Shown here piece after piece: positions 1 to 39,682 of a stretch of DNA of 39,682 nt (position 1 is the first letter of the stretch; each line of letters starts with the position of its first letter). The translations under genes and the position numbers were made by a program. The stretch comes from Deltaproteobacteria bacterium (GTDB lineage: Bacteria; Myxococcota_A; UBA796; UBA9615), in NCBI GenBank assembly GCA_023954745.1, contig JAGSHC010000027.1, forward strand, positions 1 through 39,682, given 5' to 3'. The notes beneath the pieces were generated by a model that was not told where the DNA came from, searched no databases, and saw only the letters and a list, made by a program, of their open reading frames with translations.

Positions 1-209
1 CCAGCAGGCGCTGAGGGGAGCGAGGTCAAGGAGGCAAGAGAGGAGAGGAGGGAGGCGTGCTGAAGCACGTCGCACCGACCGACGACCGCAGCCGACGCAA
101 AGCAGGCCCACCAGCAGGCGCTGAGGGGAGCGAGGTCAAGGAGGCAAGAGAGGAGAGGAGGGAGGCGTGCTGAAGCACGTCGCACCGACCGACGACCGCA
201 GCCGACGCA
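1..209. repeat. 110-bp direct tandem repeat, two copies visible
   Basis: Bases 1-99 are repeated exactly at 111-209, so the period is 110 bp. The copies diverge just after the shared GCCGACGCA end. Each copy holds a purine-rich stretch (about 24-54) and a short palindrome CGTGCT-GA-AGCACG (57-70 and 167-180). The first copy starts at the window edge, so the array may continue to the left. No coding sense is apparent. Function unknown; it could be a mobile-element relic, a structured RNA or a replication slippage product. Confidence 0.9.
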
Positions 210-234
210 GAGATCGCTCCCCTCAGCGCCTGCT
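113..234. repeat. 21-bp perfect inverted repeat flanking the second repeat copy
   Basis: The 21 bases at 113-133 (AGCAGGCGCTGAGGGGAGCG plus A) are the exact reverse complement of 214-234; the same left arm also occurs at 3-23. The right arm ends inside the stop codon of the minus-strand gene that terminates at 233. On the minus-strand transcript it would form a long-stem hairpin with an 80-nt loop directly after the stop, so it may act as a terminator. Terminal inverted repeats of this kind also suit a small non-autonomous mobile element. Confidence 0.8.
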
Positions 235-784
235 AGTCGAAGGAGAAGCGGGCGCCGAGGTAGAGCCAGGCCCCACCCGTGAACCCATTCTCGTACCTCA
301 ACACGCCGGTCAACTCGGCGAAGAGCCCGAACACCTCGTTGATGTCCACCCGCACGCCGGGGCCGGCGTTGACCCAGAAGTAGTTGCGCAGGTGCAACAC
401 CAGGGGCGAGATCCCGACATCCGTCGCGATGTAGAACCCAAAGGGCTTCTCCACATCCGGGAGCAGTTCCACCTTCGCTCCGACGGACAGCGCCGCCGAG
501 TGTCCCACCCGGTTCTTCGCCACGGCTCCCTCAGCGAGGGGAGTGACGTCGATCACCGCGTTGTATCCAAAGCGCAGACGACCGTGGAGCCGGAAGTCCC
601 GCTTGCCGAAGAACAGCTCGAATCCGCCGCCCTCGTTGATCCAGGTGCCCGTCCCGCCCGCCTCGGACAGCGCAGCGCCAGCATGAAAGCCGGTTCCGTT
701 GAACACGCCGATGCCGCCAGCGAGAGCGGAGGCAGGCAACAAGAGCGTGACGAGGAGGCTGAAGAGCAGCGCGCGGGAAGTCAT
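233..784 (-). CDS. Small secreted outer-membrane beta-barrel-like protein
   Basis: A 183-residue protein. It starts with a clear signal peptide (MTSRALLFSLLVTLLLPASALAG, cleavage probably after the ALA near residue 22). The rest is rich in alternating hydrophobic/polar segments with aromatic residues and ends in an aromatic (ARFSFD), which suits a small outer-membrane barrel, although no family was recognised. The upstream in-frame codons (to 1021) run through the neighbouring gene in another frame, so the ATG at 784 just before the signal peptide was chosen. It is preceded by TAGAGT seven bases upstream and no Shine-Dalgarno. Its stop codon lies in the right arm of the 21-bp inverted repeat. 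Barrel assignment is inference. Confidence 0.75.
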   Translation of the reverse strand: MTSRALLFSLLVTLLLPASALAGGIGVFNGTGFHAGAALSEAGGTGTWINEGGGFELFFGKRDFRLHGRLRFGYNAVIDVTPLAEGAVAKNRVGHSAALSVGAKVELLPDVEKPFGFYIATDVGISPLVLHLRNYFWVNAGPGVRVDINEVFGLFAELTGVLRYENGFTGGAWLYLGARFSFD

Positions 785-791
785 GGCGCGC

Positions 792-797
792 ACTCTA
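792..797 (-). promoter_or_regulatory. Candidate -10 box (TAGAGT) of a leaderless promoter
   Basis: On the minus strand TAGAGT is followed by seven bases (GCGCGCC) and then the ATG at 784. Transcription would begin at or next to the start codon. No -35 match is seen. Confidence 0.45.
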
Positions 798-822
798 GTA
801 CGCCGACGTGGGGTTGTGCGAT

Positions 823-1413
823 CTACTCGCGGAGAGGGAAGCGCCCGAGCACGTCCTCGCGGGTCGGAGCGACGGGCGGGATCCAGGGCTCGCCCATCCA
901 CACGAGGTGGTTGCTCTCGGGGTCCACGGGCATGTTGCTCTCGATGGGGAAGTACTTGGCGAAGTCCTCGTGCTCCATGGCCAGCTCGGTCAGACCGCAG
1001 GTGTCCACCTGTCGCAGCCACGCCCGATTGAACTCAGCGCGCGCGTGGGCCTCCGGGTCCACCTTCTGCCCAAAGAGCCGCCGCTTGTGGTCTCGGTGGC
1101 CCATCCGGTCCGTGCCGTCCGAGTGCAGCAGGCTCTGGCGCACCTCTCGGCCATCGTCTCCGATGCGGCCCTCACGCGCCGCCGTCCACAGCTCCTCGTA
1201 GCGCTCCTCGAGGGTGGACCAGAAGGATGTCGTGTTGCGATGCAGCTTCGCGCGTCGCTGCGAGAACGCGGGGGCGCCGTACCGAGCCCCGATGCGAGCT
1301 CCCAGATCGACTTTGAAGTTGAACGAATACTGGTTGAAGGTGAACGCCCGGGGGGCGCTGGTCCCTCGGGCGGTGTCCGGCCCCGCCACGTCGTCGGTGT
1401 CTTCCTCGCTCAT
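823..1413 (-). CDS. Hypothetical protein, 196 residues
   Basis: No family was recognised. The protein is soluble, with no signal peptide or membrane segment. It has an acidic N-terminus (MSEEDTDDVAG), a basic middle with many Arg/Lys/His (about residues 95-130) and a Pro/acidic C-terminus containing VWMGEPWIPPVAPTREDV. Two cysteines at most are seen, so a zinc site is unlikely. It lies between the secreted protein gene (38 bp downstream) and the pilin hairpin (49 bp upstream) on the same strand. Codon use matches the neighbours (strong GC at third positions), which supports it being a true gene. No good Shine-Dalgarno precedes the ATG. Function unknown. Confidence 0.65.
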   Translation of the reverse strand: MSEEDTDDVAGPDTARGTSAPRAFTFNQYSFNFKVDLGARIGARYGAPAFSQRRAKLHRNTTSFWSTLEERYEELWTAAREGRIGDDGREVRQSLLHSDGTDRMGHRDHKRRLFGQKVDPEAHARAEFNRAWLRQVDTCGLTELAMEHEDFAKYFPIESNMPVDPESNHLVWMGEPWIPPVAPTREDVLGRFPLRE

Positions 1414-1461
1414 GGGGGGAGCATGGATCCGGCAACGCGCTCCGTCCAGCGCCCAGAACGA

Positions 1462-1498
1462 CGAAGGCCGCGCCCCTCGTTGAGGAGCGCGGCCTTCG
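1462..1498 (-). terminator. Strong hairpin after the pilin gene
   Basis: A 12-bp perfect stem (1462-1473 with 1487-1498) continues past one mismatch into a 4-bp inner stem (1475-1478 with 1482-1485) closed by a 3-base loop. It starts 18 bases after the pilin stop codon. There is no T tract, so termination or mRNA 3'-end stabilisation are both possible. Confidence 0.7.
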
Positions 1499-1515
1499 GG
1501 CTGGACTGCGGCCTC

Positions 1516-1734
1516 TTAGAGGTTACTGTCCACGTTGTCGATCTCGCCGTCGGCGGTCTCGAACAGGCCCTTGATCTTGCCGCCGAAGGACACCGCGATG
1601 GCGATGCAGACCACGGCGATGGCGACGAGGATGATGACGTACTCGGTCATGCCCTGGCCGCGCTCGTCGCTGTGGAGACGGGCGAAAGCGTTCTTGGCAG
1701 AGTCGGTGACGATGGCGAGGTTGCGAGCGATCAT
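1516..1734 (-). CDS. Flp-type type IVb pilin
   Basis: A 72-residue protein with the Flp/Fap prepilin layout: a 26-residue leader ending in DERG, then QGMTEY, where the Glu is at mature position 5 and followed by Tyr as expected for prepilin peptidase substrates. A single hydrophobic helix follows (VIILVAIAVVCIAIAVSF, about residues 33-50) and a short acidic tail. Flp pilins build Tad-type pili used in adhesion and surface colonisation. The ATG is preceded by GGAG seven bases away. No tad assembly genes are nearby, so the secretion machinery must be elsewhere. A divergent OmpR-type two-component pair sits upstream and may regulate it; the 245-bp shared intergenic region is the natural control site (inference). 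Confidence 0.85.
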   Translation of the reverse strand: MIARNLAIVTDSAKNAFARLHSDERGQGMTEYVIILVAIAVVCIAIAVSFGGKIKGLFETADGEIDNVDSNL

Positions 1735-1979
1735 GGCGTTCTCCAGTTGGTTCAGTTCTTGTGAGACCGTCGGGACGCCGTGTCCTCGAGAAATGTGTGC
1801 CGGCGCCGTCGAGCTACTTCGAAACTCTTTGCACGCTTAGATTCCGATCCGGTTGTTGCAAGGATGTTGAGGCGAGTGGTTGTTTCGGTTGTGAGTTCGT
1901 GCGCCTCTCAGCCCGTCTCCACAACTTCTGCAACATCCAGGCACAAGAAGTGGGTGGGGGCCGCTGGTAAGGTCAGGAC
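1735..1979. promoter_or_regulatory. Divergent control region between pilin and response regulator
   Basis: This 245-bp gap looks less GC-rich than its surroundings. It holds three GGTTGT hexamers on the plus strand (1851, 1878 and 1887; the last two 9 bases apart) and an 8-bp inverted repeat (GGATGTTG at 1862-1869 and CAACATCC at 1931-1938). These could be operators for an OmpR/PhoB-type regulator. No clear -35/-10 pair was found for the pilin. Confidence 0.4.
1968..1973 (+). promoter_or_regulatory. Candidate -10 box (TAAGGT) before the response regulator
   Basis: TAAGGT is followed by six bases and the GTG start at 1980. The 12-mer GCTGGTAAGGTC containing it recurs at 4921-4932 before another start. 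AAGG/AGGA within this stretch could also serve as a weak Shine-Dalgarno. Confidence 0.4.
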
Positions 1980-2741
1980 GTGGCGTACAACATCCTGATT
2001 GTCGAAGATGACCAGCGCATCGCATCGGTCGTGCGCTTTCATCTAGAGCGCGAGTCCTACACCTGTCATCACGCCGCAGATGGTGACACCGGGCTCCGCC
2101 TGGCCCTCGAGTTGCAACCGGACCTCGTCGTGCTCGACGTGATGTTGCCGGGTAAGTCCGGCTTCGACGTGTGCCAGGCAATTCGTAGCGCCGACATCAC
2201 CCAGCCGGCCATCCTCATGCTCACCGCGCGCGTCGAAGAGGTCGACGCCGTGATGGGCCTGACCTTCGGCGCGGACGACTACGTACGCAAGCCGTTTGGC
2301 GTCAAGGAGCTCGTGGCCAGGGTGCGCTCGCTGCTGCAGCGACGCGAAGTGAAGAGCACGGCTCCGGCCGCCGCCGCCGTGGCCGCCACGCCCTCGGACA
2401 CATCCGGCGAGGACGCAGTGGTCACTCCGGAACCCATCGTCCGCCCACCGCTCCGCATCGACCCTGGTCGGCGGGAAGTGACGGTGCACGACGACGCCAT
2501 TGAGCTGACCCCCACCGAGTTCGACCTCCTCTACTTCATGGCGCGCAGGCCCGGTCGCGTGTTCACGCGTGAGGAGCTGCTCGACCACGTGTGGGGCTAC
2601 GACCACGCCGGCTACGCGCGCACCATCGACTCCCACATCGCGCGAGTCCGCCGCAAGGTGGCCGAGGCCGATGGTCCAAAGGATGTCATTCAGACCGTGT
2701 TCCGCGTCGGCTACCGCTACCGCGACGACCCGTCCGAGTAG
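1980..2741 (+). CDS. OmpR/PhoB-family response regulator
   Basis: A 253-residue regulator. The receiver domain (about 3-118) has the acidic pair D10-D11, phospho-acceptor D53 in LVVLDVMLPG, T82 and switch Lys K104 in VRKPFG. A low-complexity Ala/Pro linker (about 127-158) leads to a winged-helix DNA-binding domain (about 159-250) with the PhoB-type ELTPTEFDLLYFMARRPGR and the TIDSHIARVRRK recognition region. It starts with GTG at 1980. The cognate kinase follows after six bases, so the two are probably co-transcribed. Targets are unknown; the divergent pilin gene is a candidate. The linker is longer than usual for PhoB/OmpR proteins. Confidence 0.95.
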   Translation: MAYNILIVEDDQRIASVVRFHLERESYTCHHAADGDTGLRLALELQPDLVVLDVMLPGKSGFDVCQAIRSADITQPAILMLTARVEEVDAVMGLTFGADDYVRKPFGVKELVARVRSLLQRREVKSTAPAAAAVAATPSDTSGEDAVVTPEPIVRPPLRIDPGRREVTVHDDAIELTPTEFDLLYFMARRPGRVFTREELLDHVWGYDHAGYARTIDSHIARVRRKVAEADGPKDVIQTVFRVGYRYRDDPSE

Positions 2742-2747
2742 GCCCCG

Positions 2748-4421
2748 GTGAGCGACGACGAGCGGCGGCTCAGCGAGCCACCCACGGTCATCGCGCGCCC
2801 TACGCGCGAACTCCCGGCCCCCCGGGAGTCTGGCGCCATGGAGCGCCCACGGGGCGCACCGAGCAAGAGGCGACGTCGCGGAGCCCCCATGGGTCCCGAG
2901 GGTCGCCGGCGCCCCGAGCTCGACCTGCCGACGGACGACGAGGCCCCTCCACGGTCTCTCTTCCGTCGCCTGTTGGTGACCATGCTCGCGGTCCTCGCCA
3001 TCTATGGCGGACTGACCCTGCTTCTCGCATGGCAGCTTGGGGCCACCGTGCTCCAGGAGGTCTTCGTCACGGAGATCGCGCCGGCGCAGCTCCTTCCCCT
3101 CGAAGACGCCGTGGGCGGCCTGCTCGCCACCGAGCCGTCACCGGCAGAGATTCAAGAGTTCCTCGACCGACGGTACGGGCGACTCCGCCGCAACACCGTG
3201 GCCGTCTACGACACCACCGGACAGCTGCTCGGCCAGCGGGCCGGGACCCCAGGCAGTGCTCCCAGCGCCCTGGAACCGGAGGCCCTCGCCGCTCTCGTCG
3301 ACCGGCCCATGTGGCGCGACAGCTCGGGCTTCGGCTTCGTCGCCGTGGGCGCCGTCCGGGGAGGAAGCCCCCTCGAGACCCAGCCAGGCCCCGTGGTCGG
3401 CTATGTGCGCTTGGCGGCACGGCCGAAGGTCGGACGCGCTCGAGACATCATCCTCGGAGCGTCCTGGCGCTGGTCGTTCCCGGTGTTCCTTCTCTCGGCG
3501 CTGGCCGCGTTCCTGGGCACCAGCTCCATCACCCAACGCCTTCGGGAGGCCGAGAAGGCGGTCCGCCGCATCGCCGCGGGAGAGACAGGTGTGCGCATCG
3601 AGGTGGACGCGGAGAAGGGCCTCGACGAGATCGGCCGCGTCTCCATCGCCTTCAACAAGACCGTCGATCAGCTCGAGGCCACCGTCTCCGAGCTCGAGCG
3701 CACCGACGTGAACCGGCGCCGGCTCGTCGCAGACTTCGCCCACGAGCTCAACACCCCGCTCACCAACGTGCTCGCCTACCTCGAGACCCTGATGATGGGC
3801 GAGAACGAAGGCGGCATGAGCTCCGTGGACCGCAAGGGCTTCCTGTCCGTAGCCCATGACGAAGCCCGGCGACTGAGCCACCTCGCGAAGGACCTCGAGA
3901 CCGTCACGAAGCTCGAAGCCGGAGTCCTCCGCATGGAGCGGCAGGTCGTGGACCTCTCACGCCTCTCCGTGGGACTCGCCCAGCGCATCGAGCCCCGCGC
4001 GTCCCAGAAGGGCCTCGACGTCCTGACCGACATCGAAGCCGGCGGCGAGATCGTGGGAGACCCCATGCGCCTGGAGCAGGTGGGGATGAACCTCCTCGAG
4101 AACGCGATGCGGTACACGAAGGCCGGCTGGATTCGCATAGAGGTGCGCAACCTGCCCGATGGCGTCGAGCTCGCCGTGGCTGACTCCGGCATGGGCATTC
4201 CAGAAGAAGACATCGAGCGGGTCATGGAGCGCTTCTACCGAGTCGACCCGTCCAGGAACCGCGCAACGGGCGGCAGCGGGCTGGGCCTGTCCATCGTGGG
4301 GCGCATCGTGCAGCGCCACGGCGGGGAGGTGCGCATCGAGTCGGTGGTGGGCGAGGGCTCGCGCTTCATCGTCTTCTTCCCCCACGCCGGCTCGACCCTC
4401 GAGGAGCTGCCCGAGCCCTGA
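2748..4421 (+). CDS. Membrane sensor histidine kinase, partner of the preceding regulator
   Basis: A 557-residue kinase. A long, basic, Pro/Arg-rich cytoplasmic tail (1-70) precedes TM1 (about 75-95). A periplasmic sensor segment of about 140 residues follows, then TM2 (about 242-262), HAMP (about 263-315), HisKA with FAHELNTPL (H332) and a HATPase_c domain with N452 in NLLENAMRYT, the DSGMGIP box and GGSGLGLSI. The GTG at 2748 lies six bases after the regulator's stop, indicating an operon. The unusual N-terminal tail could be shorter if translation begins at the ATG encoding M31 (MERPRGAP). A bidirectional hairpin separates it from the converging rnpB. The sensed signal is unknown. Confidence 0.93.
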   Translation: MSDDERRLSEPPTVIARPTRELPAPRESGAMERPRGAPSKRRRRGAPMGPEGRRRPELDLPTDDEAPPRSLFRRLLVTMLAVLAIYGGLTLLLAWQLGATVLQEVFVTEIAPAQLLPLEDAVGGLLATEPSPAEIQEFLDRRYGRLRRNTVAVYDTTGQLLGQRAGTPGSAPSALEPEALAALVDRPMWRDSSGFGFVAVGAVRGGSPLETQPGPVVGYVRLAARPKVGRARDIILGASWRWSFPVFLLSALAAFLGTSSITQRLREAEKAVRRIAAGETGVRIEVDAEKGLDEIGRVSIAFNKTVDQLEATVSELERTDVNRRRLVADFAHELNTPLTNVLAYLETLMMGENEGGMSSVDRKGFLSVAHDEARRLSHLAKDLETVTKLEAGVLRMERQVVDLSRLSVGLAQRIEPRASQKGLDVLTDIEAGGEIVGDPMRLEQVGMNLLENAMRYTKAGWIRIEVRNLPDGVELAVADSGMGIPEEDIERVMERFYRVDPSRNRATGGSGLGLSIVGRIVQRHGGEVRIESVVGEGSRFIVFFPHAGSTLEELPEP

Positions 4422-4432
4422 TCCCAAGAGGA

Positions 4433-4464
4433 GCAGGCCGACCCCCTCACGGGAGCCGGCCTGC
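4433..4464 (-). terminator. Hairpin between rnpB and the converging kinase gene
   Basis: GCAGGCCG (4433-4440) pairs with CGGCCTGC (4457-4464). On the minus strand it lies just past the rnpB 3' end and is followed by TCCTCTT, a modest pyrimidine tract. It may also stop transcripts from the kinase gene. Confidence 0.6.
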
Positions 4465-4477
4465 AAAGCGCTGGAGA

Positions 4478-4853
4478 TCGAAGGCCGATAAGCCGAGTTC
4501 TGTCCCGGGGTGTGTTGCCACCTCCCCCTGGGCGATCATTCCTCTAGGCCCGCCGTTACCGACGGACTCAAGCAGCCTACCCGGACATCTCGGACGAGCC
4601 GCCCTCAACCATGTCCCTATGTGGCCTTGCTCCCGACGGGGTTTACCTGGCCGCCCCGGTTACCCGGAGCGCCGGTGCGCTCTTACCGCACCCTTTCAGC
4701 CTTACCGAGGGGCGAACCCCCAGGCGGTCTACTCTCTGTTGCACTTGCCTTCGAGTTCCCTCGACCGGGAGTTACCCGGCGCCGTGCCCTGCGGAGCTCG
4801 GACTTTCCTCCCGTCACGAACGAGTCGTGACCGGCGATCGCCTTAGCCTTCTT
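4478..4853 (-). ncRNA. rnpB: RNase P RNA (bacterial A type)
   Basis: This is the catalytic RNA that trims tRNA 5' leaders. Read on the minus strand it shows the universal segments in order: GGGAGGAAAGTCCG near the 5' side, GTGCAACAGAGAGTAGACCG, GGGTGCGGTAAGAGCGCACC, the GGTAAACCCC region, AGGCTGCTTGAG, GGCCTAGAGGAATGA and the 3' block GGGACAGAACTCGGCTTAT. P1 forms between GAAGGC near 4851 and GCCTTC near 4480, which sets the ends to within a few bases. Length of about 376 nt is normal. Open reading frames crossing this interval are not genes. Confidence 0.97.
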
Positions 4854-4925
4854 TCCAGCGCGCGAACCTTGCCCACGGCGAGCGCAGGGCGCAAGCGCAC
4901 ACGAGTTGCAGTTGGACGGGGCTGG

Positions 4926-4931
4926 TAAGGT
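4926..4931 (+). promoter_or_regulatory. Candidate -10 box (TAAGGT) of a leaderless promoter
   Basis: TAAGGT, seven bases, then the ATG at 4939. It is embedded in GCTGGTAAGGTC, the same 12-mer found before the response regulator at 1963-1974. Confidence 0.45.
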
Positions 4932-4938
4932 CCCGCGC

Positions 4939-5619
4939 ATGTCTGCCCGACTGCTCTCCTTCCCGCTCCTCCTCGTATTCCTGCTCGGCCTGATCGGCTG
5001 CCCCACTACGGGTGGCCGATCCGGAGACGACGACGATCTGACGAGTGTCGACGACGACGACTCGAGCGGAGACGACGACGACGACGCCACCACTCCCCCT
5101 CCCCCGGAGACCGAGTGCAGCGACGGCATCGACAACGACATGGACGGCGACACGGACTGCGACGACTCCGATTGCGCCGCCGTGGAGTACTGCACCTGGC
5201 CCTTCTCCCTGAGCCACTCCGGCAGCTTCGACTACGACGCGAGCATCGCGGCCCAGATCGGCGGGTACGACGACTGCCGCACCGACTTCACCGCGTCGCT
5301 GGAGTTCGAGACGGACACCGCGGAGCAGTGCCCCACCTGCAACCGCACCTTCACCGGTGCCATGAGCTACCCCTTCGATGACTGCCCCGCCGGCGACGAG
5401 CCCCGCCCCACGTCGGTGACCTACGGCTTCGTCTTCTTCAACGCCTTGCAGTGGCAGGTGTACGTCGAGGACGCGGACGGCATCTGGACTCTCGTGGGCG
5501 ACGCCTTCGACGACGGCACCGGCACATTCGTGCACAACCGCACGGACGAGGTCATCGTCGAGGAAGTGGACGGCGGCGACCTGGAGACCACCCTCTCCTT
5601 CACGCCCCCCACCGACTAG
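4939..5619 (+). CDS. Asp-rich surface lipoprotein with one MopE-like motif
   Basis: A 226-residue lipoprotein. The signal peptide ends in the lipobox LIGC with the lipidated Cys at residue 21. A very acidic linker with runs of four or five Asp follows (about 30-58), then a Pro stretch. Next comes a single cysteine-containing Asp motif (ECSDGIDNDMDGDTDCDDSDC, about residues 64-84), related to MopE-type metal-binding repeats. The C-terminal domain (about 90-226) carries a CPTC pair and further Cys and resembles no family I can name. The ATG at 4939 was chosen over an upstream TTG/ATG because it sits directly before the signal peptide. It is transcribed divergently from rnpB and precedes the SNF2 gene by 13 bases. 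Confidence 0.85.
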   Translation: MSARLLSFPLLLVFLLGLIGCPTTGGRSGDDDDLTSVDDDDSSGDDDDDATTPPPPETECSDGIDNDMDGDTDCDDSDCAAVEYCTWPFSLSHSGSFDYDASIAAQIGGYDDCRTDFTASLEFETDTAEQCPTCNRTFTGAMSYPFDDCPAGDEPRPTSVTYGFVFFNALQWQVYVEDADGIWTLVGDAFDDGTGTFVHNRTDEVIVEEVDGGDLETTLSFTPPTD

Positions 5620-5632
5620 ACCCCTCCTCCCG

Positions 5633-8551
5633 ATGTCCGACTTCAAGGCGCTGCGCGTGGCGCTGCGCAAAGCGACCCCTGCCGCCGCGTGGCGAGTGGG
5701 AGAGCGCACCTTCGAGGCCGGTCGCGTCGCGCTCCAGGGCAGCGAGGACGACGGCTCCGAGTACACGTTCTCCGTGACGATCGGGCCCACCCCCGCCGAG
5801 GTGGTCTTGTGGCCCGACGACGCCGACTGGGAGGTGGAGCCCGAGCCCCCCACCCGGGGAAGCGCCCACGCCGTCGCCGCATTGCTCGCCCTCGAGGGTG
5901 GTGTGGAGAGGCTCGCTCCCGCCGCCGCCCCTCCCAAGGTCGTTCTGGCGCTCTCGACCGCTGGAGAGCGACTTCGCCTCGCTCCGTTCCTCATCGAGGA
6001 CGGCGTACGACGAGCCGCGCCCAACCCCCTCCCGTCCTCCCTTCGGGCCGAGCCGCCCCTCGAGGGGCTGCTTCGGATGACGAGGTCGTGGCCCAACGGC
6101 CAGGTCCCTCCGCGTGCGTACAAGTCGCTGCTCAAGGGCCTTCTCGAAGCGGACGCCGTGGAGTTCGATGGGCAGCCCATCGAGGCCAGCCGCCGCGGGC
6201 TGGACATGCGCGCCGTCGTCGACCGCTTCGGAGAGGGCTTTCGCCTCCGCCTGGAGGACGGACCAGGAGTTCTGCGCGCGTTTCCTGGAGAGCCGGATCT
6301 GCTCCTCACCGAGGGCCGACTCCAACCCCGCGGATACGGTCGGCTCAGCGAGCTCGAGCGGCACCGTCTCAGCAAGCCCGTCATCTACGACCGCCACGAG
6401 CTGGCGCTGCTCACGAGCAAGCGTCTGCCGGCGCTCGAGAAGCTGCTCGAGGTCGTTCGGCTCGACGACGTTCCCGAGACCACGAGCGCAGGGCTGGTCC
6501 TTCGCCTCGACCTCCTGCCCGCGCCGGGTGGCATGGAGGTGCGCCCCCGGGTCGTCTACGGGGAGCCCCCCGTGGCAGAGCTGATGCCTCAGGGCCTGGT
6601 CCCGCTCGGTGGGATGAACCAGTTCCCTGCCCGAGACATCCGGCAGGAGAGGCAGCTCGCCGAGAGGGTGCGCCAAGAACTGGGCATGCGCCTCGGAGAC
6701 CGACGGCGCGTCTTGGGAGCGGACGCAGCGCGCTTCGTGCGGGACCGGCTGCCCCGCTTCTCCGGCACCGTGAACCCTGAGGTCGACCTCTCCCGGTTCG
6801 CCCAGACCGGGCCCCTCAGCGCGACGGTGCAGATGCGCGGCCAGCGCCTGGACGTGCAGTTCGCGGTGGGCCACTCCCTGGTGGGCCTGCGGCGCGTCAT
6901 GCAGACCTGGCAGCAGGGCGAGGAGCTGGTGGCCCTCCCCGACGGCGGCTTCGCTCCCCTCCCCGCAGCGTGGCTCGCCGAGCATGGCGCCTCGGCCTTG
7001 CATCTCCTGGATGGAGGAGCGGGCGAGGGTCCCCTCCCCAGTCACCTCGCTCCCGTCGCGGTCGAGCTGCTCGAGGGAGGCGGCGCGGTCATTCCTCCCG
7101 AACTGGCTGGCCTGGCGTCCGTGCTCAAGGGCGCGAGCGGAGTCCCAGACCTGCCCCAACCCGACGGGCTGCTCGCCACCCTGCGCCCGTACCAGGAAGT
7201 GGGCCAAGCCTGGCTGCGCACCATGGAGGAGCACGGTCTGGGCTGCATCCTCGCCGACGACATGGGTCTCGGAAAGACGCTGCAAACCCTGACCATGGTC
7301 CTCGCGGGCCGAGAAGCGGGCCCCACCCTGGTGGTGGCTCCCCGTTCGGTACTCCGCAACTGGCAAGACGAGGCCGCGAAGTTCGCCCCGGCGCTTCGGG
7401 TGGCCCCGCTGCATGGTCCCTCCCGGGAGAAGACGCTGCGGCGCCTCGAGCGGGGGGAGCTGGACCTGGTCGTCACCACCTACGGCGTGCTGCGCCAGGA
7501 CGCCGACCGCCTCTCCCGCACCTCCCTGCGCTGCGTGGTGCTGGACGAAGCCCAGGCGATCAAGAACGCGGACAGCAAGACGGCGAAGGCAGCCCGGTCC
7601 CTCAAGGCGACTCATCGCCTCGCCCTGACGGGCACCCCCATCGAGAACCACCTCTCCGAGCTGTGGTCTCTCTTCAGCTTCCTGAGCCCCGGCTTCTTCG
7701 GCACGCGCAAGCACTTCGACGCCACCTTCGGCAAGGCCGCAGCCCAGGGTGACGCTCACGCCGTGGGGGCGCTCCGCCGACGGGTCCGTCCCTTTGTGCT
7801 GCGCCGCCTCAAGGACGACGTGGCAAAGGACCTCCCACCACGCACCGACATCGTGCTTCGCTGTCCCATGTCCGACGCCCAGCGCGAGGCGTACGACGGC
7901 GCCCTCCGCGGTGGCGTCGCAGCCCTCGACGGGGGGGACCGTCGTCCCCGCCGGATGAAGGTGCTCGAGATCCTCACCCGGCTGCGCCAGGCGTCGTGCC
8001 ACGCAGGCCTGCTGCCCGGCGGCGACCCGTTCGCTGCCTCCGGCAAGCTGGATCTGTTGATGGAGCACCTCGACTCCATCGTCGACGAGGGACACGCGGC
8101 CCTCGTCTTCAGCCAGTGGACCTCCTTGCTGGATCGGGTGGAGCCACGCCTCGAGGACGCAGGGATTTCCTTCTTGCGGCTCGACGGCTCGACCCGGAAT
8201 CGAGCAGCCCTCGTGGACCAGTTCCAGGACTCGGACGGCCCACCGGTGTTCCTCATCTCCCTCAAGGCCGGGGGCACGGGCCTGAACCTGACCCGCGCCG
8301 ACCACGTCGTGCACCTCGACCCCTGGTGGAATCCCGCCGTGGAGCGACAGGCGACGGACCGCGCCCACCGAATCGGGCAGGATCGTCCCGTGTTTGCGTA
8401 CAAGCTGGTGAGCGAGGGCACGGTCGAAGAGCGCATCCTCGCCCTTCAGGCACGCAAGATGGCCCTGGCAGATGCGGTGCTGGAGGGCCAGGGTGTGACC
8501 GCGATCACCGACGCCGAGCTCGACGAGCTGCTCGCCCCGCTGGAGGCCTGA
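5633..8551 (+). CDS. SNF2/Rad54-family helicase-like ATPase
   Basis: A 972-residue protein with the bacterial SNF2 layout. The N-terminal part of about 500 residues is poorly conserved. The ATPase core starts with LRPYQEVGQAWL and has Walker A in DDMGLGKT (M544-T549), the DEAQ box (638-641), motif III LTGTPIEN and SELWSLFSFL. The C-terminal lobe has VFSQWT, LISLKAGGTGLNL, DPWWNPAVE and RAHRIGQ (about residues 908-914). Such proteins translocate on double-stranded DNA and remodel protein-DNA or transcription complexes; the client is unknown. It follows the lipoprotein gene closely and is followed after eight bases by an FmdB-like gene, so it may share a transcript. No strong Shine-Dalgarno is seen. 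Confidence 0.95.
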   Translation: MSDFKALRVALRKATPAAAWRVGERTFEAGRVALQGSEDDGSEYTFSVTIGPTPAEVVLWPDDADWEVEPEPPTRGSAHAVAALLALEGGVERLAPAAAPPKVVLALSTAGERLRLAPFLIEDGVRRAAPNPLPSSLRAEPPLEGLLRMTRSWPNGQVPPRAYKSLLKGLLEADAVEFDGQPIEASRRGLDMRAVVDRFGEGFRLRLEDGPGVLRAFPGEPDLLLTEGRLQPRGYGRLSELERHRLSKPVIYDRHELALLTSKRLPALEKLLEVVRLDDVPETTSAGLVLRLDLLPAPGGMEVRPRVVYGEPPVAELMPQGLVPLGGMNQFPARDIRQERQLAERVRQELGMRLGDRRRVLGADAARFVRDRLPRFSGTVNPEVDLSRFAQTGPLSATVQMRGQRLDVQFAVGHSLVGLRRVMQTWQQGEELVALPDGGFAPLPAAWLAEHGASALHLLDGGAGEGPLPSHLAPVAVELLEGGGAVIPPELAGLASVLKGASGVPDLPQPDGLLATLRPYQEVGQAWLRTMEEHGLGCILADDMGLGKTLQTLTMVLAGREAGPTLVVAPRSVLRNWQDEAAKFAPALRVAPLHGPSREKTLRRLERGELDLVVTTYGVLRQDADRLSRTSLRCVVLDEAQAIKNADSKTAKAARSLKATHRLALTGTPIENHLSELWSLFSFLSPGFFGTRKHFDATFGKAAAQGDAHAVGALRRRVRPFVLRRLKDDVAKDLPPRTDIVLRCPMSDAQREAYDGALRGGVAALDGGDRRPRRMKVLEILTRLRQASCHAGLLPGGDPFAASGKLDLLMEHLDSIVDEGHAALVFSQWTSLLDRVEPRLEDAGISFLRLDGSTRNRAALVDQFQDSDGPPVFLISLKAGGTGLNLTRADHVVHLDPWWNPAVERQATDRAHRIGQDRPVFAYKLVSEGTVEERILALQARKMALADAVLEGQGVTAITDAELDELLAPLEA

Positions 8552-8559
8552 GAGACCCG

Positions 8560-8952
8560 ATGCCGCTGTACACCTACCGCTGCAACACCTGCGGCTCCCA
8601 GCTGGAGATTCTGCACCGCATCGACGTGCTCAAGACGCGGTGTGGCCTGGACTGCCAACGCCGTGACGCCGGAGCCTTCGGGAAGGGGGAGGTAGAGCGG
8701 GTCATCGAGGCGCCGCGCATTCAGGTGCATCGCGACCGTCCCACGAAGCGGCAAGCCCGCCGCGCCGAAGCCCGTCGCCAGGCTGCGCTGGCTCGGATGG
8801 GCGGTGGGCTCTCCGAGTCCGAGATCGACAAGTTGAAGAAGGGCGGCCTCTCGGTGTACCGCAAGGAGTCCGAGGGACGCTGGGAACGTGATGGCGGGGC
8901 CGGCACGGACGGGGCTCCGGCAGAGATCGTCAACCCGAAGGACAACAAGTGA
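8560..8952 (+). CDS. FmdB-family zinc-ribbon protein
   Basis: A 130-residue protein starting MPLYTYRCNTCGSQLEILH, the typical FmdB zinc-ribbon opening. C8 and C11 form a normal CxxC pair; the second pair is C28 and C32, a CxxxC spacing instead of the usual CxxC. The remainder is basic and probably helical or disordered (RQARRAEARRQAALARMGGG) with a charged tail. FmdB-like proteins are small putative regulators, but the molecular role is not established. It begins eight bases after the SNF2 stop, and its own TGA overlaps the GTG of the next gene by four bases. The call rests on the N-terminal motif. Confidence 0.8.
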   Translation: MPLYTYRCNTCGSQLEILHRIDVLKTRCGLDCQRRDAGAFGKGEVERVIEAPRIQVHRDRPTKRQARRAEARRQAALARMGGGLSESEIDKLKKGGLSVYRKESEGRWERDGGAGTDGAPAEIVNPKDNK

Positions 8953-9185
8953 CTGCCTCGCGCCTCGTCTTCGCGCTCTCCCTGCTGGTGATGCTCCTCG
9001 GCGGCTGCATCGTGGAGGAAGAGCCATGTGAGACCGGCCAGGGCCGCTGCTTCGGCACTCGATCCATCGAGTACTGCCTCGACGGGGTCTGGCAGGAACC
9101 GGAGCGCTGCGCACCCCGACAGATGGCCGGTGGCCTGGAGATCCTCACGTACTGCTACGAGGACCAGGGCGTCTGCGCGCCGTGA
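8949..9185 (+). CDS. Small Cys-rich lipoprotein
   Basis: A 78-residue lipoprotein. The signal peptide ends LLGGC, lipid Cys at residue 20. The mature part is short and has six more Cys (27, 34, 43, 54, 69, 76), enough for three disulfides. The EEEP stretch after the Cys resembles a membrane-distal linker. It starts with GTG overlapping the previous stop (GTGA) and its stop overlaps the GTG of the next gene in the same way, so translation is likely coupled. No family recognised; the Cys pattern suggests a compact knot-like extracytoplasmic domain. Confidence 0.8.
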   Translation: MTASRLVFALSLLVMLLGGCIVEEEPCETGQGRCFGTRSIEYCLDGVWQEPERCAPRQMAGGLEILTYCYEDQGVCAP

Positions 9186-10438
9186 GCCCCCTGGGCTGGC
9201 TCCTGCTGGCGGTCGCCGCCATCGAGGGGGCCCTCTGGTCCCTCTGGGGGTCCCCTGTCCCCATCTACGACGAGGCGGGCTACCTCGCCTCGGGGGCCGC
9301 CGTCGGCGACTGGATTCGCTGCTCGGCGGCCGACATGTCCTTCTGCGAAGGTGGAGCGAGCGCGCTGGGGCGCATCCTGTGGCACAACCCCGGCTACACG
9401 GCGCTCTTCGCCGGCGCGGACCTGCTGCCCGGAGACGCAGCCCAATGGCTCCGCGGCCTCCAACTCCTCGCGGGGCTCGCCTGCGTTGCCGCAGTCCACC
9501 GGCTGGTGCGCCCCTACGCCTCCCCTCGGGTCGCGCTGCTGGCCGCGGCGCTGGTGGGTCTGCACCCGACGCATCTCTTCTTCCGCCTCACCCTGTGGCC
9601 GGTGGCCTTTGCTGCGGCCGGCACCGCCGCCGTTCTGGTCCTGCTCGTGCGGGTCGAGAACGCCCCCTCGCGGGGTCCTCAGAGGACCCTCGGTCTCGCG
9701 TTTGTCGCCCTCACCCTGGTCTACCCCCTGGCCCTGGGCGCGCTGCCGCTCCTCTTCCTTTGGGTCGTTCGACGGCCCCGGGGCTCACGACGCGAGACTG
9801 CACGCCATGTTCTTCTCCCGGCCGGGCTCACCTGGGGAGCCCTCGCCCTCGTGAGCACCCTGGCTCTGGGCGGACCGGCGCTGCTGTTGTCGGGCCCGGA
9901 GAACGTCGCCCTCGGCAACAACCCGTGGATCGCACCGGGGCGTGGAAGCGCGCTGCACGACAAGTCCGCAGTCCAGACGCTGCGCAACGACGTCGAGCGA
10001 CAGTGCCCCGCGGGCGGCTCCTCGCTGGAGGGGCTGCGGTGCGCCACCCGCGCCCACCGGTCCATCGCCGCCCGGACCATTCGAGACGCCCCGGGGGCGG
10101 CGCTTCGGCGCGCTCTGCTGCGCGGAGTGGAGACCTGGAGCCCAGACGACTATGTGGCGCGCCATCTTCGCGACGACAGGATCCGGGTGCGCTCCACCCA
10201 CGCCGACGCCATCAACTTCGTCGTCCTCGTCGCCGAGGCCCTCACCTTGCTGCTGGCGTTCTCGCTGATCCTGGGCGTTCGTCCCGACCGTCGCGTGCTC
10301 GGCCTCGCGATCCTCCTCGTGCTCTGCACCCTGCCCGTGCTGAGCGGGGTCGGTCTGACCCGCCTGCGCCAGCCGCTCCTGCCGGTGATCGCTCTCGGAG
10401 CCGCGCTCACCTGGGCCCGGTATCATTCGCGGCGATGA
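9182..10438 (+). CDS. GT-C-like polytopic membrane glycosyltransferase
   Basis: A 418-residue protein with roughly eight to ten hydrophobic segments. After the first membrane helix the sequence PVPIYDEAGYLASG carries the DE motif characteristic of PMT/ArnT-type GT-C glycosyltransferases, and a WHNPGYTALFAGADLL segment follows as in that fold. These enzymes move a sugar from a polyprenyl-phosphate donor onto an extracytoplasmic acceptor. A large Cys-containing loop lies between about residues 235 and 335. The GTG at 9182 overlaps the lipoprotein stop, and the stop overlaps the next ATG, so all three genes appear coupled. Substrate unknown. The family call is moderately firm, as only the early motifs are recognisable. 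Confidence 0.75.
   Translation: MSPLGWLLLAVAAIEGALWSLWGSPVPIYDEAGYLASGAAVGDWIRCSAADMSFCEGGASALGRILWHNPGYTALFAGADLLPGDAAQWLRGLQLLAGLACVAAVHRLVRPYASPRVALLAAALVGLHPTHLFFRLTLWPVAFAAAGTAAVLVLLVRVENAPSRGPQRTLGLAFVALTLVYPLALGALPLLFLWVVRRPRGSRRETARHVLLPAGLTWGALALVSTLALGGPALLLSGPENVALGNNPWIAPGRGSALHDKSAVQTLRNDVERQCPAGGSSLEGLRCATRAHRSIAARTIRDAPGAALRRALLRGVETWSPDDYVARHLRDDRIRVRSTHADAINFVVLVAEALTLLLAFSLILGVRPDRRVLGLAILLVLCTLPVLSGVGLTRLRQPLLPVIALGAALTWARYHSRR
10421..10426 (+). promoter_or_regulatory. Candidate -10 box (TATCAT) inside the GT-C gene end
   Basis: TATCAT, eight bases, then ATG at 10435. It may give an internal leaderless promoter for the last gene, in addition to translational coupling through the ATGA overlap. 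Confidence 0.35.
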
Positions 10439-11115
10439 GTGATCCGCCCCTGATCCTGCCCGAAGAAGAGATCGTTCCCGACCCCTGGGAGCCGGTGGAG
10501 GACATCACCAGCGTCGACATCGGTACCCCCGATGAGGTGCCCGAGGAAGCCCCCCGGGAGGACCCGTTCGGCCCCGTCGCCGACGCCGACCCCGACGACC
10601 TTCCCTTGCCGACGCCCACCGAGGATGACGTCCGCAACCCATGGTCGGATGCGGCGGAGGACGAGGCGACCTCTCCCACGCTCGCCGCCCCTCCGCCGCT
10701 GCTGCTCCCCCGAACTCCGCCTCCCCGGCTGCTCCAGCCGCCATCCGAGCCCGCGACCATCGAGCCGCTCCCGTGGCGTACGCCCGCAGAACTGCGGGTG
10801 CCCACCGTGGCCCGGGTGCTCTGCGAAGCGGACGCGCGGCTCGCTCGGTCCCGGTTGCTCGTGGCCGCCTGGGAGTGGCTCGAAGACGACGATGAGCACG
10901 TGCGGTTCCGCCTCGCCGACGACGGCGAGGATGTCGTCGTGCGCGTGGTCAGCCCCGGTGAGGCCGTGGTCGCCGCCGCGTTTCGGGTGGCGCATCGAGA
11001 CCTGTCCGGTGAGCTCGAGCTCGTGACGGACCGCGACGCGCGAGGCGTGCGCCTCGGACGCGATCTCCTGGCGGGTCGCTTCCTGGTGGACCCGGCACAC
11101 GACGCCTGGGCCTGA
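10435..11115 (+). CDS. Retropepsin-like (RimB / PF05618-type) protein with degenerate active site
   Basis: A 226-residue protein with no signal peptide. Residues 1-115 are acidic and Pro-rich, probably disordered. From about 118 the sequence follows the retropepsin-like family formerly called ATP-dependent zinc proteases: LRVPTVARV matches the LGIPAIKAKV strand that normally leads into DTGA, and the C-terminus (DRDARGVRLGRDLLAGRFLVDPA, about 200-222) matches the family's LLGREALAGRFLVDP ending closely. Where DTGA should be, the sequence reads LCEADARL, so the catalytic Asp is missing. The start ATG overlaps the previous stop. It is probably a non-catalytic binding domain rather than a protease (inference). 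Confidence 0.65.
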   Translation: MSDPPLILPEEEIVPDPWEPVEDITSVDIGTPDEVPEEAPREDPFGPVADADPDDLPLPTPTEDDVRNPWSDAAEDEATSPTLAAPPPLLLPRTPPPRLLQPPSEPATIEPLPWRTPAELRVPTVARVLCEADARLARSRLLVAAWEWLEDDDEHVRFRLADDGEDVVVRVVSPGEAVVAAAFRVAHRDLSGELELVTDRDARGVRLGRDLLAGRFLVDPAHDAWA

Positions 11116-11134
11116 CGCGGGCGCGCAGCCCGCG
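11116..11134. terminator. Hairpin between converging genes
   Basis: CGCGGGC (11116-11122) pairs with GCCCGCG (11128-11134) around a 5-base loop, directly after the stop of the retropepsin-like gene and 17 bases before the converging propeller gene's stop. No T tract. Confidence 0.45.
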
Positions 11135-11151
11135 CGGGACGGAGTCGTCGC

Positions 11152-12228
11152 TCAGAGCGCGAGCACGGCTGCGGGACTCCCCGAAGTCGTCAGGCGCCAA
11201 AGCGAGCTGCCATCCGACAGCGCCAGTGCCTCCAGCACGTCGCCGTGGCCGAAGAACACCGTGATGTCGTTGGCGTCGAGGCCGCCCACGGGACCTGCCA
11301 GAGTCTCGCTCCAGACCTCGCTCCCGTCCGCCTCGTCGAAGGCGAGCAACGCGCCGTCCGCCCGAGCGGCGAGCACGACGTTCTGGGAGATGGCGAGGCC
11401 ATCGAAGAGCCCGGTCTCGGCCCCGGAGTCGAAGACCGGGTTCCCCCCGTTGGCAAGAAACCCAACGACCCCGCCGCGCACGGCGTAGGCAACCCCGCCG
11501 GCGCTGGTGGCGACTTCGTCGACCTCGGCCGACGTCGCGTGGGTCCACTGCTCGTCGAGCGTCGCCGAGGAGAGGGCGACCACGCCGTCCGCGCTCGCGA
11601 GATACACCAGGCCTCCCGCGACGGTCAGCGCCGACACGTCGGAGCTTCCGGTGGCGTACGTGTGAGTCACCGCGCCGTCGCTCGGGTCCAGTCGCCGCGT
11701 GGGGTCGCCGCCCAAGATGAGGTCACCGTTGGAGTAGCCCAGGGCGTCGTCAGCAACTCCGCTGAGGTCGACGAGGAGATCGACCGTCCAGATCTCCCCA
11801 CCGTCGATGCTCAGGCCGTGCAGCGTCGACGTGGTCATGACAAAGAGCGTCCCGTTGCCAGGGCCGGCCAGGGCCACGACGTCATCGGGAGCGCTCCAGG
11901 TCCAGTTTGCCTCCTGGGCGCCGGTGCCGAGGAGCACGAACGAGCCCACGGTGCTGCCGGCGCCGTAGTAGACCGACCCGCCGTCCTCCACCATCGAGAC
12001 CCGGTTCGCGGTGGCGATGGAGCCGGTCCAGACCGTGTTGCCCTCGGTGTCGGTGCCTGCGAGCCGGCCGATGAAGCCGGAATCCGAGGCGAGCAATAGC
12101 GGCTCTTCCGCGTCGTCGTCGTCCAGAAGAGGGCCCAGGCAGTCCGCCCCGACGAGCACGCTCGAGGTCGCAGCGATGAGCGCGAGAGTGGAGAGACGAC
12201 GGGTACGCGGGCGCGGGACAACGGGCAT
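11152..12228 (-). CDS. Secreted PQQ-type beta-propeller protein
   Basis: A 358-residue protein. The N-terminus is basic, then hydrophobic (STLALIAATSSVLVGA), giving a signal peptide. A Cys at residue 30 follows, but with Asp at -1 this is a poor lipobox, so signal peptidase I cleavage is more likely. Next is a DDDDAEEP linker, then repeated blades of the PQQ/quinoprotein type (for example DGGEIWTVDL, DGSEVWSETLAG, GDVLEALALSDGSSLWRL). No cofactor-binding Trp-disc motif can be assigned, so it is probably a scaffold or surface protein. The ATG at 12228 has GGAG five bases upstream and is preferred over the TTG at 12243. Confidence 0.8.
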   Translation of the reverse strand: MPVVPRPRTRRLSTLALIAATSSVLVGADCLGPLLDDDDAEEPLLLASDSGFIGRLAGTDTEGNTVWTGSIATANRVSMVEDGGSVYYGAGSTVGSFVLLGTGAQEANWTWSAPDDVVALAGPGNGTLFVMTTSTLHGLSIDGGEIWTVDLLVDLSGVADDALGYSNGDLILGGDPTRRLDPSDGAVTHTYATGSSDVSALTVAGGLVYLASADGVVALSSATLDEQWTHATSAEVDEVATSAGGVAYAVRGGVVGFLANGGNPVFDSGAETGLFDGLAISQNVVLAARADGALLAFDEADGSEVWSETLAGPVGGLDANDITVFFGHGDVLEALALSDGSSLWRLTTSGSPAAVLAL

Positions 12229-12336
12229 GGGGGCTCCAAGCAAGTGAGGCGAAGGCCGAGACTAGGGCCCGACCTCGTACTTCGGTAGGACCGCCGTCAG
12301 GTGAGAGGGGGGCGTTGCGCTGCCCGGTGCGCGCCC

Positions 12337-14592
12337 CTAGGGAGCGCCGAGCAGGATGTAGACGGCGCCGCCGCCGGGAGCACCCTCGTCACTCCACGGA
12401 GCGCCCACAGCGACGTCCTGGGCGCCGTCGCCGTTGAAGTCCGGCAGGGCCACGGTCGAGGACCCGAAGCCATCTCCCCCCGCCTCGCCGTACACAATGG
12501 CCGGTGCATCGCCAGGGTCGAAGAGTTCGGCGTACTGCGTGTCGGGGGAGGTCAAGATCGACACTCGGCCCTGGTCGCCCCCGAGGGGGCCGTCGAACCC
12601 GGGCGTGGGAGCGACGATGTCTGAGAGACCGTCCCCGTCGAGATCGGCGTAGCAGCCGCTGCTGCCTGCCTCCTCCGTCGCGACGCTTCCCCAGACGATG
12701 AACTGCCATCGGTCGGCGATGGGGCCGGAGACCCACGGGGACGGTCCGCCAATCACCTTGGCCAGGAAACCTCGGCCCCCGTTCGACAGGGGCCCGCCGA
12801 TGAGGAGGTCCTCGTAGGGGTCCCCGTCGTCCCCGCCCCCGGTCATGTAGCTGCCAACGCCCTGGGCAGAGACGCCGGTCCAGCATCGATCTGCGGCATC
12901 CAGCCACAGGGAGCCGCTCAGCGGCGCCGCGCGTCCCAACACGATGCACGCCCGCCCGTTGCCGCCGGAGTGGGTGGGCGACCCGAGGCCAAAGTCCCCG
13001 TAGCCGTCCCCGTTGTGGTCCCCGATGTCGGAGACGACGTTCCCCACCCCGGTCTCGAACGCGGTTCCCACCCACTGGGCGTTGTACTGCGTCGCGCTGC
13101 TCACCGCGGCCCATGAGCTGCGGGTTCGGCCGTAGAACAGCTGCGCTCTCCCCCGCAGGCCGCTCGCGGGAGGCCCCGGGTCGAACCACGGGCATCCCAC
13201 GACGAGGTCGTCGAAGCCGTCCGCGTTTGCGTCTCCTGCCGTGGCGACGTCGGTCCCGCACTGCTCCGTGGCGAAGCTCCCTGCGATAGTCACTCCAGCG
13301 GCGGCCGTGGGCCAAGCCCCTCCCGTGAGGATGGGCGAGCCCCAAAAGACGTAGGTCTTGCCTGCGGGGGGCGAAGCAGAGCTGGACTGGGGGGCGCCGA
13401 TGATGACGTCATCGAAGCCATCCCCATCGAGGTCGGCCAGAGCGACGCCCGAACCGAGCTCGTCACCCGCCGCCCCAGTGATCGTCGCCAGGTGGGTCAG
13501 GGCCGCCGGGGGGTTCGTCGCCGCGAAGCCGGTGCCGAGGTAGATCCACGCTCGGCCCTGCCCGGAGCCGTAGCTGGGGTTGGACGTGATGAAGTCCGAG
13601 AGACCGTCGCCGTTGATGTCCCCAGCGTTCGACAGAACCTTGCCGCGCCCCTCGAGGGTTCCTGCGCCCCAAGCGACGGGCGTCAGCGCGCTCGCATCAC
13701 CGAGCCCGGACCAGCCCTCGTCGATGGCGCCATCGCAGTCACCGTCGACCCCGTCCGGGAACTCGAGCCCGTCGGGGCTGATGTTGGGGTCCGCGTCGTT
13801 GCAGTCACCACCGCAGGCGCTCCATCCGTCGCCGTCCGCATCCTGCACGGTGTCTTCGTCGACGGCGCCGTCGCAGTCATTGTCCCTGTTGTCGCACAAC
13901 TCGGGGGCCCCGGGGTAGACGGTCGCGTCTGCGTCGTTGCAGTCGACGGGATCCGAGCAGGAGGAGACGCCGTCTCCGTCGGCGTCGAAGTCCTCGTCGA
14001 TGAGGCCGTTGCAGTTCTCGTCGTCGCCGTCGCAGACCTCGGGAGCTCCGGGATAGATCGTCGGGTCGGAGTCGTCGCAGTCGTCGCCGGGACATCCGGT
14101 GGCGCCGTCCCCGTCGCCGTCCATCTCGAGGTCGGCGAGGACACCGTCGCAGCTGTTGTCGATGCCATCGCAGAGCTCGGGTGCGCCTGGGTACACGGTG
14201 GGGTCCGTGTCGTCGCAGTCGCCATCACAGGCAGTCACGCCGTCGCCGTCGCCATCGCCACCACCGCCCGCGCCGTCATCGTCGAGGCCGTTGCAGCGCT
14301 CGGGGGCGCCCGGGTAGATGAGCGGATCGGAGTCGTTGCAGTCCGGCTGCTCCCCGCAGGTCATCCAGCCGTCGCCGTCCTCATCGAAGCCCTCGTCGAT
14401 GGCTCCGTCGCAGTCGTTGTCCTTGCCGTCGCAGGACTCCCCCTGGCCGGGGTTCACCGAGGCGTCGTTGTCGTCGCAGTCTTCGTCGGGAACCCAACCA
14501 TCGGCGTCGAGATCGACCTGCTCGGGGTTGGTGAGATTGCAGCCGGGCAGAGCCAGCAGGATGAGTAGAGAAGCAAACAGGTACCGGCACAT
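12337..14592 (-). CDS. MopE-repeat/FG-GAP surface lipoprotein
   Basis: A 751-residue lipoprotein. The signal peptide ends LPGC with lipid Cys 18. Residues about 26-293 are six Cys/Asp repeats of the MopE type (DxDGDG...DCDDxD...YPGAPELCDGxDNDCDG), likely Ca2+-binding. Residues about 320-751 hold seven FG-GAP units (for example GDINGDGLSDF, ADLDGDGFDDVIIGAP, GDHNGDGYGDFGLGSP, PDFNGDGAQDVAVGAP), the number expected for a complete integrin-alpha-like seven-bladed propeller. Repeat 2 is degenerate, with a Gly run in place of the usual NDCDG. The ATG at 14592 has no Shine-Dalgarno but has TATCAT eight bases upstream. A role in adhesion or surface display is likely, but the partner is unknown. Confidence 0.92.
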   Translation of the reverse strand: MCRYLFASLLILLALPGCNLTNPEQVDLDADGWVPDEDCDDNDASVNPGQGESCDGKDNDCDGAIDEGFDEDGDGWMTCGEQPDCNDSDPLIYPGAPERCNGLDDDGAGGGGDGDGDGVTACDGDCDDTDPTVYPGAPELCDGIDNSCDGVLADLEMDGDGDGATGCPGDDCDDSDPTIYPGAPEVCDGDDENCNGLIDEDFDADGDGVSSCSDPVDCNDADATVYPGAPELCDNRDNDCDGAVDEDTVQDADGDGWSACGGDCNDADPNISPDGLEFPDGVDGDCDGAIDEGWSGLGDASALTPVAWGAGTLEGRGKVLSNAGDINGDGLSDFITSNPSYGSGQGRAWIYLGTGFAATNPPAALTHLATITGAAGDELGSGVALADLDGDGFDDVIIGAPQSSSASPPAGKTYVFWGSPILTGGAWPTAAAGVTIAGSFATEQCGTDVATAGDANADGFDDLVVGCPWFDPGPPASGLRGRAQLFYGRTRSSWAAVSSATQYNAQWVGTAFETGVGNVVSDIGDHNGDGYGDFGLGSPTHSGGNGRACIVLGRAAPLSGSLWLDAADRCWTGVSAQGVGSYMTGGGDDGDPYEDLLIGGPLSNGGRGFLAKVIGGPSPWVSGPIADRWQFIVWGSVATEEAGSSGCYADLDGDGLSDIVAPTPGFDGPLGGDQGRVSILTSPDTQYAELFDPGDAPAIVYGEAGGDGFGSSTVALPDFNGDGAQDVAVGAPWSDEGAPGGGAVYILLGAP
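13714..14517 (-). repeat. Six MopE-type coding repeats
   Basis: Six units of about 40-47 codons encode the CDD/DNDCDG metal-binding motif. The repetition is mainly at protein level; DNA copies have diverged, so this is not a CRISPR or simple tandem DNA repeat. Confidence 0.85.
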
Positions 14593-14600
14593 ACGCGGCA

Positions 14601-14606
14601 ATGATA
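14601..14606 (-). promoter_or_regulatory. Candidate -10 box (TATCAT) of a leaderless promoter
   Basis: On the minus strand TATCAT is followed by eight bases (TGCCGCGT) and the ATG at 14592. No Shine-Dalgarno is present. Confidence 0.45.
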
Positions 14607-14633
14607 GCCGACTGGTGCCGTGGGCCCCGGACT

Positions 14634-14651
14634 GTCCGGACCCGACCGGAC
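14634..14651 (-). terminator. Hairpin after the aconitase-family gene
   Basis: GTCCGG (14634-14639) pairs with CCGGAC (14646-14651) over a 6-base loop, 26 bases past the stop of the upstream minus-strand gene and before the leaderless start of the MopE gene. No T tract, so moderate support only. Confidence 0.45.
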
Positions 14652-14676
14652 CCAGCGCGGTGCTCCCCCCGTGAAC

Positions 14677-16671
14677 TCAGTCCAGAGAGGCGGGACGCAC
14701 GATGTGCCCGGCGATGGCCGAGGCAGCAACCACCAGGGGGCTCGCGAGATACACGTCCCCCGGGCCGGAGCGACCGGGGAAGTTCCGGTTGATGGCCGAC
14801 ACCGAGACCTTCTCGGAGTTGTCCGAGACCCCGGGGCCCGCGTTGATGCAGGCGCCGCAGGACGGGTCGATGAGCCGCACGCCAGCCTTCTCGAAGAGCT
14901 CGATGTAGCCCTTCCCTCGGGCGTACTCCTTGATCTTCTGGCTGCCGAACTGGATGTAGGCCTCGACGCCGGGGGCGACGGTCTGGCCCTTGGCGACGGC
15001 GTCCGAGAGCACCTGGGCGTACAGGTCCATGTCTGTCTTCTTGCCGCCGGTGCACGAGCCGCCATAGGCGATGTCGATGGCCACCTTCTCCTCGAGCTCG
15101 GTGACCTGGATGCCGTTGCGGGGGTCGCCGGGGGTGGCGACCATCGGCGCGATGTCGGCCAGGTCGATGGTGAACTTCGCGGCGTACTCGGCGCCCTCGT
15201 CGGAGGTGAAGAAGCCAGCCTCGATCTCCTCGGCGCTCAGCCCCGGTCGGTTGGCCAGCAGGTACTCCGTCACGACGCCGTCAGGCTCCACGATGCCTGT
15301 GGTCGCGCCGGCCTCCACCGCCATGTTGGTGAGCGTCGCGCGCTCGTCGAAGTTCAGGTGCGCCAGCCCAGGACCACCGAACTCGAGGACCTGGCCGATG
15401 GCCTTGGACTCGCGGATGTAGGGAGTCGCCAGGATGTAGAGCATCACGTCCTTGGCTGTGATGTCGCCGGACGGCTCTCCCACCAGGTCGAAGCGGACCG
15501 ACTCCGGCACGCGCACACGCACGTCCTTCGTGTACCAGGAGTTCGCCATGTCGGTGCTGCCCACGCCAAAGGCGAAGCAGCCGAGGGCGCCCGCGGTGCA
15601 GGTGTGCGAGTCGGTGCCCACGACGATTTGCCCGGGAAGGGCGAGGTCCTCGAGCACCGCGTTGTGGCAGATGGCCTCGCTGCCCTTCGTGCCGTCGGGG
15701 TTCTGGATCTCGTCGTACAGACGGACGCCCTGCTTCTCGGCGAAGGCCTTCTGCACTGCGGCGAGGTTGTCCGCCTTGTCCAGCAGACCGAGCTTCTTGC
15801 GGGACTCGGGCATCACGTCCCCGAGGAAGGTCAGGTGGTCGCGGAACGCGTAGACGCTCTCGGGGTCGGTCACCCGGGCGTCGGCGCCCAGCGCCTGGAC
15901 CAGCAGCGCCTCGGACATGGCCGTCGTGTAGTCGTGGCTGAAGCGCAGGTCCGTGCGCACGAAGAGTGCGTCGCCGGGCTTGACCCCGGGAATGCCGAGA
16001 CGACCGGTGGACGCATCCGCCACGGCGCGGGCCGCGATGATCTTCTCGGTGATGCTCATGGGACGCGCGGGGGTGTCGAGCGTGGGAGGCGAGACGTCCC
16101 CGGCGAGGCGGGCCTTGTTGTAGTTGAACAAGCCCCCGAATCGCACGATCTCGATGCTGATGGGGTCGAAGCCCCTCGTGAACTCGTCCAGCGGAATGGA
16201 CTCACCGCCCCGGATGCGGTCGATGAGGCCGAAGTCCGTCGACGTGAGCAGCCCGATGTTCTGGGAGTTCTGCCCGTAGATCTTCTCGATGGAGCGCGCG
16301 ATCACGAGCTTCACGCCGGCCCAGAGCTCGGAGTACGGAGCCGTCTCCCGCGAGCTCCCGCAGCCTTTGCTGAGACCGCTCACGACCACATCGAAGCCAC
16401 CGCCTGCCAGGTCACCGGGCTTGATGGATCCTTCGCGGAGTCCCACCAGGGAGTAATGGCCGAGGGTCTCGTCGTAGTAGAAGCAGACCCACCCAGGGGT
16501 GATCTCATCCGTCGAGATGTTGTCGACGAGCGACTCGAGGGCCGGCGTCTCCGCCAGGTCTTCCCCGGCGAGCTGGCGCTTGATCAGCTCGATGTCATCG
16601 GTGAGGAAGAGAATCCGGCCGGGGAGGGTGACCTCCGAGGGACGGCGCGAGACCTTCAGCGACTGGCTCAT
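14677..16671 (-). CDS. Aconitase-family hydratase, swivel domain first
   Basis: A 664-residue [4Fe-4S] dehydratase. Residues 1-200 are the small-subunit swivel domain (NISTDEITPG, GLSKGCGSSRET about 100-110); residues 205-664 are the large catalytic part, starting MSITEKIIAARA as in LeuC. Cluster cysteines are C358 in VGTDSHTC and C605/C608 in DPSCGAC. SHD (245-247), GGSCTGGK and INRNFPGRSG are also conserved. The order swivel-catalytic resembles AcnB without its N-terminal HEAT domain and is the reverse of AcnA. The substrate may be citrate/isocitrate, isopropylmalate or another 2-hydroxy acid; sequence alone does not tell. GGGAG lies before the ATG at 16671. Confidence 0.9.
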   Translation of the reverse strand: MSQSLKVSRRPSEVTLPGRILFLTDDIELIKRQLAGEDLAETPALESLVDNISTDEITPGWVCFYYDETLGHYSLVGLREGSIKPGDLAGGGFDVVVSGLSKGCGSSRETAPYSELWAGVKLVIARSIEKIYGQNSQNIGLLTSTDFGLIDRIRGGESIPLDEFTRGFDPISIEIVRFGGLFNYNKARLAGDVSPPTLDTPARPMSITEKIIAARAVADASTGRLGIPGVKPGDALFVRTDLRFSHDYTTAMSEALLVQALGADARVTDPESVYAFRDHLTFLGDVMPESRKKLGLLDKADNLAAVQKAFAEKQGVRLYDEIQNPDGTKGSEAICHNAVLEDLALPGQIVVGTDSHTCTAGALGCFAFGVGSTDMANSWYTKDVRVRVPESVRFDLVGEPSGDITAKDVMLYILATPYIRESKAIGQVLEFGGPGLAHLNFDERATLTNMAVEAGATTGIVEPDGVVTEYLLANRPGLSAEEIEAGFFTSDEGAEYAAKFTIDLADIAPMVATPGDPRNGIQVTELEEKVAIDIAYGGSCTGGKKTDMDLYAQVLSDAVAKGQTVAPGVEAYIQFGSQKIKEYARGKGYIELFEKAGVRLIDPSCGACINAGPGVSDNSEKVSVSAINRNFPGRSGPGDVYLASPLVVAASAIAGHIVRPASLD

Positions 16672-16727
16672 GGAACTCCCGAGGTGGCTTGCGGAGCGTA
16701 AGGGATCCCCCGGCTCCTTAGCGCGGC

Positions 16728-16739
16728 GGACTATAGTCC
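16728..16739. promoter_or_regulatory. Palindrome with TATAGT on both strands in divergent promoter region
   Basis: GGACTATAGTCC is a perfect 12-bp palindrome between the divergent aconitase-family gene and the TPR-zincin gene. It contains TATAGT, a good -10 match, on each strand. It could be a shared -10 or an operator. No matching -35 is visible. Confidence 0.4.
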
Positions 16740-16764
16740 CGCTCGGCCCGCCCCGCACGGCCAG

Positions 16765-17583
16765 ATGCACCCCATGACCCAGCGTTCCTCATCCAAGTCC
16801 GGCAACGATCTGCTCGAGAGCGCGCACGCCGCGATCGACCACGGAGATCTGCGGCGCGCCCGTCGCATCCTCAAGAAGGTCACCGGAGAACCCACCGTGG
16901 AGCTCGCGTTCGCTCGGTGGCGAGTGGCCTTCGCGGCCCAGGATCCCGCCCCTGCCCTCCCGGTGGCCGAGGAGAACATCGTCGCCTTTCCCGAGTCCGC
17001 GGACCTGCACCATGCCCTCGGGCGCACGTTGATGGAGCTTCAGCGGCCCGAGCAGGCCCTCGCCGCGCTCGAGGAGGCCTGCTATCTCGACCAGGACTTC
17101 GCCGACGCCTGGTACGACCTCGCCATCGTGCGCTCCGAGCTCGGGGACACGTCGGGGATGCGCGCCGCCTTTACGGAGGTCTACGAGCTCGATTGCGCCG
17201 AGCCACTCCCGGAGCTGCGCTTCAGCCCCGAACAGGTCCAGGCCTGGGCCCAGCGCGCCTTCGACATGCTTCCCAAGGAGATCCAGGAGCGCGTCGCCGA
17301 TGTCCCAGTGTTCATCGCCGACTACCCGGAGCCCTGGATCGTCGAGGATGCCCCCTGGGACCCCCGACTCCTGGGCCTCTTCGACGGTCCCACCTGGGCC
17401 GAGCTGAAGGCCGGACTGCTCTCGGGACACGCTCCGCACGTGTACCTCTTCCACCGAAACCTCGAGCGCGTCGCACTTGACCCGCGTGAGATGGCACGGG
17501 AGGTGCGAGTGACTGTGCACCATGAACTGGGCCACTTCCTTGGACTGGATGAGCACGACCTCGACGAGCGCGGGCTCGGGTAG
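16765..17583 (+). CDS. TPR protein fused to minimal zincin metallopeptidase domain
   Basis: A 272-residue protein. The N-terminal half (about 15-150) contains TPR-like helical repeats (for example ADLHHALGRTLMELQRPEQALAALEEACYLD). The C-terminal part (about 165-270) matches the PF06262-type minimal zincin: FDMLPKEIQERV, LLGLFDGPTW, VYLFHRNLER and the HExxH motif VTVHHELGHFLGLDEHDL (with a downstream Asp/Glu). No signal peptide. TPRs would bind a partner or substrate while the zincin cuts it. The start may be the ATG at 16765 or 16774; neither has a good Shine-Dalgarno. The next gene begins seven bases after the stop. Confidence 0.85.
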   Translation: MHPMTQRSSSKSGNDLLESAHAAIDHGDLRRARRILKKVTGEPTVELAFARWRVAFAAQDPAPALPVAEENIVAFPESADLHHALGRTLMELQRPEQALAALEEACYLDQDFADAWYDLAIVRSELGDTSGMRAAFTEVYELDCAEPLPELRFSPEQVQAWAQRAFDMLPKEIQERVADVPVFIADYPEPWIVEDAPWDPRLLGLFDGPTWAELKAGLLSGHAPHVYLFHRNLERVALDPREMAREVRVTVHHELGHFLGLDEHDLDERGLG

Positions 17584-17590
17584 CCGCCCC

Positions 17591-18499
17591 ATGGTCGAGC
17601 ACCCCCAGGTCCTGGTCACCGGCGCCAGCGGATTCGTGGGGCTGCGGCTCGTTCCGTGGCTTCGCTCCCGGGGCTGGCCCGTGCGCGCGATGGTTCGCAA
17701 GCGGCAGCGCGCCGCCTCCCTCACTGCGACCGGCGCAGACATCGTCGTGGGAGACCTCCTCGACCCCAGCAGCTTGCAGGCCGCGTGCGCCGGCGTGCAC
17801 ACCATCATCCACCTCGCGGCAGTGGCGGACAGCTCGGACGAAGAGCTGAACCGCTCCGTCAACGTGGGAGGGTCTCGCAACCTCGGGGACGCCGCCTCGG
17901 GGGCGGGGGTGCGGCGCATCATCAACTTCTCGAGCACCTGCGCCGGACGCACCCTTCGCGACGCCTACGGAGAGACGAAGAGACTGGCCGAGGCGGAACT
18001 CGAGCGGGACGACGTCGCCGTGACCCACCTGCGGCCCGCCATGATCTACGGCGAGGGCAGCAAGGAGTGGGATCTGTTCGTGGCCGTGGTTCGGCGCCTG
18101 CCCGCGGTGCCGATCCCGGGAACCGGGCGGTCGATCCTCCGTCCGGTGTTCGTCGAAGATCTGCTGGATCTCGTCGGTCGGGTGCTCGACCGGGACGTAG
18201 CCGCCGGTCGGACCTACGATGTGGCCGGACCCGCACCGGTCACGACGGGAGATCTCGTCGAGTTGGTGGGGCAGTACCAGGGCTTGCGGCGTCGGGTGGT
18301 TCCCTTGCCAGCCGGCCCGATCATCCTGGGGGCGAGGGTCCTCGGGAAGCTGACGGAGCGCCCCTTCGTGAACGTGGATCAGGTGATGGCCTTTCTTCAG
18401 GACACCGTCGTCGACATCGAGCCCGCCCGCCGGGACCTCGGATTCGACCCGCGGCCCTTGGAAGAAGGTCTGGCCGAGGTGTTCGGGGGTGCATCGTGA
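17591..18499 (+). CDS. NAD(P)-dependent epimerase/dehydratase (extended SDR)
   Basis: A 302-residue extended short-chain dehydrogenase. The Rossmann motif LVTGASGFVGLRL lies at the N-terminus, the acidic motif follows in VVGDLLD, then IIHLAAVAD, active-site Ser in NFSSTCAG, and YGETK providing Tyr and Lys. The C-terminal region (PGTGRSILRPVFVEDL) is typical for nucleotide-sugar epimerases, NDUFA9-like and related proteins. Substrate unknown. The ATG at 17591 was chosen because the upstream in-frame stretch lies in the preceding gene. It is probably in an operon with the TPR-zincin gene and overlaps the next gene's GTG by four bases. Confidence 0.88.
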   Translation: MVEHPQVLVTGASGFVGLRLVPWLRSRGWPVRAMVRKRQRAASLTATGADIVVGDLLDPSSLQAACAGVHTIIHLAAVADSSDEELNRSVNVGGSRNLGDAASGAGVRRIINFSSTCAGRTLRDAYGETKRLAEAELERDDVAVTHLRPAMIYGEGSKEWDLFVAVVRRLPAVPIPGTGRSILRPVFVEDLLDLVGRVLDRDVAAGRTYDVAGPAPVTTGDLVELVGQYQGLRRRVVPLPAGPIILGARVLGKLTERPFVNVDQVMAFLQDTVVDIEPARRDLGFDPRPLEEGLAEVFGGAS

Positions 18500-19488
18500 G
18501 ACGTCTTCTTTGCGCCACGCTCCTGCTCTCCACCACGCTGCTCGCCACCATGGCCCACGGTCAGGAGGCAGCCCCCACCGAAGAGACCGTCGGCACGGAC
18601 GTCGACGCCGCCGACACGGAGGCGGCCCCCGCCGCCGACCCCTTCGACCAGAAGCTCATCGACCTGGTGGGCGGCTACTACGCACAGATCGGGAGCGAAG
18701 CCTCCCCCATCGACACCGAGCAGGGCGTGCGCGCCATCAAGCTGATGCTCGTCGATGGGGTCAGCCTCGACCGCATCGAGGCGGCGGTGCGCGACGCCGT
18801 GGCGCTACACACCCCCGGCCGCCGTATCCCCTTTCAGGTGGCGGTCCCCCTCCGCGTGCGCCCCGCCGGCGCCGCGCCCGTCGAGCGGCCGCGGACCAGC
18901 CAGCCGAACACGAGTCAGCGACCGAGCTCGTCGGGCGTCAGTGGAGCCGTCATCCCTCCCCCGCCGGACCGGCCCAGCACCCAGCCCGGCGACGACCCGT
19001 CCGATCGGGCGGGCACCGTCATCGAGGAGCGCTGGGTCAAGCGCCAGGAGGAGCTGCGTCAGCGACGGAACCGCCTGCGGCTCTACCTCCAGTGGCGCGA
19101 CCGCACCCGTGAGAAGCGCATCCTGATGTCGGTGGGCATTCCCATGTTCGCCGCGGGCTGGGCGGGCACCTGGGCCCTCGCCGGCGGGACCCTCAGCACA
19201 GGTCAGGAGCTGCCCTCGGTGGGCTGGACTGCGGCGATCCCCATCGCCGGCCCGTTTATCTTCGGCGCCCTGACCGAGGGTCAGTACCCACCTGTCTTCG
19301 TCTTCGGAGGCTTTCAGGGCATCGGGCTCGTCCTCACGATCGCTGGCATCGCCCAGAAGCACGACTTGCCCTACGACCGTGACCCCACGGCCATGCGCAT
19401 CGGCAAGGACCCGCGGACCGGCCGGGCGGTCATGACCCTGTCCCCCCGACCCATGGGGCTCGGGGGCGGAGTGGTCGGCCGCTTCTGA
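18496..19488 (+). CDS. Secreted/membrane protein of unknown function
   Basis: A 330-residue protein starting with GTG (GTGAGACGT) that overlaps the epimerase stop. A signal peptide (RRLLCATLLLSTTLLATMAHGQ) is clear. An acidic spacer follows, then an alpha-helical segment (DPFDQKLIDLVGGYYAQIGSEASP, about 45-100), a Pro-rich linker (about 110-175), a basic coiled stretch (KRQEELRQRRNRLRLYLQWRDRTREK) and two membrane segments (about 215-285). No family recognised. The layout suggests an inner-membrane protein with a periplasmic N-terminal domain. Confidence 0.75.
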   Translation: MRRLLCATLLLSTTLLATMAHGQEAAPTEETVGTDVDAADTEAAPAADPFDQKLIDLVGGYYAQIGSEASPIDTEQGVRAIKLMLVDGVSLDRIEAAVRDAVALHTPGRRIPFQVAVPLRVRPAGAAPVERPRTSQPNTSQRPSSSGVSGAVIPPPPDRPSTQPGDDPSDRAGTVIEERWVKRQEELRQRRNRLRLYLQWRDRTREKRILMSVGIPMFAAGWAGTWALAGGTLSTGQELPSVGWTAAIPIAGPFIFGALTEGQYPPVFVFGGFQGIGLVLTIAGIAQKHDLPYDRDPTAMRIGKDPRTGRAVMTLSPRPMGLGGGVVGRF

Positions 19489-19570
19489 AATCACGGTTTC
19501 CTCACCGGGAACTGGTCTGTAGAGTCCGCGCGCTTCGCGGCCCGGCGGTCGCGGCACACAGGAGCGCGAC

Positions 19571-20755
19571 ATGGCCGGCAAGTTCCACGAACTCGATATG
19601 TACGACCTCAACGGTCTGCTCACCGACGAGGAGCGCATGGTCCGCGACTCGGTGCGGGACTTCGTCGATCGCGACGTGCTGCCCACCATCGAGGCCCACC
19701 ACACGGCCGGAACCTTCCCCACCGAGAAGCTCAAGACCCTCGGCGAGCTCGGCCTCTACGGCCCCTCGCTGAAGGGCTACGGGTGCCCGGGCCTCAGCAA
19801 CGTCAGCTACGGCGTGGCGATGATGGAGCTCGAGCGCGGCGACAGCGGCTTCCGCTCCGCGGCCTCGGTCCAGGGCAGCCTGGTCATGTACCCCATCTGG
19901 CAGTACGGCTCCGAGGAGCAGAAGAACAAGTACCTGCCCAAGCTCGCGTCGGGTGAGCTCATCGGTTGCTTCGGCCTGACCGAGCCCGACCACGGCTCCA
20001 ACCCCGGCGGCATGATCACCCGCGCCCGCCGCACCGCCGATGGCTGGTTGCTCACCGGCGCGAAGATGTGGATCACCAACAGCCCCATCGCGGACCTCGC
20101 CATCGTGTGGGCGAAGGTCGAAGAGGACGGCAAGGACGCCATTCGTGGCTTCATCGTCGAGGCGAGCACCCCGGGCTACTCCGCCCCCGAGATCAAGGGC
20201 AAGTGGTCCCTGCGCGCGTCGCTGACCGGTGAGCTCGTCTTCGAGGACTGCCACCTCCCCGCGGACGCGATGCTGGCCAACAGCCCGGCCAACCTCAAGG
20301 GCCCCCTGAGCTGCTTGACCCAGGCGCGCTACGGCATCGCCTGGGGTGCCATCGGCGCGGCGCAGGCCTGCTTCGACAGCGCGGTGCACTACAGCCGCGA
20401 GCGCGAGCAGTTCGGCAAGCCCATCGGCGCGTTCCAGCTGACGCAGAAGAAGCTCGCTGAGGCCGCCGTGGAGATCACGAAGGCCCAGATGCTCGCGTGG
20501 CGCCTCGGCAGGCTCAAGGATGCCGGGACCATGACGCCCATCCAGGTGAGCGTCGCGAAGCTCAACAACGTGGGAATCGCCTGCGACATCGCCTCGGTGA
20601 TGCGCGAGATTCACGGCGCCATGGGGATCACCGACGAGTACCCCATCATGCGGCACATCATGAACCTCGAGTCCGTGAAGACCTACGAGGGCACGAACGA
20701 CATTCACACGCTGGCCATCGGCCGCGAGGTGACGGGGCTGAACGCCTTCTTCTAG
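19571..20755 (+). CDS. gcdH: Acyl-CoA dehydrogenase, glutaryl-CoA dehydrogenase type
   Basis: A 394-residue flavoenzyme of the acyl-CoA dehydrogenase family. The closest subfamily is glutaryl-CoA dehydrogenase, which oxidises and decarboxylates glutaryl-CoA to crotonyl-CoA in lysine/tryptophan breakdown. Seen: the FAD/substrate region CFGLTEPDHGSNPGGM, MWITNSPIADLAIVWAK, YSREREQFGKPIGAFQLTQKKLA, GITDEYPIMRHIMNLESVKTYEGTNDIHTL, with catalytic Glu at residue 373. The YEGTNDIHTLAIGREVTG ending is typical of this subgroup. AGGAG lies shortly before the ATG. It stands alone, 82 bases after the previous gene, and converges on mltG with 21 bases between the stops. Confidence 0.92.
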   Translation: MAGKFHELDMYDLNGLLTDEERMVRDSVRDFVDRDVLPTIEAHHTAGTFPTEKLKTLGELGLYGPSLKGYGCPGLSNVSYGVAMMELERGDSGFRSAASVQGSLVMYPIWQYGSEEQKNKYLPKLASGELIGCFGLTEPDHGSNPGGMITRARRTADGWLLTGAKMWITNSPIADLAIVWAKVEEDGKDAIRGFIVEASTPGYSAPEIKGKWSLRASLTGELVFEDCHLPADAMLANSPANLKGPLSCLTQARYGIAWGAIGAAQACFDSAVHYSREREQFGKPIGAFQLTQKKLAEAAVEITKAQMLAWRLGRLKDAGTMTPIQVSVAKLNNVGIACDIASVMREIHGAMGITDEYPIMRHIMNLESVKTYEGTNDIHTLAIGREVTGLNAFF

Positions 20756-20776
20756 GCCGCTCGGAGCCCGGCTGAG

Positions 20777-21802
20777 CTACCGCTTCAGGATGTACTTGCG
20801 CACCGCGCGGTTGTGCTCGGCGAGGCTCTTGCTGAAGTAGTGGGCGCCTCCGCCCTTGGCGACGAAGTACAGCGCCTTGGTCTCGGTGGGGTGAAGCACT
20901 CCCTCGACGGCCTCGAGTCCGCCCCCGGCGATGGGGGTCGGCGGCAGCCCGTCGATCACGTAGGTATTCCATCGGTGCGGATGGGTGATGTCTCGCTTGC
21001 GGATGTTGCCGTCGTAGTTGGGCAGCCCGTAGATGATGGTCGGGTCCGTCTGGAGCTTCATGCCGATGCGCATGCGGTTGAAGAAGACGCCCGCGATCAG
21101 CGGCCGCTCCTCAGCGACGCCGGTCTCCTTCTCCACCAGGCTCGCCATGATCATGACTTCGTAGGGAGTGAGGCCACGCTGCTTCGCGAGGGCCCGGCGC
21201 TCCGGCGTCCAGATGGCCCGCAAGCGGGAGAGCTGCGCCTCCACCACCGCCTTTGCGTCCGCGCCAGGTCCGAGGTTGTAGGTCTCCGGAACCAGCAGGC
21301 CCTCGAGGTTCTCCGGCGCGTTGGCGAAGGGCAGGTTGGCGGCGGCGATGAAGTCCTTGGAGCGCGCCATCTTCGTGTACTCGGCGGCGCTCCCCATCCC
21401 CGCTTCCTCGACCAGGGCCGCCATCTCCTCGATGCGCAGGCCCGGCGGCAGGGTGATGGGATAGGTCACCTCCGGCGCGTTGATCAGGAGGTCCAGGACC
21501 TCATCGGGGGTGAGGTCCGTGGTGAACCGGAACTCGCCGGCCCGCAGCTTGCCGGCAGCCTCCCTGACCCGGAGGAACAGCTTGAACTTCTCGGCGTCCG
21601 TGACAATCCCGTTGTCCGCGAGCAGACGACTGACCGCTCCTGGCCCGGACCCGCGCGGAATCGACAAGACCTTCTCTTCTCTCTCCTGCGACGGGGTCGC
21701 CTCGAGGAAGGCCTGGGCCTCGGACCACACGAGGTATCCAGCGACGCCAGCGGCGAGAAGCCCCAGCAACAACAACGCACTCAGCACTCTGACGATCTTC
21801 AT
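20777..21802 (-). CDS. mltG: Endolytic murein transglycosylase MltG
   Basis: A 341-residue YceG-family lytic transglycosylase, which cuts nascent glycan strands in the periplasm. One N-terminal membrane segment (about 6-26) is followed by a LysM-like part (PRGSGPGAVSRLLADNGIV) and the catalytic domain with YEVMIMASLVEKETGV, where the EKET motif (224-227) carries the catalytic Glu, then LIAGVFFNRM, LQTDPTIIYGL and NTYVIDGLPPTPIAGGGLEAV. The ATG at 21802 has GAGG upstream and overlaps the ruvX stop by four bases, a frequent ruvX-mltG arrangement. It is the last gene of a three-gene minus-strand cluster. Confidence 0.95.
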   Translation of the reverse strand: MKIVRVLSALLLLGLLAAGVAGYLVWSEAQAFLEATPSQEREEKVLSIPRGSGPGAVSRLLADNGIVTDAEKFKLFLRVREAAGKLRAGEFRFTTDLTPDEVLDLLINAPEVTYPITLPPGLRIEEMAALVEEAGMGSAAEYTKMARSKDFIAAANLPFANAPENLEGLLVPETYNLGPGADAKAVVEAQLSRLRAIWTPERRALAKQRGLTPYEVMIMASLVEKETGVAEERPLIAGVFFNRMRIGMKLQTDPTIIYGLPNYDGNIRKRDITHPHRWNTYVIDGLPPTPIAGGGLEAVEGVLHPTETKALYFVAKGGGAHYFSKSLAEHNRAVRKYILKR

Positions 21803-22269
21803 GAACCCTCTTCTGTCCCGGCGCCCGTGGGGGGCTCGGGCTCGACCACTTCTCCGCCAAAGGGCCCGTCGAGCCACTGCTGGAGGATGAGTACGGCGGC
21901 CGCCTGATCGATGACCTTCTTGCGCTTCTTGCGCCTCATCCCGCCCGCGATGAGCACACGCTCGGCCTGGGCGGTGGTGAAGCGCTCGTCGAGGAGGACC
22001 ACCTCACCACTCACCACCCCCGCCACGGCCTTCGCCATCCGGCGGGCCTCCTTCGCGGAGCTCATCTCGCTGCCGTCAGTACCGATGGGCAAACCGACGA
22101 CGACGCGTACGGGCGCGTACTGATCGCACAGCTCTGCTACCCGCCCCACGTCAGCGCGACGCCCGGTCCGAGCGATGGTCTCCACCGGCTGAGCGAACAT
22201 CCCCAGGGGGTCCGACACAGCGACGCCGATTGTCTTCGTGCCCACGTCGAGGGCCATCTGTCGACTCAA
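21799..22269 (-). CDS. ruvX: Putative Holliday junction resolvase RuvX/YqgF
   Basis: A 156-residue RNase H-like protein of the YqgF family: ALDVGTKTIGVAVSD with the first Asp, VVVGLPIGTDGSE, VVLLDERFTTAQAE, and KKRKKVIDQAAAVLILQQWL with the last acidic residue. These proteins act in Holliday-junction or rRNA processing. A TTG at 22269 gives MSRQMALDVGT, matching the usual three to five residues before the first strand; ATG at 22257 would begin inside that strand. The TTG overlaps the preceding gene's TGA (TTGA), consistent with the overlaps in this cluster. The C-terminal tail (EPEPPTGAGTEEGS) is an extension. Confidence 0.92.
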   Translation of the reverse strand: MSRQMALDVGTKTIGVAVSDPLGMFAQPVETIARTGRRADVGRVAELCDQYAPVRVVVGLPIGTDGSEMSSAKEARRMAKAVAGVVSGEVVLLDERFTTAQAERVLIAGGMRRKKRKKVIDQAAAVLILQQWLDGPFGGEVVEPEPPTGAGTEEGS

Positions 22270-25103
22270 GGTCCTGCCCAGTCTCCGGTGGGACCGCCGA
22301 AGAGCCCCATGTCGTTGCGGGTGCCGTTCACGTCGTTCCAGGCGGCGTCGGGGTTGCCCCCGTCCACGCACTGCGAGGTCGCCTGGAGGGCGTAGTCGTC
22401 GTTGCTGTTGTCGCCGTCGTCGCTGAGGCTCACGAACAGGGGGTCCACATTGAGATTGTTTGCGGGGACCGACGGTGTGATGAAGGAGTCGCTGCCGAAG
22501 GATCCGCCGGTGTTGTTCCACAGGTTGTTGTACTGCGACTGCGCGGGATACGAGTCCTCGCTGTGGATCCCTGCCCCGACGTTGGACGCGATGATGTTGT
22601 TGTAGACCGAGGTGTTCTGCCACACGAGGGTGAACTCGAAGGAGATCACGCCGTCGGAGCTGCTGTTGAAGGCCATCACGTTGTTGGCGATGTAGGGGGC
22701 ATCAAACCCCGGGTCGTCCACGTGCACCGCGGAGCCCCCTCCGTAGCCGGTGCTGTTTCCCACAAACAGGTTGTTGTAGACGAAGTGCTGCTGTCCATTG
22801 AGCATCAGAGCACCGCCCCCATCCACGTCACCAAAGGGGTTGGAGTTGTCGCTTGCGCTGTTCCCGTCGAAGACGTTTTGCACGTACAGGTGATACCCAC
22901 CACCGCTTCCAAAAGAAGCCCGCCATGAGTAGATGGCGCCACCGTCCCCAGCGGCGTTGCCCGTGAAGACCGAGGTCTCGATGGTCGCCAGACCGTTGCC
23001 GAGGTAGATGGCGCCGCCGTCGTTGCCTGACGCGCCTCCTCCCACCCCGCACGTGTTGCTGCTGAACAGCGAACCGGTGACGGTGAGGTCGCAGTTGTTG
23101 CAGTGCAGCGCGCCGCCCTCGCCGCCGGAGGAGCAGGCGTTGGAGTCGAAGACGCTGTCGACGATGGTCAGGAGCACGTCGTCGGCGAGCACCGCACCGC
23201 CCTCCCCTGCCAGGCCATTGAAGAACGTGAGACCCTCGAGCTCCACGTCCAGCTCGTCCGCGATGGTGAGAACCCTGCCCGTTCCGGAGCCGTCGATGGT
23301 CGTCGCCGCCGCGCCTCCGACCCCGAGGAGCGTGATGTCGTCGTCCATCGTCAGCTGCTCGGTGTACGTCCCCGACTGAAGCCACACGTCCACGCAGCCG
23401 GCATCTGCCTCGGCGGCGTCGATGGCAGCCTGCGCGGTGGCATGCGGACACTCGAACGTGCCCAGCGCGGTGCAGGTGGGAGGGGGACCCGCTGACGCCC
23501 ACACCGGGCAGGAGCAGCTCTGGTTGACGAGGCCGTCGCAGTCGTTGTCGACCATGTCGTAACACCCCTCGGTGTTGCCCACATAGGCGTCCGGGTTGGT
23601 GTCGTCGCAGTCATCCCCGCTGCACTCGACGGCGCCATCGCCGTCGTCGTCTAGCTCGTCCGACGGCACGACGCTGTCGCAGTCGTTGTCGAGCCCGTCG
23701 CAGACCTCGCTCGCTCCGGGGTACGTGTCCCCGCTGCCGTCGTCACACTCCTCGCACGCCAGGAAGCCGTCTGCGTCCGCGTCCGCCTCGTTCGCAGGGA
23801 GGAGGGTGTCGCAGTCGTTGTCCAGTCCGTCGCACAGCTCAGGGGCACCGGGATAGACGGTGCCATCGCTGTCATCGCACTCGTCGCAGCCGAGGTAGCC
23901 GTCGAGGTCGTCGTCCAGCTCCCCAACGGGAACGACGCCGTCGCAGTCGTTGTCGAGTCCGTCGCAAAGCTCCGGAGCGCCGGGGGAGAACGCGGCGCTG
24001 GTGTCGTCGCAGTCCGCGCACGCCAGGGAGCCGTCGCCGTCGCCGTCTGCTTCGTCGGTCGGCACGACGCCGTCGCAGTCGTTGTCGAGGCCGTCGCACA
24101 GCTCGACTGCTCCGTTGAACACGGTGGCGTCTGCTTCATCGCAGTCCCCCGCGCAGAGGAGCTCCCCGTCCCCATCGGCGTCCACCTCGTCTGGGTCGGG
24201 GGAACCGTCGCAGTCCTGGTCGCCGCCATCGCACAACTCGGGTGCTCCGGGATACACGCTGGCGTCGCCGTCCTCGCAGTCGCCGGCGCAGGAGCGCACT
24301 CCGTCGCCGTCGTCGTCGAGCTCGGCGGGGTCGACGGCACCATCGCAGTCGTCGTCGACGCCGTTGCATCGCTCGTCAGCCCCCGGGAGGACGAGGGGAT
24401 CGGCGTCGTCGCAGTCCCCTTCACACTCACGGAGACCGTCACCGTCGGAGTCGGGCGCCTCGACGCTGCCATCGCAGTCGTTGTCCAGCCCGTCGCAGAG
24501 CTCTTCGGCGCCGGAGAACACCGTGACGTCGCCGTCGTCACAGTCCCCCGCGCAAGGCGCGACGCCGTCGCCATCGAGGTCGCTCTCGTTCTCGGGCACG
24601 ACGCCATCGCAATCATTGTCGATGCCGTCGCAGAGCTCGGGGGCCCCCGGGTAGCGGCTGGGGTCGAAGTCGTCACAGTCGACCCCGCCGAGCGACCCAT
24701 CACGATCTCCGTCGACGGCGGACGCGAGACCGCGGCCGGTGAGGGGGACCACCACCAGGGCGCCCCCCTGCACGTTGTTCGCCTCGATCACGAGCTGAGC
24801 GGACTCGCTGCGGGGCAGGTTCGGCGTGAACGAGACGGTCACCACCAGCGGCTTGTTGGGCTCGATGACCCCCGGAGCCGGACCAACCCAAAATGCAGTC
24901 TGGTCGGGCGGCTCGATCCGGACCGTGAGGTTGGCGCGGGCCCCCCCGGTCAGCTCCACCGCCGCCTCGGACTCTTGGGACCAGCCCAGTTCCGTATCCG
25001 AGAACGCCAAGGACGGCGGGGTCGCCGTCAACTCCATGCCGGCAGAGCAGCCGGCGAGGATGAACAGACACACGAGCGCGCAGACGGAGGAGAGAAGACG
25101 CAC
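22266..25103 (-). CDS. Lipoprotein with Ig-like, MopE-repeat and beta-helix domains
   Basis: A 945-residue surface lipoprotein. Signal peptide with lipobox ILAGC (Cys 19). Residues 25-125 resemble an ASPM/SPD-2/Hydin-type Ig domain (TPPSLAFSDTELG, LVVTVSFTPNLPRSESAQL, VPLTGRG). Residues about 130-530 are nine MopE-type Cys/Asp repeats. Residues about 555-910 are a right-handed parallel beta-helix (TIDGSGTGRVLTI, GEGGAVLADD, DGGAIYLGNG, DGGGALMLNG). The end (NDVNGTRNDMGLFGGPTG) is common in such choice-of-anchor beta-helix proteins. It starts with GTG at 25103 and has no Shine-Dalgarno, but TATCAT lies six bases upstream. Its stop overlaps the ruvX TTG start. Confidence 0.92.
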   Translation of the reverse strand: MRLLSSVCALVCLFILAGCSAGMELTATPPSLAFSDTELGWSQESEAAVELTGGARANLTVRIEPPDQTAFWVGPAPGVIEPNKPLVVTVSFTPNLPRSESAQLVIEANNVQGGALVVVPLTGRGLASAVDGDRDGSLGGVDCDDFDPSRYPGAPELCDGIDNDCDGVVPENESDLDGDGVAPCAGDCDDGDVTVFSGAEELCDGLDNDCDGSVEAPDSDGDGLRECEGDCDDADPLVLPGADERCNGVDDDCDGAVDPAELDDDGDGVRSCAGDCEDGDASVYPGAPELCDGGDQDCDGSPDPDEVDADGDGELLCAGDCDEADATVFNGAVELCDGLDNDCDGVVPTDEADGDGDGSLACADCDDTSAAFSPGAPELCDGLDNDCDGVVPVGELDDDLDGYLGCDECDDSDGTVYPGAPELCDGLDNDCDTLLPANEADADADGFLACEECDDGSGDTYPGASEVCDGLDNDCDSVVPSDELDDDGDGAVECSGDDCDDTNPDAYVGNTEGCYDMVDNDCDGLVNQSCSCPVWASAGPPPTCTALGTFECPHATAQAAIDAAEADAGCVDVWLQSGTYTEQLTMDDDITLLGVGGAAATTIDGSGTGRVLTIADELDVELEGLTFFNGLAGEGGAVLADDVLLTIVDSVFDSNACSSGGEGGALHCNNCDLTVTGSLFSSNTCGVGGGASGNDGGAIYLGNGLATIETSVFTGNAAGDGGAIYSWRASFGSGGGYHLYVQNVFDGNSASDNSNPFGDVDGGGALMLNGQQHFVYNNLFVGNSTGYGGGSAVHVDDPGFDAPYIANNVMAFNSSSDGVISFEFTLVWQNTSVYNNIIASNVGAGIHSEDSYPAQSQYNNLWNNTGGSFGSDSFITPSVPANNLNVDPLFVSLSDDGDNSNDDYALQATSQCVDGGNPDAAWNDVNGTRNDMGLFGGPTGDWAGP
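23521..24716 (-). repeat. Nine MopE-type coding repeats
   Basis: Nine units of about 42-45 codons with the DGDGD...CDDxD...PGAPELCDGLDNDCDG pattern. Several units (5-8) share near-identical CDGLDNDCD cores, which suggests recent duplication within the array. Confidence 0.85.
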
Positions 25104-25109
25104 GCGCGG

Positions 25110-25115
25110 ATGATA
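25110..25115 (-). promoter_or_regulatory. Candidate -10 box (TATCAT) of a leaderless promoter
   Basis: Minus strand: TATCAT, six bases (CCGCGC), then GTG at 25103. No Shine-Dalgarno. Confidence 0.45.
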
Positions 25116-25167
25116 CCGATTCCGTCCCCGCCCCGGCCGGGCGAGGGCGGGACCGCATCCACCGGAC

Positions 25168-25173
25168 TACGCT
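25168..25173 (+). promoter_or_regulatory. Candidate -10 box (TACGCT) of a leaderless promoter
   Basis: TACGCT, six bases (GCCGCC), then ATG at 25180. No Shine-Dalgarno precedes cinA. Confidence 0.4.
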
Positions 25174-25179
25174 GCCGCC

Positions 25180-26427
25180 ATGCACGACGTCGTCAGCGCC
25201 TTTGTGGTGAGCCAGGGGGAAGAACTCCTCACGGGGCTCACGATGGACACCAACGCACACTTCCTCTGCGAGGTGCTGACGAGAGCTGGCCTCCGCGTCC
25301 TCGGCGCCCGCACGGCTGGCGACGACCGGGACGCCATCGCCGCGACGCTGGTCGATGCGGCTCGGACGGCCGATGTCGTCCTCTGCACGGGAGGACTCGG
25401 CCCCACTGAGGACGACCTCACCGCGGAGAGCGTCGTGGAGGCCTTCGGCGGCGAGCTGGAGCTCAACGATCTCGCCTGGGACCAGGTGAAGGCGCGCTAT
25501 GCGCGCATCGGGCGGACGATGAGCCCGGCGAACCGCAAGCAAGCCCTGCTCCCGGTGGGCTGCGACGTCCTCGAGAACCTCATGGGGACTGCCCCCGGCT
25601 TCGCCGTGAACACGTCGAGCACGCGCATGTACTTCCTTCCGGGTGTCCCTCGCGAGATGAAGGAGATGATCGGGCGGCTCGTCCTCGACGACATCGCCAC
25701 CAGGTTCGACCTCGTCGCTCCTCTGCGGCACACCTTCCGCGTCATGGGGCGCGGAGAGAGTCAGCTCCAAGAGCAGCTCGGCTCACTGGGAACGCGGTTC
25801 CCCGGTGTTCAGCTCGGATTCCGAACGAAGATGCCTGAGAACCACGTCAAGCTGGTGGCGGCGCCGGGGGAAGCCAACTGGGAGTCAGCCAAGGCCTGGG
25901 TCCGCGAGGAGCTCGGAGACAACTGCTTCACGGAAGACCCAGACGAGGAACTCGCAGCCGTGGTCGGGCGGATGCTGGTGGACCGCGGTGAGCGGGTCGC
26001 CCTCGCCGAGTCCTGCACGGGCGGTTGGGTCGCTCATCTCTTCGTGAGCGAGCCGGGCAGCTCGCGGTGGCTCGAGCGAGGCTGGGTGACCTACTCCAAC
26101 GAGAGCAAGACGGAGGAGGTCGGCGTGCCCGAAGGGGTCATCGCGGAGAACGGGGCCGTCTCCGAGGAAGTCGCGCGGGCGATGGCCGAAGGCTGTCGGG
26201 CCCATGCACCGGTGGACTGGGGAGTGGGGATCACCGGCGTCGCGGGCCCCACGGGCGGCAGCCCCGACAAGCCCGTGGGCACGGTGTGGATCGCCATCGC
26301 AGGGCCCTCGGGAACCCACGCTCGCAAGCTACGCCTGGGCCGCGACCGAACGGCGAACCGCCGGTTCTCCGCGTTCATCGCGGTCGAGATGCTGCGACGC
26401 CAGATCCTGCGACTGAACGCCGGCTGA
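25180..26427 (+). CDS. cinA: CinA: MoCF-like domain plus nicotinamide-nucleotide amidase domain
   Basis: A 415-residue CinA protein. The N-terminal COG1058/MoCF-like domain (about 1-170) has GEELLTG, TGGLGPTEDDLT, and PGVPREMKEM. The C-terminal CinA domain (about 255-415) has ALAESCTGGWVAHLF, RGWVTYSNESKTEEVGVP, NGAVSEEVARAMAEG, and GVGITGVAGPTGGSPDKPVGTV, typical of NMN deamidase (PncC) activity in pyridine-nucleotide recycling. CinA is often encoded next to recA, as here (recA begins 221 bases downstream). The ATG has a -10-like box six bases upstream. Confidence 0.96.
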   Translation: MHDVVSAFVVSQGEELLTGLTMDTNAHFLCEVLTRAGLRVLGARTAGDDRDAIAATLVDAARTADVVLCTGGLGPTEDDLTAESVVEAFGGELELNDLAWDQVKARYARIGRTMSPANRKQALLPVGCDVLENLMGTAPGFAVNTSSTRMYFLPGVPREMKEMIGRLVLDDIATRFDLVAPLRHTFRVMGRGESQLQEQLGSLGTRFPGVQLGFRTKMPENHVKLVAAPGEANWESAKAWVREELGDNCFTEDPDEELAAVVGRMLVDRGERVALAESCTGGWVAHLFVSEPGSSRWLERGWVTYSNESKTEEVGVPEGVIAENGAVSEEVARAMAEGCRAHAPVDWGVGITGVAGPTGGSPDKPVGTVWIAIAGPSGTHARKLRLGRDRTANRRFSAFIAVEMLRRQILRLNAG

Positions 26428-26573
26428 GAACGCCCTCCCAACCCGGGACAGTTTCTGTCCCACCCTCCCCGCAGAGTCTTGCTGAAAGCGCGATGCACAA
26501 ACCGCCTCGCACCGTCAGAGCGCATGCTATATCCGCGTTCCCCGGGATACTTCGGGGGCACAAGGATTCCGAC

Positions 26574-26602
26574 TTGACCTGAACAACTGTTCAGTCTAGT
26601 TT
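26574..26602 (+). promoter_or_regulatory. recA promoter with LexA-type operator
   Basis: TTGACC (26574-26579) and TAGTTT (26597-26602) are 17 bases apart. Between and overlapping them lies CTGAACAACTGTTCAG (26579-26594), a palindrome with 7-bp arms containing GAAC-N4-GTTC, the Cheo-box type of LexA site. It would place a repressor on the -35/-10 spacer and make recA SOS-inducible. LexA itself is not in the window. Confidence 0.75.
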
Positions 26603-26648
26603 CGGGGCGTGAGCAGACCGTGTGACGGCGCCAGCCCCGGAGGTTGAA

Positions 26649-27743
<1,095 letters not shown>

Positions 27744-27803
27744 CGCGCCAGTCCCCGCTCAGGCCATAGCGACGGCGCACCAGCGCGCGTGGCAGGAGCC
27801 TCG

Positions 27804-28892
27804 GTGGAACTGAACGACATCCTTCGGGTCGGCACCGCGCACGGAGCCAGTGACATCCACCTTCGGGTGGGGATCCCCCCCATGCTTCGCATTCAGGGGA
27901 ACTTCGTGCCGGTGCGCGACTACCCGCGCCTCACCCCCGAACACACCGCGAAGTTCGCGGCGGCCATCATGACCAAGGTCCAAAAGGAGAAGTTCTCCCG
28001 GACGATGGAGATGGACATGGCGTACGGCGTGCGCGGTCTCGGCCGCTATCGCGTCAACGTGTTCCGCCAGCGCATGACCCTGGGGCTCGTGTTCCGCACG
28101 ATCTCCAGCAAGATCCTGGGGTTCGAAGAACTCAATCTCCCCCCGGTGATCAAGAAGATCGCCGACGAGAACCGCGGTCTGGTGCTGGTGACGGGGACCA
28201 CGGGCTCCGGGAAGTCGACCACGCTCGCGGCGATGATCGACTACATCAACAACAGCCGCAGCTGCCACATCCTCACCATCGAAGACCCCATCGAGTTCAT
28301 GCACCGCGACAAGCGCGCGGTGATCACCCAGCGCGAGGTTGGCGTCGACACCGTCGCCTATGCCCCAGCGCTGCGCTCCGCCCTGCGGCAGGACCCCGAC
28401 ATCATCCTCGTGGGAGAGATGCGGGACCTCGAGACGGTGGAGATCGCTCTGGAGGCGGCGGAGACGGGCCACCTGGTCATGTCGACCCTCCACACGATGG
28501 ATGCGACGGAGACCATCACCCGTGTGGTTTCGCTCTTCCCTCCCCACCAGCAGGACGGGGTGCGACTCCAGCTCGCAGGGATCTTGCGGGGAGTCATCAG
28601 CCAGCGCCTCGTGCCGCGCGCAGATGGAAAGGGACGGCTCCCGGCCATCGAGGTGCTCGTGAACACCGGCCAGGTGCGCGAGTACCTCGAGAACCCGAAG
28701 CGGGCGAAGGAGATCTCCGACGTCATCGCTCGGGGCAAGTCCACCTACGGCAGCCAGACGTTCGACCAGAGCCTCTACAGCCACTACAAGTCGAACCTCA
28801 TCACTTATGAGGACGCGCTGAAGTACAGCTCCAACCCCGATGACTTCGCGTTGCGGGCGTCGGGCGTCGTCTCCTCGAGCGACAACTACTGA
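27804..28892 (+). CDS. pilT: PilT-type twitching motility ATPase
   Basis: A 362-residue secretion/retraction ATPase. PilT disassembles type IV pili and drives retraction. Seen: SDIHLRVGIPPMLR, Walker A GTTGSGKS (131-138), the Asp box ILTIEDPIEFMH, Walker B DIILVGEMRDLETVEIALEAAETGHLVMSTLHT and the AIRNLI-like C-terminal region replaced by IARGKSTYGSQTFDQSL. The GTG at 27804 has AGGAG five bases upstream and gives MELNDILRVG, the usual PilT start; a GTG at 27789 is less likely. The missing AIRNLIRE motif suggests a PilT/PilU-like paralogue rather than canonical PilT. Whether it serves type IVa pili or the Flp pilin at 1516 cannot be told. Confidence 0.9.
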   Translation: MELNDILRVGTAHGASDIHLRVGIPPMLRIQGNFVPVRDYPRLTPEHTAKFAAAIMTKVQKEKFSRTMEMDMAYGVRGLGRYRVNVFRQRMTLGLVFRTISSKILGFEELNLPPVIKKIADENRGLVLVTGTTGSGKSTTLAAMIDYINNSRSCHILTIEDPIEFMHRDKRAVITQREVGVDTVAYAPALRSALRQDPDIILVGEMRDLETVEIALEAAETGHLVMSTLHTMDATETITRVVSLFPPHQQDGVRLQLAGILRGVISQRLVPRADGKGRLPAIEVLVNTGQVREYLENPKRAKEISDVIARGKSTYGSQTFDQSLYSHYKSNLITYEDALKYSSNPDDFALRASGVVSSSDNY

Positions 28893-28932
28893 GCGGCTTC
28901 GTTCGGACGGCTTCTCGTTGAACTGAGGCGCG

Positions 28933-28950
28933 GTTCGCTTCGCAGCGAGC
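28933..28950 (+). terminator. Hairpin after pilT
   Basis: GTTCGCT (28933-28939) pairs with AGCGAGC (28944-28950, one G-T pair) around TCGC; CGCG on either side (28929-28932 and 28955-28958) can extend it past a bulge. It starts 40 bases after the pilT stop. No T tract. Confidence 0.45.
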
Positions 28951-29093
28951 GCCCCGCGAGGCACCACCAAGAGGGTGGGAGTCGGACCCAGGTCAGGGAT
29001 GCTGGCCCTGGGCCCTTCCGTCTTGCGTGCGGAGCATTATCATTCCCCGGCTTTCGGGCCGGCCCACGTCCTCGGCCCGAGTTTGGAACTCCC

Positions 29094-31742
29094 ATGAAGG
29101 CCGCTGACATCCGCCGCAGCTTCTTGTCGTTCTTCGCCTCGCGCACCCACTCGGTGCAGCCGAGCGCCGCGCTGGTTCCAGCGAACGACCCGTCTCTCTT
29201 CTTCACCAACGCCGGAATGGTCCAGTTCAAGGACGTCTTCACGGGGGACGACCCGAGGGAGTACACCCGCGCGACCACGGTGCAGAAGTGCATGCGGGTC
29301 TCGGGCAAGCACAACGACCTGGAGAACGTGGGCTTCACTGCGCGGCACCACACGCTCTTCGAGATGCTCGGCAACTTCTCTTTTGGCGACTACTTCAAGA
29401 AGGAAGCCATCGCCTGGGCGTGGGAGTACCTCACCGTGGAGATGGGCCTTCCGAAGGAGCGCCTGTACGTCTCGGTGTACCTCGACGACGACGAGTCCTA
29501 CGACCTCTGGCTCGCTCAGGGAGTGCCAGCCGAGCGCATCGCGCGGTGCGGCGCCAAGGACAACTTCTGGTCCATGGGGCCCACCGGCCCCTGCGGTCCC
29601 TGCACCGAGATCCACTGGGACCTCGGAGAGAACTTCGTTCCCGACAACGAGCCCGACCCCTGGGGCAAGGGCTGGGATGCGGGCCGGATCATGGAGATCT
29701 GGAACCTCGTCTTCATGCAGTACGAGCGCTTCAAGGACGGCGACGCCATCTCGCAGCGCGACCTCCCGCGCCCCTCTGTCGACACGGGCATGGGACTCGA
29801 GCGGCTCGCAAGCATCGTGCAAGGCCACACCTCGTCGTGGGAGATCGACGAGTTCCAGACCCTCATCGGGGTCGCGGGCTCCATCGCCGGAACCACGTAC
29901 GGCGAGAACCCCGACAACGACGTGGCCATGCGCGTCATCGCGGACCACGCGCGCGCCGCGGCGTTCCTCATCGCCGACGGGGTCATGCCTGCGTCGGAAG
30001 ACCGTGGCTACGTCCTTCGTCGCGTGATGCGGCGGGCGATCCGGTACGGCGTCAAGCTCGGCATCAACCGAACCTTCCTGCACGAGATCAGCGACACCGT
30101 CGTGGACCTGATGTCCGACACCTACCCCGAGCTCACGGAGCGACGGGACTTCATCAACAAGGTCGTCCTCAATGAGGAGACGGCGTTCCGCGCGACCCTG
30201 GACCGGGGTTTGACCCTCATCGAGGCCGCGTTCGAGACCATGCGTACGGCGGGCGAGACGGTTCTCGGCGGCGAGACCACCTTCCAGCTTCACGACACGT
30301 TCGGTTTCCCGCCCGACCTCACCGAGGTGATCGCGGGCGAGCAGGGCTTCACCGTGGACATGGCGGGCTATCAGACCGCCATGGAAGCGCAGCGCAGCCG
30401 TGGCCGCGACGCCTGGAAGGGCTCCGGCGAGACCGGCGTCGACGGCGTGTACCGCTCCCTCGAAGAGTCGGGGCCGACAGAGTTCAGCGGCTACGGAGCC
30501 ACCGTCGCCAGCAGCACCGCCCAGGTCCTCCTCGTGGGCGGCGAGCGCCGAGCGAGCGTCGGGCACGGCGAGGACGTCGAGATCGTCGTCGCCGGAACCC
30601 CGTTCTACGCCGAGTCCGGCGGTCAGATCGGCGATCATGGCGTGATCTCCTGGGACGGCGGCTCGGCGACCGTCCACGACGTCGTCAAGCCCGGAGGCAC
30701 CGTGTTCGTGCATCGCGCGCACATCGATGAGGGCGTGCTCGCCGTCGGCGACGAAGTCACCCTCACAGTGGACGCGGTGCGGCGCGGCGACATCGAGCGC
30801 AACCACACCGCCACTCACCTCTTGCACGCCGCCCTGCGCGAGGTGCTCGGCACGCACGTGCAGCAAAAGGGGTCGTTCGTGGGGCCCGAGCGGCTTCGTT
30901 TCGACTTCAGCCACTTCGGCGCGGTGACGACCGAGGAGTTGGAGACCATCGAGGACCGCGTCAACGAGCAGATCCTCGCCAACACGAGCACCCACGTCTC
31001 GCAGACCTCCATGGCCGACGCCAAGGACATGGGGGCCATGGCGCTGTTTGGTGAGAAGTACGGCGACGTCGTCCGCGTCGTGCAGGTCCCTGGCTTCTCG
31101 ACGGAGCTCTGCGGCGGAACCCACTGCACCGCCACCGGGCAGATCGGTCTCCTCAAGGTGGTCTCCGAAGGCGGGATCGCCGCGGGTGTGCGACGCATCG
31201 AAGCCATCTCTGGCCGCGGCGCCGTGCGCTGGGCCCGGGGCCTGGAGACGCGGCAGTCACAGCTCTCCGAGCGTCTCAAGACCCCTCCCGAGGGGACCCT
31301 GGGCAAGGTCGAGCGACTCCTCGAGGAGCGCAAGTCCTTGCAGCGCCAGGTGGAGGAGCTCAAGCAGCAGCTGGTGACGGGCGGAGTCGGCGGGGGCCCG
31401 GAGGTCCGAGAGATTGGCGGCGTGCAGGTCATCGCCACGGTGCTCGACGGCGTGTCTGGCAAGGAGCTTCGAGGTCATGGCGATGCCTTGCTCGACAAGC
31501 TCGGCTCGGGCGTCGTCGTGCTGGGTGCCGCAGACGGGGCCAAGGCCAGCCTTCTCGTGAAGGTAAGCAAGGACCTCACCGATCGCGTGAAGGCGGGCGA
31601 CCTCGTGCGGGTCCTCGCGGCCGAGATCGGCGGGAAGGGTGGTGGACGCCCGGACATGGCGCAGGCCGGAGGGCGTGAGCCCGGGAACCTCCCGGTCGCC
31701 ATCGAAAAGGCCTGGAGCGCGGTCGAGGCATCCCTGGCCTGA
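29094..31742 (+). CDS. alaS: Alanyl-tRNA synthetase
   Basis: An 882-residue class II synthetase charging tRNA-Ala, full length for the family. The catalytic core begins MKAADIRRSFLSFFASRTHSV with FTNAGMVQFKDVF and RHHTLFEMLGNFSFGDYFK; also TGPCGPCTEIHWDLG and FMQYERF. The editing domain has the zinc motif HTATH (H571, H575) with CGGTH (C673-H677) and hydrolyses misacylated Ser/Gly-tRNA. A coiled coil (about 742-765) and the C-Ala domain ending in GKGGGRPDMAQAGG follow. The 201-bp upstream region contains a hairpin after pilT and TATCAT at 29038-29043. Only GGA before the ATG serves as a weak Shine-Dalgarno. Confidence 0.98.
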   Translation: MKAADIRRSFLSFFASRTHSVQPSAALVPANDPSLFFTNAGMVQFKDVFTGDDPREYTRATTVQKCMRVSGKHNDLENVGFTARHHTLFEMLGNFSFGDYFKKEAIAWAWEYLTVEMGLPKERLYVSVYLDDDESYDLWLAQGVPAERIARCGAKDNFWSMGPTGPCGPCTEIHWDLGENFVPDNEPDPWGKGWDAGRIMEIWNLVFMQYERFKDGDAISQRDLPRPSVDTGMGLERLASIVQGHTSSWEIDEFQTLIGVAGSIAGTTYGENPDNDVAMRVIADHARAAAFLIADGVMPASEDRGYVLRRVMRRAIRYGVKLGINRTFLHEISDTVVDLMSDTYPELTERRDFINKVVLNEETAFRATLDRGLTLIEAAFETMRTAGETVLGGETTFQLHDTFGFPPDLTEVIAGEQGFTVDMAGYQTAMEAQRSRGRDAWKGSGETGVDGVYRSLEESGPTEFSGYGATVASSTAQVLLVGGERRASVGHGEDVEIVVAGTPFYAESGGQIGDHGVISWDGGSATVHDVVKPGGTVFVHRAHIDEGVLAVGDEVTLTVDAVRRGDIERNHTATHLLHAALREVLGTHVQQKGSFVGPERLRFDFSHFGAVTTEELETIEDRVNEQILANTSTHVSQTSMADAKDMGAMALFGEKYGDVVRVVQVPGFSTELCGGTHCTATGQIGLLKVVSEGGIAAGVRRIEAISGRGAVRWARGLETRQSQLSERLKTPPEGTLGKVERLLEERKSLQRQVEELKQQLVTGGVGGGPEVREIGGVQVIATVLDGVSGKELRGHGDALLDKLGSGVVVLGAADGAKASLLVKVSKDLTDRVKAGDLVRVLAAEIGGKGGGRPDMAQAGGREPGNLPVAIEKAWSAVEASLA

Positions 31743-31841
31743 GCCGCCTCGGAGATGCAGCCGCTGCCCCGATCACCGAGTCCAGGGTTGGGTCAAGACC
31801 CCGTGGTAGGGTCAACTCGGGCGGGTGAGGACGAGAGACGC

Positions 31842-33392
31842 ATGGGGGACGAGCCGCAGGATGCGGTCCCGAGGGCCTTCTGGCCGGTGATTGCTCGCTT
31901 CGGCGAGCGCGCGCCGGTGGGAGTCATGCTGCTCGACGCCGAGGGGCGTATCGTCTGGGAGAACCGGACGGCCCACGCCATCCTTGGCCTGCCCCTCGAC
32001 GAGCCCAGCCCGACCCGTGGCCTGAAGATCACCGAGATGGCCAACGTCCAGGCGGCCGGCGCCGCGGCCCTCCTCCGCTCGTTGACCTCGGGTGCCGAGG
32101 TCAAGGACATCCTCATCGACATCACGTCCATCACCGGGCGCGAGATCAGCATGCTGATGGATGGAGGTGCGGTCCGCGGCGACGACGGCGAGGTCATCGG
32201 CGCCTGGCTCGCCGGACGCGACCTGTCCAACGACGCAAATCAGGCCGGTCGGCTGCTCGCACTCCAACGAATGGAGCTGCTGGGCTTGTCCGTCACTGGG
32301 GTCATTCACGACTTGAACAACACCCTCACGGGCCTCTCCGGCGCCCTCGAGTTGATGCGCGGGGGCGAGCAGCCGAGCCACACCCTCCTTGGCGGCCTGG
32401 AGGGCATGGTGCGACGGTCCCAGGACATCGCCGCACGCCTCCTCGAGGTCTCTCGCCCCGGCAATCAGGACCTTCAGCCCATGGACCTGCGCACCCCGGT
32501 GCGGCAGGCCGCCGATCTGATGCGCCACGGCCTCGGACCGGGAATCAACATCGAGTGCGAGCTCCCACGCGGCCAGGTCCCAGTGGAGTGTGCGCGCACG
32601 AACCTCCTGCAGGCGCTCTTCAATCTGGGGACGAACGCCCGGGATGCCATGGACGGGACAGGCTCGATTCGCGTTGGACTCTCCTCGGTCCTCGACCCAG
32701 CCCTGTGCGAAGAGATGGGCTGGGACGGAAACCGCTACGCCCGCATCACCTTCTCCGACTCTGGGCCCGGGATCCCGCCCGCGATGGCGACCCGCATCTG
32801 GGAGCCGTTCTTCACGACGAAGGGCGGATCGGGGACCGGGATGGGCCTCGCGGTCGTCCACCGGGCGGTGCTCGACCACAGCGGGCTCATCACCTTGCAG
32901 TCGACGGATGAGGGGGCGTCGTTCGAGATCCGTCTGCCGATGTTCCTCGGGCTGGTCGACGACGACGAGCCGACGCGCTCCATGGTGGTTCCTCGCCAGT
33001 TCAACGTGCATGGACCGCCCCTGGAGGGGCAGCGCGTGCTCGTAGCCGACGATGAACCAGCTCTGCGCCTGGTCCTGGACAGCGGGCTCGCGGTGAAGGG
33101 CGCCGAGGTGACCGTGGTCCCCGACGGCTCCACCGCCCTGGTCGCCGCCGGCCGCGCCCTCGAGGAGGGAGTCCCCTACCACTCCGCCCTCGTCGACCTG
33201 CACATGCCGGGACTCGACGGCGTCGGGCTGCTCTCGGAGCTGCGCGCCCGCCATCCGAACCTGCGCCTCGTCGCCACCTCGGGCCTGGAACCCGCGCCGG
33301 CGGTGATGGACGAGATCTCCGGGCTGAGAGCTACCTTCCTTCCCAAGCCCTTCCGGCTCGCCCACGTGGTCGAGGCCCTCATGAACCCGTGA
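31842..33392 (+). CDS. Soluble hybrid histidine kinase (PAS-HisKA-HATPase-REC)
   Basis: A 516-residue cytoplasmic kinase without membrane segments. A PAS-like domain (about 15-130, GVMLLDAEGRIVWENRTAHAILGL) is followed by an NtrB-like phospho-acceptor helix with VIHDLNNTLTGL (H156), a HATPase_c domain with the N box NLGTNARDAM, DSGPGIPP, FFTTKGGSGTGMGL, and a C-terminal receiver (about 400-516) with ADDEP, phospho-acceptor D452 in LVDLHMPG and the Lys in LPKPF. Upstream is TAGGGT at 31807, giving a leader of about 29 nt. The stop overlaps the GTG of the following lipid-kinase-like gene. The output regulator is not adjacent. Confidence 0.9.
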   Translation: MGDEPQDAVPRAFWPVIARFGERAPVGVMLLDAEGRIVWENRTAHAILGLPLDEPSPTRGLKITEMANVQAAGAAALLRSLTSGAEVKDILIDITSITGREISMLMDGGAVRGDDGEVIGAWLAGRDLSNDANQAGRLLALQRMELLGLSVTGVIHDLNNTLTGLSGALELMRGGEQPSHTLLGGLEGMVRRSQDIAARLLEVSRPGNQDLQPMDLRTPVRQAADLMRHGLGPGINIECELPRGQVPVECARTNLLQALFNLGTNARDAMDGTGSIRVGLSSVLDPALCEEMGWDGNRYARITFSDSGPGIPPAMATRIWEPFFTTKGGSGTGMGLAVVHRAVLDHSGLITLQSTDEGASFEIRLPMFLGLVDDDEPTRSMVVPRQFNVHGPPLEGQRVLVADDEPALRLVLDSGLAVKGAEVTVVPDGSTALVAAGRALEEGVPYHSALVDLHMPGLDGVGLLSELRARHPNLRLVATSGLEPAPAVMDEISGLRATFLPKPFRLAHVVEALMNP

Positions 33393-34423
33393 CGAGCGCC
33401 GAGCGCCACCGAGTCCCCGCCGGCAAGGTGGCGGTGATGCTCAACGCAAACGCCGGGCGCGTCAGGAAGAAGCACGTCCGCCTGGTGGAGACCCACCTCC
33501 CAAACGCGCTCCTCCTGTGGACCCGCTCCCTCGAAGAGGCCAACGACGCGGTGGAGGCGCTGCTGGAGAGCGGCGTCGAGACCGTCTTTGCTGGTGGCGG
33601 GGACGGCACGATCATCGACATCGCCAATCGCCTCCTGCGGTATCGCGACGTACCGAGGCTCGGGGTGCTGCGTCTTGGCACCGGCAACGCCCTCGCCACA
33701 TGGGTCGGCGCCGGCAGCGTGGCCGAAGACCTCGCAGCATGGTCTCGCGGCCAGCCCTACGAGGAGATGCCGATGCGCCTCGTCCAGGCCGACGGAGAGC
33801 GCTTTCCCTTCGCGGGGCTCGGCTGGGATGCTGCGGCCCTCAACGACTACAAGCAGCTCAAGGAACGGATGGAGGCGACCGCACTACGCGGTCTGAGCCA
33901 GCAACTGTGGGTCTGGCTTGCAGCGGTGTTCTCGAGCACGGTGCCGCGCATGGCCACAGACCGTGTCGCCCCTCGGGCGCGCATCGAGGTCACGCGGGGG
34001 GAAGCCTGGCGAGTAAACCTGCAGGGGGAGCGCGTCGGAGACCCAGTGCCCGTGGGCGGCACGCTGTACGAGGGCCCGGCCCACCTCTGTGCGTTCGCCA
34101 CGACGCCCTACTACGGCTACGCCATCCGCATGTTCCCTCACGCCACGCGGCTCCAGAGCCACCTGCATCTGCGGGTCTCCGCCATGGACGTCTCGACGGT
34201 GGTGAACGAGATTCCCCGGCTGTGGACCGGCGAGCTCGTGAACGACAAGCTCTACGACTTCCTCGCCGAGGAAGTAGAGATTCGCTACGAGCGGCCGGTG
34301 CCGTACCAGGTAGGTGGCGATGCGAGGGGCGTGCGGGAGAGGATCACCGTGGGCATCTCGCCTCTGGCGATGCCCGTGCTGAGATTCAGCCGCCCTCCGG
34401 CGGGGCCTCTTCGGTCGCGCTGA
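33389..34423 (+). CDS. Diacylglycerol-kinase-catalytic-domain protein
   Basis: A 344-residue DAGK/sphingosine-kinase/NAD-kinase superfamily protein. It has [16 protein letters not shown] near the N-terminus, the nucleotide-binding motif [17 protein letters not shown] (GGGDGT at 69-74), and [17 protein letters not shown], all typical of bacterial lipid kinases (YegS/DgkB group). The C-terminal beta-sandwich follows ([12 protein letters not shown]). The likely reaction is ATP-dependent phosphorylation of a lipid alcohol, but the acceptor is unknown. The GTG start overlaps the kinase stop (GTGA). The last 38 bases overlap the 3' end of the converging bamD-like gene. Confidence 0.88.
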
Positions 34424-35210
34424 CTGCGGGCGCCTCGACGGGCTTCGGCTCCGGCGCCGGCATCGCGGCCACCTTCTCGAGCATCGCGGCGGCGCGCTTG
34501 CCCCAGCGCCCTTCAGCGTCCACCGCGACGAGGGCGGTGAGGGCCTCGGATGCCTCGGGCACTCGCTCGAGCTTCACCAGGCAGAGGGCACGTCGGTACG
34601 CCGCCTTCCCCATGGTGGGGGCTTCGGGGTAGTCGTCGAGGGCGATGCGGTACCGCCGCTCCGCGGCTCCGAAGCTCTTCTGCTTCCAGTAGAAGTTGCC
34701 GATCTGGGTGGCCGCGCGACCGAGCCGGCGCTCCGCCTTGAATCGAAGTCGCTTCACCTCGTCCAGATACTCCGACTCGGGGAAGCGCTGCTCGAAGTCG
34801 TTCACGAACCGGATGCCCAGGGTCGTGTGCTGCTGGTCCCGCTGCGGCACGGTCGGCGCGAGCTTGAACTCGGCACGGGCCGTTCGGTAGACCGCGTAGT
34901 CCACTTCGGGATGCCGAGGGTGCAGACGGGTGAACTGCCGGTAGCTGTCGACGGCCTCGAGGTAGCTCGCCTTCTCGAACAGGCAGTCCGCGACGCGGAG
35001 CTCGCTCAGCACGGAGTACTTGTTGAACGGGAAGTGGTTTCGCACCTTCTCGAACGAGATCACCGCCTCGTCGTAGTAGCCCCGCTTCATCTGGCGCAGC
35101 CCCTGCTCGTACAGTTCCTCGGGGTCCTCCGGCTCCACACCTGCCCACGCCGCCGTCGGCACGGCGACAGCGAGGAGGAGGACGAGCACGAGGCGGGCGA
35201 ACACGGACAA
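34386..35210 (-). CDS. bamD: BamD-like outer-membrane assembly TPR protein without lipobox
   Basis: A 274-residue BamD/ComL-family protein, in which TPR repeats form the BAM complex accessory subunit. Matches: [99 protein letters not shown]. The start appears to be TTG at 35210, six bases after GGAG, giving [24 protein letters not shown], a signal peptide with AWA cleavage and no lipobox Cys; BamD is normally a lipoprotein. The C-terminus has an Ala/Pro/Glu tail. GTG at 35204 is an alternative start. The coding sequence overlaps the converging gene by 38 bases. Confidence 0.85.
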
Positions 35211-35447
35211 AGGCAACTCCGAAGCGGCGCCATCCTGCCTTCCGGTCTCGGACCCCGCAAGGGCGGAGGGGACTGGTCGTTGGGCGGCCGTGGGCAACGT
35301 TCCCGCAGCCTTTCGACGTCGGAGGTCCCGTTGAGGCGTTGCATTTGACAAAATCGCGGCTGCTCCCAGGTTCAGCCCAGCGTCACCGGGAGTGGCGCAC
35401 CGAACAAGACCCACGCGATCCCCGTGATCGCAGCCAGAGGACACGCG

Positions 35448-35720
35448 ATGAGCGCCTCCGATTCCGCGACGGGACACCGCCCGCTCGACTTCCAGACCTT
35501 CGTGCTCTCGTTGGGCACGTCTGCCCTCGTGCAGCTGGGCGAAGCCCCGGTGCCGGGCCAGACCAGCTTCGAGAAGGATGTGGAGGGCGCCCGCCAGACG
35601 ATCGACATCCTCGCGATGCTCGAGACCAAGACGGCAGGCAACCTGACCGAGCAGGAGAGCAGCCTGCTCCGCAATCTGTTGACCGATCTGCGGCTCCGCT
35701 TCGTGCGCGCCGGAAAGTAG
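35448..35720 (+). CDS. DUF1844-family protein
   Basis: A 90-residue soluble protein. [25 protein letters not shown] and [43 protein letters not shown] match the DUF1844 family of short, mainly helical deltaproteobacterial proteins of unknown function. The ATG at 35448 has GAGG seven bases upstream. The clpB gene follows after 13 bases, so the two are probably co-transcribed; a link to protein quality control would be inference only. Confidence 0.85.
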
Positions 35721-35733
35721 CCAGGAGAGCCCC

Positions 35734-38388
<2,655 letters not shown>

Positions 38389-38501
38389 TCTGGACAAAAC
38401 AGCAGCGGGCTTCGGCGCGGGAGCGGGCTTCGGAGCGGCACAAGGCGCCGAGGCCTCTCCACCCGCCGGTACATCGCCGAGCGTCTCCCGGGCCTGATCT
38501 C

Positions 38502-38606
38502 CTCGCACCGCCGAATCGCGTGCCTCTGTCCCTCGCGATGCTCGACCTGGATCACTTCAAGGCAATCAACGACAACGAGATCGCTCAGGATACTTCCCCG
38601 AGTTGA
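38502..38606 (+). pseudogene. Remnant of a GGDEF (diguanylate cyclase) gene
   Basis: In the frame of 38520 the sequence reads VPLSLAMLDLDHFKAINDN and then EIAQDTSPS before a TGA at 38604. The first part is the N-terminal signature of GGDEF domains (PLSLAMLDLDHFKxIND, including the metal-binding Asp and the KxxND motif). Everything after it, including GG(D/E)EF, and the upstream domain are absent. It lies in the 249-bp gap between clpB and the PKD gene and is best explained as a decayed fragment. A GTG (38520) or ATG (38538) could in principle start a tiny peptide. Confidence 0.75.
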
Positions 38607-38637
38607 GCACAGGTACCCTCTGACCTTCGGAGGTTCC

Positions 38638-39682
38638 ATGCGTCTCGCCCCCCTCGCCCCCCTCGCCGCTCTCAGCGCCCTGACCCTCGGTCTGGCGCTC
38701 CCCTCGCTGGCCTCGGCCGTCACCATCAACTTCGACGACGTCTCGCGGCCTTGCGTGTTCAGCTCGGCTCCGGTCATGACGACGGAGTACTCCTCCCAGT
38801 CCATCACGTTCTCCGGGGGGTGGGAGGGGCTGAACCAGTGCGGCAACTTCGGCGTCAGTGGCCACAGCGCCCCGAACTTCCTGGCCTGGAACCTCGGCAT
38901 TGGCGGGCAGAGCGCCACCGAGACCCTGACCTTCAGCCAGGACGCCAACAGCATCGGCTTCCTCATCGGGACCCCTCAGGGGGGAAGCGCGTCCATCACC
39001 GCCTACGACGCGGCGGGCACCGCGTTGCAGACCGTCAGCCGGTCGCTGAGCGGCACGGTGCAGTCCGTCAACCTGACCGCGACCGGGGTCCGCAGCCTCA
39101 CCATCACCGTGCCTGGCGGGAGCTACGGGGTCCTCGACGACCTCACCTACAGCCTCAACGCGCCGCCAGTGGCAGACGCGGGGGGCCCGTACAGCGGGGG
39201 CCAGGGCAGCGCCATCTCCCTTGATGGGAGCGGCAGCAGCGACAGCGACGGCTCGGTCTCGAACTACGAGTGGGACTGCACCGACGACGGGACCTACGAC
39301 GTCAGCTCGGCCAGCGCCACCGCCAACACCTGCACCTACCCCGACGACGGCACCTACACCGTCCGGCTCCGCGTCACGGACGACGACGGCTCCCAGGCCA
39401 CGGACACCGCCACCGTCACCGTCACGAACGCCCTCCCTACAGCGAACGCGGGCGGCCCATACACGGTGAACCAGGGCGTCGCATTGTCTCTCGACGGCAG
39501 CGCCAGCAGCGACAGCGACGGCACCCTCAGCGACTACGCCTGGGACTGCACGTCCGACGGCTCGTACGACGTCAACGACGCGAGCGCCACCGCCAGCACC
39601 TGCACCTACGCCGACGTGGGCACCTACACCATCACCCTGCAGGTCACCGACGACGACGGCGGCACCGCCACCGCCACCGCCA
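38638..39682 (+). CDS. Secreted PKD-repeat protein, 3' end outside window
   Basis: The gene runs open to the window end (348 codons visible). ATG at 38638 has GGAGG four bases upstream. A signal peptide (RLAPLAPLAALSALTLGLALPSLASA) precedes a first domain (about 28-172) starting VTINFDDVS and ending SYGVLDDLTYS, a beta-sandwich typical of secreted choice-of-anchor proteins. Two PKD domains follow, the first from about 175 (PPVADAGGPYSGGQG...DGSGSSDSDGSVSNYEWDC) and the second from about 265 (PTANAGGPYTVNQG). Each contains a Cys pair (WDC...TCTY). Probably a surface adhesin or binding protein; more PKD repeats likely follow. Confidence 0.88.
   Translation, partial: MRLAPLAPLAALSALTLGLALPSLASAVTINFDDVSRPCVFSSAPVMTTEYSSQSITFSGGWEGLNQCGNFGVSGHSAPNFLAWNLGIGGQSATETLTFSQDANSIGFLIGTPQGGSASITAYDAAGTALQTVSRSLSGTVQSVNLTATGVRSLTITVPGGSYGVLDDLTYSLNAPPVADAGGPYSGGQGSAISLDGSGSSDSDGSVSNYEWDCTDDGTYDVSSASATANTCTYPDDGTYTVRLRVTDDDGSQATDTATVTVTNALPTANAGGPYTVNQGVALSLDGSASSDSDGTLSDYAWDCTSDGSYDVNDASATASTCTYADVGTYTITLQVTDDDGGTATATA

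Follow-up and report, generated by a model that had tools for sequence, protein, structure and literature searches.

Group IIC introns insert near gene ends. The repeat described here shares that habit but is far too short, and its genome contains no RVT_1 domain. GTAG/CGTC REPs, as outlined in PMC3733652, are palindromes of 20-40 bp located near 3' ends, with an unpaired GTAG or CGTC foot, and they often supply TAG stops to flanking genes. Going by that outline, our element resembles REP, BIME and REPIN sequences with their RAYTs in being palindromic, repeated and located at 3' ends, in providing TAG stops from its ends, and in forming inverted pairs in some genomes. It differs from them in being three to six times longer, in folding as a two-loop rod with conserved loop sequences, in its motifs, and in that the element-richest genomes have no Y1 transposase.

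A second relevant system is MRSC-65-2, one of 250 mobile or repeat candidates in PMC11109978. The motif is described there as a long stem with strong covariation and a conserved UYCCGG, found dozens of times per genome and in several phyla; it is considered selfish, perhaps acting as DNA. Measured against this description, our element has the single long covarying stem, the dozens of copies per genome and the spread over several phyla in common with MRSC-65-2, but UYCCGG is not found in window positions 1-234 (there is no TYCCGG, the nearest being at 457). As for IS1182-family MITEs, repeats that carry the element's core in one genome (G058) have IS1182-family ends, and the element shares with such MITEs the lack of an ORF, TIR-like arms and short duplications. 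Within the window's genus, however, the element's ends match no insertion sequence (IS) that we found. Moreover, what usually defines a bacterial MITE or REP is its ends or its foot, whereas in this family conservation across phyla lies in the centre and not in the ends. We consider the element to be probably a non-autonomous, MITE-like element of ~125-165 bp with long inverted arms, a rod that folds on one strand and a conserved two-loop core, a joint reading of which we infer some steps.

Tandem array at the contig start

The window, meaning the whole stretch of 39,682 nucleotides that was analysed, starts at base 1 of its contig (C68), inside a tandem array. Sequence self-comparison bore out the exact 99-bp, two-copy repeat with a 110-bp period that the sequence-only reading had reported: positions 1-99 and 111-209 are identical, and 1-102 against 111-212 match at 99%, with the sole mismatch at 100/210. 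The perfect 21-bp inverted arm that it had seen at 214-234, sharing bases with a TAG stop, is also there. It is 100% complementary to 3-23, and two bases of the minus-strand gene's stop (CTA at 233-235) lie within it. Over a longer stretch, 23 of 24 positions of 214-237 can pair with 110-133. The parts of the array are as follows.

1-110, plus strand: tandem unit 1, with 5' arm and core, its 3' end replaced by GACGCAAAGCAGGCCCAC; continues the array from contig C438
111-237, plus strand: tandem unit 2, an element complete with both arms and the core; covariance model match at 110-238, 140.9 bits
110-133, plus strand: 5' arm, the 5' side of outer stem P1; pairs with 214-237
132-143, plus strand: GAGGTCAAGGAG, the 5' side of the almost invariant internal loop; unit 1 has it at 22-33
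164-181, plus strand: P3 hairpin GGCGTGC-TGAA-GCACGTC; in other copies the sequence varies and the pairing is kept; also at 54-71 in unit 1
203-215, plus strand: CGACGCAGAGATC, the 3' side of the almost invariant internal loop
214-237, plus strand: 3' arm, the 3' side of outer stem P1; overlaps the minus-strand gene's stop codon
233-235, minus strand: TAG stop of the abutting gene (CTA on the plus strand), with CTAG at 233-236
233-784, minus strand: abutting opposite-strand gene, 183 aa as delimited here; no match in Pfam

Contig C438 closes with 111 bases that match window positions 1-111 exactly, and directly upstream of them it carries the 3' portion of another unit; the array has therefore been broken by the assembly and is longer than what is visible. 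It consists of one 5'-truncated unit and at least two units. The element family breaks assemblies of this species, with contig ends falling within copies. Two other contig pairs of the same genome, C480/C462 and C389/C181, likewise end inside element copies when inspected by eye.

A dispersed repeat family

Using window positions 1-234 as a BLAST query, we found 40 matches at E<=1e-3 in the element's own genome, and a covariance model built from 21 copies found 54 at E<=0.01. The genome search that the sequence-only reading had proposed thus finds the unit dispersed, and these many copies rule out a chance origin of the repeat. The objection it had raised against itself, a unique unit duplicated by an assembly-edge artefact, fails on uniqueness, although the contig edge itself is real. 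It had also argued from exact identity to recent origin or selection, which holds for the tandem step only, as the dispersed copies are mostly 73-90% alike.

The covariance model detected the family in 10 of the 58 searched genomes, own genome included, with 50 matches in the own genome (under stricter filters than those behind the count of 54), 47 in its genus-mate, 13 in genome G053, and two or three in each of seven further genomes; the four other genomes of the same taxonomic family gave no match to the model. A pattern search with the two core motifs returned at least 80 stretches in named genomes plus one viral contig. The model was then applied to 55 of the 81 pattern loci; it confirmed 42 of them, giving 47 hits, but not the other 13, among which is the one contig from the viral collection. 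The confirmed hosts, whose labels are MAG titles and may reflect contamination, include Myxococcaceae, Myxococcales, Deltaproteobacteria, Acidobacteria, Planctomycetota, Chloroflexi and one Thermoplasmatales MAG.

Family members are ~125-165 bp in size and hold no coding unit. One candidate for a protein-coding unit, a frame with a coiled-coil look (EVKEAREERREA, ADAEIERLR), is broken by in-frame stops and by one-base length differences between aligned copies. Searching 19 loci against Rfam 15 at E-value limits of 5 and 2 gave merely weak matches, all of them off the element, and in the literature on PMC we recognised nothing that describes this family. It apparently has no name, and is set apart from MRSC-65-2 by the published description of that motif. 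The repeat family is real, structured and MITE-like.

Conserved core and folded structure

Complete copies fold as a single rod. Its parts are outer stem P1, which the variable arms form, an internal loop, P2 as the second stem, another loop and the variable P3 hairpin. The internal loop is almost invariant, with CGAGGUCAAGGAG as its 5' strand and CGACGCNGAGAUCG as its 3' strand (also written GAGGUCAAGGAG and CGACGCAGAGAUC). In alignment A1, compensatory change on both sides occurs in 29 of 38 pairs, and paired cells reach 93.2%, where shuffles give 70.1%. Covariation scores 0.606; shuffles score 0.185, with 0 of 500 reaching the observed value (a figure that is not a probability, the copies being related), and slid partners score 0.08-0.14, a control that keeps the relatedness but is biased towards a structure taken from that alignment. 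Five sets that were each folded on their own (24 copies from the own genome, 18 from the genus-mate, nine mostly deltaproteobacterial, nine acidobacterial and others, and six from G053) all gave the same type of rod, with covarying pairs of 25/34, 14/25, 24/40, 15/28 and 20/35. Across phyla the centre is conserved while the ends and stems change, which points to the folded core as the selected part.

The complete unit in the window has a predicted folding energy of -75.2 kcal/mol (z -7.9) on the plus strand and -71.8 kcal/mol (z -5.9) on the minus strand. An ungapped count over the arms (14 positions by 79 rows, including repeat fetches of own-genome copies and relatives, after prior exclusion of rows with fewer than nine paired positions) gave 122 G.U against 31 A.C, and the seven rows labelled as own genome, taken alone, gave 9 against 7. 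Within the folded sets the G.U:A.C ratios were 62:10, 32:3, 17:2, 15:2 and 12:3. Since an A.C on one strand is a G.U on the other, this excess suggests that selection acts on the G.U-rich strand; it appears to be the plus strand of the element, as RNA or single-stranded DNA. With respect to the abutting gene, the strand that folds is the antisense one.

Two variant arrangements were seen among relatives. In genome G015, compact forms (L134 900-1619, L145 1178-1655 and L133 1316-1886) have an inner stem and hairpin reducible to a few bases (CGAGGAGC-ANC-GCGACGAAG), and are clustered and inverted near genes. Loci L175, L208 and L220, from Acidobacteria and Myxococcales MAGs, have two opposed cores per repeat, resembling a REP doublet.

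Placement at stop codons and mobility

Genes around the copies were called with a simple codon-model gene caller made for this analysis. Of 39 copies examined in the own genome, 36 had a right-hand gene called, and 35 of these genes are encoded on the opposite strand and stop at the element; in the genus-mate, the right-hand gene ends at the element in all 20 copies with such a gene called. Distances from the model edge to the stop range from -22 to +33 and from -5 to +10 in the two genomes. G053 had a right-hand gene called in nine of 12 copies, with the stop at most six bases away in eight of the nine. As a control, TGA outside genes in the same loci corresponded to called stops in 49 of 252 cases (19%) in the own genome and 17 of 87 in the genus-mate. 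Almost without exception in the genus, the element's 3' end abuts the stop of an opposite-strand gene. The left side is mixed, with the neighbour ending at the element in 20 and starting in 15 of the 35 own-genome copies that have a left gene, and in the distant relatives G006, G011, G014, G015 and G025 the stop-codon rule is not clearly seen.

Young copies are represented by subfamily A in the genus-mate, eight elements (L095-L101 and L103) that are near-identical, arms included, at eight different gene ends, each directly after a TGA stop on the gene's strand. TCA is found by the 3' end in eight of eight and by the 5' end in six of eight, and its presence at both ends can be read as a three-base target duplication. 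Looking for target-site duplications, as had been proposed at the outset, was thus rewarded with a duplicated TGA in young copies; in older copies of the own genome the ends are blurred. For two of the subfamily A genes, the own-genome counterparts are empty sites (L236, 75% identity; L331, 80%) with the same TGA and no element, and the truncated genus-mate copies L305 and L309 likewise follow TGA. These near-identical young copies with their TGA duplication, taken together with the two empty sites, show insertion at stop codons, and both mobility and such insertion are well supported in the genus. An idea proposed for the variable arms, insertion of the core into pre-existing hairpins, gained no support, as the young genus-mate copies bring their own arms.

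Truncation in the own genome is lopsided. The 42 scored core copies comprise 23 with both motifs, 13 without the 5' motif and six without the 3' motif, in a tally that omits copies less than 75 bases from the start of a stretch, counts L026 twice among the 13, and includes one L139 call that seems spurious by eye; also by eye, among the six, L014 and L023 run off their contigs, L008 is an array unit and L013 has the motif. Truncated copies frequently start less than ~50 bases from the neighbour's stop. At L037 (contig C24 of the own genome, 1860-2060), the 3' side of a copy is cut by a different, terminator-like hairpin, CCTAAACGGCTTCTCATGAGAAGCCGTTTAG.

Four of the 20 fetched genus-mate loci have an own-genome counterpart that is likewise occupied by a copy (L107/L009, L109/L007, L112/L032 and L108/L023), where we roughly estimate that chance would give ~0.2 (20 loci, 54 copies and ~6,500 genes). 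In L107/L009 and L109/L007 the same gene end bears copies from different subfamilies, so that repeated insertion or copy conversion is likelier than simple descent. These shared loci bear on the strongest alternative to a MITE-like element, a host-serving 3' element in which a structured RNA at gene ends would stabilise, end or regulate messages of the convergent or abutting genes and would have spread and persisted because it is useful. Orthologous gene ends occupied in two species, L107/L009 and L109/L007 for example, speak for it, as do the tight placement at stop codons and the strong compensatory change in the stems. We nevertheless judge it unlikely: the strand that folds runs antisense to the gene it abuts, the left-hand gene ends at the element in only 20 of 35 own-genome copies with a left gene, no T-run terminator is present, the near-identical recent bursts and truncated copies look selfish, and the paired loci bear different subfamilies.

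Search for a mobilizing transposase and best explanation

A link to a transposase comes from G058, where CTAGCAGCCTGTCTCAGTAA and its complement form the ends of the repeats that carry the core. A 1,487-bp IS in that genome begins its contig with the same end, CTAGCAGCCTGTCTCAGTAA, followed by a 422-aa transposase of the IS1182 family (NF033551, 6.7e-109) and then by TTACCGGGACGGGCTGCTAG; IS and repeats thus have common ends. The IS itself holds no convincing core, with a loose 12-base plus-strand match inside the gene (two mismatches) and none on the other strand. In G059, repeats end in CTAGTGTCCCGTC, the end pattern matches 25 times in the genome, and the complete pairable repeats contain the core; no paired complete repeat there brackets a transposase. 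That different ends surround one core is the oddest feature of the family.

Nearer to the window, a domain search of the own genome gave zero matches to PF01609 (DDE_Tnp_1), PF01797 and PF00078, and a PF01609 transposase as its mover was accordingly rejected. A search of the genus-mate with the subfamily A ends, allowing at most two mismatches, found nothing beyond element copies and fragments. At L349 (contig C293 of the genus-mate), an IS1182-like transposase gene lies ~0.7 kb from an element copy, with CTAGGAGCCTGTCGTACG on one side; as an autonomous partner it was discarded, its ends differing from those of the element.

The sequence-only reading had offered two explanations, a MITE-like element at a gene end and a structured terminator amplified by slippage. 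The first largely stands on the dispersed copies, the lack of an ORF, the inverted arms, insertion at a stop codon, the duplicated TGA and the IS1182-family ends in G058. The element is short and dispersed and has no transposase gene, and in subfamily A it has inverted ends together with a target-site duplication, as is expected of a MITE. The second does not give the main account: a stem is present yet no T-run was seen by eye on either side, so that an intrinsic terminator was rejected, and the core recurs in unrelated genomes. Slippage or unequal recombination may still explain the tandem step.

Under the MITE-like reading, a transposase acting in trans would move the element and join it to stop-codon motifs (TGA or CTAG), and the core would work as a folded single-stranded nucleic acid, RNA or DNA, for the life cycle of the element and not for the host. 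Pairing of the arms may be maintained by selection or by hairpin-templated correction, and the exact tandem repeat would have come later, through slippage or unequal recombination between units. Joining at stop codons would allow a parasite to spread without harm to its host. Several observations fit this reading poorly. The own genome gave no partner among the three domains searched, the end search in the genus-mate yielded element copies and fragments only, an ordinary MITE keeps its ends whereas this element keeps its centre and has variable ends, one constant orientation is unusual for a TIR element, and the four of 20 genus-mate loci with an occupied own-genome counterpart also fit long retention for a host function.

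A broader proposal, which we put forward tentatively, is that the family is a widespread, unnamed, folded nucleic-acid parasite, with a two-loop rod core conserved across Myxococcota, Acidobacteria and other phyla, short palindromic carriers with differing types of ends, one orientation and harmless insertion exactly at stop codons. A host factor or transposase would then recognise the core, rather than the ends, in the form of RNA or single-stranded DNA.

A mobile RNA would produce a similar picture if the folded RNA primed reverse transcription at the stop codon and the cDNA extended the sense strand of the gene. This would suit the fixed antisense orientation with its short duplication, the strand-specific structure, and the many 5'-truncated copies (13 of 42 without the 5' motif compared with six of 42 without the 3' motif, the latter, by eye, mostly contig ends, array units or scoring misses). 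We think it improbable, given that RVT_1 is absent from the own genome and G053 and found once in the genus-mate, that CTAG-ended copies have ends in common with a DDE insertion sequence in G058, and that the truncated copies often begin just after the neighbour's stop, which deletion explains equally well. The same PF00078 counts (0, 0 and 1) led us to reject an element dependent on reverse transcriptase, such as a group II intron or retron. Ordinary GTAG/CGTC REPs moved by a RAYT (Y1) transposase are very improbable: the copies are palindromic, intergenic and near 3' ends, sometimes form inverted pairs (L175, L208, L220), and GTAG REPs as outlined in PMC3733652 often provide TAG stops, but an element of ~125 bp with a conserved core contrasts with their 20-40 bp, and Y1_Tnp (PF01797) gave no match in the own genome, the genus-mate or G053.

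One CTAG-ended repeat, at ~1470-1500 of L241 in genome G061, is apparently inserted in the CTAG end of another.
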